From positions 24,415,189 through 24,479,188 of the forward strand of contig JAJEKV010000001.1 in the NCBI GenBank assembly GCA_021234155.1: 64,000 nt of DNA, read 5' to 3'. A program made the translations under genes and the position numbers. The DNA is from Isoetes taiwanensis. Taxonomy: Eukaryota > Streptophyta > Lycopodiopsida > Isoetales > Isoetaceae. Below, one piece after another: positions 1 to 64,000 of this stretch. The notes below the pieces were generated by a model. That model saw only the letters and a program-made list of their open reading frames with translations, did not search any database and was not told the DNA's origin. Each line of letters begins with the position of its first letter. Position 1 is the first letter of the stretch.

Positions 1-1
1 T

Positions 2-2131
2 GAAGGAATGTGTAGGAAAGGATATGCACCAGACATCATTACTTATAATACAGTTCTAAACGGCTTTTGTAAGTCTAATATGTTGGACAAGGCCTACATG
101 CTATTTGATACCATGCAATCAAAAGGGGTTATTCCAAATGTTATCACATATAACTCTCTGATTAATGGTTTTTGCAAGGTAGGCCAGGTAGAGAGGGGTT
201 TGGAGTTTCTACATAAGATGACAGAAGCTGGTTGCATTGCAGATACATGTACATACAATACCCTCATTGATGGACTTTGTAAATCAAATCGTTCTGTTGA
301 TGCTGATAAGCTCTTCAAGGAGATGGTCGAAAAAGGTCATGCTCCTGATATTGTGTCATATAATACACTGCTGGATGGTCTTTGTAAGGCTTCTTGTTTG
401 AATGAGGCACAGGTGTTAGTTAGAAAAATGATGGAGGAGAAGATTGAACCAAATGTGGTGACTCATGGTACCCTTATCAATGGCTTGTGCAAAGCTGGCA
501 AGACTGAGGAAGCCACGGAGCTGTTGAAAGCAATGGCAGAAAGATATCCAAACTTTGCGATTGGGTATACATCCTTAATAAATAACCTATTTTTGGAAGG
601 CAAATTAAAGAAAGCATATGATGCCTACTTGCACATGATTGAAAATAGAGTTGTGTTGGACAATGTCGCATACAACATTTTGATTCCTATTCTTTATGCA
701 ATGAAAAGGGAAAAAGAGGCAGATGCACTTTATAACAAGATGGTAGAGAGAGGTGAGGCGCCAAGCATCCGGACCATTAACATAGTCCTCAATAATATGT
801 GCAAAAGTGGTCAAGTAGCTTCTGCGTATGACCACTTTAGGACGATGATGAAGAGAGGTTTTATTTTCAATGCAGTTTCCTACAATGTAATAATAGATGG
901 GCTGTGTAAAACACAGAAAACAGATACTGCATTGGAGTTATTTAGTCAAATGAGTGCAAATAATGTTCCTCGTACTGTTATTACCTATAGTAGCCTTATA
1001 GATGGGCTGTGCAAGTGTAAGGATATAAGCAAGGCAAAATTGTTCTTTGAAGAGATGCTTGCAAAAGATATTGCCCCAAATACCATCACATATAATGTCC
1101 TCCTCAGTGGGTTGTGTAAGGCGGGCCAAATTGAAGACGCACAACGGGTGTTTAAAGATATGGAGCTTCATAATGCAAATGCAGACAATGCTAGCTATGG
1201 TATTCTTATAAATGCCTTCTGCAAGATTGGCAAGGTAGATGACGCGCATCGGCTGTTATATGGAATGATAGATAAAGGTTTTGTTCCAAATTTAGTCACA
1301 TATAATTTTGTTCTTCATCGGCTATGTCAAATGAAAAGATTTGTTGATGCACAGAAGCTAGTAAAAAGCATGGCCTCTTCAGATACACTTCCGAATAGCA
1401 TCACGTATGGAATTCTAGCAAGTGCTCTTTGCGAAGGGGGGAAGTTGGCTGAGGCCAGTAAGCTCATCCGAACAATGATGAACAGTGGGTGCATGCCCGA
1501 TCCAGTAACCTATAACAGTGTTCTTCAGAAGCTTTGCAAGGCCGGTGAAATTAATGGTGCCTTGGAACATTTCCATAATGTCCGAGGGCATTGTGTTCCT
1601 AATGTAGTAGCTTATAACATCATGTTAGATGCTCTCTGCAAATCCATGAAGGTTGAGGAAGCATACCATCTTTTCGAAGAAATGACAGGAGGGGGGATCT
1701 CTCCAGACAAATTTACTTATGCCATTCTTGCCTATGGACTTTGTAGAGCAGATAAAGTTGATGAGGCATATCACTTGCTTATGTTTATAGATAGACATCA
1801 CAGTTTGCCTAACATCATGGCATATAACACAGTTTTAACTAAACTTTGCAAGACCTATAAAGTCACAAAGGCATATAAGCTTTTCCAAACAATGATTCAG
1901 AGGGGATGTACTCCAGATTTGCAAATTTGTAAAGCTCTTGTCAATGGCTTGTTCAAGACACAAAGAATGGATATTCTTGAAGAGATAATCAACAGCAGGT
2001 CTGTCCCATATGAAATCAAGGAACAATTAAAAAGGTGTGAAAGGGAATTTGGCAGAATTGAGGTGTCAGATACCAGGACAGCAATAGCCAATGTTCTGGA
2101 AAATTATAAATTGAGATCAAAATTAACTTAA
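2..2131 (+). CDS. P-class pentatricopeptide repeat protein, 5' end outside window
   Basis: The frame is open from base 2 and the first ATG (base 8) lies inside a repeat, so the true start is upstream. About 18 full 35-residue PPR motifs run back to back, with the recurring pattern TYNxLIxGLCKxG...A..LF..M...G..P[DN]. A degenerate 19th repeat and a basic tail of about 60 residues follow. No E, E+ or DYW extension is seen, so this is a P-class protein. Family knowledge: such proteins bind organellar RNA base by base and act in processing, stability or translation in mitochondria or plastids. The targeting peptide is not in view. Residue-5/residue-35 pairs from repeat 1 onward are NN, ND, ND, NN, G?, TD, NS, NN, NT, SN, ND, GN, NN, GD, NN, ND, AN, ND. 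No frameshift or internal stop is visible and no intron is needed, which is typical of the family. Confidence 0.95.
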   Translation, partial: EGMCRKGYAPDIITYNTVLNGFCKSNMLDKAYMLFDTMQSKGVIPNVITYNSLINGFCKVGQVERGLEFLHKMTEAGCIADTCTYNTLIDGLCKSNRSVDADKLFKEMVEKGHAPDIVSYNTLLDGLCKASCLNEAQVLVRKMMEEKIEPNVVTHGTLINGLCKAGKTEEATELLKAMAERYPNFAIGYTSLINNLFLEGKLKKAYDAYLHMIENRVVLDNVAYNILIPILYAMKREKEADALYNKMVERGEAPSIRTINIVLNNMCKSGQVASAYDHFRTMMKRGFIFNAVSYNVIIDGLCKTQKTDTALELFSQMSANNVPRTVITYSSLIDGLCKCKDISKAKLFFEEMLAKDIAPNTITYNVLLSGLCKAGQIEDAQRVFKDMELHNANADNASYGILINAFCKIGKVDDAHRLLYGMIDKGFVPNLVTYNFVLHRLCQMKRFVDAQKLVKSMASSDTLPNSITYGILASALCEGGKLAEASKLIRTMMNSGCMPDPVTYNSVLQKLCKAGEINGALEHFHNVRGHCVPNVVAYNIMLDALCKSMKVEEAYHLFEEMTGGGISPDKFTYAILAYGLCRADKVDEAYHLLMFIDRHHSLPNIMAYNTVLTKLCKTYKVTKAYKLFQTMIQRGCTPDLQICKALVNGLFKTQRMDILEEIINSRSVPYEIKEQLKRCEREFGRIEVSDTRTAIANVLENYKLRSKLT

Positions 2132-3885
2132 CCAACTGTGCAATGATAAGTTAGTGAAAATTGCTATTGGAAAGATTTTAAGATTGTGTTCTTTCGGAAC
2201 AATAGCAGGATAGCAGGAAGAGTGAGCTGTCTTATGCTGCAGTCATTTGGTGATCAATCTCTTTTTTGTTGAAGGAAGAGAACTGGCTTATCATTGGAAG
2301 AAGTTGCAGATAAAACGTTAAGTTTATAGGTTGGCTTCACTTGATAAATATGATAGATTACAGGAGCAACCCTCCTGCATGACACTTGTAGTAGTAAAAT
2401 CCAAATAGGAGGCTATTCGGGAACGAGTCTCATGCCTGGGATCGAGAATGGGGATTGCGGGGACAAGAACAATCCAAGCGGTGCAAAATCTTGAAGATGT
2501 ATGAAGAAGAGATGATGAATGTACAGGGATCATAGAGTGAAGCAGCCTTAAATAGCAGCTTCCCTAATTGTTTGTAATGGCTGCTCTATCAATTTGTGTA
2601 CTGGTATCCATCTAAAAACTGGCATGGATCATGTAGAATGTGTATATTGCATGGACCGGCTCTATTGCATAACAGTCTCTTTTGATGTTTGTCACAGTCC
2701 ACTCTTTGTATTTGCAGGATCTGTGGTAAGGGCAGGAGGAGAAGCTTTGCCACTTTCTGGAATATCTGCATGGGGTTTTGTAGTCCAGACAAAATCAATG
2801 CTGTATACTTTATCTTCTTTATTCACGGGGCTTTAGCAGGTGAGAAACATTTGATTTATTCCTTACAAAAAGTTACTTTTTCATTAGCGGATCATTGAGC
2901 ATTTTCGACCTCAAAATACAGCTCTTGAATCAGGCCTTTCGCTGGAGGAGCTTTGTTACGTTTTGTATTTGCCGTGTTTCATTTTCCTTTTCACTTTGTG
3001 GTCATTGCCTTTGTTTCTTTCCCTTTTTCTGCAGGTTGGAGGTGTGTCAGTCGCCAGTCCAGAGCTTGCGAATTCAACAATTTCTGTCATGTATGTCTTT
3101 GTTTTTGTTGCTTGTTTCTTTCTAAAGGCAAGAGACTCTAATTGATTGAAACAATTAAGTTTATATAGTGAGCCAAGAACAAAAAAACACTTCTTGAATC
3201 CATGCTAAAAGCAGAGCTCTTAATAACCCATATGCAGAGTTATCATAACTGCAAAAAATTGGTATGGAACCATCCTAAAAGATAAATATGAGTAGGAGAT
3301 GAGAGAATGCAGACACAGCCATGACTGGCATGATATTTAAATTAGCTAATTCTAATGCATGGCTGTGATAAAGTCTGGGCTCTCTCATCTCCTTACAGGC
3401 ACAGATTGGTAGCTATCCCAATGTCTTCTCCTCTTACAGGGATGCTAAAGGAATCAAGACAACACTCTTCTACACCTGCAGCTGCCCTTATGATAGGTCC
3501 AAATGATGTAAAAATTGTCACAAACAGCAGACTCATTAATTGAAGAGCTAATTTTGTTTGCTTTTTGTTATGCTACTTTATTGCTCCAAAAAGTGTTTAT
3601 CTGCTTTTTTATATTTGTTGGGTTTCAGTTTTCATTGCAATTTGCAGGAGATTCACTTCTGATGAGCTTGTAAGTCCAACAGTTCTCTGACAGTACAAAT
3701 TGGCAATGAAATATTCTGTTACGCTCAGCAACCATACTGTTTAACAAGTCAGTTTCATGCACATCACCATAAGTAACTAAATCACCATAAGTAACGAAAC
3801 TTAATGCTTAATGTTGTTGAGTTTTGCACTTCTGCTCCATTTCCATTCTTATCTTTTGTACAAAGCATCTGATTCCTTATCCATT
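2132..3885. other. 3' flank of PPR gene with exon-like fragments
   Basis: No long ORF. The first few hundred bases are the likely 3' UTR of the PPR gene. Further on, short segments have good plant splice borders: a tttctgcag acceptor near 3034 followed by an open stretch to a gtatgt near 3090, an acceptor near 3398 followed by an open stretch to about 3515, and a tttgcag near 3647. They could be exons or decayed exons of an unidentified plus-strand gene. I recognise no domain in them. Confidence 0.35.
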
Positions 3886-4080
3886 ATGCTTCTGCCATAT
3901 AGGATTTTCCATAGAATGCATAGGACGAATGACACCTCCGTGCCCTTCACCTGGACACTTGCCCATCACAAGTGATCTGAGTCAGACGAAGGGCCTTTCC
4001 ATGGTGACTAAGTTGCCATGGAAAGGGAATTTCTCGTATTTATATGATAGGAGCATTGTATAGATTCGAGAAGTGTCACA
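3886..4080 (+). mobile_element. 3'-terminal LTR fragment of the histone-H3 LTR element family
   Basis: This stretch aligns almost continuously with the last ~190 bp of the LTRs ending at 28083 and 34129. Shared blocks include gaatgacacctccgtg, the ccatggtgac...gttgccatgg palindromic block, and the gggagcatngtatagattc terminus, ending in gtcaca at 4080. The 5' ~1.35 kb of the LTR is missing, and no primer-binding site follows, so the flank after 4080 is not the element's interior. It is a truncated solo or 3' LTR and shows that the family is multi-copy. It is more diverged than the two LTRs of the full element are from each other. Confidence 0.85.
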
Positions 4081-4345
4081 AATTCTCTAATCTCGTCTTT
4101 CTTGTGTGGTAATTCTTCAATATTTAAGTCCCACAAGCCTAGCCACTCCACTGCATCCTTATAACATTCCATGTCCTTGCTGGTTGCCATAGCAATCTTA
4201 GGGAGTCTGTCTAATTCCGTATTGCGTACTCTGCCCACATATATTGCAAATTGTGCAATTGCCCCTCCTTCAAAAGGGAGAAGATCATCTTCAGCCAACA
4301 TCATAGCATATGGCGCTCTAAGTGATACATTGATTCCATCTATAA
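4081..4345 (-). pseudogene. Terminal-exon-like remnant of an unidentified gene
   Basis: On the minus strand an open frame starts just after a good acceptor (cttacag, around 4350) and stays open for about 85 residues up to the LTR boundary at 4080. There it runs into the transposon sequence and ends as an artefact at about 4008. The peptide is acidic and amphipathic, with the segment LAEDDLLPFEGGAIAQFAIY and, later, GLWDLNIEELPHKKDE. It looks like real protein rather than a random frame. I do not recognise the family. The LTR seems to have inserted into, or deleted, the rest of the exon. Confidence 0.35.
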
Positions 4346-4395
4346 TTATTCTGTAAGATGATGCCCGGATATTTATAAGAACTAACTATTTCTAG

Positions 4396-4600
4396 CAGTG
4401 TTGGATCCGTACGGGTACGGTAACTTTCAAGTACTTACCATACCATACTGGAAGTACGGTACGTACAGATTAAAAAATGAATTGTTTTGGTGATAAAATG
4501 CAATATGTTACCGTACCCGTACGTTACATTATGGTATGAGCCATACAATACTTAGAATACGTATTTTACAAAAAAAATATAAAAAATTTTGGATGTTGGG
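4396..4600. mobile_element. hAT-like MITE left end, GTAC-rich
   Basis: The segment begins with CAGTGTTGG and is dense in GTAC/CGTACG palindromes (for example gtacgggtacggtaac and tacggtacgtaca). It resembles the well-delimited hAT MITE at 9195-9613. No matching right terminus or 8-bp duplication was found, so it may be a truncated copy. Confidence 0.35.
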
Positions 4601-5251
4601 TTTTTTTTTTTCCCTCGATTTTTTTTTTCCTCCCGTAGAGTTTGCTGGTGGCCGAACACCCTGTCGCCTTGGCCGATCTCACAGAAACAGCTGCTGATCA
4701 CCCGAAATAGCTGCTGCTCACCCGAAATGCCTTGGCCGACCAGTTTGTTTCAGCTTTGATGGTTTAGTTTTAACAAGGGATGGAGAGTCCAGGGTTTTAG
4801 GGTCTGCAATAGACATCTCAGTGGATTTGCAACAAAGGTAACGAATCATCTGTGCATTTATGATCAGGAAAAGCACTTATCTGTGCATGGCTCTTATCAA
4901 TACTAAGCACTTCTAATTCTTATCCATTTTTCAGTCTTGCATTCTGATGCAGGGAGCTTAAAGCAAAAGGTCAGTTGCATTCCACTATTTTGTAGGCAAG
5001 ATTTATGGTTTTAAGATTTATGGGTTCAAGATTTGTTGTTTTAGAGTTGTGGTTTAAGATGTCCAGTTGAGCAGATAATCTCACTCTTCACCATAGTGCC
5101 ATGAAGATCATCCATTTGGAATGTTTATTGGAAAATGCACGGATTTAAAACTTAAGCTTGACAAGTGTTTCCGGGAAGAGGTATGTATGCTGCTTTACCA
5201 TTCCTTTATACTTAATTTTCTCACTTCTTTAGTTTCAGAATTGATAAATTA
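4601..5251. other. No gene recognised
   Basis: The first part holds T-rich tracts. A short direct repeat (acagctgctgatcacccgaaat / agctgctgctcacccgaaat) lies near 4690-4730. Nothing coding is supported. Confidence 0.5.
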
Positions 5252-5575
5252 TTAGTTTCTCGTGTCAAAATGAGAAATAGCTAAAGAAAAAAATGCCCAT
5301 GATACCATCCAGCCAGTGTTGCTAAACTGCTTGTAAGAAGCAGTGGCCTGCATTCCATCCTGTCTAGCAATAAATAGTATGATGGCCACAAATACAAAGA
5401 GTGCTTTTATAAGTCCAACAAGTGTTGTTACTGTAACAGCCAGAAGTTCAGACTTGTTGTTCATGCGTGCTTTGCTAAATATTTCAGGGGTGTAGTATAC
5501 TAAAGCACCTACTCCACAAGCTGGTTGGAAAAAATTTATTCCAATTACCAACATAATCATGTGTCTCATCTTCAA
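5252..5575 (-). pseudogene. Polyol/monosaccharide transporter (MFS) fragment
   Basis: The 107-residue frame matches the middle of plant sugar-porter proteins of the polyol/inositol transporter type. It has the segment GINFFQPACGVGALVYYTPEIF (family pattern G.xFFQ.A.G..A...Y.P.IF), then a hydrophobic helix after LLAVTVTTLVG. The following loop that normally carries D[R/K]VGRR is replaced by IARQDG, so the signature is lost. Intact family members are about 500 residues and are proton symporters in membranes. No other exons are visible on either side, so this is a stranded exon or pseudogene fragment. Residues after about 70 do not resemble the family. Confidence 0.65.
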
Positions 5576-6008
5576 AATTTCTCTTCAAGGTCTGCTTTCA
5601 CAATTTGCTTCCCCTGTTTCAGACGAAACTTCAGCAGTTATGGTATTAGAAACAGGGTTTATGAGATGACTCTTTCCATGTAGAAATATTTTGTCAACAA
5701 ACGAGTCACTGCTGCTCTTGACATTGAACATCATGGCTGGTCAATAAATCTGGCCACCCATCCTAGACTTCTTGCTGTCACTTTTTCCTTACATTGGAGA
5801 AACTTTAAATGTATTTTGTTGGGCTATGTCAATTACTGTTGCACTTCTTCTTCTCTAAAGTACTGTTATTATCTCGACAACTTGCAACAATAGGCCCTTT
5901 TTGGCACAATAGGGAACATGTTTTAGATGTCTTGAAGGTAATAGCTTAGTCTCATGGGCTTTGCTAGAATGCTGAAGGATGGATGCTTTTTTCTATTTAT
6001 AAAACCTT

Positions 6009-6728
6009 ATGGACGGATGGGCATTCTTCTATAATTGGGTTGCCATTCAGGATCCTAGAATGGACATGGGTTTGCCCATTCTACAGCTACCTGCTGTAGC
6101 AAGTGCTTTTCTTTGTACAGGAAATTTATGTCTAGCAGAATGTTGTAATCTGCTGGTATTATCTACAACCTTTAGACCCTGGAAAAGCAGGTTGATACCA
6201 AAGCAGGTTTCACATGGATGGCCAAATGCAGTTACTCCCTACTCTCAGAGTCCTGGTATGCCTGTGTTTCCGGCTCATGTCATGCCTTACCAAATGCACT
6301 TGCCAGGAAACAAGGCGTCAACACAAAGTGGTTCACAGAAACCATTGGTTTCTAACTTCTGTAATGTTGATCTTAATTCTTCATTAGCCAGAAGGGGCGC
6401 CACTGGACATGATCTTCCAATTCCACCTACTGCATATCTGCATGGTACAGTGCATTATGGTCCTTATCCATATCCCTTTCCTCCTCCAAATGCAGTTGCT
6501 CATTTCTACAGGAATTACAATGTGTCAGGCCAGAATGAAGCAGCCCCAAGAAATACCCCAGCAGGTTTGCCTCATGAGGAATCTGGTCAGGAAGTAAGGG
6601 CAAACACTTCTGCAAGCTCCCCCAATGATGCTGATGGGCCTGATTTGGGACTTACCTTAGGGCCATCGTTCCCAAAAAGGCCAACAATTAACTTTCAACG
6701 CAATGATTGGCGAAGGCCAGCATCATGA
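6009..6728 (+). CDS. Hypothetical Pro/Tyr-rich protein with EAR-like C-terminal motif
   Basis: The frame gives 239 residues. The first ~65 are probably intron or 5' sequence read through, because several acceptor-like sites lie inside (tttgtacag near 6120, aaagcag near 6190 and 6206). The part from about residue 66 looks genuine: low-complexity Pro/Tyr/His/Met-rich sequence (TPYSQSPGMPVFPAHVMPYQ, YGPYPYPFPPPNAVAHFY), then a polar Ser/Asn/Glu stretch. Near the end is DLGLTLG, which fits the LxLxL EAR-type repression motif common at the ends of plant transcription factors. No DNA-binding domain is present here, so I read it as the last exon of a regulator whose upstream exons are lost or unrecognised. 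The exact family is unknown. Confidence 0.5.
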   Translation: MDGWAFFYNWVAIQDPRMDMGLPILQLPAVASAFLCTGNLCLAECCNLLVLSTTFRPWKSRLIPKQVSHGWPNAVTPYSQSPGMPVFPAHVMPYQMHLPGNKASTQSGSQKPLVSNFCNVDLNSSLARRGATGHDLPIPPTAYLHGTVHYGPYPYPFPPPNAVAHFYRNYNVSGQNEAAPRNTPAGLPHEESGQEVRANTSASSPNDADGPDLGLTLGPSFPKRPTINFQRNDWRRPAS

Positions 6729-7315
6729 CAATTGAAAATGATTACTATTTATGTGATGTCAGCTTGACTACATGTCAATGGTGGCCATGCAATTGTGTGA
6801 GTTTTCTTACTATTACATAATGCACAGGAATATTGGAGCAGTTTCTAGCTTATGAAGACTGCAACTTGTGAACTTATTCTTAATTAACTAGTTCTCTCTA
6901 TAGCATTTCTTGTGTGTTTTCATATTTAAAACGTTGTATCAATTTGGCTGGCGGCCTTTTAGTTTTGAACTTGTTCTCAGCTACAATTATCCCGATTAAA
7001 ACGTTTCTTTTGCATCTAATTGATTCATGTTTTGTTGTTTTTCAAGTAATTGTGGTCAGCATTGTGAAGGCAAGAAGATTTGTAGAAGCCAAGAGCAGAT
7101 GCGTGACTTTGAGATAATAGCTTGTGCCTATTGAGCCAAAGCCAAAATTGCCGTGAAAGCCTTAAAAGCTGTTACAAAACGTGAAGCAAACTTGAAGAGC
7201 ATTACCCGTTGCCTGCCCAAAGGGCATTTTGGGAATTTTAGATTTTATAAGGGCAATCTGGTAAATTACCCATTTCGAAAGGGCAATTGGGTAACTTTCC
7301 TTTTTTGTTATAAAC
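6729..7315. other. 3' flank of the EAR-like ORF; short GGGCAA repeats
   Basis: AT-rich sequence likely includes the 3' UTR. From 7218 to 7300 there are spaced copies of aagggcatt/aagggcaat, around a gtaaattaccc/gggtaac inverted pair. This could be the remnant of a transposon end next to the gypsy fragment. No coding signal. Confidence 0.4.
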
Positions 7316-9190
7316 TATTCGGATGATATTCTTATTTATTCTAACACTCTTGAAGAATATGAGAGGCATGTTCGACAGGACCTCCAGAAGCTTCGTGAAC
7401 TTGGGTTATATGCCAAACTCGAAATGTGTCAGTTCGATCAGGATACTGTGGAGTTTTTTAGTTATCGTGTCATCCCTCATGGAGTCTCTATAGATCCCGA
7501 AAAGGTCAGCATTGTTTTGGAGTGGTAAACACCTTCTTCTATCCGAGATGTTCATTGTTTTCTTAGATTCGCCAACTTCTATCGAGCATTTTATTCAGGA
7601 TTATTCAGAGATTGCCCTTCATTTGATATGCTTCACGGCAAAGGATGTGCCATTTGAATGGAGCGTGAAAGCATAAACTGCTTTTGTTACTCAGAAGCAT
7701 GTTTTTACGATGGCACCAGTTCTTACTCATACAGATCCTTCGCGCCTATATGTTATCGAAGCAGATGCTTCTGATTTTGTTATTGGCGGTATCCTCTCAC
7801 AGGAAGGGAATGACCATGAGCTACAACCGATCGCCTATCACTCGCAAAAGTTCTAGGCTGCCGAAATCAACTATCCAATTTATGACAAGATGTTGTTAGC
7901 TATAGTTGATTCTTTCAAGGAATGGAGACGTTTTTTGAAAGGATCTCCTTATAAGATCACACTCTATACGAATCATCAAAATTTGGAATATTTTCAGTCT
8001 GCTTGAGTGCTCAACCGTGGCCGGCCCTAGTGGCATACTCAAGTATTATTCCGCATTGATTTCTAGACCTCACCAAGGGAAGTCTGATGTCTTGTCTCGA
8101 TGCTTCTACCTTGAGCTTAAGTCGATGGATCCCGCATTTGATCAACAATCATAGGTTATCCTAGGGCCTGATCAGTTCTAGCTTATAGCTACCACTTTGA
8201 TCGAGAGGCCTCATGATACAACCCTGTTGGAGCCTGTTTAGGCATCTCTGCCCTTCGATCCATTGGCTCAAGATTTATTTTCACATCTATCAGCGTCATC
8301 TTCTCGGCAAATGCGATCGGACTATGATCGTTTTGAGATTCGAGATGGACTTTTGTTCCGTGAAGGCCTTCTATGTGTTCCAGATGGTGCTTCCCGACTT
8401 TGGGTTCTCCAAGCTTGTCATGACTTGCTTATGGTTGGACATTTTGAAGTAGCCAAGACTCTTGAACCTATTTGTCGAGAGTACTCGTAGCCGGGGCTTA
8501 GTCGCTCTATCGAAGTGTCTATTCGATCCTGTGATATATGCTATGTCGAGTGAAGGTTTTGAGATATCTTTCTTATTTCCTGATGGACCTTGGAAGAGTA
8601 TTTCTGTAGACTTTATTTCGGAGCTGTCACTCTCTTGCAGTCATGATGCCGCCATGGTCATTGTTGATTGCTTCTCTAAGATGGTTCATTTTATTCCCTG
8701 CAACGTCATCATCACTAATGAAGGAACAACTGATCTTTTCCTTCATGAAGTACTCAGACTTCATGGACTGCCAGACTCTATTGTCAGTGGTCATGAACCC
8801 CAATTCGTCGCAGGATTTTGGAAGCGGCTTTTGGAGTTATTGTATATTGATCGCTCACTGACATCTGGTTATCATTCAGAAAGTAATGGGTAAGCAGAAG
8901 ACACTAATCAGACTCTAGGACAATATTTGAAGTGCTTTATCAGTTGTCAGTAAGATGATTGGATCGATTATCTTCCATTAGCTGAGTTTGCCTATAATAA
9001 CTCAATACATGCTTCCAATGGCCAGATTACATTCCTTTTGAACTCTGGCCATCATCCTCGTTGGTTCCTTAGTGTCATTAGCGGTGAGTCTGTCAATCCT
9101 AGTGCTGAGTCTCGACTTTGAGAAACTCTAGGCTCTTCAATTAGATCTTCATCACCATCTTCTCTGAGTACAGGAGCGCTATCGGCATTA
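7316..9190 (+). mobile_element. Ty3/gypsy chromovirus pol, part 1 (RT, RNase H, integrase), decayed
   Basis: Translation in shifting frames gives reverse transcriptase from the catalytic block onward (SDDILIYSNTLEE...LYAKLE..QF), the connection/RNase H region (TDPSR..YVIEADASDF-like) and integrase. The integrase has a clear run at 8546-8893 containing SVDFISELP-like, IVDCFSKM and LHGLPDSIVSGHEPQF (normally SDR). Then come HSESNG and a stop where TE.TNQ is expected. At least eight stops or frameshifts are present. The 5' LTR, gag, protease and N-terminal RT are absent. The frame breaks off at 9190, inside the codon run ERYRH, and resumes at 17817 with YADSS-like codons. The two halves are one gene split by the insertion at 9191-17813. 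Confidence 0.88.
9188..9190. repeat. Target-site duplication TTA, left copy
   Basis: TTA here matches TTA at 17814-17816. Removing 9191-17813 plus one TTA restores the gypsy reading frame (cggcattatgccg), which confirms the duplication. Three-base TTA/TAA duplications are the hallmark of PIF/Harbinger/Tourist elements. Confidence 0.85.
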
Positions 9191-9194
9191 GGGT

Positions 9195-9613
9195 CAGTGT
9201 AGTACCGTACTTCCCGTATCGTGCGTTAATGCGATGCGTATGCAACGTCTGATCTGGGGGTAACGTCACGATGGCGGTTAACGCATAAAAGCGTCGTCAA
9301 AAGTTGTTGTTTAAAGTACGCGTACGGTACGTACGGTACCATAAAATACGCGACGGATGCGCGACGATCAAAAAAATTATTTTTTTTTTTTTTTTGAAAA
9401 ATACTTGTACCGATTACCTATAAAGTCACGTCATCGTACTGCATCTGACCAGTACTTATAAAGTACGCACCGCACGCTGCGTCGCGTAAACAACAAACCA
9501 AAAATTTTTTTTTTTTCTTATTTGATGCACAAAATGAATAAGTACGTACAGTACGTATGGGTACGGTACGTTAAGTATGGAAAACGTAACGTACGCGTAC
9601 TTAACCTACACTG
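9195..9613. mobile_element. hAT-type MITE, 419 bp, GTAC-palindrome rich
   Basis: The ends are CAGTGTAG and CTACACTG, perfect 8-bp inverted repeats that extend imperfectly inward (TAC..GTAC). The flanks are an exact 8-bp direct repeat ATTAGGGT at 9187-9194 and 9614-9621, diagnostic of hAT transposition. The interior carries no ORF but has at least 15 GTAC tetramers plus many ACGT/CGCG, far above chance for 419 bp. Two A/T tracts lie near 9375-9395 and 9500-9515. Confidence 0.9.
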
Positions 9614-9621
9614 ATTAGGGT

Positions 9622-9910
9622 AGTTTCCCACTCGCAATTAGGTTAGGTTAACTTAACCAGTTGGTTATCTCTTAACTTAATGGAAAGTAGGTTGTGATTT
9701 CCCATTAAAGTCATTAAGTTAACACTAACTTAACGGATTGTGAAGATATGCATTCGCACTACACCAATTATGGACCACTTAGGTTAAGTTCATGAAATCA
9801 ACTTAACCTAACCTTCATAATAAGCTTGTGCTTCACACTAGCAGTTAAGAAGTTTTGTTAGGTTAGAGATAAATATGTTTGTTTCTCACTTCAGTTAAGA
9901 GATACGGTTA

Positions 9911-9912
<2 letters not shown>
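9622..9912. repeat. Left arm of the Tourist-like element
   Basis: Subterminal sequence rich in GTTAAGTTAA/TTAACCTAACC motifs in both orientations. It matches the style of the right arm at 17360-17813 in inverted orientation. Non-coding. Confidence 0.7.
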
Positions 9913-9944
<32 letters not shown>

Positions 9945-11001
9945 AAGGAAAGAAGTTTCTGTATTAATCAGATAGGAAGAATTACAATACAGAGATCCCT
10001 CTATGGATCAGATATAAGTTAAGTACAAAGGATCCCATCTGGATCTGAATCATGTCTGTAACTAAAGAACACATGAGCCTCTCTCAACCTCTTCTTCTGT
10101 CTCAATTAAACAGAGTACTATAGGAGCCAAGTACCCATTTTCCACAGCTACAAACAAATCTTGAATGCTCCAAAAACCTCTTGCAAAACTAGAAATGAAG
10201 ATGGAAAGAGATGAAGAGTAACACGAGCAGTCTCGCTCGTTCGAGGAGAATCCCATACTTCAAACTATGATCAAATTATACAATTTTATTACCGTATGTG
10301 AGATCAAAAGGAGATCTTTGCATTGTCGGGTGCCGGCCGGACCGACACAATGTGGCTAGACACACCCGAGCCACGAGAACTCTCTCCTAAAATCGGCTCA
10401 TGATATCCGGTCTTGATATGGAAGCATCAACACGGCACAATAGATCCCTAGCTCGGCAATCTCAAATAACCCAACATTCATTTATAAACCGTAATCCGAG
10501 ATCAAGAATTTACTCAACTTCTTCCAAGAAAAACACCTCCGGATCTTTCGCTAGCAAGAAAGAGCAAGAGGAGGAAAAAAAACCAAATGATCCAGAAAAT
10601 CCAACTAGAAAAAGACCGAAAAGACCCTAAGCTGCTTTCTTTAAAGATTACGCTTAAATTTCGCTCCACCTTATAGACTCTACGCCCTTTCGGTGTGATA
10701 TAAATCATCATTCTTCTAAAGATTGAGAGCAAAAATGCCACGTTAGTGGCTTACCAGCCTGAATCCAAAAGACCGCCTTGAAGCTGCTTCAAAATCTGAT
10801 CTGCAAATTCTTTGAAGGCAAAATCGTCTGGAGCACCGGCAAACCCCACTAGCACCGGTTTGGTCTTTGATCTGCAAGAAGGTCTGCAGCAGTGCCGGAA
10901 AGAGAGGAGAGGAGGCCTCCTTCCTCCTTGCCGCCCTAGTCAGTAGGGCTAAAAGGGTCGCGCCAAGAAACATCTCCTCTTTACCACCGTCTCTCTATAT
11001 C
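9913..11001 (-). mobile_element. L1-type retroposon (poly-A, minus strand) with 12-bp target duplication
   Basis: A run of about 31 T at 9913-9943 is the poly-A tail of a minus-strand copy. It is preceded by gatacggttaag (9901-9912), and the same 12 bases recur at 11002-11013. The 3' end reads ...ttctttccttc-A(n), as does the retroposon at 41220-42882, so one L1-type machinery probably made both. No reverse transcriptase is present. The minus strand begins near the 5' end with an ATG frame of 76 codons (10743-10973) of unknown identity. It may be a non-autonomous element or a retroposed transcript. Confidence 0.78.
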
Positions 11002-11013
11002 GATACGGTTAAG

Positions 11014-11183
11014 TTAAATGGAGGATATGACTTTTTTTGTCAAGTTATTATTTTTGTGAATTGTTTGCCACCTAGTAAAATCTAGTAAAGTGGTTGACTC
11101 TCTAGTCAATGAGTTGACTTTTGGTTAACTTGGACACTTTCTCGCCATTCAATTGACTTGTAGTCAACTCTCTCCATTTTAAT
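11014..11183. repeat. Inner segment of the Tourist-like element
   Basis: Tourist-element sequence between the retroposon and the LINE, with repeated agttgactttt/gttgactctctagtcaa motifs that are partly palindromic. Its last bases, cattttaat (11175-11183), recur at 17351-17359 and are the candidate LINE target duplication. Confidence 0.55.
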
Positions 11184-11213
11184 AGAATAGAATAGAATAG
11201 AATAGAATAGAAT
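11184..11213 (-). repeat. (TATTC)n tail of LINE copy A
   Basis: The plus strand reads six tandem AATAG pentamers followed by AATATG. As the minus strand this is the short-repeat 3' tail that replaces poly-A in this LINE family. Confidence 0.85.
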
Positions 11214-11302
11214 ATGATTTTATCGTCCACGGAGACCAACTGGCCTATGGGACCCAAGTACAAAGAGAGAGCAGCAGGCGTATTACTACCAGGATTAAAA
11301 AA

Positions 11303-11328
11303 CCCCCGCCCCGAAGGGTTTTCGGGGG
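11303..11328 (-). other. 3'-terminal UUCG hairpin of LINE copy A
   Basis: The minus-strand RNA would read CCCCCG-AAAA-CCC-UUCG-GGG-CGGGGG: a 6-bp outer stem, a one-sided AAAA bulge and a 3-bp inner stem capped by a UUCG tetraloop. The same fold is found in the other two copies of the family. In target-primed reverse transcription such 3' structures can be the site the enzyme recognises; that role here is inferred. Confidence 0.75.
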
Positions 11329-11699
11329 AAAAACCTTAGTAGCGATAAGGATGTCGACATACCGCATGCTTATATACATAATCACAAGTACAATTTGAGG
11401 TTAATGTCGGACGAGGGGGGCATAATCGAAGTCCGCGAGATATCCATTACCTCCCTGAGGTACGATCCCAACAAGCCTACAGAGGCCAGGCTTTCGTAGC
11501 TCATGCAAGGCCCGATGGGCACAGCCTAACCGAGCATACCGAGCCCCGGATATGCTCAGACGTCGGACAGGCCTGGAGGGCGTGACTTTCATCCTCAATG
11601 GCGCCCTCGCTGGCAGATCGATAGACTGCCCCTCACGCTGGCCCCGAATCCATCTCCTGCCTCAATGCGGAGGTGGTGTGCACCTGTCTTGAATGGAAG

Positions 11700-12330
11700 C
11701 AATCACCCCACGCTTTTTCATGGGTAGATGGGTGCGCAGTAGTGGTGTGGGCCCCTCATGAGCATGGGATTAACCTCTTTGTCGATAATTTACCACCTTG
11801 ACATGTGATAGGGCCTCTGCATCCCAAAGCTTGGCCATGAAGCAAGCATCAAATCTTGCTTCAAGGCGTGGCGTTCCGCCGGTGTATGCACGGGTCCACA
11901 TCGTGTGCCCGCACATTCCATAGCGAGAACCACTGGGCTTGCTTGTCTTTCCAAAGAAGCTTTGAGTCGCCATTGCGGGCCCATCGCCTTGCCAAAGCAA
12001 GGTTGGGCAGCCGGGCTTCATCCATAGCCACCACCTTTCGGAAGTAAATAATGTGACGTTCCAAGCAAGCCCTCTCAGAATGGAAGGAAGCACGTCTCTT
12101 GGAGCAAGATCGATATGGGACCGTGGATTTCACTCCCGGTGCGGGCCAAGAAAGCCTTCGTACCTGCTCTAGATCGTTCCAAGTGGTGAGGGGATATCTT
12201 TGCCCCCACACTACGCCCCATAGAGGAGGACCCGGTTCAACCAAGGCCACGAACAAGTGTGCCTGGTGACCCCATGCATCTGACTACGCCTTGTGACTAT
12301 TGTTTTGCATTGCATACGGGGCTTTCCGAC
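11700..12330 (-). pseudogene. LINE copy A ORF2, C-terminal domain
   Basis: Minus-strand frames match the part of copy C after the reverse transcriptase: EPGPPLWGVVWGQRYPLTTWNDLEQ corresponds to the copy C segment around VEVWGPVVSLATWNDLEQ. Next come VKSTVPYR, the ARLPNLALA region and the RWARNGDSKLLWKDKQAQW block. The reading frame changes at least three times. The Cys/His motif seen in copy C is not readable here. Confidence 0.75.
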
Positions 12331-12449
12331 TGCGGTGACCAGTAACGATGGATGCATCCCGGTGTGTGGTAGTAGAAAACTCAATGCTCAAATACTTATA
12401 AGATCGAGCCACCTCCACTACCCCGCCGGGTAAGTGAATGAGGGAAGGC

Positions 12450-13400
12450 GTGGGTGCGGGATGATGGGACCAGCGGCACCCTTGTCTTGGCCAAGTTAAC
12501 TCTCATGTCGGTGAATTGGGCGTAAAGTGTCCAAAGCATCCGGTGGCGTTGCATGTCCTTTGGGGTATATGCGAAAGCGAGGTCAACATCATCGGCATAT
12601 ATGAGTTGCGGATTATGTGGTGCATCAACCTGGCGCCTCCCGTGCTTTCAAATTTTAGCCATTCTTCTAGCTGGTCAATGTACAAGCCGAAGAGCGTCGG
12701 GGATAGAGGGCAGCACTGGCGCACCCCAATGCTACTAACAACGGGCTCCCCCGACAGTGTGAGACGACCGGAGCAAGCCTCGTATAGTCTGTATATAGCA
12801 TTCTGCAAGTCGACGGGGGTCCCTAGCTGTCTCAATCTGTCCCACAACTTATCCCGAGGCACTGTGTCAAAAGCCTTTGCGAAATCCCACAAAACAACGA
12901 TGCATTTCCGGCGTCGATTAGGCTATCCTCTATGAGTGTTCGCAGAGTGAAGATATGGTCAATACTAGAATGCCGGGCGGAAGCTTCTGCTCGCGGCGAG
13001 CCCGCACTTCTCCATCCTCTGCCCAAAGTGTCAATCGCCGCTCAAGAATCCCGGCAAGCAACTTGGCAAAGACAGAACTGACCATAATGGTACGATAGTT
13101 GGCTGGGCTGTGGGGGTCCCCTGCTTTGTATATGGGCACAACTCTACTGGTAGTCCAGTGCGGGGGGAAGCCTTCTTGCAATGCCCTGTTGAAGAGTGCT
13201 GTGAGAACCGGCACCATTGGGGGCCCGGCCCACTTGAGAAGCTCGCCGCATACCATCCAAATCTGCTGCCTTCCCGTTAGCGTAGGCGTTTGCAGGCCCA
13301 TTATGACATCCCTTCGGTAATGACCGATTGCTAGGCCTGCTGCGGATGCCCGGTGCCCGGCTTCCCATTGGGTCATACAACAACGCAAAGTATCTCACCC
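12450..13400 (-). pseudogene. LINE copy A ORF2, reverse transcriptase
   Basis: Reverse transcriptase motifs are readable across frames: LTGRQQIWMVCGELLKWAGPP at the start (in copy C APDLDGMQAELLKWAGP), YRTIMVSSVFAKLLAGILERRL, DFAKAFDTVPRDKLWDRL (catalytic D) and SSIGVRQCCPLSPTLFGLYIDQLE. The YADD box survives at the nucleotide level (tatgccgatgat, minus strand near 12590) but lies in a shifted frame. It is inactive. The enzyme would have copied LINE RNA at the nicked target. Confidence 0.85.
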
Positions 13401-14099
13401 ATTGTTCAGGGGTAATATTTCCCCGTGGAACATGGGGGCTTACTCAAGACCTTTCTCCGTAGGCCCTAGGGTGGCGGTCTAGAAGACCAAACATCTGTTC
13501 TTTGGTGCTTCAAGGTACCGGCTTTCTTGGTCTTGAGGAAGGAGGTGATTAACGGACGGCTGCGGGCGAATGGTGGGATCCAAAGACTTGGCGGAGCCAT
13601 CGTTTTCACTCCCGACATTCGTCATCGAACCGCGGTGATTGCGGGGAAGGTGGTTGCAGCCCCCGTGGATTGTCGGCGGTCTCTCCCAAAGCATCCGCCC
13701 CTACCCTCGAAGGAGCTGGTTCACCGGGCCATCCGATGTTGAAGTGTGGGGAGTTGCGGCCTCCGGCGGCTCATGCTCAAGCATCCTCGCATAGACTGCG
13801 CGATGATCATAGTCTAGACGCCAACCGTGTGGTACATGGGGTGTTGGGGCAATGGGTGCTCGGTTGGCCTGCCAATCTATCCTAAAGAGAATGGGGGCTG
13901 ATGGTCGGAGTCTACTTCCTCGCCCCGCCACTGGCCCCATTAATCAAGCGAAGTGATCAAGTGTAGGCATTGCTTCGTCTGCTAGCATGTAATCCACCAC
14001 ACACCGGTGCCCCCTGGTTCTCCGCGTCTACAAGTGAAGCGGCTGGAGGACGGCCATCGTGCCGCCCCCATTGCAAATGACCAGGTCAAAGATATCGCC

Positions 14100-14970
14100 T
14101 TCAAAGAATAAAGAAATGCCGGCCATACCGTGTCACTGGGCCGTCATCCGACGCCCTTGGCCAAACCATCTCTGCGGGGTCCATTTGCAACACATCCTCG
14201 CCTAGAGGTGCGAATTTTGGGATCGCTGCTCCTTGCCTCGCGGCGCATTGAAATCTCCAAGCAACATGACCTTGCCCAATTGTGCATCGGGCCAGTATGT
14301 CATCATATAGATCGACATAGGGCTCCCCGCCGCCCACATCCGCGCGTGTGGTAAAAGTTGCTCTCAAAGATGTGGGAAGTAGCAAGCCGCCACAAAGAGA
14401 GGGTTGCCATCGTTGTTCGCACTCGCACCCACTGTGTATCTCAGCCTGTCTGCCTTTACGAGGGGAGACCGATTGGGCCAAGGCCATGCCGTAATAACAC
14501 GCAATTCCTCCGGTGTCCTCGTTTTCGGTGCACTCATTGAAGGCGGAGTAGCCGGTATCTGGCAAATCGTAGCTGTGACCCGGCATGTTCCCATGTTTCC
14601 ATGAGAAAGATAAGGTCCATGTCCATGGCGACGGAATTGAGACTGTCCCCCTTCTGCCATGGAAAGCCACGGCAATTCCAGGATACCACGCCGAGGCACG
14701 CGATCCCTATTTAGTGGCATGCATCGCCACTTCAGGTCCGGTGGTAGTGGTGGTCCTGTGGGGAGCGGAAGATGTGGATGCCTGTGCCACTGGGGCCCCT
14801 CCAGAGGGGACTCGAGGGGCCGGAGTGCCTGCATTCCTGTTTGGCTGCCTGAATTCGAGCATCCTTCCCCGGACCATCCCCGCTGTCCCTCCATGTCCTG
14901 GGTAGTCCTCGACTTTTGCCAGCTCACGCCGGGTCTCTTTTTCTTTGCCGGGGTCAAGTCCCCGATCAAC
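14100..14970 (-). pseudogene. LINE copy A ORF2, AP-like endonuclease
   Basis: Minus-strand frames match the endonuclease of copy C: the TGYSAFNECTENEDTGGIACYY block, then GGEPYVDLYDDI. The LLGDFNAR box is displaced by a frameshift: the run continues HVAWRFQCAARQG, which is the same DNA one frame over. Then come DVLQM...VWPRASDDGPVTRYGR. The family nicks the chromosomal target strand. Broken. Confidence 0.8.
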
Positions 14971-14999
14971 GTCTGAGCCGCCCCTTCAACTTCCGCCCC

Positions 15000-16250
15000 G
15001 ACGGGATGGCCACCCCGCCTCGCACGCTCTCAAGCTGTGAAGATGACCACCCGGGGCTTATCGAATGGCCAATTCCATGACGACTTCGCCTTTCCAATGG
15101 TCACGAGGTGCTGGGAACATCATCCGGTCCAAGATTCGTAATGCAGAGTCCGAAGTGAGATGTTCTCCCGACTCCTCCGGCCAGCCTCGCGACTACCACA
15201 TTGCGGCTCCCGCATCTGCCAAGCACCAGGTGTTGGTTGAGGTGGGTGAGGCATGGTTGTCATGGTGGCCGGGTGGTGGTGGTGGCGGCGTGATCGATGT
15301 GTCCGCCGGCATGTGTTCAGGTTGGCGTCGTAGGTTGGTGGGTTCGCGGGGTTGGTGTGTTCTTTTTCGTGGGTTTACGTTCTCGAAGTCCGGAGCTCGG
15401 CTCTTGCGGGGCGTTGTCATGTCTTGCCATCTCCGTGCAATGGCGGAGTTGCTCATGTGCCTCGGCATGGAGGCCCTTGCCTTTGGGCAGCGGTCACCGG
15501 CTCCTGTGAGCTCCCGATCTCGTGCTAAATCCTTACTCGGCTCAGTTACGCCGGCTAGCTTCCAAAGCGGCACTGGAATCCTTGTCTCTCCACCAGTGGC
15601 GGCCTCGCCAACCTCGACAGAGGGCGGCCTGTGCTCCTCGTGCGTGGCCTTAGCCTCCTCAACCTCGGCCGGATCCCGGCAGAGGGGTTACGAGTGTCTC
15701 CCCGCTCTACCCGGTTCTGTCTGCGTCCCGGCTTCCATAAGCTGCCAACCACGGTGTCTACACGCCCCTCATATCTGCAAGCTCCTGCTGGTATTCATTG
15801 CTGTCAAATTGTAGCAAGTGGATGCTATCATCTGCTTTTGTCGTGCGCGATCCTCCATTGCGTGATTCGTCATTTTCGGCACCAACTGCATGCGCCACAT
15901 CCGAGATGTTATGTTCTCCATCTCGCCGGGGAGGCACGCCCAAGGCGTACCTTTGTTGGCCTCAACCCTGCGCTGGATCGCGGCTCCAAGGTTCGTTGAC
16001 CGGTGATTGTGTGTGGGTGGCCCGCATGTCGGGTCGGTGGGCCTTGGCTCGGGCCTCCCTCTTCATGGAAGACGTCTCTTCCTCTGCCCGAGGCCTCTTC
16101 CTTGGTGGCCCCGCTTCATGGTCTTCCCGAGGAGGGCTCACTGCGTGGGGTCCAGCCGGTGGTTGGTGTGTTTGGGACTTCCGGGATGGGTTGGTGTGGT
16201 CTGAGGTAGCTCACCAACCAAGTGTGGGTCCACACACGGGACTGTGTCTG
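15000..16250 (-). pseudogene. LINE copy A ORF1 region (Pro/Arg-rich)
   Basis: Minus-strand peptides such as ITPPPPPPGHHDNHAS and neighbouring Arg/Pro-rich runs correspond in position and composition to ORF1 of copy C (34.6-36.2 kb). No single frame stays open. ORF1 products in this class bind element RNA. The assignment rests on position and composition more than on residue identity. Confidence 0.5.
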
Positions 16251-16308
16251 TGGCCATGACTTGGGGTATGACTTGGCCGACGACTCCTGGATATCTGGTG
16301 TGTACCGG

Positions 16309-16487
16309 CTGCCACAAAAACCCTAGCACACAGCCCAGAAAAGTGCAGATTTGAGCACTGAAACAAAGACAAGCATGCAGGTATCATACACCGTTGGAAA
16401 GTTCTCTGGACCAGCTTTCCAACAAGCCCAAGCACATACAAATCTGACACCGGATGTGAGAGATACAGTCCGTCGAAGTGTCTACCG
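16309..16487. repeat. 5' repeat unit 1 (type A)
   Basis: Unit of about 180 bp. Marker: aaaaaccctagcacacagccc, cagatttgagcactgaaacaaaga, then a conserved ctttccaacaagcccaagcac core and the end cagtccgtcgaagtgtctacc. About 90% like unit 3. Confidence 0.85.
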
Positions 16488-16488
16488 A

Positions 16489-16670
16489 TTGTCACAGAAA
16501 CCCTAGCACACAACCTGGAAAAGTGCCAATTTGAGCACAGAAACAAAGCCAAGCATGCAGGTACCATACACCGCTGGAAAGATCTCTGAACCAGCTTTCC
16601 AACAAGCCCAAGCACATGAAAATCTGACACCGGATCGGACGAGAGATATGACCGATCAAAAATTGCGCCA
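16489..16670. repeat. 5' repeat unit 2 (type B)
   Basis: Type-B markers: cagaaaccctagcacac, gccaatttgagcacagaaacaaagcc, and the end gagatatgaccgatcaaaa. Nearly identical to unit 4 and more distant from units 1 and 3. Confidence 0.85.
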
Positions 16671-16888
16671 CAAAGGCGAGACCAATCGAATACTTACTAA
16701 AACATACGCCAATCCCTATATTGGTGTCGGACTTTCATCAACAACACCATCAGGAACTAGGGTATGAATTAGTAAAACATTCTCGTAACCTTCAATAAGA
16801 GTACAACACACACCTTTCAACACCGCGTGGTCAAGGCCAACAACGGCATCAGGCGAGGGCTATACTTCTCAAAGAAGGAAGAAGAAGG
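16671..16888. other. Spacer between the two A-B repeat dimers
   Basis: About 218 bp that does not share the repeat. Nothing recognisable. Confidence 0.5.
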
Positions 16889-17070
16889 GCTGCCACAAAA
16901 ACCCTAGCACACAGCCCGGAAAACAGCAGATTTGAGCACTGAAACAAAGATAAACATGCATGTATCATACACCGTTGGAAAGCTCTCTGAACCAGCTTTC
17001 CAACAAGCCCAAGCACATGAAAATCTGACACCGGATGTGAGAGATACAGTCCGTCGAAGTGTCTACCAGT
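16889..17070. repeat. 5' repeat unit 3 (type A)
   Basis: Type-A unit matching unit 1, starting gctgccacaaaaaccctag and ending cagtccgtcgaagtgtctacc. Confidence 0.85.
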
Positions 17071-17250
17071 TGCCACAGAAACCCTAGCACACAGCCCGAA
17101 AAAGTGCCAATTTGAGCACAGAAACAAAGCCAAGCATGCAGGTACTATACACCGTTGGAAAGATCTCTGAACCAGCTTTCCAACAAGCCCAAGCACATGA
17201 AAATCTGACACCGGATGTGAGAGATATGACCGATCAAAATTCTGCCACCT
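17071..17250. repeat. 5' repeat unit 4 (type B)
   Basis: Type-B unit matching unit 2. With unit 3 it forms the second A-B dimer at the 5' side of the minus-strand LINE. Confidence 0.85.
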
Positions 17251-17359
17251 TCAGAGAGTAAGAGGTACCCCTTATGTAGAAGCAAGCTAATATGCCACTA
17301 TGCCAAAAAAAATTAAGACGACCTAACTGTTTCTTTCCGGAAGTTCCAATCATTTTAAT

Positions 17360-17813
17360 GCTTTCTAGTCAAGTACTACGTGACAAGTCAATCAATCATA
17401 AAATTCTTAAAATCCACCTCCTATTTTAATGTTTTTTATTCAATCTCTCAAACTAATAAGACACTTGATCAACTAGTTGGCATCCTTGTCAAAATTACGA
17501 TTTAAGAGTCTAACCTAACTGGAACCATTTCTCACTCGTAGTTAAGTTAGCTTAATGCTTAACCAAAAAGTTAGAAGTTAAGTGGACCTTGCTTAGATCA
17601 CTTAACTTTTGCACTAGTTGGTTAAATATTTTTAAATTTGGTTAAAAAAATAACTTAACTTTTTCTAGTGAGAAGGATGCTCCGTTAAGTTAATGAACAG
17701 TTAAAAATTAACTGGAATTAACTTAATTGATATTAACTTAAGGGTTCGTGGGAAAGCAAGTTCCAGTTATTTGCCCTATTTAACTTAACTTAATGGCAAG
17801 TGGGAAATGACCC
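17360..17813. repeat. Right arm of the Tourist-like element
   Basis: AT-rich, with many TTAACTTAA/GTTAAGT motifs. It ends in aatggcaagtgggaaatgaccc, the inverted counterpart of the left terminus. Non-coding. Confidence 0.75.
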
Positions 17814-17816
17814 TTA

Positions 17817-18315
17817 TGCCGATAGCTCCTACATTTCATGTTGATGGCCTTGTCTTGCTTCTTCGTAGGGACCTCCCTACCTCATGTCCCTGCAACAAGT
17901 TCGACTATCGTTGCCTTAGTCCTTTCCAGATCATGGCCCAGATCAGCGATGTGGCATTCCAGTTCGAGCTCCCTCCAGTTGTTTGTCTACATCCAGTATT
18001 TCATGTTTCGCTATTGGAACTCTACACAGTTAATCCTTCCCCAGATTGCTTTTCTCTGCCACCTTTAGTGGAAATTGATGATCATGAGGAGTTCGAGGTT
18101 GAGAGATTTGGACTCCAAATTTCTGCATCGACTATTGTATTACTTTGTCGATTGGGAAGGTTACTCACTAAGCGATAGAACCTAGGAGCCTGCCAAGAAT
18201 CTGACTAATGCTCCTGATAAAATTGCGGAGTTTCACCTACTTTACCTGGATAAGCCAAGTTTGAGTACCTCGACTCTAGCTCCAAAGACTCATCAACGTC
18301 GTAGGAGAGGGATGG
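17817..18315 (+). mobile_element. Ty3/gypsy chromovirus pol, part 2 (integrase C-terminus and chromodomain)
   Basis: Continuation of the gene broken at 9190. It reads FHVDGLVLLLRRDLPTS, FDYRCLSPFQIMAQISDVAFQFELP and HPVFHVSLLE, the usual plant gypsy integrase C-terminal pattern. After one frameshift near 18110 it gives YYFVDWEGYSLSDRT-stop-EPAKNL, a chromodomain with the expected W codon mutated to TAG. The gene ends near 18315. Chromodomains steer integration of chromoviruses to particular chromatin. The polypurine stretch gtaggagagggatgg at 18301-18315 lies directly before the LTR. Confidence 0.85.
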
Positions 18316-18600
18316 TGTAACAACTATACGAGTATTCATATCGTACGAGTATTCTACTCATATTTACAAAAGATGATCATCACATGGATGCAAAAAAGTA
18401 GTTGCACAAGGTAGGATTTAAACTCGCAACTAAGTTGCGAGTCATCCACTTTTGCCAAGTGTGCTACCAATACTTGTTGAAGACATTCCCTTACATCTTC
18501 TTTATATAGGGCTGATTCTAGAAGCATCTAGAATATTTTAGAACTTACATGCACGCGTATATATATAGAGGCACCTTCTTAATGTGGCATGACCTAACAA
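18316..18600 (+). mobile_element. 3' LTR of the split gypsy element (end not defined)
   Basis: The LTR starts TGTAACAACTATACG directly after a polypurine tract. Its 3' end was not located, because the sequence runs into a TCTA microsatellite and then LINE remnants. It contains a reverse-strand tRNA-like stretch, annotated separately. Confidence 0.6.
18404..18472 (-). other. tRNA-like sequence inside the gypsy LTR
   Basis: On the minus strand TAGCACACTTGG (18466-18455) matches the A-box consensus at 11 of 12 positions. AGTTTAAATCC (18423-18413) matches a B box at about 8 of 11. An arm-like TCGCAACTTAGTTGCGA lies between and can pair. No clean acceptor stem is visible, so it is a tRNA-derived or tRNA-mimicking relic rather than a functional tRNA gene. 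Confidence 0.4.
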
Positions 18601-18605
18601 TACCA

Positions 18606-18617
18606 TCTATCTGTCTG

Positions 18618-18667
<50 letters not shown>
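18606..18667. repeat. (TCTA)n microsatellite
   Basis: Some 14 tandem tetranucleotides, preceded by two TCTG units. Confidence 0.95.
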
Positions 18668-18669
<2 letters not shown>

Positions 18670-18829
18670 GTCGAACCATTTCGGTTTTCTTGTTTCTTCA
18701 TCATATATCAGATTCTTTGTTGATCTTGGCATATTTCTTCCATATTCTTCATGTATTTTCTTGGTTTTTGCATAGATTCATGACAAGCATCAGCACATTT
18801 TGCAGATTACATTGTAGACATTCAAATTC

Positions 18830-19860
18830 TTGAAGAGAAAAGAGAATTTGATCATGCACCAGTTGTAGCAAACATTGTAATATCAGGGGCAGCACACCAA
18901 GAGTCAACATGTTGTAACGTAGGCAAGATTCATGTCGATGATAGGAAGACAAACTTGTATCTCTCTGCTTTTAAAAAATGCATAGAGCAGCTAATATGGC
19001 CACACAATGGGGTAGAGGAGATGAGTTCCACGCTGACATCTCTTATATTAGACATTGCTGAAAAGTGCTTTGTGTCGGCCGCAAGCTTAACGGTCTCCCT
19101 TGCAATGGTTGGTCTGATGCAAAATGCAAGGAGAAGAGAAGGGAATATTAAAAAGCACATGGAGAGAGCAGATCGCAGCTTAATAAAGAGTTTGAAACTC
19201 TAACTAAAAGAAAGAAGAGAGCCTTTTCGCAGTGTAAATAGGAAGAACTAGTTCAGGCATTACTTACCCATTCTTATGACTTCTAGAAAAAGCTTAAACA
19301 AGGGCAACATGACTTATCGCACCTACAAGTGGAGGATTTGATGCAACAGGTCAGGAAACTATACCATGTGGAAGGCAATAGGGGCATTTTGTAGAATGTT
19401 GTGTGGGGCAGCTTTACATTCTCCATTGAGGACATGCAGTATAGGTTTCAAAAATTGACTAACAGAAACGCAATAAATTCTCTTGGTCTTATAACTGAAC
19501 TATTGAAGTTGGGCGGGGCCCAAATGGAAAAAGCTCTTGTACATTTATTGAATGTAGTCACTATGGATGGTTTTCCTAGTTTATGGAAAATTAATAAGGT
19601 GATACCGATCCATAAGGCAAGGAATAAAAGTGATCCCAAACAGTTATAGAATGATTATCGTCAGTAACCTTTTTGCCAAGCTATATGCCAATAACGTAGA
19701 ATCCAAGATCAGTACATGGGCGGAGGAGAATAATGTCAGGGCCAAGGGGCAAGCAGGTTTTAGGCCTCAGAAATCTACGATCGATCACCTAGTCACGTTT
19801 CGGGCCATTGTTGACTCAGCTAAGGGGAAAAGAAAGCCAAAATTTCCTTGATATTAGTTA
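18830..19860 (+). mobile_element. LINE ORF2 fragment of a second family (pre-RT and RT)
   Basis: Peptides NLYLSAFKKCIEQLIWPHN (18949 on), a Lys/Arg-rich linker, FSIEDMQYRFQKLTNRNAI (19413 on), PSLWKINKVIPIHKARNKSD, then in another frame NSYRMIIVSNLFAKLYANNVES and RAKGQAGFRPQKSTIDHL. These are the standard linker and the first reverse transcriptase blocks of APE-type LINEs. The copy stops before the D-D catalytic boxes and holds several stops. Sequence identity to copies A, C and D is low, so it is a distinct family. Confidence 0.8.
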
Positions 19861-21453
19861 ATGATCTTTAGGGTAAGACCCATAAAGCCATGTTGGTATC
19901 ATGTGTGGGTCTCACAAACTTGTTGATTTCTAGTGGATATTAAGGGACTCTCCTTGGTCTCATAAACTGGTTGATCTCTAGTGCATGTTAACAGACTTTC
20001 CTTCTCGCTTCGCATTCTTCTATGGGCCCCATTGGCCTGCGGATACGGATCAATGAATTTTACTCCCTCTCTTTTGGGATTACCATGCAAGTTGTTCTTA
20101 ACTATGGATACATTCTGCCATTTTTCATCACCAGAGACATGTTTTCTCCTCAAAGACATCATCCTGAAAAAATCTCACTAAAAAGATCCCATTATTACCT
20201 ACAATTAGGATGTCAATGTTCATTTTTCAGGTTCCTGAAAAAATCTCACTAAAAAGATCCCATTATTGCCTACAATTAGGATGTCAATGTTCATTTTTCA
20301 GGTTCTTATCTTGAATATTGACTGCTTATCTATTTATTTGTTTTCTAAGGCACCTACCTGACACATAAGGTTGAGGCTATATTTCAAGAAGTGTACTATG
20401 GTTAAGTCTATCAATGGTCTTAATCATTCTCGTGAGTGCAAAGGATTCTTCACCATTAGGTCCTTGAGTGCTTCCTCGGAGCCGCGATAGTCCAACAAAT
20501 TACATACGTAGCAAAAGTAGTGGGCCAACGGCTAAGAAATTACACACATAGCCAAGGGGTAGTGAGTGGGCCAACTACTTAGGTGAGATCTTTTAGGACG
20601 AGGAAACTGAACAAGCTAAATCATATCGCAAATTAATAAGGCTTGAAGTTTGGACTTACTTCTTCGACCTCATGTCATCACCATTTTACTTGTAGTCGAA
20701 TTCCAAAGCGCTTTGAAAGCGTTCTTGACTCTGGAAGGAGAAGGCATGTTTTTAAAGCAACGAGGAGAAGATTTTAAAAATTTCCAAGCTGGAGGGAGAA
20801 AAAAACAAACTTTTATTCGCTGCAAGGTGGGGCAGGGGCACAGCCATAATGGAACTTGTGTCATGACAGGGAGGCCATGATAAATCTGGCGGTCAACTAT
20901 TCTGCAAAGAGATAAGATGGATGTTTGTCATACCAGGCTGTAAGAGGACAGCAAGGAACCCTTTGTAAACGACAAGGAAGCAGGCCCACAACATGGAAAC
21001 GTGTGATTTCACGTGTCCATATACACTAAACATTCACACACATTTTTTACCTTACACTGTATCTCAGAATAGGCAGTGCCAGTACTGAGACAACCAGCCT
21101 TTTCCCACCAATATATTATAAACAACTCATATCTCAGAGCACCTGAACAGCACAGAAGAATCACAAACATTTAACCAAGAAATAATTACGTACCAATGCG
21201 CTTAATCTTAGCTTTCCATCATTGTAAATTCAATTATTGATCCCTCCCAGTCTTACAATCCAGGAAGCACCAAGACAAATAATGCCAATAGCTAGCTTGC
21301 TTGGAATCTCTGTCCATTTTATACTTATATATAAATCAAAAACATTCATTTCTTTGCAGATGTACATAGAAGAGGAAGAACTAGAAGAAGAAAGCTTGGA
21401 GGCAAAAAAAAGACGCCCCTTGCTATAGTTATGAGCTAGTTTTTGATGGATTC
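19861..21453. other. Intergenic; one 69-bp tandem duplication, no gene recognised
   Basis: Contains aagatcccattattrcctacaattagg duplicates (see repeat entry) and the 3' flank of the minus-strand seven-span gene (about 21050-21453). Short ORFs here have no recognisable domains. Confidence 0.5.
20165..20307. repeat. Tandem duplication, about 70 bp x 2
   Basis: The block from ctgaaaaaatctcactaaaa to ttcatttttcaggttc occurs twice head to tail with a single A/G difference. Confidence 0.92.
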
Positions 21454-22650
21454 TCAGCTGAATAGAAAAGGATGGGTACTTGATGATGCCTCCTCATCAT
21501 GGCTATGGCTGTGGCTTAGTCTGCGCATTTCCTCCTCCTTTTCATGAAGAAATACCATCTGTAGAGAATTCTGGTTAAGCTCCTCAGAGGCTACTGGAGA
21601 TGGAGTGTAACAATCCCCCGACGCAAAAGCTGAGAGTGAAATTGAAAAGTGATCCGTCGGAATGGCGCCCCAGGAATTCTGTCTACTGCTTTTGCTGATC
21701 CTTGGGGATCCAAAAACAGGCTGCACTGCTAAGGCATCAGCAATAGGCCTAATAACAAGTATCCACTCCCCAACTGCAGTGCATAGCATGACAGTAAGGA
21801 AACCAAGAAATACTAAGACTTCAAACATGGCTTCTCTAGGTTCAGACAACACAGATAAACCTAAAAGAAGAACATGTACTGGCAGAAGCACAACCACTGC
21901 TGCAACAAGGCCATAAACTCTGATTTGAAGCCGCCGGTTAATCACTAGGAGTATCATCCTCCAACCCAAGTAAAGGAAATGGGAAATGAAGACAACTCCA
22001 AAAAGACCTAAAACTATGGTGCTGAAGAGTGGAAATGTGCAAACTGCAATACGTTCACCATTCTCTGTAAACCTGGTCTGAAAAGCCTTTGTGAAGTAAT
22101 CTGGTAGTGTGCCATAGCCCTCGTGATCTAAGTTGTAGCCCTTTCTGAACTCAAAGGCAGGGCTTATAACAACAAAGAACAACTGCAACAAAAACACAGG
22201 TAGGCACAGACCTAGTAATTTGCCAATAACTTTCCCTTTCCATCTTTTCCTAGGAGAAAATGGAGCTTCACACATAGATTCTCTGATCAAAAACATGGCA
22301 GAAAGGAAGAAACAAGGTTCTGCTAAACCTAGGGATAGAAGAACATACAGGCGGCACATATTGGCTTGCCATTGAAATCCTAGAGCATGGAGGAGCCAGC
22401 CCTTTTTTCTGATCAAGGGAAGTCTGAGTATTTCCACCAAGCCCCAAAAAACTGCTAATGAAACAAGGATAGCTCTTACCAGCCATGGTGCATTAAACTC
22501 CTTAAGGGCGCTCAGCCTCTCTCTGTGGATCCTAGACCTGAATCTAAAAACATAAACCACAGAGAAGGAGCCTAGAGCACAAACCAAAACTACAAGCCCA
22601 AGAGTCACCGCTCCAAAGGCATCCTCGGATGAGCTGCTCAGGAGCATCAC
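21454..22650 (-). CDS. Seven-membrane-span plant protein, candidate GPCR-like
   Basis: An uninterrupted 398-residue frame. An extracellular-side N-terminus of ~12 residues is followed by hydrophobic segments at about 12-35, 55-72, 95-120, 145-165, 205-232, 240-262 and 272-298, giving seven predicted spans. A hydrophilic ~100-residue C-terminal tail ends in a Glu-rich and His/Ser-rich stretch (EKEEEMRRLSHSHSHDEE). Length and topology fit the plant-specific seven-span family sometimes listed as candidate G-protein-coupled receptors (CAND1-like). That link is from overall resemblance and is tentative; TOM1/THH1-type proteins were considered and fit less well. Single exon, no breaks. The ATG at 22650 has a second Met directly after it and is the first in frame. 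Flanks on both sides are transposon-poor. Confidence 0.75.
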   Translation of the reverse strand: MMLLSSSSEDAFGAVTLGLVVLVCALGSFSVVYVFRFRSRIHRERLSALKEFNAPWLVRAILVSLAVFWGLVEILRLPLIRKKGWLLHALGFQWQANMCRLYVLLSLGLAEPCFFLSAMFLIRESMCEAPFSPRKRWKGKVIGKLLGLCLPVFLLQLFFVVISPAFEFRKGYNLDHEGYGTLPDYFTKAFQTRFTENGERIAVCTFPLFSTIVLGLFGVVFISHFLYLGWRMILLVINRRLQIRVYGLVAAVVVLLPVHVLLLGLSVLSEPREAMFEVLVFLGFLTVMLCTAVGEWILVIRPIADALAVQPVFGSPRISKSSRQNSWGAIPTDHFSISLSAFASGDCYTPSPVASEELNQNSLQMVFLHEKEEEMRRLSHSHSHDEEASSSTHPFLFS

Positions 22651-24989
22651 CCGTTTTTTCTAAACCTTGGGCTGCAGGCTCTTTCGCCTCGCACCTAATC
22701 AATGCCTTTTTCTTCTCATGCCTGCCCTGATTACTACAAATTCTTTTTTACTTCCCTCCTTCGATCAAACTCAGTGCTTGAATCCAGCATCTGGGTCCGA
22801 TCCTTGGCTACTAATGCTTACATCTGGAGTACTAATGGCCAAAACGCTCATCTCTAAGCAAAAAATAGAAGCAACTAATAGATTGAGATTGAACCGGCCC
22901 TGCATTCCTCTTTCCTCGAACCTGCTTCCACGATCTAGAGACCCAAAACCTCAAAAGATTCTGACCCATACCTGACCTATGGGCAGAATCAAGCCCTTCT
23001 TTTGAGAAATGAATCCTGCACCATGTAGCTCTCCTGTATAACTCAACAACGGTAAAGGTACCATCAAAAAGAGTGACTCAAGAGCACTGTTGGCGAGGCC
23101 ATAGCTCCTTTTCCCTAATTCAGGTCCGGGAAAGAAATTATGCTCATTGTTCCGTAGCAAAACCGAGCCTTTGGCTGTAGATTTGACAGAAAGGAGCAAA
23201 TTTTGTATAAAGGGATCACTTGGATAAACTTACTGGGCTTTGAGATTGAAGCGAAGAGGCCGAGGGTGAAGAATCACTTCCGACGCCATAGCCAAGAGCT
23301 GGGGGCACCAAATCGAGCGCGAGGAAGCTCCAGAGGAAGGGACTTTGCTGCCGAGTTCCAATCCAATGCAGGAATGCTGATTTAGCCCAGAAATATAACT
23401 GCAGATTGCTGGGTTCTAGGCGCAGACGATGAATCCAGCCTGTGCTATGGCACAAAAGTGCATGGAGCCTTGTTGTTGTTGCGGTACTACGACCCCAGCC
23501 TGTTGCCAACCGGCCATTTTGGGTTGCCTCGTTGGGCGCCTCCAAATCCAGCCGGTAAAGGGCCCAGATGTGGCGGACAGCCTGGCGACAGCTACCGCGG
23601 TCCGTACGCTCTATTTCTAGCATACCGTACATAAGATATTTTCCTTTGCTTATTTTTATATTTTCTGATTTATTTTCGCGTTTAACTTTTTTCAACGTAT
23701 AAGAAACTTCCACGTCACTACCACTATTCGTCTACAATACCTCGTGCGTATTTATACTTGTACATTATACATTATATATGTATATGGGAATGGCTCTCTG
23801 GCCAGGAAAAGGGTTGATGCCGTTAGGTGGAGGGCTCTTTGACTCGACCAGAAATGTGAAGGATAGCCAGACTATTTTCAGCCATAGACATCGCCACGTG
23901 GAGGGTTAGGATTATGCTTGTTACAAAATGTGGAGAAGCGCCGGAAGTGAAGCCCAAAATGTAGACCAAAAAGACAACAACAATTTAAAAAAAAGAATTG
24001 TTGACACATGTCAACATCCTATTGGCTCGTACCGCTGAAAGTAGCCTAGCCATCCTTTGCGAATTGTGTATTTAAGTGATGTATTTTCTTTGTATTCACA
24101 AGTTTTCAATGGTTTGTGGGCCTAACTTGTCCAAACCGCCTTTGGCTTCACCAAGCATTGATCCCTTGTTGTCCCCCAAGCCTTCTCCTCGACCATGTGC
24201 CCAATCTTTGCCCGCTATACATGCCCATGTGCTTATGGCCCTCCATTTGCCGATTCCAACGGTCCTAAATGTTGCTTTCTTCCCCTTCTGACATTAACAA
24301 TCGTTTCTTATCCACAGTTGCTGCTACCAACTAGCCAGCTGATGATCTCATCTCCAGTAGATTATGCTCTTTCCTCCCGTTTGACGCCTTATCGTATGCT
24401 TGCCAACTATTTCATGGTTGTCACTTGTACTGAACCAACAGTCTCTTATGACCCTAATCATGTGGGACCTTGAAAAGTATTTCATGGTCAAGCTTTGGAA
24501 AAAGAATTGTACCAAAATCCACTTGAACATGTAGATATTAATAGTTGGATACCCGTTCTTTTTACTAGACGTTAGAAATATGCTGTGTTGTTTGCGTCTC
24601 TCTTTTTTTTCCTTTTTTTTTAATCTTCAACATGTAACTTGCCACAATTCTAAATAACTAGATTTCCTTTGCATAGTCAACAAAGGAGGTAGATCTTTGC
24701 TATCTATCCATTGTATATAATTTAAAAATATGTTAGTAAATTCCTTACCTATATATTTTTTTAAATGGGACTCTTTCGTCGCCAACCAATTTATAAGCTT
24801 GGATGAAGAACGCTTTATCTTGATACGTCAAACTTCAATGTCATTCCTATAACACAGTATAAAAAGTAACACAAGCACTGCTTTGTGGATGTTTCCCACT
24901 CTTATCTCTCTAGCACCTTCCCATCCTTCTCTCTCTAGCACCTTGGGTCTCTCTCTCTCTCTAAGATTAGGGTCTTGCCTACACTCTCT
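22651..24989. other. 5' flank of the seven-span gene and intergenic DNA
   Basis: The first few hundred bases hold the likely promoter and 5' UTR of the minus-strand gene. A T-rich tract and CT-rich (tctctctctag) stretches lie at 24600-24960. Scattered short ORFs, for example one starting at 24076 after a tatttaag box, show no recognisable protein. Confidence 0.45.
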
Positions 24990-25412
24990 TATTAGAATTT
25001 TGCTTCTATGGCCCAAACTATTGTGCAAATGACAGTTTTAAGTCCCCGTTCTGGGTTCTAAGTGCCTAAAACCTCCTGTGAGCAACACTGCCTATTTTCA
25101 CTAAGGTTTTGCTTCCATGGCTCAAATTGTTGTGCAATGGTATTTTTGAGCCCCCATTTTGGATTCTAAGCATCCAAAATATCCTTTGAGCAACACTTCT
25201 CTCTTGTCTATTCTTTCACTGCAAACGATGTTTTTGAGTCTGCATTTTAGATTATACGCATCCAAAACATTCTTTGAGCGCAACACTTATCTCTTGCCTA
25301 TTCTTTCAATAGGGTTTTGCTTCCAGGGCCCAAATTGTTGTGTAGACGACGTTTTTGAGTTCCCATTTAGATTCTAAGCATCCAAAACATCCTTTAAGCA
25401 ACACCTCCGCCT
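24990..25412. repeat. Diverged minisatellite, four units of ~90-118 bp
   Basis: Units start near 24990, 25102, 25220 (lacking its first third) and 25310. Shared core: ttttgcttccatggcycaaattgttgtg, tttttgag.ccccattttggattctaagc, atccaaaacatcctttgagcaacac. Units differ by roughly 10-20%, so the array is old. Confidence 0.82.
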
Positions 25413-25879
25413 TGCCCTAATCTCTTCCCGGACCTCATCTCGCACATTCCAAATAGCCATGGCCACTTATGTAGCCCCCCTACCCCGATGTCCCCAACCC
25501 CGATCTCAATTTGGATGGAGAGACTCATCAAACCACAACCCAACCCAGATCCAACCCCCCAAGGCCCAGCCTCATGCCTAGGCAAACCAGCAACCTGAGG
25601 ACCCCTCGCATGACGAGCTCTTCTAGGAGGATCAAGTGGACAGGCCACTACAAAAATGGCCCAGACCAGATGCAGATGCAAGGGAGAAGCCTCTACCATC
25701 AAAAAGAAGGCGTGGATGAAGGATCAATCAATGAAGTCAGCTTGGCAGGCGGTTAACTGTTGCTCAGGTCCAATAGCAAACCAGGCATCGACGGAGGCCT
25801 TGAAATAATTCAAGATGAGAATTAAGAGTAACAGTATATGAATTACAAGCTTGATAGAAGTAGTGTAGTCTTCAGTACC
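25413..25879. other. No gene recognised
   Basis: C-rich Pro/Gln codon-like sequence from 25460 to 25740 may belong to a LINE ORF1. I could not align it with the better copy at 34.6-36.2 kb. Confidence 0.35.
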
Positions 25880-26515
25880 CCAAGTGCTCAAAAGAAATTG
25901 GTAACAGAGAAACATCGGATTGCAGAGATGGAGTACCCTGGGTGCTCAAAGGCAATTGATAACAGAGAAATAGCGGATTGCAAAGATGGAGACCCGCATA
26001 CAGCAGACGGAAGATAGCATCCGCTTGGCGCACTTCGAGAGACAGCACGAATCGCGTGGACTTCATGTCCACCACCATGGAAGCCATCACACATGACAAG
26101 CAACATGTTGAACAGGAGACTATGGCAACCATCTTCCACCTTTAATTAGAAGTTGAGAATACCACCACCATGATGCGAAGAGTCTAGGTCGCATTTGAAG
26201 AGAGCCAGTCACAACTGAGAGCCCTTCAGAGTAGAGTCGAGATACAAGAAGCGGCATCATCGGCAGTAAATCCTGTGCTGGACTCTCGCTTATGGAAACT
26301 GGAGCACAGTTCTGCTGCCAGAGATCAAGAGGTACAGGAATTGCGGGCAGCCATCACCCAACAAGACAAGGGCCTCCATGCAGAAGCTCATGAGTAACTG
26401 TAGCAGTGCATGCATGAATTGGCAAGGCAGCAACAATTCCAGCAGGGGCTGAGCTCGCGGCTTCAGGAAGGAGGGGCCACTGCACAGGCCAAGGTAGTCC
26501 CATACATTCAAAAAC
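25880..26515 (+). mobile_element. LINE ORF1 fragment (copy F) of the A/C/D family
   Basis: Aligns with 35090-35690 of copy C: the ccaccatggaagccatcacac..gacaagcaacatgttga block, gagagcccttcagagtagagtcgagatacaagaagc and gcagcaacaattccagcagg. Stops interrupt the frame. Near its start a ~58-bp segment (agtacccc..gagatgg) is tandemly duplicated at 25876-25993. The fragment is truncated at both ends and its 3' end abuts the LTR element at 26531. Confidence 0.78.
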
Positions 26516-26525
26516 CTACATAACG

Positions 26526-26530
26526 TCAGT
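26526..26530. repeat. Target-site duplication of the histone-H3 LTR element, left
   Basis: tcagt precedes the 5' LTR and tcagc follows the 3' LTR (34130-34134): 4 of 5 bases match, in the expected 5-bp size. Confidence 0.6.
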
Positions 26531-28083
26531 TGTGACGTTTCAGGTATCTATACGATATACGTATGCATACCATGGCACGTCACCAGTACATAGTAGGCCT
26601 AAGGGCCCAAGTGAGGGGTTCGCCTATAATCGACTTTATTAGCTATGCTAATAAAATCAAAGGATAATTATGGATTATAATGTTGTAATTAACCTAATTA
26701 AGCCATTATGGTCTAATTAACTAATTGTGACCCATGAGGGGGTGCCACCTGGCCCAAATCGATTGGCCAGGAGGGACTTACCATTTTGGGGCAAGGAATA
26801 GGGGTCCTACCCTCCAGTTCACCCCAAATTCGAATTTGGAGTGAAGGGGAGCAGCAGCCAGCAACTTACACTTGTTTTTGCCAACACTTGACCACCAGCC
26901 TCGAACTATGGATGCCTACTGTGACCATGGCTCTAGCCAAGACACTGGTTAGTCAATAGATAGCTTCTTTCTCGCTGACACTTCTTTGAGTAGATGGAAT
27001 GATTAAATTCTCTTTTGTAAGTTGTTCTGAACACTTGAATGGTATTTACATTAGTTCTTTCTGCTTCTTCCGTGTATTGGGAATTAAGGGAAGGCTAGAG
27101 ACCTAAAAGCCTCTTGGTATTAGAGATGTCTCTAGCTAGATCCCTTAATACCCAATAATTGCGGCCTGTGCACAAGAGCCAACCTGGCGGGGGATGCTAT
27201 GATGTGGTTCAGCACCAGACAACGAGTATGAGGGTGAATCGGGGGTGGGGTCTTGCCTAGCATGGCTACAGGACTCCTATAGTGTGCTAGGCTCATAGCC
27301 GGTCACTGTGTGTGGGCCAGGTATGGGTCTGACAGTCTCTGGGCTAGAGGGCGTGAGTCATAGATGGCCGTCCTGGGCTCGAATGGGTTGGTGAGCTGAC
27401 CTTTAGATTTAGGGGAGTAAGTCAGGTACGGATGCGGGGGTCGCTGATGCGGCACGTGTTCTCTACCTCACCCAGGGATCCGTCATACTCGGGGAGGAGA
27501 CGCCTCTCTGACCTGCCCCATCGGACCGGGGAGATATAACCCGGAGTAGTCCCGAAGGGTGATTCCTTGGGATTGCGTCTCCGGAGGGCTACAAGCACGT
27601 CATAGCATGATTCAGCCTATCTGCAAAGTGTACACAGGAGAGGCGGATGGAGTGGACAACCCTAGCCATTGTCTTATGCCAGCCAACGCCATGTTATACT
27701 TCCGTCTCTTGATATCTTGAGGCCCTGGCCGTCACTTGATCCCTTGGAGTCGGAGCCCGGGGTAGTGCCTTGTCATGGTGTTATTTCATGTTATTATGGA
27801 TGTATTATCTTGTCCGTGATGATGATGGATGGGCCACCCTTCGTCGTGGTATATTATTTTGCATGATGATTGTATGCTAACGTACATATATGCTTCCGCT
27901 GTATAGGATTTCCCATAGAGGACGTATGACGAATGACACCTCCGTGTTCCTCGCCCGGACACTTGGCCATCCTAAGTGGTCCGAGTATGACAGAGGGCCT
28001 TGCCATGGTGATGTAGTCGCCATGGGAGAGGAATTCCCATATTTATACGATGGGAGCATCATATAGATTCTGGGAGCATCGCA
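26531..28083 (+). repeat. 5' LTR
   Basis: Starts TGTGACG and ends ..GGGAGCATCGCA. The 3' copy ends CGTCACA, giving a perfect 7-bp terminal inverted repeat in the ancestral LTR. An ORF of about 65 codons at 27669-27866 is shared with the other LTR only because the LTRs are duplicates. Confidence 0.93.
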
Positions 28084-28084
28084 G

Positions 28085-28096
28085 TAGTATCAGAGC
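28085..28096 (+). promoter_or_regulatory. Primer-binding site, initiator-Met tRNA type
   Basis: tagtatcagagc, one base after the LTR, differs at one position from the plant tRNA-iMet-complementary TGGTATCAGAGC. It overlaps the start of the first ORF (ATG at 28097). Confidence 0.88.
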
Positions 28097-28753
28097 ATGG
28101 CCGACATGGCAGCAGATCATGAGGCTCGGGAACGGGCGGAAAGGGCCCAACAAGAGCAACAACAGAAGGAGCAGCAAGAGCAGCAACAACAGCAGCAGGC
28201 CAACACCGAGCAGGAAACCCCGCGTGAGCCCAATCTGGTGGACAAGCCAGCTATTAAGAGACGGAGGAAATCCACAGCTCATAAGTCTGGCAGCCAATAT
28301 AAGGAAAAGCTAAAGGTTGTCGGGAGCATAGAGAAGCACACAAGCTCCAGTCGTCGGCAGGAACGAGTGGACGCCGCACGGCCTCACCCAGCTTCCGGGG
28401 GCAAGACTCTGCCCAAGAAGCCTGCCCCGACTCCAAAAGCTGCCACCTCAAAGAAGCCCCATTGTTTCAAACTGGGCACCGTGGCTTTACGGGAAATCCG
28501 TAAATACCAGAAGACCATGGAGCTGCTACTGAGGAAGCTGCCCTTCCAGAGGTTGGTCAGGGAGATAGCCCAAGAGTTCAAAACCGACCTCCGCTTCTAG
28601 ACCTTCGCTATTTTGGCACTTCAGGAGGCTGCTGAAGCCTACCTAATTGCTCTTTTCAGTGACGCGAACCTTTGCGCTATCCATGCAAAGAGGGTCACGA
28701 TTATGACCAAGGACTTAGCTCTTGCCCGGAGAATCCAGGGAGATCATCTGTAG
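28097..28753 (+). pseudogene. Histone H3-like ORF in retrotransposon gag position, one internal TAG
   Basis: Open for 167 codons to a TAG at 28598, then in the same frame for 50 more codons to TAG at 28751. Residues 1-55 are a Glu/Gln-rich leader with a polyQ run not found in histones. Residues 56-118 are Lys/Arg/Ser/Pro-rich and tail-like, with [11 protein letters not shown] recalling the H3 tail around K9. From residue 119 (KKPH, H3 K36-H39) it is an unmistakable H3 core: [34 protein letters not shown], stop, [33 protein letters not shown] and [10 protein letters not shown] are plant-type. F is present at position 41 and L at position 90. The stop replaces Q85, a single C-to-T change. Core length is that of canonical H3, without the longer loop 1 of CENH3. 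There are no introns. It begins 13 bp after the LTR, where gag belongs. It could mark chromatin or package element RNA/DNA, but function is unknown. Confidence 0.92.
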
Positions 28754-28990
28754 TTGCCTTCGGGCATCGCCATTGTAGCAATTTTGTAAATATTAATATT
28801 AATCCCAGTTTTGTCTATTGTGTCCCTGTTACAAAATAATTATTCATAATAAAATAATCAGATTTTAATATTTATTTAAAATGAAAATGCTGACGTCAGG
28901 ATAAAAGTAGAAAGGGTACTTAAAAGTTCTTAGGGTTTCATTTCTCATCCCTTACCATTTTTGTTCATCCTCCTCCCTCATTCCTTCCAG
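28754..28990 (+). promoter_or_regulatory. AT-rich spacer with TGACGTCA and a splice-acceptor-like tract
   Basis: Between the two interior ORFs. It contains the palindrome TGACGTCA (near 28891), which includes the ACGTCA hexamer known from plant histone promoters and bZIP sites. It ends in a long pyrimidine tract, ttcatcctcctccctcattccttccag, with AG at 28989-28990, five bases before the next ATG. This suggests either an internal promoter or spliced expression of the second ORF. Both are inference. Confidence 0.45.
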
Positions 28991-28995
28991 CGCCA

Positions 28996-29505
28996 ATGGC
29001 CGCCACCAACCTGCTTCAATGGTATCAGGATGGGGAACACTGGAACCCTCAAATCCTCTTTGATCTCCTACAGCCTTTTCTACTCCAACACATCGACCTC
29101 ATCTCTAACATACAGAGCCACCCTGACTATGCTGGGTTTTTGGAGTTCTACGCCAAGGAGATGCTTCCTCTTTGCATCCCTTTGGGAGAACCCCCACAGC
29201 TTTACATTGAGCGAGCTGTGGTGCGGGAGATGCTTGGAGGAGACACTCACGCCTACGACGTGCTCAAGGGCAAACTCCGGTGGGGCTGTAACCCACCCAT
29301 CGTCATGCATGAGGGTCAGCAGTTCCTCGAAGTGGCCTTTGCTCTGGCCATCCTCATGGATCAGTATGTGGAGGATGAGACCCTGCCAGCAGAGAAGGGC
29401 AAGGTCCCTGACTCGTCGGATGAGGAAGAGGATGAGTATATTGGGATAGAAGACTTCGTCCGGTGGAAGCAGTTGGCCGAAGAAATGCCACCACACCGGG
29501 ACTAG
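28996..29505 (+). CDS. Unrecognised retrotransposon-borne ORF with acidic C-terminus
   Basis: An intact 169-residue frame with a good start context (gccaATGGCC). The first ~115 residues look globular and helical (NLLQWYQDGEHWNPQILFDL, FLEFYAKEMLPLCIPLGEPP, then a hydrophobic stretch after QQFLEVAF). The segment DSSDEEEDEY at about 140-150 is strongly acidic. I do not recognise a family: it has no zinc knuckle of gag, no protease D[TS]G motif and no known histone chaperone fold signature. It lies between the H3-like ORF and pol in the same orientation, while pol next door is broken. It may be a captured host gene or an element-specific gene. An acidic partner for a basic histone-like protein is an attractive but unproven idea. 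Confidence 0.6.
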   Translation: MAATNLLQWYQDGEHWNPQILFDLLQPFLLQHIDLISNIQSHPDYAGFLEFYAKEMLPLCIPLGEPPQLYIERAVVREMLGGDTHAYDVLKGKLRWGCNPPIVMHEGQQFLEVAFALAILMDQYVEDETLPAEKGKVPDSSDEEEDEYIGIEDFVRWKQLAEEMPPHRD

Positions 29506-29519
29506 GGAAGACGCTTAAC

Positions 29520-30520
29520 CGGTTTGGATGTCCTTCCGGTTATATATCGCCAAGGTTAGATGTTCCGCTTTCCGGACCCGTTATGGGCATTACGAGTTCA
29601 CAGTGATGCCATTTGGCCTGACCAATGCTCCGGCCACTTTCATGAGGCTCATGAATGATGTCTTCCGCGAGTACCTTGACGATTTTGTCATCATATTCTT
29701 TGATGACATCCTTATCTACAGTAAGACCTTAGAGGATCATGAACAACATCTTCGGTTGGCATTACAGAAATTGAGTGGCCACCAATTATATGCCAAATTC
29801 TCTAAGTGTCGTTTTGCCACCACCAAGGTGGATTACCTAGGCCATATTGTGTTCGCAAAGGGAATAGCCACCGACCCCGCTAAAATTGAAGCAGTCAAGG
29901 AATGGCCAATTCCAACCAATGTGTCTAAGGTCTGCAGCTTTCTTGGCTTGGCCGGGTATTACCGTAAATTTGTCAAAGACTTTGTCAAGCTCGCCGCACC
30001 TTTAACTGACCTAACCAAGCATGATAAGGTTAGGGATTGGATGGCACATTGGAAAGACAAGGTACAGTCCGGATTTCAAGCACTAAAGGATGCCTTGACA
30101 ACAGCTCCTGTTCTTACAATGCCAGATCCTCAAAAAGATAAGTGGGTTGCTACAGATGCCAGTAGAATCGCCACCGGTGGAGTCTTAATGCAGGCAGGTT
30201 ATCGCTTATGACTCCTGAAAGATGAATGATACAGAACAGCGATACCCCACTCATGACCAAGAATTGCTCGCCGTTGTGCGTGCCTTACGCATTTGGAGGC
30301 ACTATTTACTTGAAGGCGATTCTAGTTGGATACTGATCATCAAAGTCTCCAATACATCTTTACGCAACCCCACCTTAATTTGAGACAAAGACGGTGGATG
30401 GAATTCCTGGAGGAATATGAATTCCTGGAGGAATATGATTTTGAGGTCATTTATAAACCGGGCAAGCATAATGTTGTTGCCGACGCCCTTTCCAGTCGTC
30501 ACTCGAATGCATTGTAATGC
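29520..30520 (+). pseudogene. Pol: reverse transcriptase (N-terminally truncated) and RNase H
   Basis: The sequence enters reverse transcriptase just before [20 protein letters not shown]; all blocks upstream of this are missing. The catalytic box is FFDD ([13 protein letters not shown]), normal for gypsy. Then [12 protein letters not shown], the [15 protein letters not shown] connection and an RNase H start at ATDAS. The frame stops at 30211 after [11 protein letters not shown]. RNase H resumes in other frames ([25 protein letters not shown]). An 18-bp in-frame tandem duplication at about 30401-30437 repeats the EFLEEY codons just before the RNase H end. Broken and incomplete. Confidence 0.9.
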
Positions 30521-30623
30521 TATCTCCACCCTTTCTAGTGAGTTCGGGAAGTAGATTCAGCAAGCCCTTCCCACGGACCCAGAATTCTGCGAGGTATGGC
30601 AAAGTGTATCTAAGGAAGCCACA

Positions 30624-31610
30624 ATGGATAAGGAGAGAGAGACTTTCCGCCATTATAAGAGGCAAGCTGAACTCCTTTATTACAAGGACAAGTTATATAT
30701 TCCCGAGACGTCTGGTGTTCGTAAGCTTATTCTCCACGACACACATAACAGTTCGATAGCGGGGCACGCAGGATTCGTGAAGACGTATTTCAAAATTCGC
30801 TCCAGCTATTTCTGGCCAGGCATGAAGAAGCATATTGCCAGCTACATTAAGCAATGCCAGACCTGTCAACAAATAAAGGCAGAACAGTTGCGTATTCCAG
30901 GAGAATTGCAACCCCTCGATGTACCCAATGTTAAATGGGAAGTTATTACCATGGATTTTATCGTGGGGCTTCCGCGCACCTTAAGAGGGTTTGATGCCTT
31001 AATGGTTGTGGTCGACAAACTTTCGAAGATGGCACATTTCCTGCCATGTCGTACCACAGACACTGCATTAGATACTGCACGAGGGAGATCTTTCGTCTGC
31101 ATGGGATGCCCCGTACGATTATATCAGATCGGGACCCTAAGTTTGTTAGTGCATTTTGGAAGGATTTCTTCAGCACTATTCAAACTAAGCTTGCCATGAG
31201 CATAGCTTATCATCCGGCGACAGATGGTCAAATAGAGCGTACCAATCGCATAATTGAGGATATGCTACGTAACTATGTCTGGAATAAACAGTCTCAATGG
31301 GCAAACTACATTCATTTGGTGGAGTTTGCTTACAATAGTACGAGACAGGAGTCCTCAAGAATGTCTCCTTTCATGATAAATTATAGTTATCAGTGCGTGA
31401 CAGCATACACGTGGCATAACCCAGCATCAAAGGTGGAGGTTTCGCAGCAATTGCTTACAGATATGCAAGCACTAGTCGAGGAAGTTCGAGCATACTTGGT
31501 AGCCGCAAGAGCTCGGCAAAAGAGTCTGGCAGATCGACACCGTACTCCCCGGGAGTTTCAGGTCGGTGAGTCCATCTGGCTAAAGATTAAGGTAGCAAGC
31601 CAAACTTAAG
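30624..31610 (+). pseudogene. Pol: integrase
   Basis: The HHCC zinc domain is readable: H at HDTHNSSIAGHAGF and C..C at YIKQCQTCQQ. The catalytic core has D in TMDFIVGLP, D in ISDRDPKFVSAFW and E in GQIERTNR. The core is split by a frameshift around 31080, where one frame reads on as RGRSFVCMG and the correct one is entered at CTREIFRLHG. The C-terminal part continues to EFQVGESIWLK and stops at 31609. Integrase would insert the cDNA. Confidence 0.9.
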
Positions 31611-31659
31611 ATTGGCAACTGTAAGAAGCTTGCACCTAGATGGGCGGGACCATTTTATA

Positions 31660-32048
31660 TATCCAAACGGATAGGATCTCAGACCTACCGGTTGGATCTA
31701 CCCGCACATTTAAAGATCCATAAAGTTTTCCATGTAAGTCTTCTCAAGACGCATCATCCGGATCCAGAAGAGATCCTTGACACACCAACACTTCTGGAGA
31801 TGATTGAGGATCAGTTGGAGATTGTGCCAGAAGCTCTCCTTGATCTTGCCTATAAGCAAACCCGTCGAACTCAAATCCTGCAATACTTGGTCAAGTGGAA
31901 ACACTTACCCACAGAAGACGCAACATGGGTTCTTAAAGCAGATTTGGATAAGACTTACCCAGACTTTATGAAGGAATGCCAGGGCCGAACCATTCACGAT
32001 GCAATCATCTCCAACCCAGATGGTAAGCATAGTTGTCTCTTAGTGTGA
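31660..32048 (+). pseudogene. Pol: integrase C-terminus and chromodomain
   Basis: In the third frame, LPAHLKIHKVFHVSLLKTHHPDP is the conserved integrase tail. It is followed by a chromodomain, ILQYLVKWKHLPTEDATWV, with the aromatic cage positions Y, W and W in place. It ends with a stop at 32046. Chromodomains of chromoviruses bind modified histone H3 tails, notable because the same element carries an H3-like ORF. Confidence 0.88.
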
Positions 32049-32577
32049 CAGGGGTCATATGAGCGGGATCCGGCAGGGATCATTTTAGGGATTGGGTTAC
32101 ATGCATCTTAGATGGGGAATCGAGTATATAGGCATTCATGATAGGACGCATTCGTCTACGGCTACTATGGGAATACTGCCACTCCTTACGCCGAGATGAC
32201 ATGGAAGCCTTAGACATGATAGGACCTTTGCATTCATATTTTTTTCTTCATTTAAGGGGGTGGTCCCTTCAACCACACTACTTAACTTATTTCTTAAACA
32301 CTAATCTATTCACTTCTGCAGGCCAGTAAGATACTCCTAAGCTGCAGAAGAATCGAGGCCTTGCTTCAGAGGCCAAACTTGTGTTTTTGAGATAAATTTG
32401 TGTTTCCAATGTACTTTTGTACGTAATTTCCTATTGTTTTGTTGAAAACAGGACTTCTTGTCCTGTTACCTCCATATGTAACACTTTGATGTTTTCAATA
32501 AATCAACGTTATCTTCACCATAGTTACCCTCCACTAACTCTAACACCGAGGACAACATTAATCCAAGGGGGGGAGAA
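32049..32577 (+). other. Untranslated 3' interior and polypurine tract
   Basis: Non-coding DNA between pol and the 3' LTR. The polypurine tract aaggggggga(gaa) at 32565-32577 lies directly before the LTR and primes plus-strand synthesis in this family. Confidence 0.85.
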
Positions 32578-34129
32578 TGTGACGTTCCGGGTATCTATAC
32601 GGTATATGTATGCATACCATGACACGTCACCAGTACATAGTAGGCCTAAGGGCCCAAGTGAGGGGTTCGCCTATAATGGATTTTATTAGCTATGCTAATA
32701 AAACCAAAGGATAATTATGGATTATAATGGTATAATTAACCTAATTAAGCCATTATGGTCTAATTAACTAATTGTGACCCATGAGGGACTGCCACCTGGC
32801 CCAAATCGATTGGCCAGGAGGGACTTACCATTTTGGGGCAAGGAATAGGGGTCCTACCCTCCAGTTCACCCCAATTCAAATTTGGAGTGAAGGGGAGCAG
32901 CAGCCAGCAGCTTACACTTGTTTTTGCCAACACTTGACCACCAGCCTCGAACTATGGATGCCTACCATGACCATGGCTCTAGCCAAGACACTGGTTAGTC
33001 AATAGATAGCTTCTTTCTCGCTGACACTTCTTTGAGTAGATGGAATGATTAAATTCTCTTTTGTAAGTTGTTCTGAACACTTGAATGGTATTTACATTAG
33101 TTCTTTCTGCTTCTTCCGTGTATTGGGAATTAAGGGAAGGCTAGAGACCTAAAAGCCTCTTGGTATTAGAGATGTCTCTAGCTAGATCCCTTAATACCCA
33201 ATAATTGCGGCCTGTGCACAAGAGCCAACCTGGCTGGGGATGCTATGATGTGGTTCAGCACCAGACAACGAGTATGAGGGTGAATCGGGGGTGGGGTCTT
33301 GCCTAGCGCGGCTACATGACTCTTATAGTGTGCTAGGCTCATAGCCGGTCACTGTATGTGGGCCGGGTATGGGTCTGACACTCTCTTGGCTGGAGGGCGT
33401 GAGTCATAGATGGCTGTCCTTGGCTCGAACGGGTTGGTGAGCTGACCTTTAGATTTAGGGGAGTAAGTCGGGTACGGATGCGGGGGTTGCTGATGCGGCA
33501 CGTGTTCTCTAGCACACCCACGGATCCGTCATACTCGGGGAGGAGACGCCTCTCTGACCTGCCCCATCGGACCGGGGAGATGTAACCCGGAGTAGTCCCG
33601 ATGGGTGATTCCTTGGGATTGCGTCTCCGGAGGGCTACAAGCACGTCATAGCATGATTCAGCCTATCTGCAGAGTGTGCACAGGAGGGGCGGATGGAATG
33701 GACAACCCTAACCATTGTTTTATGCCAGCCAACGCCATGTTATACTTCCGTCTGTTGATATCTTGAGGCCCTGGCCGTCACTTGATCCCTTGGAGTCGGA
33801 GCCCGGGGTAGTGCCTTGTCATGGTGTTATTTCATGTTATTATGGATGTATTATCTTGTCCGTGATGATGATGGATGGGCCACCCTTCGTGGTGGTATAT
33901 TATTTTGCATGATGATTGTATGCTAACGTACATATATGCTTCCGCTGTATAGGATTTCCCATAGAGGATGTGGGACGAATGACACCTCCGTGTTCCTCGC
34001 CCGGACACTTGGCCATCCCAAGTGGTCCGAGTATGATGGAGGGCCTTGCCATGGTGATGTAGTCGCCATGGGAGGGGAATTCCCGTATTTATACGATGGG
34101 AGCATCGTATAGATTCTGGGAGCGTCACA
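32578..34129 (+). repeat. 3' LTR
   Basis: TGTGACG...CGTCACA, aligned end to end with 26531-28083. Differences are mostly C/T and G/A transitions, clustered in the first ~50 bp and around 33300-33530. Confidence 0.93.
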
Positions 34130-34400
34130 TCAGCTATTGTGGGAGCGTCACATCAGCGTCACATCATTCTGGGAGCGTCCATTGTTCCATTTTTCAGCAC
34201 TATATACTTTTCTTCATATTTATTGATCTGCAGCTCTGTTTTGGGAGCAATGCATATCATTGGAATTCTTGTTCTGTGATGATTATAAAGACATATGGTT
34301 TGTACACATTTGCTTAAGGTCTGAGAAGAGAAAACAACAGGTTTTTGCAACCCAATTTTAAGACGGAATTCAGAGGGTGTGATACCATCCAATCACCTTG
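34130..34400. other. Flank with echoes of the LTR terminus
   Basis: GGGAGCGTC, the LTR end motif, recurs at 34141 and 34171, just outside the 3' LTR, within tgggagcgtcacatcag-type copies. The rest has no recognisable gene. Confidence 0.5.
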
Positions 34401-34430
34401 GATTAAAGCATTTACATGCTGAAGCCTTGT

Positions 34431-34550
34431 AGACGGGCGTCTGTAAGGGGGAAAACCATTGCTTATTTTCATTTCAGACAAGCGTCTGTAAGGTGGCAGA
34501 GGTTTCACTAGAGGCTGCACTTGAACACTTCCAGACAAGTGTCTGTAAGG
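34431..34550. repeat. Three palindromic iterons AGAC-N5-GTCTGTAAGG
   Basis: Copies at 34431 (agacgggcgtctgtaagg), 34477 (agacaagcgtctgtaagg) and 34533 (agacaagtgtctgtaagg). Each has an AGAC/GTCT dyad. They lie just upstream of ORF1 and could be 5' UTR promoter elements of the LINE. Confidence 0.75.
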
Positions 34551-34565
34551 TGAAAGAGCCTATAC

Positions 34566-36187
34566 TTGCTTCTTGCACTTGGAAGCCTGCGGCCCGCCGA
34601 ACGTGGAAGCTTTCGGATGGGCGCCCCAGAAATGACAGAGGTTGTAAAGGCCATCAAAGTGATTGAGGCTTTCGCACAAGCCGTCCGTAGGGTGACACGC
34701 TATTCATGGCAACTCGGTGTTAGAAGAGCCGGGGACGAGCCCCCGCGCCCCTTCATCCAACCCCACGATATGCATGTGGATGGTGCCGACACGCAGATCC
34801 CCTCTACCTAGCTTGCACACATGGCAGCAAAACTTCTACTGGGAGAGTACATAGATGCCATCCCCAATCGCAGGCCAGATGACACTGGCAAAATTGATAG
34901 GTGCACACTGAAAAGAGAAGCGCGGGCAAAGTCTCGTGCAACAAGCATAGCTCGGCAGACATATGACAGATACTCTAGCCCAGCGACAAGCCGTATCCGT
35001 GCTTCACCACCACCAAACCAGGTAGTTGAGGAGCACTGGAAACAGGTTCAAGCAATGGCAGAGGGCAACAAAGCTCGAATTGCTTGCTTGGCAGAGGAAA
35101 TGCAGGCCTCCGCACCCAAATTGCTCAAGAGGCAAACGGGCTCTTGAAAAATAGTGTGTTTCAAAGATGGAGACCCGATACAAAGACACGGAAGATGGCC
35201 TTCGCCTAGTGCACTCGGGAAGCGCGTAAGGATAAGAAGAGTCTTGCTGACATGCAGGCCCGCATGGATTTCTTGTACACCGCCATGGAAACCATGACAC
35301 AGGACAAGCAACGTGTTGAGTAGGAGACAATGGTAACCATCTCCGCTTCGATCGAGGTCGAGGAGGCTGCCACCGCGGATGCTTGAAAAGTCCAGTCGCT
35401 TTTGAAGAGAGCTACCACAATTGAGAGCCCTTCAAAGTAGGGTCGAGACACAAGAAGTGGCCTCATCCGTAATGAACCCTATGGCGGACTCTCGCTTGTA
35501 AACCGGAGCATAGCCCGCGAGCCCAAGATCGGAAGGTGTAGGAGCTGAGGGCAGCCATTCTTGAACAAGGCAAGGGCCTCAATGCAGACGCCATGAGCAA
35601 TTACAATGGTGCATGGAATTGACAAGGCAAAGCAACAATTTCAGCAGGAGCTAAGCTCTGGCCGGGAAGGAGAGACCACTATACCGCCTGCCACCAGTAG
35701 CCCCACCGCCCAAGAATCGCGCAGGCGCCGGCCGGGGCCGTCTACTCATCGCACCCCAAGCCGCTCCATGCCACCCCCGTCCCAACGTAGACCACAGCCT
35801 ATGCCCCGCCGACCGCCCCAAACAACTCTGTTGTGTGTGTCGCGTGATTGACCCAATAGTCGAGAGCTCCGTGAGCCGAGGCGGAGAAGCCACAATGTGG
35901 TGGTACGTGGCCCCACGTAAGAGGCGGGGAGGACCTCATTAACCGCTCCAAATGTTGATTCTGCTTGAATGACATTCCCCATGCCGGTAAACATTATTAG
36001 GGCGAGACGCCATGGCGTCCAGCACCCAGACCGCCCACGTGTCATCATGTTCACAGTACGAGATGCGCAAGTGAAAGCAGCCATCCTGCACCAGGGTAGG
36101 CAACTAAAGGGAACTGCTCTGTATGTTGACCGAGACCCGACCCCCGCCCAAGAAGAAGACCCGCAGCACGAAGTTGGCCAAAGTTAA
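34566..36187 (+). pseudogene. LINE copy C ORF1
   Basis: An RNA-binding-type ORF1, broken into frames. It starts around ATG 34566/34620, with MTEVVKAIKVIEAFAQAV. Then come MAAKLLLGEYIDAIPNRRPD (34821 on), a coiled-coil-like Glu/Ala/Gln/Met-rich middle (35040-35650), a Pro/Arg-rich hinge (SRRRRPGPSTHR, 35711 on) and a C-terminal domain at 35979-36187 (VIMFTVRDAQVKAAILHQGR). The last resembles the compact RNA-binding fold of LINE ORF1 proteins. At least three stops or frameshifts. It probably coats element RNA in the ribonucleoprotein. Confidence 0.7.
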
Positions 36188-36436
36188 AAGCATTCGCATG
36201 ATTGGGGAGGAGTTGCGGACCGATTTGGGGCAAGATGCAAATTTTCAGCCCACCGAATGCTGCTACTGAATCTTGCTAACCCTCCAAAGACCTGCAGCGT
36301 GCCATCGCCGCTGCCATACACCAAGAGATGCTCAAGTTGCCTCACCTTCGTTTGCTCGCACACATCTCAGTCGCTTCCACTTCGCCATCCCCCCTGCTTG
36401 CCGCCACTAAATCCCCACCGCCCCCCGCCAACAAAT

Positions 36437-37270
36437 ATGAATTGTGCCTCCTGCATGGTCTCCCCGGAATTGTCGGGGCTTCCCATGGCGTAAGGGAGAT
36501 AGTCTCAACTTCGGTTGCCTTGAGACATGGATTTCATCTTCCTCATCAAAACATGGGAGCATGCAAGACAGGATACCCGACTTGCTAGGATACCAGCACT
36601 ATTCAATCTTCAATGATTGCACAAAAAAGCGGGGGCATGGGGGTGTTGCCTGCTACTACCGAACAACCTTGGCGGATCAATCTCCTTGTTCAAGGCAGGA
36701 CAAGCACAACCCGCACTGTGGGTGCATGTGCAAAACCTGCGATGAGAGACCTCTCTTTGTTGTACCGCTACTTTCCACATGCAGAAAGCAACTTCTATCA
36801 CACCCACTCGGATGTGGATAGGCTGGACCCCTATGTCGATCTATATGATGACATACAGCAACATAAGCAGTTGGGCAGTGTCATACTCCTTGGAGACTTC
36901 AATGCGCGCACCGGGGTAGAACAACCCATGAGATTTGATCCCTTGACTGATGATATATTGCAGTTGCGTCGTGCAGAAGGAGCTTGGCCACGGACATCAG
37001 ATGACAATTAGGTCACGCGCTATAGTCGACAGTTGCTTTTGCTTTGCAGTATCTTTGACCTGGTAATCTGCAATAGACTGGCACAGTGGCCTTCCACCCG
37101 CAAGAGCACTTGTAGACAGGAAAACCAGGGGGGCGGATCTAGTGTGGTGGACTATGTGCTGGTGCCTGAGCAGGATATGCATGTCATCAAGCACTTTCAG
37201 GTGGGAACAGCTAATAGGGATGAAGAGATCGACTCAGACCACTTACCACTTTACTTGAAGTTGGCTTGGC
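36437..37270 (+). pseudogene. LINE copy C ORF2, AP-like endonuclease
   Basis: Opens with NCRGLPWRKGDSLNFGCLETW-type sequence. It then has IFNDCTKKRGHGGVACYYRT, DPYVDLYDDI, the catalytic LLGDFNARTG (Asp/Asn pair), and the terminal DSDHLPLYLKL (Asp-His pair of the APE fold). A TAG at 37009 and one earlier frameshift break it. The family nicks target DNA to prime reverse transcription. Confidence 0.88.
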
Positions 37271-38666
37271 AGGTTGTGCCAACCCCCGGTGCAACAACTC
37301 CTCACATGCCTCAGCTGCAATTGGATTATGAACATGCAGGGGCTTATGCCCAGATGCTTATAGATGATCTGGCAGAAATTTTGCAATATCCTACACTAGA
37401 GCAACAGACAGGCCAGCTGACTGATGTGCTTAGGACTGCGGCAGAGAGATGCTTTGGGATAAGCCGCCCGCGAAGGACCTCCAGGAACACAACCTTCCCA
37501 TGTAATCAATGGTTTGATGCAGAGTGCAAGGAACACAAACGTTGGCTCCGCCAAGTCACAGACCCTGCTTTATGCCCACATGCAGTCAGACAGCACCGCA
37601 TCTTCCTTAAAGCTAAGAAAGCCAGGTACATTGCAGCGCATCAAAGGGAAATGTTTTACCTCCTGGAACATCACCCCAGGACCTTCTGGCGAAGGGTTCT
37701 TAGAAAGCCAATACAGTCCACAGGGAATATCACTCCCGAGTAGTGGAGGCAATACTTGCAACAGCTATACGACCCTCAGGGTGCACATGCAGCATTACCC
37801 TTGCAAGAAGGCCCAGTGCTAGAAATCACAGATTCGGACGTGGAACAAGGCTTACAACGTCTTGCCAATGGGAAAGCCCCAGACTTGGATGGTATGCAGG
37901 CAGAATTGCTTAAGTGGGCAGGGCCGTCCATAATACCAGTGCTGACCGCCTTGTTCAACAAGGCATTATAGGAAGGCTTCCCGCTGCAGTGGACCAATAG
38001 CAAAGTTGTTCCCTCTATAAGGCAGGTGACCCACACTGCCCAGCCAATTACCGAACAATCATGGTCAGTTCGGTGTTTGCAAAACTGTTTGCTGGGATTC
38101 TCGAGCAGCAGTTGATGGGCTGGGCAGAGGCAGCAGAGGTGCGGGCCCTCACCCAGGCAAGATTCAGACCCCGGCACTCAACCATTGACCACATCTTCAC
38201 GTTGCGAACTCTGATTGAAGACAACAGGAACCACCATCAGGATCTATATTGTTGCTTTGTGGATTTTGCAAAGGCGTTTGACACTGTGCCTCGGGAAAAA
38301 CTATGGGCAAGACTGCAACAGCTGGGGGTTCCTGTAGATTTGCAGAATGCAGCGTACAGGCTATATGAAAGATGCTCGGGTCGGTTGCAGCAGACAAGCC
38401 AACCATTTGATAGTAGTATCGGGGTTCGTCGGGGATGACCTCTCTCCCCAACATTGTTTGGGCTTTACATTGATCAATTGGAGAGCTGGCTTGCTGATAA
38501 TGGGGGCGATGGAGCTCACCTTCTCTATCAGATCATCAGACAGTTAATATATGCTGATGATGTGGACCTCCTAGCTTACACACCAGCAGACATGCAACGA
38601 CATCTCGATGCCCTCAGGGGGGTTTCAGTCGACCCCTTGCACGCACATGCCATATGCTCTATATAA
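37271..38666 (+). pseudogene. LINE copy C ORF2, reverse transcriptase
   Basis: After a linker (RPRRTSRNTTFPCNQWFDAECK and HHPRTFWRRVLRKP) come the reverse transcriptase blocks: GKAPDLDGMQAELLKWAGPS, NYRTIMVSSVFAKLFAGILE, FRPRHSTIDHIFTLRTLIE, CFVDFAKAFDTVPREKLWARL, GVRRG with a stop where G.RQGCPLSP is expected, LFGLYIDQLE and YADDVDLLAY. Both catalytic Asp sites are intact locally, but stops at 37741, 37969 and 38437 and frame changes interrupt the gene. Confidence 0.9.
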
Positions 38667-38717
38667 AGGGGTGAAGCCCCGGGGGATGCCCTGGACACAT
38701 TCTGCCAAGCGACTGAT

Positions 38718-39733
38718 ATGCGCGTCAACCTGGCCAAGACTAAGGTGGTTTTCATATCATCTTCACGTCAGGTGAGGGTCCCCTCCTTCAGTTACCGAGG
38801 CCAGAATGTGGAAGTTGCATCCACATACAAATATTTGGGAGTGGAGTTTCTTTCTACTATGCACGGGGACACATCCATACGGCTAAAAGTGACGGCAGGC
38901 TGGAAGGCACTATATGCAATACAAAACAATAGTCATAGAGCAGAGTTGTATGATTGGGCCCATCAGTCACACCTGTTCAAGGTCTTAGTGGAGCCTGTCC
39001 TTTTATATGGGGTGGAAGTATGGGGCCCAGTAGTATCACTTGCTACTTGGAATGACTTGGAGCAGGTCCAAAAAGCCTTCTTAGTACGAGCACTAGGGGT
39101 GAAGTCCACAGTCCCATATCAAATTCTACTGCAGGAGACAGGATTCTTGCCTCTTCAGAGGGCGGCCCTTGATCGCCACATTGTCTATTTTCAGAAGGTG
39201 GTCAATATAGACGATGCTCGTCTCCCTAAACTAGCTTATATCATGGCAATGGGGCCGCAACGCATCAAGGCCTGCTGGAGGGAAAAGAGAGCTCAATGGT
39301 TGGCTAGATGGAATGTGCAGGAGCACAGGTGCATACATGTGCAAACAGAGGCAGATTGCCATAGCTTGAGGCAATATCTTGACGCTTGCTTCCTCAGCAA
39401 GCTTTGGAATGCTAATGCCCTTGAACATGTCAAGACAGCACACTACCAGCGCCACATTCCACATTGGAACGAGGCCCGCAATGCTACCTGCGTATCCACT
39501 TGCCCATGAAACATCATCTTCGAATTGAAACGGGCAGATGGATTGGTGAGCCACGTCAGGACAGGCTCTGTCAATGCTGCCAAATGGAAGTCATTGAGGA
39601 TGAATCTCATACCCTTCAAAGTTGCCCAGCATATGCTCAAATTCGGACGCGCTATGCTGAGTTGGTCAGGTCTGGTCAGCCATGTGACATTGAGCACAGC
39701 ATCCGTACGGATGCTGGGATCATACCTTCATGA
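38718..39733 (+). pseudogene. LINE copy C ORF2, C-terminal domain with Cys/His motif
   Basis: Begins MRVNLAKTKVVFIS and YKYLGVEF (the thumb after YADD), then VEPVLLYGVEVWGP, a long basic region and, after a frameshift near 39510, RLCQCCQMEVIEDESHTLQSCP. That is a C-x2-C...H...C zinc-binding motif common at the end of LINE ORF2. Stop at 39733. Confidence 0.85.
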
Positions 39734-39845
39734 GGTTATGGACATGCGAGATCAGCTATGTCCTCGGGCACACACTTGACATGTATATATGCATTGATGT
39801 ATACTTGTACAGTTTGACATCATTCTTATTACTGCCACGGTTTTT

Positions 39846-39871
39846 CCCTCGTAAACCCTTCGGGGCGGGGG
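39846..39871 (+). other. 3'-terminal UUCG hairpin of LINE copy C
   Basis: CCCUCG-UAAA-CCC-UUCG-GGG-CGGGGG: the same fold as copy A, with one U-G wobble in the outer stem and the bulge changed from AAAA to UAAA. The fold is preserved where the sequence differs. Confidence 0.78.
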
Positions 39872-39953
39872 TTTTTTAACCCGGACAGTAATAAGTTTGT
39901 TGCGCTCCTTATGGGTCCCATAGGCCGATTGGCCTTAGTGGACGATAAAAAAT

Positions 39954-39971
39954 CATTCTCATTCTCATTCT
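39954..39971 (+). repeat. (CATTCT)3 tail of LINE copy C
   Basis: Three tandem hexamers at the 3' end after gtggacgataaaaaat. Copy A has (TATTC)n and copy D (TATCC)n after the same anchor sequence. Confidence 0.85.
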
Positions 39972-41204
39972 CCCACCAATGCTTTCAAACATTTTTAAAA
40001 TAAGATTTTGAAACTAGGTGGAAGTCACTTGTGGTGTTTTGCTTGCTATAATAGACAAGTCCTTTCTAGACCTGAATACACTACCACTTCATTTCCAAAT
40101 GAACTGTATGGAAATGTCATGCCTCGGTCTATTCACAATAGACCAACAACAAGTGAGTACGTGGACACGTTTTTTTTTTTCATTCACATGTTTTCATAAA
40201 TTAATTCAATAAATACTAAAACATTCTCGACTTGTGTCAATTAGCCATGCACAACCCACTTGGAGCAACTTCTAATATCAACCCATACACAGGACGACAA
40301 TACCCAGCTTTGTCTCCTTGCCCAGAGAATACATGGGAATCTATGTAGTCAACAAATTCACTGGAGAAACATTTGTTGACCATCAACTGATCGACGAAAT
40401 GATCGCCAAATTGTCCGATTACATAACGGAAATGGAACAAGCCATAGACAAAATTCACAAAGCCTTCAAGAAATGTGGCCAAATGATGAAGTGGATTAAT
40501 CGACCACCAACCTTAAACCAAAATGGAACGATAATGCTAGAAAAATTAGTCAGTCATCATAGAGATCTTAACAACGAAGAAAAATCCTAACCAAAATGTG
40601 CGAAGACTAAATTTGATTGAATAAAAGACAAATTTTCTTCCCATACATGCTTTCAATCAATAAGTATTATAATGCAGATTTACCTGAGGCTGATTACAAT
40701 GGTGCATGGCATTTCTCTATAAAGTTGAATAGCTTTCACGTGGACTAAGGATGTGAGTGCCAACTTCTATTGTGGATTTCTTGCAAAAACTATACTATTT
40801 AATGCCCTAATTCATTGGTTGGATTTTGAAGGTGTCGCATTTCACATAGCCATATAGGGGCACCATGTTGAGAGTTATGTTTAATTGTTCTATATGTCTA
40901 CTTCCTTTAAGTTATATTCCAGGTTATATGATGTGTAATGGCAAGGGTACAATGCATATGCTTGACGTGAGAGAATGGAACGACATATTTATTATATGTC
41001 ATGTTAACATTTTATAATGTTATATGCAAATAATCATGTCACGAGTATAGGAACGTATATCTCGCTCTGATGTCAAATATGGATTCAATGGATGACGTTG
41101 ATGATATAGAAAACTTCATATTACAAAGTACAGAGGCGAAAGAACTTTATTAAAACTTGTCATTTATGTAAAAAGTATTCAAACATGCTTTTGACTAGTT
41201 TCTA
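39972..41204. other. Intergenic with one short protein-like ORF (40318-40590)
   Basis: A 90-codon plus frame at 40318 (YMGIYVVNKFTGETF, then a helical IDEMIAKLSDYITEMEQAIDK) looks protein-like. It is preceded in another frame by ATSNINPYTGRQYPAL, so a frameshifted gene piece is likely. I do not recognise it. Elsewhere the DNA is AT-rich without features. Confidence 0.4.
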
Positions 41205-41219
41205 CCTTTTTTGCCTTTT
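41205..41219. repeat. 15-bp target-site duplication, left
   Basis: ccttttttgcctttt occurs here and at 42883-42897, flanking the retroposon. Confidence 0.8.
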
Positions 41220-42882
41220 TTTTTTGAAGGCAAGATATTTTTATTTTTTTTAATAGTATGTAGTAAATACATTTATTTAAGGCTCCAAAATAGCCAGATA
41301 GCCTAAACGTGTCAACACGGGTGCTCAAAAGCCCAAGTGTGGCGGCAGAAAACAGAACCATTCCAGAAGTTCATCGAAAGCAAATATCCCAATAATACAT
41401 GAAGATGCTGCCACCTAAAAAACCACCCGAAAATACAGGTAGACAAATGTAGAGGCGAAGGGGTGTCTTCCCGCGCGTTAACTTGGCCCCAAAATTCACA
41501 TCTGCAAAAGGATACTACAAGGAGGCAGCTTACTCTTTTCCTGCTGTACTAGGAGATAAGTTGTCTCACTATCTTCTCCAAAAGCCAATGCCTTCTAGAG
41601 GCCTCCCCAAAGGGTGGTCTACTACTTCTGCCTCTACCTTTAGTCACCTGCTTGGGCATCATCCTCATTATACTCAACCAACCATTTAACCGATATAGCA
41701 AGAAGTGAATGCATTTGGTCCTCCCGATCCAAATGCCTCTGGATTTTCCCTTAAGTATGGCCTTCTTTCATAATGCTGCCTCTTGCAACCACACCCTTCT
41801 TCTAGCTGGGATAGAAGTGAGCCAACATGAAAAAACTAAACTCCTTCAAGATACAATATTAGGGCATCCAAAATCTGTTAGAATCAGCACCAAGCAGAAG
41901 CAATGCTGCCACATTCCACCAACGCCTTCCATGACCTCACCAACACCCAAGCTAAGGCAACCTGTTTCTTGTAAGTCGCTTTGCACTCCTTGAGCATCCA
42001 CCGGAAAGTTTCATACAAAGGGACAACACAAGAACTAAGATGCTAAATACAACACAAGTCTGCTCAGCCTCGGAAAATCATTGCAAAATAAAGGTGCCTA
42101 AGATGCCGGCTGAATATGTCTTGAGCACCAATCTCTCAATGATCAGCCTGCAGTCGAGAAGAAACATGCCATACCCCAAGTTCTGGCCAGTGCCTTAGCA
42201 GACAACAGTAGAGAGGCCACACTGCTCAAGTTCGTTGCCTGCTCCAACTAATCCCGATGCCTTAACCTGTCAGCCAAGAAAGAAGCATTTTCTTTTCATG
42301 TTCATAAACTGAAGAAAACTCAACTGGTTACTATGGCACAGACACCTCTCCAAGATAGGAGCTGTAACCCGAAGTACATCAAAGCCCCCAAATTGCAGTG
42401 AGTGCAATAAACTTCCTTGCCTGCAGTGAGTGCAGCCTTTCCTTTCTAACCTGACCTGAACCTGATGAAAGAACTAGCCAAGCAGCCCACAAAAGAGAAG
42501 GATGTAAATCGTACCATAGAACCCCATGTTGGAACTCCTTCAGCAGCATCAACCGAGCAAGAAAGATTGATGCAGAATGGCGACTCCACTAGCTGGTTTG
42601 ATCACAGAAGAACAAGCCAGAAGGCTTTCTGACCTCAGGTCTTGTGCTGGACAGGTATCTTTAGAAGTTTAGGCGAACACCCAAGATGCCTCTGCTACAA
42701 GACTTGAAGCTGCGTCCACCTTCAGTAAATCTGCAAAGAAGCCACCGAATGAAGAAGCCAGTAGCCAGGTTTTCCACTGGCTACTCGTCCAGCAACCAAG
42801 ATGCAAGAAAAGAGTCTCCAAGGGATCGGGCGGCCGCCTGCCGCCGCCCTAGCCGCTCCTAAACCCTAGCATAACTATTCTT
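41220..42882 (-). mobile_element. L1-type retroposon (poly-A, minus strand)
   Basis: The T-run at 41216-41225 is the poly-A of a minus-strand copy whose 3' end reads ..atcttgccttc-A(n), like the 9913-11001 retroposon. A 15-bp target duplication flanks it. The 5' end (near 42882) begins AAGAATAGTTATGCTAGGGTTTAGG and is GC-rich (cggcggcaggcggccgcc). No reverse transcriptase is readable, and short plus-strand frames such as 41483-41689 are not convincing. It could be an internally deleted L1 or a retroposed transcript. Confidence 0.75.
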
Positions 42883-42897
42883 CCTTTTTTGCCTTTT

Positions 42898-43783
42898 ACG
42901 CATGTCGCCTTTTTATTGAATATCAAAATGGTGAAGGCCTGAGGTTTGTTATCATGAATCAAAGCTCTATTCAATATCATAGTTAGGTCAGTTTTTCTTC
43001 CGGTGGTGTAATCTGGTGTCGCCACATCGCATTCGACAAAATTGGCGAAAAGACTTCTAATTAGTTGATGACGTGCACAAACTAGATCCATTAGCATTCT
43101 TTGAAGGCCTAAACAAACCTGAATCCATTTGAGAGAACCCATCACTGATGTATGGCCCAGGGAAGAGATATAACTAGCTATATAATTGCATGAGGCACAT
43201 TCGCCTATTTAATGTGGCTTCAACAAAGGACAAGAATGTATAAAGCAGCTGGGCCTCTAAAAGTGTTTGCCTTATAGAGACTGTTTAAATGCAAGGAATG
43301 CAACACTTACTGGGGCAGCAATTCCTTTACTTGACAAACAATTCCATCATCTGCGTCATATATTTCACTTGCCAGAGTTGCATGGGAACTGACTTCAGGA
43401 TAATCGGTTGAGTTGAGCGAAAGCCGAAGGGCTCTTGCCGGAAATGCTCAGTCGAAGGGCTCTTGCCAGAAAGGAATATGCATAGACAGACTAGACTTGA
43501 ATTCCTCCAGAACCAACCAGCGATGTCCCTCTCAACGAAAACCCTAGCCATGGCCGACGGTGGCCGACGGTAACCGATAACCTAACCCACCTGAAATTTT
43601 CTTGGATTTTCACAGCCATAGACGAAATCCAACGTATGTAAGTGCATCCACGTGGACAAAAGTCCTAGTTGGCAGCAACGTCCGACACTAAAAAAAAAAT
43701 CAACTTGCTTTAAAGTGTCAACTTGTGTTAGTGCAAACGTGCCAAAAATTGGGAAACGCCAAAGCGCTGAATAATTTAGACCC
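42898..43783. other. Flank with a possible small minus-strand gene start
   Basis: A minus frame 43551-43327 begins MARVFVERDIAGWFWRNSSL in reasonable ATG context and contains a short direct repeat (gggctcttgcc[g/a]gaaa twice, 43430-43475). It stays open for 74 codons. A second minus frame, 43145-42849, is of unknown nature. No domain recognised; this may be noise. Confidence 0.25.
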
Positions 43784-43786
43784 TAA
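43784..43786. repeat. Candidate TAA target duplication, left, of the Harbinger region
   Basis: TAA followed by GGGTGA; the right counterpart is TCACCC followed by TAA at 52055-52057. Confidence 0.45.
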
Positions 43787-44365
43787 GGGTGATTTTCCAC
43801 TAAAGTGTCTTACTTTTTAGCTATTACCTTTATGCCATATCAGAAAAGAAAAAAACTTCGGTTTTCTACTACGTCAAATTGGGATAGTCCCATGTTATTC
43901 CGGGGGAAATCTCACAGAACAGAATAAGACTGCAAGATATAACCAATGGGAGACGTTCCTGCCCGTGAAATTTGGAAGCTGCGAAGCCGGATACTCCTTG
44001 CCAAACTGGGCATGTAGTTTCCCTCCACCAAAAATCTGCTATGTTTCTCTTCAGAACTCAATTTTGCCAGCGCCATTGCCATTCTGCATTTATTACGAAT
44101 TTTAAGCTTCCAATTTGAGAATGTTTAATTCAGATTCACATCTATGCTTCAAAATGACATTTTTTTTGGATTGTCCATATTCAATTTATGCATGTAATTT
44201 GAATGATCGTCAATTTGCAACAGATAGAATGCTCTAGTTGAAAGAAGTTAGAAAATACTGTACATTTTAAAGATTTTTCTAGAAAATTTTGCTCTATATA
44301 AGTAGAGTTTTTAATCTTTCTTCTAGTTTTTAATCTTCCTTCTTGCTTTGCTCTTCTTTCCAAAC

Positions 44366-45316
44366 ATGGCCGGATTTGAACCTTATAGCCAGATGTCCCA
44401 ATCAAGCCATTCCTCTTTCGTTCCACTTTCTAAAGGCATTGATGAGAATTCCTCTCCAGACATGCCAAGCATCCAACCAACATCTCCGCTTGCTCACTAT
44501 CCCTACCGTCCTATTAGCCGTCCACATTATCCTTATGTTGTACGTTCGGCCTTTTCAGAAGTGTCTGAAATGTCTGCTCCTCCTCCCGCTGGCATCTTCA
44601 CCTGTCCACCTGTGTTTCAGAACGATGCACCGGTGAAAAAAAGAAGCGTGGTCGTAAACCCAAGATTACTAAAACGCCAGCAGGATATATTGTGAAGGGC
44701 AGGGGCACTAACTGGAAGGATCATTGGGTAGTTACACTTATTCATCTTTGTGGGCAAATGCACGGAGTTTCTGACTAAAGCTGCAGCTGGTAGATAGGGT
44801 GTTGATATTTGGCATAAATTGTACGTGCAATTGGCATCTAAGTGTCCCGATTTGGACAAGGATAGTGAGGCTTGCAGGAAGAAGTGGCAAGCAGTTTATA
44901 AGGAGTACAAGACCGATAAAAATCAGAATAACGTGGAGTGAAACATGCAGGTGGTATGATCTTATAGATCAATACATGAACCAACGGGCACATGTTGTGT
45001 GCTATGCTCATGAAAGTACAGTGATGCTCATACTCCCATGGCAGAAGATTTAGATGAGATTGAAGAACTTGATGTGCCCAGTATAGAAAAAAGAAAAGCA
45101 CCAGAGGAGACGCCAAAGGAATATCCCAAGGAAATAAAAAATGCTGCAGCAGAGGTAGCAAAAGCCGTGAGTGCTATGACTGAATTCAACAAGAAGGCTC
45201 ATGAAGAGTTTAGAATTGGAGAAAAAAAAAACAGCTACGAGGAGGAAAAAATCACGATGTTGAAGGAATTATCTCGTAGCCTTACAGGATTCTTTGAAAA
45301 GCTGTCGAAGGATTAG
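44366..45316 (+). pseudogene. PIF/Harbinger ORF1: Myb/SANT-like DNA-binding protein, broken
   Basis: Starts MAGFEPYSQMSQSS. The first ~110 residues are Ser/Pro/Tyr-rich; stop at 44693. The Myb/SANT-like trihelix region is readable over three frames: TNWKDHWVVTLIHLCGQMHG, GVDIWHKLYVQLASKCPDLD and SEACRKKWQAVYKEYKTDK (note the three Trp). It ends with a Glu/Lys-rich coiled-coil-like C-terminus in the 45038-45316 frame (MAEDLDEIEELDVPS to GFFEKLSKD). In this superfamily ORF1 binds the transposase and element ends and helps nuclear import. At least four frame breaks make it non-functional. Confidence 0.82.
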
Positions 45317-46235
45317 TCCTTTGTTTGTTTGATGAACTCCTATGGATGACATATATGTCCTTCAAGTTGGAATGACTCATTCCATGTTCATTTCTTTCGT
45401 ATTTTGAAGCGAATTGTTTTTCTGAGATTGGAAGCCAATTAAGCGTTGTACTTGTTTTTATGTTGTATTTCAATAAATAAAGTACTAAGCTAAAATATCT
45501 TGTTTGTTTTAACCTTCCTATGTTTAAAACATGTATACAGTTTCTATTTTAGAACTAGATTGCAAATTAGAACTGTCTACATCAGCTGCACTGCTGCCAC
45601 GTGAGTCTTTGAAATAGTTGTTTCTGATTGTCATAAACCTGGTACATGTCTTCTCATAATATTGCTTCTATTAAAGAACTATGGCTGAGGAATACAATTT
45701 CGTGCTTGAGAACCGATTCATGAGCAGATCAGCAACATACTACAAAGAATATTTGCTCACAAAGACCTGTAACAGCTTATAAAGAAGCCTCCCGTGAAAT
45801 GAAAAGCAGCATTTATACAAGATTGTAAATCCAAGTAATCGTGATATGCTGAGACTCGGAAGTAAAAGTTGGGCTATTCATTAATAGTTTCAAAGTGTAT
45901 GATGTTTTCTTATCTCATAATATTTGCAAGGATAAATGGTACCTTCAATCTTCCAGGCAAAAGAGCATGCCATAGCTGTAGGTGAACAAGGAATTCAACA
46001 GATCCTCTAACCATTTCATCTAGAGCATGCCATAGCTGTAGGTGAACAAGCAGTTCAACATGTCCTCTAACCATTTCATCTTCTAAACTCTGTACAAATT
46101 AACAATCAAATGGCTTAAAATGCTGTCCTAAAAGATATTGTGCAAAGAACATCTTATGGTTGAGTGGCAGAGCAATACCAAGATTATGTGAATATATTTA
46201 TATAAACCCATTAGAGCATACCTCCATTACTGAGA
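45317..46235. other. Spacer; 60-bp tandem duplication at 45965-46082
   Basis: The block agagcatgccatagctgtag...ccatttcatct occurs twice in tandem (60-bp period, four differences). No coding assignment. Confidence 0.7.
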
Positions 46236-47245
46236 GCTTCTGAACATCCTAGGAACATCAAGCATATTCTCTTTGGCCATTGCAATACCAACATTATGTG
46301 AACCTGAGATTTGCATGTGAAGTTCCATATGAGCAAATGTCAACTAACAAAAGACAATGGCACAAAGATACCTTTACAGCATATCTCATGAAGCACCTTC
46401 ATTTACGATGTTGTTCAGCATAGGATACCTTTTTAAGGCCATTGAGAGTGCCTTAACAAGAAAAGGAAGGTAGGTTAACTTACCATCCATTTCATTCTGG
46501 AAGATTTTTTCAGCTTTGAAATGGTTCCATGCAGATATTGATTGCATGCGTTATATTTATAAAAAGATAATTTTTCTTTTTTAATGATTTAGAATTCTAG
46601 ACAAAAAAACACGCACATCTTACAGGGATTTTTCTGTCATTATTGGTTGTTTCTACACATGGACCAGTTGCAGTTTCTGAGGTATTGACTGATAACCCTG
46701 GTAATGAGTCACTCAATGCTTGTAGTTCATCTTCCAAACCTTCTTTTGCTGCCATGTATTCCAAAACATCATCTTTGAGTATCCTTCCATTATCACCAGT
46801 TCCTTTAACTTCTGCCAAGTTTATGCCATGCTCCCTTGCCAGGTGATGAACAGAAGGAGTTGCGAGTACCTTTGGCTGTCCAGATGATCCTGTCGGATTA
46901 TTCTCCTCATCAGACAAACCATCAGTTTCTGATTCACTGGAACATGTGGAGCTGCTATTTGCATCATCTAAAACTATCTCTAACAAGGTTTCGCCCACTT
47001 ATTAAATAAAATCAGTGAGAAGTGTAACTGTTTTATAGCAAAAAGACTAAGTACTTCTCAATGACAGAAATTAGTGGAATAAAACAAAGGAACTAAGAAT
47101 GAGAAATATTGCAAGAGTGCCCAGTAAAAATTAACATATTGTAAGTACTTTAATTATATCCCCAGGCATAAAGGTTCTCTACGTATCTCTACCTTGACCA
47201 CTTAAGTGGCAGCTGTTTCATAATCTGAGTGAAATTGTTGATTGT
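46236..47245 (-). pseudogene. BCE2: Branched-chain 2-oxoacid dehydrogenase E2 (acyltransferase) gene fragment
   Basis: On the minus strand, in order: MPGDIIK (end of the lipoyl domain, near 47165), an exon at about 46992-46623 with VGETLLEIVLDD, an acidic Ser/Glu linker and the E3-binding domain (SVHHLAREHGINLAEVKGTG, DNGRILKDDVLEY), ending at a clean donor CCT|GTAAGA. Then comes KLTYLPFLVKALSMALKRYP at about 46480-46390 (catalytic domain), which runs into a stop. Last is GSHNVGIAMA near 46290, after which similarity fades. Intact E2 is a mitochondrial enzyme of Leu/Ile/Val breakdown with a C-terminal HxxxD active site, not seen here. Retained splice sites mean it came from genomic DNA, not mRNA. 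It lies between the two Harbinger genes, so it is either captured or trapped by the element. Confidence 0.85.
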
Positions 47246-48169
47246 TTTCTTATTTGTTGTTCTACCTTTTCAAACTGGATAGTTTGATATTTATCAGTGG
47301 GTTTTAAGATGCTATACGACATGTAATCGATCTTTCTTAAGGCACATGATGATGTTTGGATGATCTTTGAATTATAGATGACTTTAACCATCCTCTACCA
47401 ACAGAAATGACAACATTAACATTTCATTGCTGGGCCGCAGCATCATAATCTAGGTACAGAAAGCATGGTCTCTTTTGTAGTCAGGATAAAATACTATCCA
47501 GATTCAATGTTCAAAATTATATTGATGCACATTTTATTGTGAACGTGAACAGCAAAATACACTGTACAGCAGGTAGTTGACTTCCATAACGCAATTGCCA
47601 AATCATTTATAATTTAGAATGAATCTCCTGTTTCTATATTAGTTCAAGGTATAAAACATGGACATGTGAAATCAATGTTCTTGGTTCTTGTTTCACTGGA
47701 TTCACATTGCTGCAGTATCATATGCAGAAAGGTTTCTTCATCATTTTCAAGTTCTACTAGTTGCATCTTGTCATAGAGGACAAAAACTCCATTGCTCAAG
47801 AATTTTCTGGTTTACTAGGCTTCAATTACTCTATTATAATCAAATAACATTAGGGGATTGCAATAATGTGGTAATGGTTACATTCTCCTAAAGTAGTCCA
47901 AAGTTCTCAAATTATTATCGGTATCTTTTTGAACCATGATGAAAGAAACAATTCTGCATGCCTATCCTGTCCATTCAACAAGAAGTTTAAATGCATAGAC
48001 AATGCATGCATGGTCGTAGGTAGATGCATATCTTTATCTTCAGTTTGACCTATTTGAGCCTGCCATATCATGGCCAGCTTGTTACATAGTCATGCCTGCT
48101 GAGATCATCTCCTCGGTTGCCCATTCTCATGTCTTGTGTTCTAATTTGTCTTCAGGATTTTGTTTCCCA
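47246..48169. other. Spacer upstream of the transposase, no gene recognised
   Basis: AT-rich. It could hide further decayed E2 exons or the transposase 5' region; nothing recognisable. A possible acceptor, tcttcag, lies just before the transposase ATG. Confidence 0.4.
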
Positions 48170-49496
48170 ATGGATCCAAGCACTCGATACAACCTTCTAC
48201 AAATATGCCAAATATTGCAGTCCTTCATAATGTTGGAGATGTTAAGGCCCAGTGAGGCACCACCATCCAAGAGATACATGTATGCATGTGTGCAAGTGCT
48301 CGCGTTGGTACAGAAGATGAATTTTATGACAAGGCAGCAAAGGAGTTGTGGGTGTACAAGCACATAGAAGGATACTACGAAAACATCTTGTCACATAGCC
48401 ACACGGATAGAATGTTCCGTCAGAAGATGAGGGTGTCACGGGCAACTTTTGAATGGTTGTGCATTGTGTTACATCCAGTGCTAGTGGGGAAGAACACACA
48501 CCTAAGATTGGCTTTGCAAGTCCCAAAAAACGTGCTATTGCATTGACTCGCCTTGCAAGTGGTTCAACACTTCCTCCTGTGGTAGCAGAGTTATATGGAG
48601 TCAGCGTCATTACAACTTATAGATATGTTATAGAATTTTGTCAGGCAGTTAAAATAAAGAGGGAAGAATTGCATTGTGGTCTTATTTGGCCTTCCATGAG
48701 TACGTGTAAGAAATATGCAACTGGCTTTGAGGCCAAGCATGGCATTCCCAATGTGATTGGGGCAGTGGTTGGCAGTCACATTCCCATAAAAAGCTCCTAT
48801 AGAGCATGCTCCTGATTATTACAATAGGAAAGGCTTTCACTCCATTCTTCTACAAATCATTGTTGATTCTAGGTGTCTGATATGGGATTACGATGTTGAT
48901 TGGGCGGGAAGTATGCACGATTGGGCTCTATTTCGAAGAACATCGGCTTGCACCATATTTACTCTGGTCAAATGGGCAATTATTGCATATTAGGTGATGC
49001 AGATTACAATGCTAGGAATTGGCTGTTGACACCATATTTGAATGTAGGCCCAGAATTTACCCCAATACAGAATCATTGGAATTTCATTCAATCTAACACT
49101 AGGATGTCCGTGGAGAGGGCATTTGGTATACTAAAAGCTCGTTTTCGTATATTATTGAAGAAAATGGAGATGAGTTTTAAGCATGTTCCTCTAGTTGTAT
49201 CAGCGTGTCTAGTTCTGCATAACTTATGTATTATTCACAATGATGCTTTTGATGAAATTTGGATCAGGGAAGCCCAAAAGGAGTCAAAGGAATGTAGGGA
49301 TAATGCTGCTAGAGATGCTTTACGAGAATTAGGTATGGCTTGCGATGGTGTTGCAAATGCTTCAGATCCTGATATTCAAGAGGAAGTGGTTACACTCAAT
49401 TATCAATTGGAAGATACTGCAAGAAGGGACACATTAGCTAGAGCTTTGTATGAAGTAAACAAATGTGATGGAATTGCAAACATGGAGGAGTTTTGA
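48170..49496 (+). pseudogene. PIF/Harbinger transposase (DDE_Tnp_4 / HARBI1 type), broken
   Basis: Starts MDPSTRYNLLQICQILQSFI. Then, over four frames: YYENILSHSHTDRMFRQKMRVS (the MxxxTF-type region RATFEWL), KRAIALTRLASGSTLPPVVAELYGVS (HTH), and IPNVIGAVVGSHIPIK, where family members have GAIDGTHI, so the first catalytic Asp is Val. The second Asp site is DWAGSMHDW. LGDADYNARNWLLTPY follows. The catalytic Glu is in RMSVERAFGILKARF. Frameshifts near 48515, 48815 and 48950 plus the lost Asp make it inactive. The last 198 codons are an intact frame ending at 49496. Confidence 0.88.
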
Positions 49497-49722
49497 ATTT
49501 AAAGTTGTGTTGTCTTTATGTAAAGTTTTGCTACGTTGAATTAAAATTTAAAGGACATGTCCCATGGCATTGAGTGGAAAATGTAAACTTTTAAGACATG
49601 TCTTATATTATTGGGACATGTCTTATTGGAAAATGTAAACTTTTAAGACATGTCTTATATTATTGGGACATGTCTTATTTGCTAGAATGGAAAAATGATA
49701 AAAATATAAGACGTGTCTTAAA
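49497..49722. repeat. Subterminal repeats: gacatgtcttat series
   Basis: The ~45-bp unit ggaaaatgtaaacttttaagacatgtcttatattattgggacatgtcttat occurs about twice between 49575 and 49680, with further aagac[ag]tgtctta palindromes to 49715. They resemble the sequence at 50778-50850. Typical of transposon subterminal regions that bind transposase. Confidence 0.7.
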
Positions 49723-49796
49723 CACGATGTGGCATCATAAAATGGTGTCATATAATTAGGCCCTTTTTCCACGGCACCTATGTCTTATATTTAGCT

Positions 49797-50212
49797 TAAT
49801 GTGATTGGGCCAGGTGGTCTAAAACAAGGTCTGTTAGGGATCCACAGAGGTTCCAGATTGAAGCAGGTATGGCTCCGCCAAGCATATTGTGACTAAGATC
49901 AACAGACGCCAGTGCTGAAGCATTTCCAAGCTCTTCAGGAATGGAACCAGTTAATATGTTGTCACTGAAATTGAGCTTCTGGAGATGGGTAAGTTTGCCA
50001 ATGTCTTTTGGAATAGAGCCTGTAAGATGTTGAGATGGGAGGCTAAACACCTGCACAACTATGGCAGGATCTAAGACCAAAGAGAGGTTTTTAGAACTCT
50101 CCAGGAGTGAACAGTTAAGGGCAAATCCATTCGTAAGAATCCATGAAACTTCTTGCCACTGGCATACTGGGTTCGACATGTTCCAAGAACTCAGAGCCTG
50201 GCTTTTCTACCC
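49797..50212 (-). pseudogene. LRR receptor-like kinase, N-terminal fragment
   Basis: The minus frame is open from 50212, reading SQALSSWNMSNPVCQW (LRRNT_2 cap with the W...C pair). After a diverged stretch come LRR units HLTGSIPKDIGKLTHLQKLN, NILTGSIPEELGNASALASV and NMLGGAIPASIWNLCGSLTD. The fragment ends abruptly at about 49797, where transposon arm sequence begins. Complete proteins of this class have 20+ LRRs, a transmembrane helix and a cytoplasmic kinase. The second cap Cys is lost (QEVSWI where GVSC is usual). Only the 5' part was kept, in reverse relative to the transposase. Confidence 0.85.
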
Positions 50213-51384
50213 CAAGGAGCATCTCTTCTGATGCAGAAGGGACAGCTTCGAGTTTTTCTCTGAGCCAACTCGGCTGTGCACAGAGCCAACTCCGCTGTGG
50301 GTTCTGAACAGATCAAATCGTGCCTTCTAAACAGAGCCAACAGGTCATCGAATCAACACAAATCGTGCCTCAAGGGCTTCGAGGTCTTCTCTGAACTAAC
50401 TCGGATGTGCACAAATCGTGCCTTCTGAACAGAGCAGGTTTCAGGGCAGAGCCAATAGGCTTTTAGAGCAAGAAGGTACCCGACTGTGCAGCTAATCCAA
50501 AAAAGGATGCCTTGTTCAGAACAGTGAATCAAGCTGTTACCTATTCCAGTTTTGCAAAGTTGCCCTTCGTAAATAGAAAAAATCTTTTGCTGTACCGAAT
50601 CTTTCTTCAGGAGACGAAATTTGTGCGTCCATTTGATGCAGAAAGCTAAGAAAAGTAGAAGGTTTTCATCAATGGTTGTTCATCAGCAACAGCCATCACC
50701 CATCAAGAAATGGTTTCGCGAAAGTGAAATTCTGCCAGTGACAAACATGCAACGGAGTAGTGGAAAACCAGATTTTATGAGACATGTCTTATATTACGAG
50801 CTACTTCTTATAATGGAGCCGTGGAAAAGTATTTTTTTTAAGACATGTCGCAAGAATGACATGGCACCTTAAATGCTGTCTTATAATTACAAGAAATTTT
50901 ATGCTGTCTTATAATTACAAGAAATTTATCGCGGCGGCCTTGGCCGCCGCGAACATTTCTCTTTTTCAAAACTGTGCAGTTGGACCCCAGTTATCTCTTC
51001 TGCAATGGCCAAGTGATTCTAGATTGATGTGAAGCAACTTCGTAAGATCTTACATTCTAACTCTAATTTAGAAATTACAAAATGGGAGAATATTTACCTT
51101 GCATGCAATTAGTGAAGCAGAAGAGAAGCGCTCACAATAGCTCTTCAAGTGCTCTCAATGCGTCGAGACAATAAGAAGGCCTTCTATTTATAAGATGGAG
51201 TTTTGTTGGATGATCGACACACATGACTAATCTAGGGCTATATTTATGCCAAGTGCCTATATCACAACTCACATGTAATCATTAATATCATTCGATATAT
51301 ATTTCATATCCATAATTATCCTAAAATGGATATCATTAAGATTCTATATATATTGGGATTGATATCTTCTAACAAATTTGCCAA
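50213..51384. other. Upstream part of the captured segment; two repeats
   Basis: At 50250-50460, several copies of gagccaactcggctgtgcaca / acaaatcgtgccttctgaacagagc alternate as imperfect direct repeats. A 28-bp duplication (atgctgtcttataattacaagaaattt twice) lies at about 50873-50928, followed by the palindrome cgcggcggccttggccgccgcg (50932-50953). No gene is recognised. Confidence 0.55.
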
Positions 51385-51800
51385 TGGCCGCAATAAATGC
51401 AAAGTGCACACATGTCGTCTTTTGATAATTCGCAATAAATGCAAAAGCGTATTAATGGCCTATAATAAATGCAAAGTGCACACATGTCGCGGCTTTGATA
51501 ATTATAATAAATGCAAAGCGTATTAATGGCCGCAATAAATGCAAAGCGTATTAATAGCCATGAATAAATGCAAAAAGTGCACACATGTCATGCTTTGATA
51601 ATTCGCAATAAATGCAAAGCGTATTAATGGCCGCAATAAATGCCAAATGTATTAATGGCTACAATAAATGCAAAGTGCACACATGTCGTGCTTTGATAAT
51701 TCGCAATAAATTCAAAGCGTATTAATGGCCATAAAAAAATGCAAAGTGTATTAATGGCCGAAATAAATGCAAAGTGCACAAATCTGCCATAAATGCGATG
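51385..51800. repeat. Minisatellite, ~70-bp units built on aataaatgcaaag
   Basis: The higher-order unit is aataaatgcaaagtgcacacatgtcgtgctttgataattcg plus one or two aataaatgcaaagcgtattaatggcc subunits. About four full units and more than ten aataaatgcaaa subunits are present. Frames on both strands stay open by chance of composition. Confidence 0.88.
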
Positions 51801-52054
51801 AATGCAACGTGTCATTCTATGGTAATGCTCATATCTTCCTCTGCCATAAATGCTCATAAATGCCTCAAATCTGAAATTAATGCCATAAATGCCTCAATGC
51901 AACATGTCATGCTCTCCTAATTTGTAAGGAAGAAATTACGTGCGAACACAAAAATGTATTGCCTTATACTTATAATAGGAAGGATAAAGACAACCATATT
52001 TTAAGCCAACCATGGAAAAGGGGCCTTATATGACAGTCCTAAAATGTGTCACCC

Positions 52055-54351
52055 TAAAAATTTATATCAAAGATCGAACATAACGGAGGTAGCATCGAAC
52101 AGCAGCAGCCGGGGTCGATTTCAACCGCAAGGAGAATCGCCACTCCTTCACTTCATTGATCTGCTTCTGCCAAAGTACTTACGGCCTTTAGGTAAGCTTT
52201 ATTGATTCCTGTTGGTTTTTCCCCTGTTTGCATGGCCCGTCTCTTGTTGGTGTCGTTGCATGTTATGCTGTCTTTGCCATTCAGTAGAAACAAAGCAAGA
52301 AAATTCAGGAGTAAGTTACACGATAGAGATATGATAATTTCGCGGACTCATAGCAAAATTTCAAGAACATAAGACATCAGCAACATAAAATGCAATCAGT
52401 CCTTTCCGGAGGCTTGATTTAGCTTGAGTCTATTAATCATGAAGTCAAAGAATGGCCAGGTACTTTAGTTTGAGAAGCATTTGCCCTCCCATCTACATTA
52501 TAAGAGGGAGATATCATTGCTGCTTTAGACTGCAGGTCATGAAGTAATATGACCAGAATGAGTAGCTCTATTTGTTCATGAACTTTCTTCAAAATGGAGT
52601 GTCGTGGAACAAAGAGATAATGAGCCCAAAAGTTCCTAGGAAAGAGGATTGAACATGCTGCAGACTGGGATGGATTTCATATACTCACAATTTTTTTATA
52701 TAATCCATCTTTTTAAAAACGTTCTCAGATCCGTTTCAAACGGTTGGGGCACAAAGAGTTTGACATCTATTACAAGGCCATCAATTAGGGCACCGATATT
52801 GAAGCATCAATTAGGGCACAGATATTGAAGCAGGGCATTTTTGTGTGAGGGTCCTTGAAGCAGCATATTCTATATTCAACAAACTGTGTCATTGTGGCGT
52901 GACATCATGGAATGCCAGATCCCTGCATATGCTCAAGAAAACCAAGGCATTTTCAGGACCACAATGAACTTGATCACTTGATGGGGTATTGTAAATGTCA
53001 GCACGGCAAAATTTAGTGCTTTAAAACGTCTACTTACTCTTTTGCAAATGACATATAAGATCTTGCATGCCCCTATCACAATAGGAGTAGCAGGTAATTG
53101 TGGTTGTCAGGGCAAGGGCGTCATCCAAAAGAGGAACCTCTTACCTAAGTGGCTTGCTGATTTCAAACTTTATGCTTTGTAATAGGATTCCTGCTTGATG
53201 GTATTGCAAGCATAAACTTGGTATTGTGCATATTTGCTCTGTTGTGTCTCACGGTGGCCAAATTTATGTCACATATGTTATATTTTATAATGCTTGTCAT
53301 CGTCATAGTATGGTGAAGCTGCAAGTTATGAGTACCTATATAACAAGTCCCTTCATTAGGTTTCAGGCTAAGGGTTCAAAGTTAGTTGCTTTTGTTTGGA
53401 GTGTAAGCTTGAGGGTAACAACAGATTGCCATAATCGGCAAAGCCTCTTTGACGGATATATTCATGCTCACTATGTTTGATTACTTATTTTGAATTAACT
53501 TCCATGAGACCATCAAATTCCCTAGATACATCAATGCCACTGAGATATGCTGCTTCATTTTTACATTCTCACTGGTATAGGAAATAGAAATATATTCACG
53601 TTCCCATAAAGACCCTGCAGTGCATACTATCCAATTAGTTTAGTCTACGAAGAATTTATAGGTGTTTGTACTAGTTGCTGCTTATGGAAAATAAGCGCTC
53701 AAGGGAGTCAATCTATATCTAGTGGTTCTGTCTATTAGTGAACCACATCTAGTGGATCTATGGGTTTTAATAGAAGGTACAGTGAAAATTAAATCTGTAT
53801 TTTTAACAGGTCCTCTCTCACAACTACATAAACCAGTAAAGATGAGCAAGCCATCCAAAAAAATTAAGAATATGTAGATTCAAGTTAGTAGGCTTGAGAG
53901 AGCAAAGGCAAAGTACGAAGTCATCAAGTAGCCCAGTGATGTCTCGTTAGTAAAGGTAAGCAAAGTGACAGAGGCATGACACAAAAAAAAAAACAGGTTT
54001 GGATCGCAAGCTGGAACATGCACAGCCATGCACTTATAAATCATGCAATTATGGGTACTTAGGCCATATTCACACTATTTGCATCACAGAAGACTAGTTA
54101 TTGCTCGAGATCAACAATAACTTGCTTCAAAGCTTATTAGAAGCACCACTAATTTCCTCCTAAGGCTTTCTAATCTTTGTAACAAAAAATGTAGTAATCT
54201 AGTCCCTACATTATTTATTTATCTTTCTCTATATTCCCTAAAACTGTATGTTTCAAAACGTTTAGACACACTCGAACTTACAAACAGTACTCGTGCAGGT
54301 ACTCACACATATACAGGTACTCACACATGGTTTTGCAGGAACTCTTAAACA
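52055..54351. other. Intergenic or intron; possible 5' UTR exon at about 52090-52194
   Basis: At 52090-52194 a CAG-rich, exon-like stretch ends in a strong donor-like ggcctttag|gtaagc. The next gene starts just after an acceptor-like ttttgcag at 54332-54339. The 2.1 kb between could therefore be a 5' UTR intron. It contains a copy of a dispersed ~215-bp repeat (52428-52645). Short ORFs, for example 53226-53480, are unconvincing. Confidence 0.4.
52428..52645. repeat. Dispersed repeat, copy 1
   Basis: Aligns with 60830-61045 over ~215 bp at roughly 80% (tctattaatcatgaag.ca.agaatggcca; atatcattg.t.ctttagactgc.ggtcat.aagta.tatgacca; gtaatgagccca). Not identified with a known element. Confidence 0.8.
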
Positions 54352-55020
54352 ATGGAGCACAATCCCTGGGAGGAAAGATATGATTCTAGTATCCACAACC
54401 GCTGGCAGAAGAAAGACGATGATATTCTCCTTGAGTTTTGGGACATGGATGAAAACAAGAAGAGATCATTGAAAAAGAAGGCAACTGCATTCCTGCAACG
54501 GTATGGCCACATTCGAGTCTGCAGAGCAACAGTGATCAACCGTGCAAGAAAATTGACGCGGGCGAAAGAAAACCAACTGCCCCTTGGTCCGCACCCCGAC
54601 TCTAGCCCAGCAACAACTAATTCCACCACCACACAAAGCATCACACAGCAGCAGGCACAGACAGAAGAACATCCTACGCACATCGACAGGCAGCAACACA
54701 CAATCAACACCCAGACAGAAGAACATCCTATGCACATCGACAGCCAGCAACACACAATCAACACCCAGACAGAAGAACATCCTATGCACATCGACAGGCA
54801 GCAACACACAATCAACACCCAGACAGAAGAACATCCTATGCACATCGACAGCCAGCAACACACAATCAACACCCAGACAGAAGAACATCCTATGCACATC
54901 GACAGCCAGCAGCACACAATCAACACGCACCATCAGGCACCCACGTCGACCCAACCCCCGTCAAGGTTGTTGCAGGCAATTTGCTTGTGGTTGTCTGCGG
55001 AAGAGAATAAGCATGTTTAA
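54352..55020 (+). CDS. Unknown protein with five 18-residue tandem repeats
   Basis: 222 residues. Residues 1-80 are charged and helical with a basic end: WEERYDSSIHNRWQKKDDDI, then DENKKRSLKKKATAFLQRYG and INRARKLTRAKE. They might be a small DNA-binding domain, but no family is recognised. Residues 103-192 are five copies of QTEEHPMHIDxQQHTINT with x = R or S, alternating. The C-terminus is Pro/Ser-rich, then LLQAICLWLSAEENKHV. An acceptor-like ttttgcag lies 12 bases before the ATG. The 54-bp DNA unit is a multiple of three, so copy number can vary without breaking the frame. Frame choice: this is the only one with an ATG upstream of the array in plausible context. Other open frames across the array are by-products. 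Confidence 0.55.
   Translation: MEHNPWEERYDSSIHNRWQKKDDDILLEFWDMDENKKRSLKKKATAFLQRYGHIRVCRATVINRARKLTRAKENQLPLGPHPDSSPATTNSTTTQSITQQQAQTEEHPTHIDRQQHTINTQTEEHPMHIDSQQHTINTQTEEHPMHIDRQQHTINTQTEEHPMHIDSQQHTINTQTEEHPMHIDSQQHTINTHHQAPTSTQPPSRLLQAICLWLSAEENKHV
54658..54927 (+). repeat. 54-bp tandem repeat x 5
   Basis: Units at 54658, 54712, 54766, 54820 and 54874 of cagacagaagaacatcctat... Units differ by one to three bases. The g/c at the cgacag[gc]cag site alternates, suggesting that the array grew partly as a two-unit block. Confidence 0.95.
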
Positions 55021-55204
55021 GCTCCTTAGTATGGTGGGAAAGCAGGAAACTCTCAAGTCTCGACCATCTTTGAATAACTACTTGCCCGTATGAAGGAGTT
55101 TAGTTCAGTTCGAACTCACAACTACCTTCTAGGCTGCGGTTTATGGAGCAAGATTGTGACAAAATGTTTTGCCTCTCTGGACAAGATTATGCATGGCTAA
55201 CAAT

Positions 55205-55400
55205 GGCTTTGGTTCTAGATAAGATCAATTTAGCACTTAATGACTCGGACTTGCATACAGAGAATGTAAGATTACAAATATTTCTTTTGTGGAGCAACTT
55301 CTTTTCGGTTCCTTGTTTTTAATAAACTACTATGTGCAGGTCATCTTGGAAAAGCAAAGGAAGTAATCAGAATTAGAATTGAATTGAATTAGAGAGGTTT
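55205..55400 (+). repeat. Duplicated exon-like segment, copy 1
   Basis: The pattern gctttggtt.tagataagatcaatttagcactt.atgactcggacttg..tacagagaat is followed by gtaagatta (donor-like), an intron-like 80 bp, atgtgcag (acceptor-like) and gtcatcttggaaa.gcaaaggaag. Copy 2 is at 56620-56800, ~88% identical. Copy 1 adds gaattagaattgaattgaatt. Confidence 0.85.
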
Positions 55401-56619
55401 TGCAGGAAAAGCTTTCTGGAGCTACATGTGATGCTAGTGACATTGGAAAAGCAAAGAAATTGCTAGTGACATTAGAATTAGTATTCGTTTGGAAAGGTAT
55501 TTTACATGGAACTTGCTCATATCTTAAATAACCGTTTCAATTTTTCGATTACAATTTCTTAAAGTGGCAGCAATATGAAATTTGGCAAGTGCTTTCGAAA
55601 ACATTTTGCACAAGAAAACTGTTCTCGCCTTCTATTTCACTCCTCATTATAGTCACTTTATTTTTCCAGGCATGGGATTCAAAAGATATATAGTAGTGCA
55701 AGCAGTGGTTGGTGAATGAAGAAATCAAGCCTTTCAAATGACAAGCAGATGTTTTTGGGATTCTGAGACCAATGACTATTGCAAAAGACTACTTTATGAT
55801 ACAAAATATGTTTGCATTAGCTGAAGTGTTTGGAGTACACCTTTACTAGTTTTTACAAGATGAAATTGCAAAATCTCTGGAAACTGAAGTACCTCATTAG
55901 CTCATTGTTTCATATGGTAGAATCATTTTCTTCTAGCACAATTGCGCATTCATCTTTTTTCTTTTTTGGGTAAGTGGTGTATATCTTTTGTATGCTTTTC
56001 AGTCTTCACTTTTATAGACACATGGGGGTAGGATCTGCACCTAAGGTATGTAATTTATTATGAGAAAAAATCCTTAAGACAACAAAAGCAAATGCATCGA
56101 TTGTGTCAGATATCAAATAGAACCAATGCGCATTGATGTTCTAATGGAGTTTCTGGCGTATACCTGGAAGCAAAATCGCCAACATAACCTGTGAAGTTGA
56201 AGTGCTGATAAATAGTTGCGCCATTTCAGTAATGGATCCTGCTCATGTGGTGATGTACTAGCACGTTACTTGTACTCTACCATAACATTGCTTTTATGAC
56301 CATTGGAAGATATATCTGTATGTTATGTTATGATACAAAATGATCTCTTAAATGAAGGGGCCTTCATTAATTTGAGTTGGAAATATGTTAAAACATCTGG
56401 CGGGCTATTTCAAATATTTGAGCATCCATGCATATTTTGAGGTGCTTAATAACATGTCTGAGAAGTGCACCAGCCAGTGAGAGAGGTACCATGGGGAGGA
56501 GATTGTGTTTACAAGAGTACTATGCATAGGTGACAGTATGAATCTTTTCGTGTGTTCATATTGTTAGGGAGTGAATTTCAATTAACTTATGCCCTTGATG
56601 GGCTGTGCTTGCTTGGCTT

Positions 56620-56800
56620 CTGCTTTGGTTTTAGATAAGATCAATTTAGCACTTGATGACTCGGACTTGCGTACAGAGAATGTAAGATTATAAATATTTC
56701 TTTTGTGGATCAACTTCTATTTGGTTCCTTGTGTTTAGTGGACTAATATGTGCAGGTCATCTTGGAAAGGCAAAGGAAGTAATTACAGAGGTTTTGTTGG
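56620..56800 (+). repeat. Duplicated exon-like segment, copy 2
   Basis: Matches 55205-55400, including both splice-like borders. Unit spacing is about 1.4 kb. Confidence 0.85.
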
Positions 56801-57359
56801 AGTGAGCAGGTATTGGATTTATGGTGTGCAACTTTTTCTATCACTTCTAGAAATTTTATAGGACTATCTTACCTTAGGTTTGATTTATGCAAGTTGTGGC
56901 AGGTTGTGCGTGTTTGGCATCCAGAATCAGTTTTCCAGCAAAAGCAAAAGAGTTATCTTTTGTGTGGGTCATCTTTTCTCTTATTTTATCCACAAAGTAT
57001 CTTGGATGATTGATAATTAGAGATGTAATACCGAAGATACATTATACAGTGAATAAGGACTATGTTACCATATTTACTCTATGCTGTTGAAAACATTCAT
57101 CCAAGAATCAACATATGAATTGGATGCCCACAGTTGTGGATTATGAACTCTCTGTTGCAGGCCCTGGTTGTACAGTCATTAAGAAGTCATCAGAACTTAC
57201 ACCCTTGACTACTCTAGCCACTCTAGCACTTGCAATATCCGTGAGGACCATGATTACTTCTTATTATGCTCGTGTAGAGATCTTAGAAAGGCAGAACAGA
57301 AAGGCTGCCAAACCTAGACGTTTCCATTTCCTGCATTTCTTCATCGCCCTTACAGTCAG

Positions 57360-57995
57360 AGTCATGCATAAAGCTTCTTGATGACGTAGATGGCCTTTCA
57401 ATGAAGAATTGGAAGGCAGAATTTGGACTTCAAGCTGCCTGTTGGATAGGGAAAGACATTAAAGCTATTTATGAAGTGATGCATAAGTTATTGCTTGAAT
57501 GAAGATGTTGTTCTGTATGCTATGTTGCAGAGGGTAAACATAAGATTTCAACTGTTTTTTTGTCGATTTCATGGTCCGCTATATTTCCGTTATCAGAGCT
57601 TTGAAGAACTATTTGATGTGACATTTTGCAAGGACATGCCTAGGCAAAACCGAGTAAGTTACATATCATGCAGAAAGTTTCTTGATGGCATAGATTGCCT
57701 TTCAACCATTCAATGAAGAATAAGGCAGCAGAATTTGTACTTCCAGCCGATTCCTTATATGTTTTTGTACTGGATTTGTGCCTGTTGGATTAGGGCAAGG
57801 CTTTAAAAGGCATTAAAGCTATTTATGAAGTGATGCATAAGTTATTGCTTGAATGAAGATGTCGTTCTGCATGCTATGTTGCAGAGGGTAAACATAAGAT
57901 TCCAACTATTTCTGCTTTTTATCATGATCCTGCTATATTCCCCTTATCAGAGCTTTGAAGAACAAGGTATCTGATGTGGCATGTCTAAGCGATAT
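57360..57995. repeat. Tandem duplication of ~320 bp
   Basis: Shared blocks in order: agtttcttgatg.c.tagat.gcctttcaa, the gcagaattt..acttc block, cattaaagctatttatgaagtgatgcataagttattgcttgaatgaagatg, catgctatgttgcagagggtaaacataagatt, and atcagagctttgaagaac. Divergence is uneven, with the 3' half nearly identical. Confidence 0.82.
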
Positions 57996-58718
57996 CGAGT
58001 AATTTTCAATTGAATGGTCACCCTCGTGTTTAATATTGATCCCCTGATATACTACTTGACTTTGTATACTTGGACTTCAGGTCACACTGGAAGAACCAAT
58101 TCTGCATTTTTATCAAAGCCTCTGCAGTATACAAATTCATTTGCTCGTTATTCTTAGTATATAAGCGCTAGATAAAGATTTGAATGACTCTATATTCTGC
58201 TTTGCTGTAGCATAAACGATCCTCATGTTTGAGATGCATGGTAGAGAATAAGCAAAGTGACATAACATAGTGTATCATGTAATAACCAAATACACAGATT
58301 CTTGGATGGCATAACATATATTGTTAGCATTTGTCAATTGGATTTTGTCCACATAAGGTGGCTAGACATGCACATGATGTTGGTATCTGTGGATTTAGCT
58401 ATGGATAAGCTGTTGTGCAAGCATGATTATTTAAATGTAGATATCAGTGCAATATATAGGGATGTTTTAAACTTTTAGTGTCTCCCAAATGCTTGTACAC
58501 TATCATATATGGAGTCCTTCAAGAACGCATAACTGATATTCAAAACTTAGAACAGTTACAACACTTTAAAGAAATATTTGAAAAGCTACAACACTTTAAA
58601 GGAATACTAGATGAGATGGAGATAAGGTCCCCAAATTTCATCTTTATCATCTCATATAGACCGGATGCCAAATATGATCATATATCTATATGCCAAATAT
58701 GATCATATATCTATCCTT

Positions 58719-58812
58719 GATTTGGAGTCGGGAGACTATTTTTGAAAACTAGATGGCATCTTAGATACCTTGATTTGGAGTCGGGAGACTATTTTTGAAA
58801 ACTAGATGGCAT
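58719..58812. repeat. Short tandem duplications (~55 bp x 2)
   Basis: tttggagtcgggagactatttttgaaaactagatggcatc occurs twice with a 15-bp spacer. Close by are atatgatcatatatctat x 2 (58669-58712) and caagcagtatttgttgactgtcgag x 2 (58898-58955). Confidence 0.92.
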
Positions 58813-59190
58813 CGACTTTTTCAAATGGGCCAGTAAGCCAATGCTTGAGTAATATGAAATGCTAGTTTCTTGAGTCTCGACAACGTCTAGGCAGTGCCCC
58901 AAGCAGTATTTGTTGACTGTCGAGAGTGACCCAAGCAGTATTTGTTGACTGTCGAGATGCGACTGAAAGCTTAAAGGGCAAAATATACACACATCCTAGA
59001 TTTTGCTGTTTGTTTGGCCTTGGAAGTTATATTTGAAGGGTTCTTCATAGTGTGATTATTGTTCCACATAATTTATGGCTAGAGATATAGTTACTAAAGC
59101 ATCCCTCTCATTTAAGTTTGGATAATCTAATATACAAGCTTGATTATTTTATGGCATGGATAACTAACAAGGATGAAGCATAAAAGACGA

Positions 59191-60290
59191 GAGATTTTTT
59201 ATGCTCAATGAGCTAGAGCTTAATGAATTGCAAGGAAACCTTGGATTCACGTGGTGTAATGGTTGGATTGGTAAAGGAAGAGCTTATGCGATGCATGGTA
59301 GATGCTATATTGATTCTCGGGCTTTGCAAGTCAATTCAACACTATATCACCACAAATGATTTAAAAACACTATATCGGACCACAACCTTCAACTAATTTG
59401 CTTGTCTCAAACTAGTAATTTGAAGCCTTTAAAAACTGTTTTCAAGTTGAATTCAATGTTTCTGAAGGATGAAGATTTCAAAGCACATAGTAAACTGGTA
59501 TGGATGGCAACTAGTAGAAATAAGAATGGGATGGAGGCAACGATTGTGTCCCTTGTTGCCGTTAAAAAGTTTGCAAAGGCATGGGGTTGTAACAAAGGTA
59601 GCTGAAGAAAATGCTTTATTAGATTCTTTATATGCAGACTTAAGTGAAATTAGAAGATGCAGTGATAGCTCAGGAGAGAGGAAAAAATCTCATTTGGATG
59701 AAATTAAGGGGTTGGAAGAAATCAAAATTTGACAAGCTAAAGTTAAAGCAAGATTGAATTGGATCAAGAAAGAACAATCATAGGTTTTTTCTTTAGAGTT
59801 GCAAAACGGAAAAGACATTCAACTACATTAACATCATTGCAGATGGAAGACGGATCTGTCATTAGGGACCCAAGAATGCTGAAGGAAGTTATTTTTAGCC
59901 ATTAACAGTTCTTTAGAAAAATGGATATCATATATCAAAATTGTTTTGAGGAGGTGGTTTTATCAAAGATAGTATCCAAAGTATCTTCAATACAAAGGGA
60001 CCAACTTAAATAACCTTTATCCCTAAAAGATTTGTGTGACGCAGTTTTTTCTCTGGCCAAAAACAAATGCCCAGGTTTAAGATGGAATTCCAGCTAAATT
60101 TTTTCAAGAACATTGGGAATGGATACAGTCTTTTGTGTATCAGACTTAAATGGATTTTCTTGCAAACTGATATGCTTGACTATAAGTTAAGTACAGGATG
60201 CATCATACTCATTTCAAAGATGGAGCCAAAGAGTCTTGAATAAAACAATGGGTTTAGTTCCAAAAATAAAAAAGCCTTTCAACTTCTCAG
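59191..60290 (+). mobile_element. L1-type LINE ORF2 relic (endonuclease end to first RT block)
   Basis: Readable pieces: LGFTWCNGWIGKGRA (endonuclease, as in FTWCN of plant L1), ISDHNLQLICLS (the SDH motif), a linker with LKPLKTVFKLNSMFL, Lys/Glu-rich helices, and FSLAKNKCPG.DGIPAKFFQEHW (RT block, usual NKSPGLDGIPAEF). Many stops and frameshifts. A different family from copies A, C and D. Confidence 0.75.
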
Positions 60291-61564
60291 AAACACGTTC
60301 CTAGTCAAACTAAATCTTCAATTCTGCAATATCCTTATCACCACATCCATCTGCAACTTGTAAATAAGGGTACATTGCATGTTTATTGACATCAACAATG
60401 ATAAGAATCAAATTAACGTGTACAGCTTGATCAAAGATCGTGCCTAAGAGTGACCGAATACTTGCTCCATCTGAGGGGCATTAAAGAAAGTGCAGTTTCA
60501 CCCACTTTGATGGATGCCACTTCAATATTCTTTAGAATCTTTATAGTACTGACATAATCTCTAAACATATATAATGGATTCCACTTCTACACATATAATA
60601 TCATATAGAGACCCAACACTCAGGGCCCAAATGTTAATGTTAAGAACTATCTTAGAGCGGTCTGAATGGAAAATGTCACTTCTAAACATATACTTTACTC
60701 ACTTGCATGTCGAAAATAATGCACATATGTTGATCTCTTAATCCTAGAAGTAGATGCTAAAAGATCTTAATCAGCCCAACATATTAACTCTAAAGACGTA
60801 AAATGCCTAGTTAATTCTTCAACTTGAAGAATCTATTAATTATGAAGGCAGAGAATGGCCAGTTAGTTCAGTTTGTGAACCATTTCCCCTTCCATCTTCA
60901 TTATAAGAAGAAGATATCATTGTTACTTTAGACTGCGGGTCATAAAGTATTATGACCAAATGAGTAGCTATATTCGTTCATGAGCTTTCTTCAAAACAGA
61001 GCATCAAACAAAGACGTAATGAGCCCAAAGAATCCCAGGTAAGAAGAGATCAATAAATAGATATGATACAAAAAGTAGGTTAAAGTAATTATTCCAAGTC
61101 CTTCAATCAACCTAAACTATCTCAACCAAAACTCGTACCAACGAAGCATGCTTCGATTTGGATTATAGAGATAGCTTAAGTTCAGATAGACCAAAGTTAG
61201 AGAGCATAAATGTAGTTGGTTGCAAACCACTGAAGCAAGGTGGGGTATAAAAATGGAACCAGTTGATCAAACAAACTAATTCCATGTGAATCTTGTTGCA
61301 TTTTTCCTTTTGTCTGTAGTCAATGCTTAAATCTAGATGAGAGATAGAATTAAGTATTAAATGTTAAGTTTACGTGCTGATGAAGGCCCCTAGGTCAAGT
61401 CCAAGGTCTTTGAATTCCTAAATATGAGAAATCCCTTTAACATTTTGGTTCTGTTGCTGGGATCTTGGACAATTCATCACCCTTGCTTGATCCGATATAG
61501 GCTATTCCCACATGCCTATTTAGTTTTTTCTTAATTGTAGCTCAATGTTGTAAGGGATGGCCAG
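60291..61564. other. Intergenic; dispersed repeat copy 2 at 60830-61045
   Basis: AT-rich DNA. The only structure noted is the ~215-bp dispersed repeat shared with 52428-52645. Confidence 0.55.
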
Positions 61565-61671
61565 AGAATAGAATAGAATAGGATAGGATAGGATAGGATA
61601 GGATAGGATAGGATAGGATAGGATAGGATAGGATAGGATAGGATAGGATAGGATAGGATAGGATAGAATAG
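61565..61671 (-). repeat. (TATCC)17 tail of LINE copy D
   Basis: The plus strand shows 17 GGATA pentamers flanked by a few GAATA units. It is much longer than the tails of copies A and C, so it has probably expanded after insertion. Confidence 0.93.
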
Positions 61672-61756
61672 AGTTTTTATCATCCACAGAGACCAATCGA
61701 CTGATGATATTCAAAAAAAAGGTGCAACAAACGTATTACTGTCCAAGTTAAAAAAA

Positions 61757-61780
61757 CCCCGTCCCGAAGGGTTTTTGGGG
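61757..61780 (-). other. 3'-terminal hairpin of LINE copy D
   Basis: Minus strand CCCC-AAAAA-CCC-UUCG-GGA-CGGGG: the same layout as copies A and C, with one mismatch in the inner stem. Confidence 0.7.
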
Positions 61781-61859
61781 AAAAAACTAGGACAGGAATA
61801 AGAGTGCTGTCAAACTGTACAAACATCTAGTGCTTTTTCATGGGTAGATGGGTGTGCAG

Positions 61860-62570
61860 GTAGCATTGCAGGCCCTGCTATAACACGGGGTTTATGTGGC
61901 ATTGGTAATATGCTGTCTTGACATGTTCAAGAATGTTGGCATCCCATAGCTTGTTGAGGAAGCATGTATCAAGGTACTGTCCGAGGCTGTGGCAGTCTGC
62001 CTTTGTTTGCACTCTGATGCAGATGTGCTCCTGCACATTCCATTTGGATAACCATTGAACTCTCTTTTCCCGCCAACAGACTTTTAGGCGCTGAGGCCCC
62101 ATTGCCACGGTGTAAGCGAGGTTAGGGAGGTGAGTATAATCCATACTAACCACCTTCTAGAAGTAGATGATGTGTCTGTCAAGGGTCCCCCTCTGAAGAG
62201 GCAAAAAGCCTGTCTCCTGCTACAGTATTTGGTAAGGAACTGTGGACTTTACCTCCAGGGCCCATGCCAAGAAAGCTTTCTGCACCTGCTCTAAGTCATC
62301 CTAAGTGACGAGGGAAATTACTGGGCCCCAGACCTCGACCCTATACAAAAGCACAGGTTCCACTAGTACCTTGAATAGGTGCGACAGGTGGGCCCAATCA
62401 TACAGCTCCCCATAGCTATTGTTCTGCGTTGCATAGAGTAGTTTCCAACCTGTTGCATCTTGTAACCGGATGAGATTGTCCCAGTTGATGGCAAATGAAA
62501 ACTCCACCCCCAAATATTTGTAAGTGGGCACCACTTCGACATTTTGACCACGATAAGTGAGGGTTGGGGC
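61860..62570 (-). pseudogene. LINE copy D ORF2, C-terminal domain
   Basis: Frames match copy C 38820-39440: VPTYKYLGVEFSFAINWDNL, YDWAHLSHLFKVLVEPVLLY, VEVWGPVISLVT, then THLPNLAYTVAMGPQRLKVC and LDTCFLNKLWDANILEHVK. The 3' Cys/His motif is not seen and may be lost. Confidence 0.85.
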
Positions 62571-62699
62571 CCTTGTTTGACGTTATGGACAATATGAGGA
62601 CCACCTTGGTCTAACTTGACACTATGTCAGTCGCCTGACAAAATGTGTCCAGGGCATCGACATGGCGTTGCATGTCTGCTGCAGTGTGAGCTAGGAGAT

Positions 62700-63645
62700 C
62701 CACATCATCAGCATAGATCAGTTGCCTAGTGATCTGGTGTAGGCTTCATTGCTTCCATTATCAGTAAGCCATCTCTCCAACTGATCAATGTACATGCCAA
62801 ATAGCATAGGGGAGAGAGGGCATCCCTGACGGACCCAAATGCTGCTCTCGAATGGTTGGCCCGCTGGTTGCAGCCGGCCTGAGCATGTCTCATATAACCT
62901 GTACACAACGTTCTGCAGTTCCGCAAGGACCTCCAGCTATTGGAATCTTGTCCACAGCTTTCCCCGAGGCACAACGTCAAAAGCCTTGGCGAAGTCTACG
63001 AAGCAGCAATGCACTTCTTGTCGACGGTTGCTGCTGTCCTCAACCAAAGCCCGCAGCATGAAGATATGATCAATGGTTGAGTGCCTTGGCCTAAATCCTG
63101 CCTGCATGAGTGCCTGTATTTTTGCTGCCTCTGCCCATCTTGTCAGTACTGCTCGAGGATTCTGACGAGGATCTTTGCAAACACTGAGCTGATCATGATG
63201 GTCCGACAATTGGTCAGGTAGTGTGGGTCTCCTGCTTTGTAGATTGAGACAATCCTACTAGTGGTCGGCTCTGCTTTGTAGATTGAGACAATCCTACTAG
63301 TGGTCGGCTACGGGAGAAAACCTTCCCGCAATGCCCTGTTGAACATGGCGATTAGTACTGGTGCCATGGATAGTCTGCGCACTTGAGTAACTCTGCCTGC
63401 ATGCCATTGAGTTCTGGCACTTTTCCATTGGCTAGATGCTGCAGCCCCTGCGTTACCTCCGCCTCTCTGATTTCCAGCACCGGGCCTTGCTGCAAGGGTA
63501 ATGCTGCCTGTGCACCTTCAGGATTGTAGAGCTGCTGGATGTACTGCCCCCACTGCTCGGAGGTGATGTTTCTTGCGGGCGGCACTGGCCTCTTGAGCAC
63601 TCTTCGCCAGAAGGTCCTGGGATGACGTTCCAGGAGAAAGAACAT
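62700..63645 (-). pseudogene. LINE copy D ORF2, linker and reverse transcriptase
   Basis: From 5': the linker RHPRTFWRRVLKRPVPPARN, then EVTQGLQHLANGKVPELNGM (first RT block, D to N at the usual APDLDG), QAGFRPRHSTIDHIFMLRAL, CCFVDFAKAFDVVPRGKLWT and SSIWVRQGCPLSPMLFGMYI. The YADD region near 62700-62720 is readable in a shifted frame (atctatgctgatgatgtgga). Frame breaks near 63360, 63180 and 62940. Confidence 0.87.
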
Positions 63646-64000
63646 GTCAAGGAATAGTGATAAATGAACAAAAAATCATATAGGCAGTACATCTGCACGA
63701 CCTCTCTACGAAAAATTTTTGCCCATATTGTCCCATTACTTCTAGATCTTGCCATATAGCCTGACCTCATCTGCTGTGGCATCTGGCCCATGTAATTCAA
63801 TATGAGACACACCTGAGTTTGCTGTATAAAGAGAAGATTCATTAAAACTAAATGTGGTATCAAATCTTCCTCTGCCTTCTTCTTTACAGAACTCTAGATA
63901 CTCTATCAATATCATCAGAGAAGGGATCCTTAGAATGCACAATATTTGAGGAGGAAACATAAAGATCAAAAGCATCCTTGAATAAACCTACTGTGTCCCA
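63646..64000 (-). other. Exon-like minus-strand sequence at the window edge
   Basis: Minus frames look protein-like in pieces (DLYVSSSNIVHSKDPFSDDI; then in another frame FDTTFSFNESSLYTANSGVS and HIELHGPDATADEVRLYGK). A frame change lies near 63890. It could be a decayed exon of a host gene, into which LINE copy D inserted. The family is not recognised. Confidence 0.3.

What the first reader, a model, noticed from the sequence alone, without database searches (positions are those of the whole stretch)
28097..28753. A histone H3 gene occupies the gag position of an LTR retrotransposon
The ORF that starts 13 bp after the 5' LTR ends in a complete plant-type histone H3 core (helix N to the C-terminal LARRI), fused to a new N-terminal extension with a polyQ run and a Lys/Ser/Pro-rich tail. 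It sits between LTR plus primer-binding site and pol, so it belongs to the element. Known LTR elements encode gag here. I know of chromodomains that read H3 in chromoviruses, but not of chromoviruses that encode H3. Possible roles are nucleoprotein packaging in place of gag, altered chromatin at the donor or target site, or attraction of its own chromodomain integrase.
Basis: partly seen in the sequence, partly recalled or inferred. Interest (0 to 1): 0.95.

Follow-up and report, generated by a model that had tools for sequence, protein, structure and literature searches.

The report
Retrotransposon family carrying histone H3
A large family of jumping genes in a quillwort plant carries its own strongly conserved version of histone H3, the protein that packages DNA, fused to a new front part, which suggests that a genomic parasite makes its own chromatin component.

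Summary
The H3 gene is real, belongs to the element and is not a one-off. The window copy is a broken deletion derivative: an in-frame TAG at H3 Q85, and loss of the leader, most of the ORF1 N-domain, gag, protease and half of RT. Fuller relatives in the same 1.66 Gb genome (almost certainly Isoetes taiwanensis, from assembly size) show the layout: LTR, PBS, leader, ORF1 (~420 aa: new N-domain, basic linker, C-terminal H3 core), ORF2, an acidic ORF3, then an ordinary gag-PR-RT-RH-IN-chromodomain. So H3 is an extra ORF upstream of gag, not a replacement for gag. Of other copies found with the N-domain alone, 27 of 27 checked carry H3 downstream. The H3 core has the lowest dN/dS of the parts compared (about 0.05), shares E77 and L90 with host H3, groups as one clade, and has fixed changes at the alpha2 chaperone site (host SAVL/TAVL/HAVL, element FAIL) and a replaced tail. 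Best reading: a captured host H3 turned into an element-encoded nucleosomal variant that acts on chromatin, by anti-silencing or self-marking. That role is inferred. Nine searches of an open-access library showed me no report of a histone-encoding retrotransposon.

The parts
26526..26530 (.). target-site duplication, left copy (TCAGT; right copy TCAGC at 34130-34134, one mismatch)
   Evidence: sequence
26531..28083 (+). 5' LTR, TG..CA, 1553 bp; K2P distance to the 3' LTR 0.0365
28085..28096 (+). primer-binding site TAGTATCAGAGC, one mismatch to the plant initiator-Met type TGGTATCAGAGC (motif recalled)
   Evidence: several fuller copies read GTGGTATCAGAG at this place
28097..28753 (+). remnant of ORF1: 5'-truncated (most of the N-domain deleted), polyQ/basic linker plus H3 core; in-frame TAG at 28598-28600 (H3 Q85)
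28454..28750 (+). histone H3 core, residues 37-135 in H3 numbering, interrupted by the TAG
28964..28990 (+). pyrimidine-rich tract ending in CAG, splice-acceptor-like, just before the ORF2 ATG; CAG kept in 11 of 13 aligned copies
   Evidence: function inferred
28996..29505 (+). remnant of ORF2 (first 169 residues; 466 aa in L021; no Pfam or protein-database relative found)
29528..30211 (+). RT remnant (C-terminal half of RVT_1) and start of RNase H; gag, protease and N-terminal RT missing
30624..31609 (+). integrase, broken into two frames (H2C2 zinc-binding part by Pfam; second frame by similarity to the fuller copies)
31692..32048 (+). integrase C-terminus with chromodomain of group II type (W kept; the two other aromatic-cage positions not aromatic)
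   Evidence: cage positions judged against HP1 from memory
32565..32577 (+). polypurine tract AAGGGGGGGAGAA
32578..34129 (+). 3' LTR

Best explanation
The window holds a dead derivative of a multicopy chromovirus (Ty3/gypsy) family whose fuller members encode, upstream of ordinary gag-pol, a ~420-aa protein made of a new N-terminal domain, a basic linker and a histone H3 core captured from the host lineage. Shown: the gene is part of the element and is under strong purifying selection; a single origin is the best fit. Inferred: the protein pairs with host H4, enters nucleosomes on the element's DNA and/or host chromatin, and works as a chromatin effector. It replaces the tail that carries K4, K9 and K27 with a foreign extension, so that marked nucleosomes resist repressive methylation or are read by the element's own proteins. 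The fixed change of the alpha2 chaperone-recognition site suggests deposition by a different route from host H3.
For: Multicopy and diverse: 150 of 150 scored matches for the H3 ORF at 63-100% and for the N-domain at 77-100% identity (capped lists). H3 lies downstream of the N-domain in 7 of 7 further top copies (an eighth is the query's own place) and in 20 of 20 rank-sampled copies. A window-LTR relative lies upstream of H3 in 15 of 20 ten-kb loci, and on the same strand downstream lie ORF2 in 19, gag capsid in 12, RT in 10 and IN in 8 of 20. dN/dS at dS 0.5-0.8: H3 core 0.047 (66 pairs), N-domain 0.157 (44), linker 0.238 (74) in 29 open copies; ORF2 0.130 (14), gag 0.124 (6), RT-IN 0.090 (3). 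14 disjoint nearest pairs: H3 pN/pS 0.146, Fisher 7e-57. In 29 copies R69, R83, F84, C110, H113, T118 and D123 are invariant, R116, K122 and L126 kept in 28, R129 in 27. E77 in 28 of 29 and L90 in 29 of 29, as in 10 of 10 host H3 genes fetched; 119 of 120 listed H3 proteins of other organisms showed the motif, all with D77. N-domain and H3 distances co-vary, r=0.91 over 377 pairs.
Against: No expression, protein or chromatin data. No homologue of the N-domain or ORF2 to suggest a partner. Structure models were too poor to use (mean pLDDT 45 and 36). The dN/dS set was chosen for open frames, and the gag and RT comparisons rest on few pairs. Support for the element H3 as one clade is moderate (86/68). 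In the rank sample only 6 of 20 copies match all 100 H3 residues in one open frame, and 9 show a stop or split frame. 11 of 15 aligned stops are of CG/CHG type, which suggests that the family is methylated and that any anti-silencing effect is incomplete.
Confidence: 0.5

Rival explanations
1. Integration targeting: nucleosomes carrying the element's H3 are the docking site for its own group II chromodomain integrase, giving self-directed insertion.
For: The element has a group II chromodomain, and the partner of that type is stated to be unknown (PMC6317226 passage). H3 and chromodomain are encoded in one element.
Against: No evidence that the chromodomain binds the ORF1 linker or H3. Matches lie on many contigs; clustering was not tested.
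Confidence: 0.2
2. Decoy: ORF1-H3 stays soluble and titrates host H4, chaperones or silencing factors without entering nucleosomes.
For: Altered alpha2 site (FAIL in 28 of 29) and changes at 102, 105, 107, 124 and 125 that are fixed or nearly so in 29 copies.
Against: DNA-contact and four-helix-bundle residues (roles recalled) are conserved too; a pure decoy would not need all of these.
Confidence: 0.15
3. Nucleoprotein role inside the particle or pre-integration complex: the H3 domain coats the cDNA alongside gag.
For: Basic linker and kept DNA-contact residues; histones package DNA in some DNA viruses (PMC9145170 passages).
Against: A normal gag with a CCHC knuckle is present in fuller copies. 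The core keeps its H4-pairing surfaces, which points to use with host H4.
Confidence: 0.1
4. Passive gene capture with no function (transduplication).
For: Plant elements do capture gene pieces (recalled); the window copy and many sampled copies are broken.
Against: H3 core dN/dS about 0.05 and presence of H3 in 27 of 27 further copies checked.
Confidence: 0.03

Closest known systems
Plant chromoviruses (Ty3/gypsy with chromodomain integrase)
   Same: LTRs, Met-type PBS, gag with CCHC, PR, RT, RH, IN, group II chromodomain
   Different: Extra coding regions (ORF1-H3, ORF2, ORF3) upstream of gag; I saw no such layout in the passages read of PMC6317226 and PMC3350952 or the section and passages read of PMC9289625
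Plant LTR elements with extra ORFs (eORF-5'F class, PMC6317226; orchid Ty3/gypsy with a captured 2-ODD RNA demethylase, PMC9289625)
   Same: Extra sense ORF in the 5' part (eORF-5'F); a captured host domain kept while the family diversified (orchid case)
   Different: The captured domain is a core histone. In the one section read in full 121 angiosperm genomes gave 15 extra domains; none of those named there is a histone (its figure and supplement were not seen)
Single viral histones (bracovirus H4; singlet H3 of several large DNA viruses and a xenomavirus; review PMC9145170, passages)
   Same: Host-derived histone fold mostly at 73-89% identity, some with N-terminal extensions; altered alpha2 site (TAIL in two of them, FAIL here)
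   Different: Those are DNA-virus or polydnavirus genes, and several keep most tail sites; here it is an LTR retrotransposon and the tail is replaced. 'Retrotransposon' and 'retrovirus' have 0 occurrences in that review's main text
Host H3.1/H3.3 and CENH3
   Same: 71-86% identity to the typed H3.1 over the matched stretch in the 135 rows below the 15 canonical genes
   Different: N-tail not recognisable (shuffle test negative); not CENH3: loop 1 has the canonical TDLRF length, whereas the recalled CENH3 core is longer there and branches apart

Membership tests
Chromovirus (Ty3/gypsy LTR retrotransposon) | Paired LTRs with TG..CA, TSD, PBS, PPT | tested here: met
   (window copy; TSD and PBS each with one mismatch)
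Chromovirus (Ty3/gypsy LTR retrotransposon) | gag, then PR-RT-RH-IN in this order | tested here: met
   L025: Ty3_capsid/Retrotrans_gag, RVP_2, RVT_1, RNase H, integrase; same order in loci reaching that far; the window copy itself lacks gag
Chromovirus (Ty3/gypsy LTR retrotransposon) | chromodomain at the integrase C-terminus | tested here: met
   window: Pfam Chromo 2.4e-9, PDB Chd1 chromodomain 2.8e-6
Named chromovirus clade (Reina, CRM, Galadriel, Tekay, Tcn1) | RT tree placement | not tested
   no reference RT set was at hand
LTR element with eORF-5'F | sense ORF of at least 250 codons in the 5' part (upstream of gag here) | tested here: met
   ORF1 413-430 codons in 8 of 10 copies with the conserved start; the other two (459, 462) run on past the usual stop
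Histone H3 | histone fold with H3-specific core residues | tested here: met
   L025: Pfam E 1.7e-40, PDB H3.3 E 7e-52; residue table of 29 copies
Canonical replicative or replacement H3 | conserved N-tail with K4, K9, K27 | tested here: not met
   tail not recognisable above shuffled composition: 67-836 of 1000 shuffles reach the score in nine copies tested
CENH3 | longer loop 1 and divergent core | tested here: not met
   canonical loop 1; groups with H3, not with the recalled CENH3
Single viral histone (functional analogue) | incorporation into host nucleosomes | not testable with these tools
   needs biochemistry or ChIP

The most novel reading that the evidence does not exclude
The family runs its own private chromatin: it deposits an element-encoded H3 with a foreign tail on its own new copies, so that they escape K9/K27-based silencing, and its group II chromodomain integrase and/or ORF2-ORF3 products recognise that mark. 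That would be a self-made epigenetic label written and read by a retrotransposon.
Probability: 0.2. Interest if true: 0.97.

Novelty: new variant of a known kind. Interest (0 to 1): 0.88.

Why it matters
Histones have been found in DNA viruses, but the searches made here showed no report of one in a retroelement. A retrotransposon family that keeps a nucleosomal H3 under at least as much constraint as its own polymerase suggests that a genomic parasite can intervene in chromatin by supplying the substrate of silencing, not only by reading or evading marks. It makes two open questions testable: how plant elements resist H3K9/CHG silencing, and what group II chromodomains bind. It also gives a natural H3 with a replaced tail and a changed chaperone site for histone-deposition studies.

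Tried and rejected
Rejected: H3 in place of gag (gag capsid downstream in 12 of 20 loci). One-off capture. CENH3 origin. Derivation of the linker from the canonical H3 tail: an ARKS-like motif looked tempting, but shuffled linkers score as high. Repeated captures: N-domain and H3 distances co-vary, and S86T, S87F, V89I, G102A, T107A, I124L, Q125A and a change at E105 are fixed or nearly so in 29 copies.

Led nowhere: the protein-database search with whole ORF1 listed host-type H3s (best 120 of 5324 shown). The N-domain (1527 candidates) and ORF2 (7998 candidates, capped) had no relative at E 0.001. The ORF2 profile against PDB gave nothing below E 0.19. AlphaFold models of ORF1 and ORF2 had mean pLDDT 45 and 36, so no fold search was run. 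Copy number could not be counted: the pattern search did not complete. Splice donors to match the acceptor-like motifs were looked for by eye; none was convincing. My one search counts of ORF3, gag and RT ignored strand and position; one search recounted them on the same strand downstream of H3 (ORF3 14, gag capsid 12, CCHC-PR 10, RT 10, IN 8 of 20). Paper searches were seen as listings with abstract starts, six phrases for a histone-encoding retroelement, found 0 papers. Papers opened: PMC8566536, PMC9145170, PMC6317226, PMC10541799 and PMC3350952 as passages; PMC9289625 as passages and section 12. The library holds open-licence PMC papers only.

Full report
Host. The window lies in a 1,658,258,908-base genome of 1110 sequences. 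The published Isoetes taiwanensis assembly is 1658.30 Mb in 204 scaffolds plus 909 contigs (PMC8566536, passages). I take the host to be this lycophyte; that is an inference from size.

The window copy. LTRs at 26531-28083 and 32578-34129 are 96.5% identical (K2P 0.0365), with TG..CA ends, TCAGT/TCAGC flanks, a Met-type PBS and a polypurine tract. Between them lie an H3-bearing ORF, an unknown ORF, the C-terminal half of RT, integrase in pieces and a chromodomain. The H3 frame has an in-frame TAG at H3 Q85. The copy is dead and internally deleted.

The family. Searching the host genome with this ORF gave 150 matches among 150 scored candidates (14,605 first-look candidates) at 63-100% identity. 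The N-domain of a fuller copy (L025 residues 1-225) also gave 150 of 150, at 77-100% identity, from 3,606 candidates. Both lists are capped, so the copy number is not known. I read 20 loci of 10 kb, all listed without a stop. The layout is: LTR; PBS; leader of about 0.6-0.8 kb; ORF1; spacer of about 190-275 bp; ORF2; an acidic ORF3; gag; PR; RT; RH; IN; chromodomain. A relative of the window LTR lies upstream of H3 in 15 of 20. On the same strand downstream of H3 lie ORF2 in 19, ORF3 in 14, the gag capsid in 12, CCHC-protease in 10, RT in 10 and IN in 8 of 20; one locus has less than 2 kb of room and two have insertions before ORF2. Pfam confirms gag in L025 (Ty3_capsid 1.3e-16, Retrotrans_gag 7e-16) with weaker matches to zinc knuckle and protease, then RT, RNase H and integrase. 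So H3 does not stand in for gag. It is the C-terminal domain of an additional ORF.

H3 is a steady part of the family. To avoid choosing by H3, I took copies found with the N-domain alone. Of the eight best, one is the query's own place; the other seven all carry the H3 core downstream. So do 20 of 20 copies sampled down the ranking. Of these 20, 6 match all 100 core residues in one open frame, 9 show a stop or a split frame, and 5 match in part. All of these are N-domains at least 77% identical to L025; more distant copies were not sampled in this way.

Selection. Across 29 open copies, mean dN over mean dS for pairs at dS 0.5-0.8 is 0.047 in the H3 core (66 pairs), 0.157 in the N-domain (44) and 0.238 in the linker (74); for the 3-4 closest pairs (dS below 0.1) the ratios are 0.33-0.58. 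That pattern fits selection along element lineages and relaxation after insertion. For dS 0.5-0.8 in the 20 loci, ORF2 gives 0.130 (14 pairs), gag 0.124 (6) and RT-IN 0.090 (3). The H3 core is lowest in each bin from dS 0.1 upward, but in the widest bin (dS above 0.8) RT-IN is close (0.059 over 9 pairs against 0.052), and below dS 0.1 ORF2 is lower (0.25 over 2 pairs). In 14 disjoint nearest pairs, which avoid pseudo-replication, H3 pN/pS is 0.146 (82 nonsynonymous changes in 3140 sites, 184 synonymous in 1027; Fisher 7e-57), N-domain 0.245 and linker 0.304. Copies were chosen for open frames, which excludes stops but should not create a ratio this low. Many N-domain pairs are saturated (144 of 403 without a computable dS).

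Origin. The host has at least 15 full-length H3 genes at 96-98% identity to the typed query; the other 135 rows are at 71-86%. Ten host genes fetched all have E77 and L90. The element H3 has E77 in 28 of 29 copies and L90 in 29 of 29. Of 120 listed H3-bearing proteins of other organisms, 119 showed the motif, all with D77 (a biased sample of long gene models). The element H3 forms one group in the tree (one change, support 86/68, 81% of bootstrap trees). Distances in the N-domain and in H3 correlate at r=0.91 (377 pairs). A single capture from a host-lineage H3 fits best.

What changed (29 copies). S86T in 28, S87F, V89I, G102A and I124L in 29, T107A and Q125A in 27, E105 replaced in 29 (G 19, S 9, D 1); the last residue is never A, and R134 is kept in only 7. 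Residues 87-90 read FAIL in 28, where the host has SAVL, TAVL or HAVL. The review PMC9145170 (passages) names this alpha2 site as the chaperone recognition site that sets the deposition pathway, and reports TAIL in two viral H3s. K36 is R in 22. The canonical tail cannot be recognised: in nine copies tested, 67-836 of 1000 shuffled linkers reach the observed score. Residues that I recall as nucleosome-critical are kept: R69, R83, F84, C110, H113, T118 and D123 in 29, K64, R116, K122 and L126 in 28, R129 in 27, R63 in 26.

Expression layout. ORF1 is the first long ORF after the leader. A pyrimidine-rich tract ending in CAG stands just before the ORF2 ATG in 11 of 13 copies. In seven copies aligned further on, a CAG precedes the ORF3 part in seven and a TAG|ACG motif precedes gag in six (by eye). 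This suggests that ORF1-H3 is read from unspliced RNA and the downstream genes from spliced RNAs; no donor site was established, so this is inference.

Chromodomain. The window's chromodomain keeps the W of the chromo box, while the first and third cage positions are not aromatic (comparison with HP1 recalled; group II definition from PMC3350952, passages; alignment to Chd1). PMC6317226 (passages) states that the partner of this type is not known.

Decay. Of 15 stops that could be aligned in 42 copies (matches under 70% identity left out, the window's own stop not among them), 7 are Q to TAG and 4 are R to TGA, as expected from C-to-T changes at CHG and CG sites. With 16 of 24 Q codons in L025 being CAG, 7 of 7 is only suggestive. 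It hints that the family is methylated, which limits a strong anti-silencing claim.

Mechanism. I commit to a nucleosomal H3 variant with a foreign extension, deposited with host H4, that alters chromatin at the element or the host (about 0.5). Shown: membership, constraint, kept core surfaces, altered alpha2 site, unrecognisable tail; best fit: one capture. Inferred: incorporation, location and effect. Rivals are integration targeting (0.2), decoy (0.15), particle nucleoprotein (0.1) and no function (0.03).

Novelty. Extra ORFs and captured host domains are known in plant elements (PMC6317226, PMC9289625), and histones are known in DNA viruses (PMC9145170). Nine paper searches (listings only) of an open-licence library showed no histone-encoding retroelement. 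I therefore call it a new variant of a known kind, at the far end of that class.

Noticed in passing
28753-28996, and the same spacer in 12 related loci: The ORF1-ORF2 spacer holds a conserved palindromic ctgacgtcag block and a splice-acceptor-like tract; similar acceptor-like motifs precede ORF3 and gag.
   Followed up: partly
L021:4989-5513, L018:4980-5504: ORF3 carries a long Asp/Glu/Tyr-rich acidic stretch before a part that looks helical; acidic stretches are common in histone chaperones (recalled), so a chaperone for the element H3 is a possibility.
   Followed up: no
L043, L069, L077, L080 (H3 Q55) and window, L075, L080 (H3 Q85): The same Q codons turned to TAG in several copies, as expected from methylated CHG sites.
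   Followed up: partly
3882-4080: A diverged LTR fragment of the same family elsewhere in the window (79-81% to the LTR ends).
   Followed up: no
26053-26481 and 35261-35680: Diverged copies (76%) of one repeat flank the element on both sides.
   Followed up: no
36613-39509 and 61894-63243: LINE-like remnants (LLGDFNART endonuclease-like motif, recalled) with an inverted 75-77% copy at the window end.
   Followed up: no
8-2131: Long ORF that looks like a pentatricopeptide-repeat protein gene, 707 aa (by eye).
   Followed up: no
48900-49496: ORF resembling a Harbinger-type transposase C-terminus (by eye).
   Followed up: no
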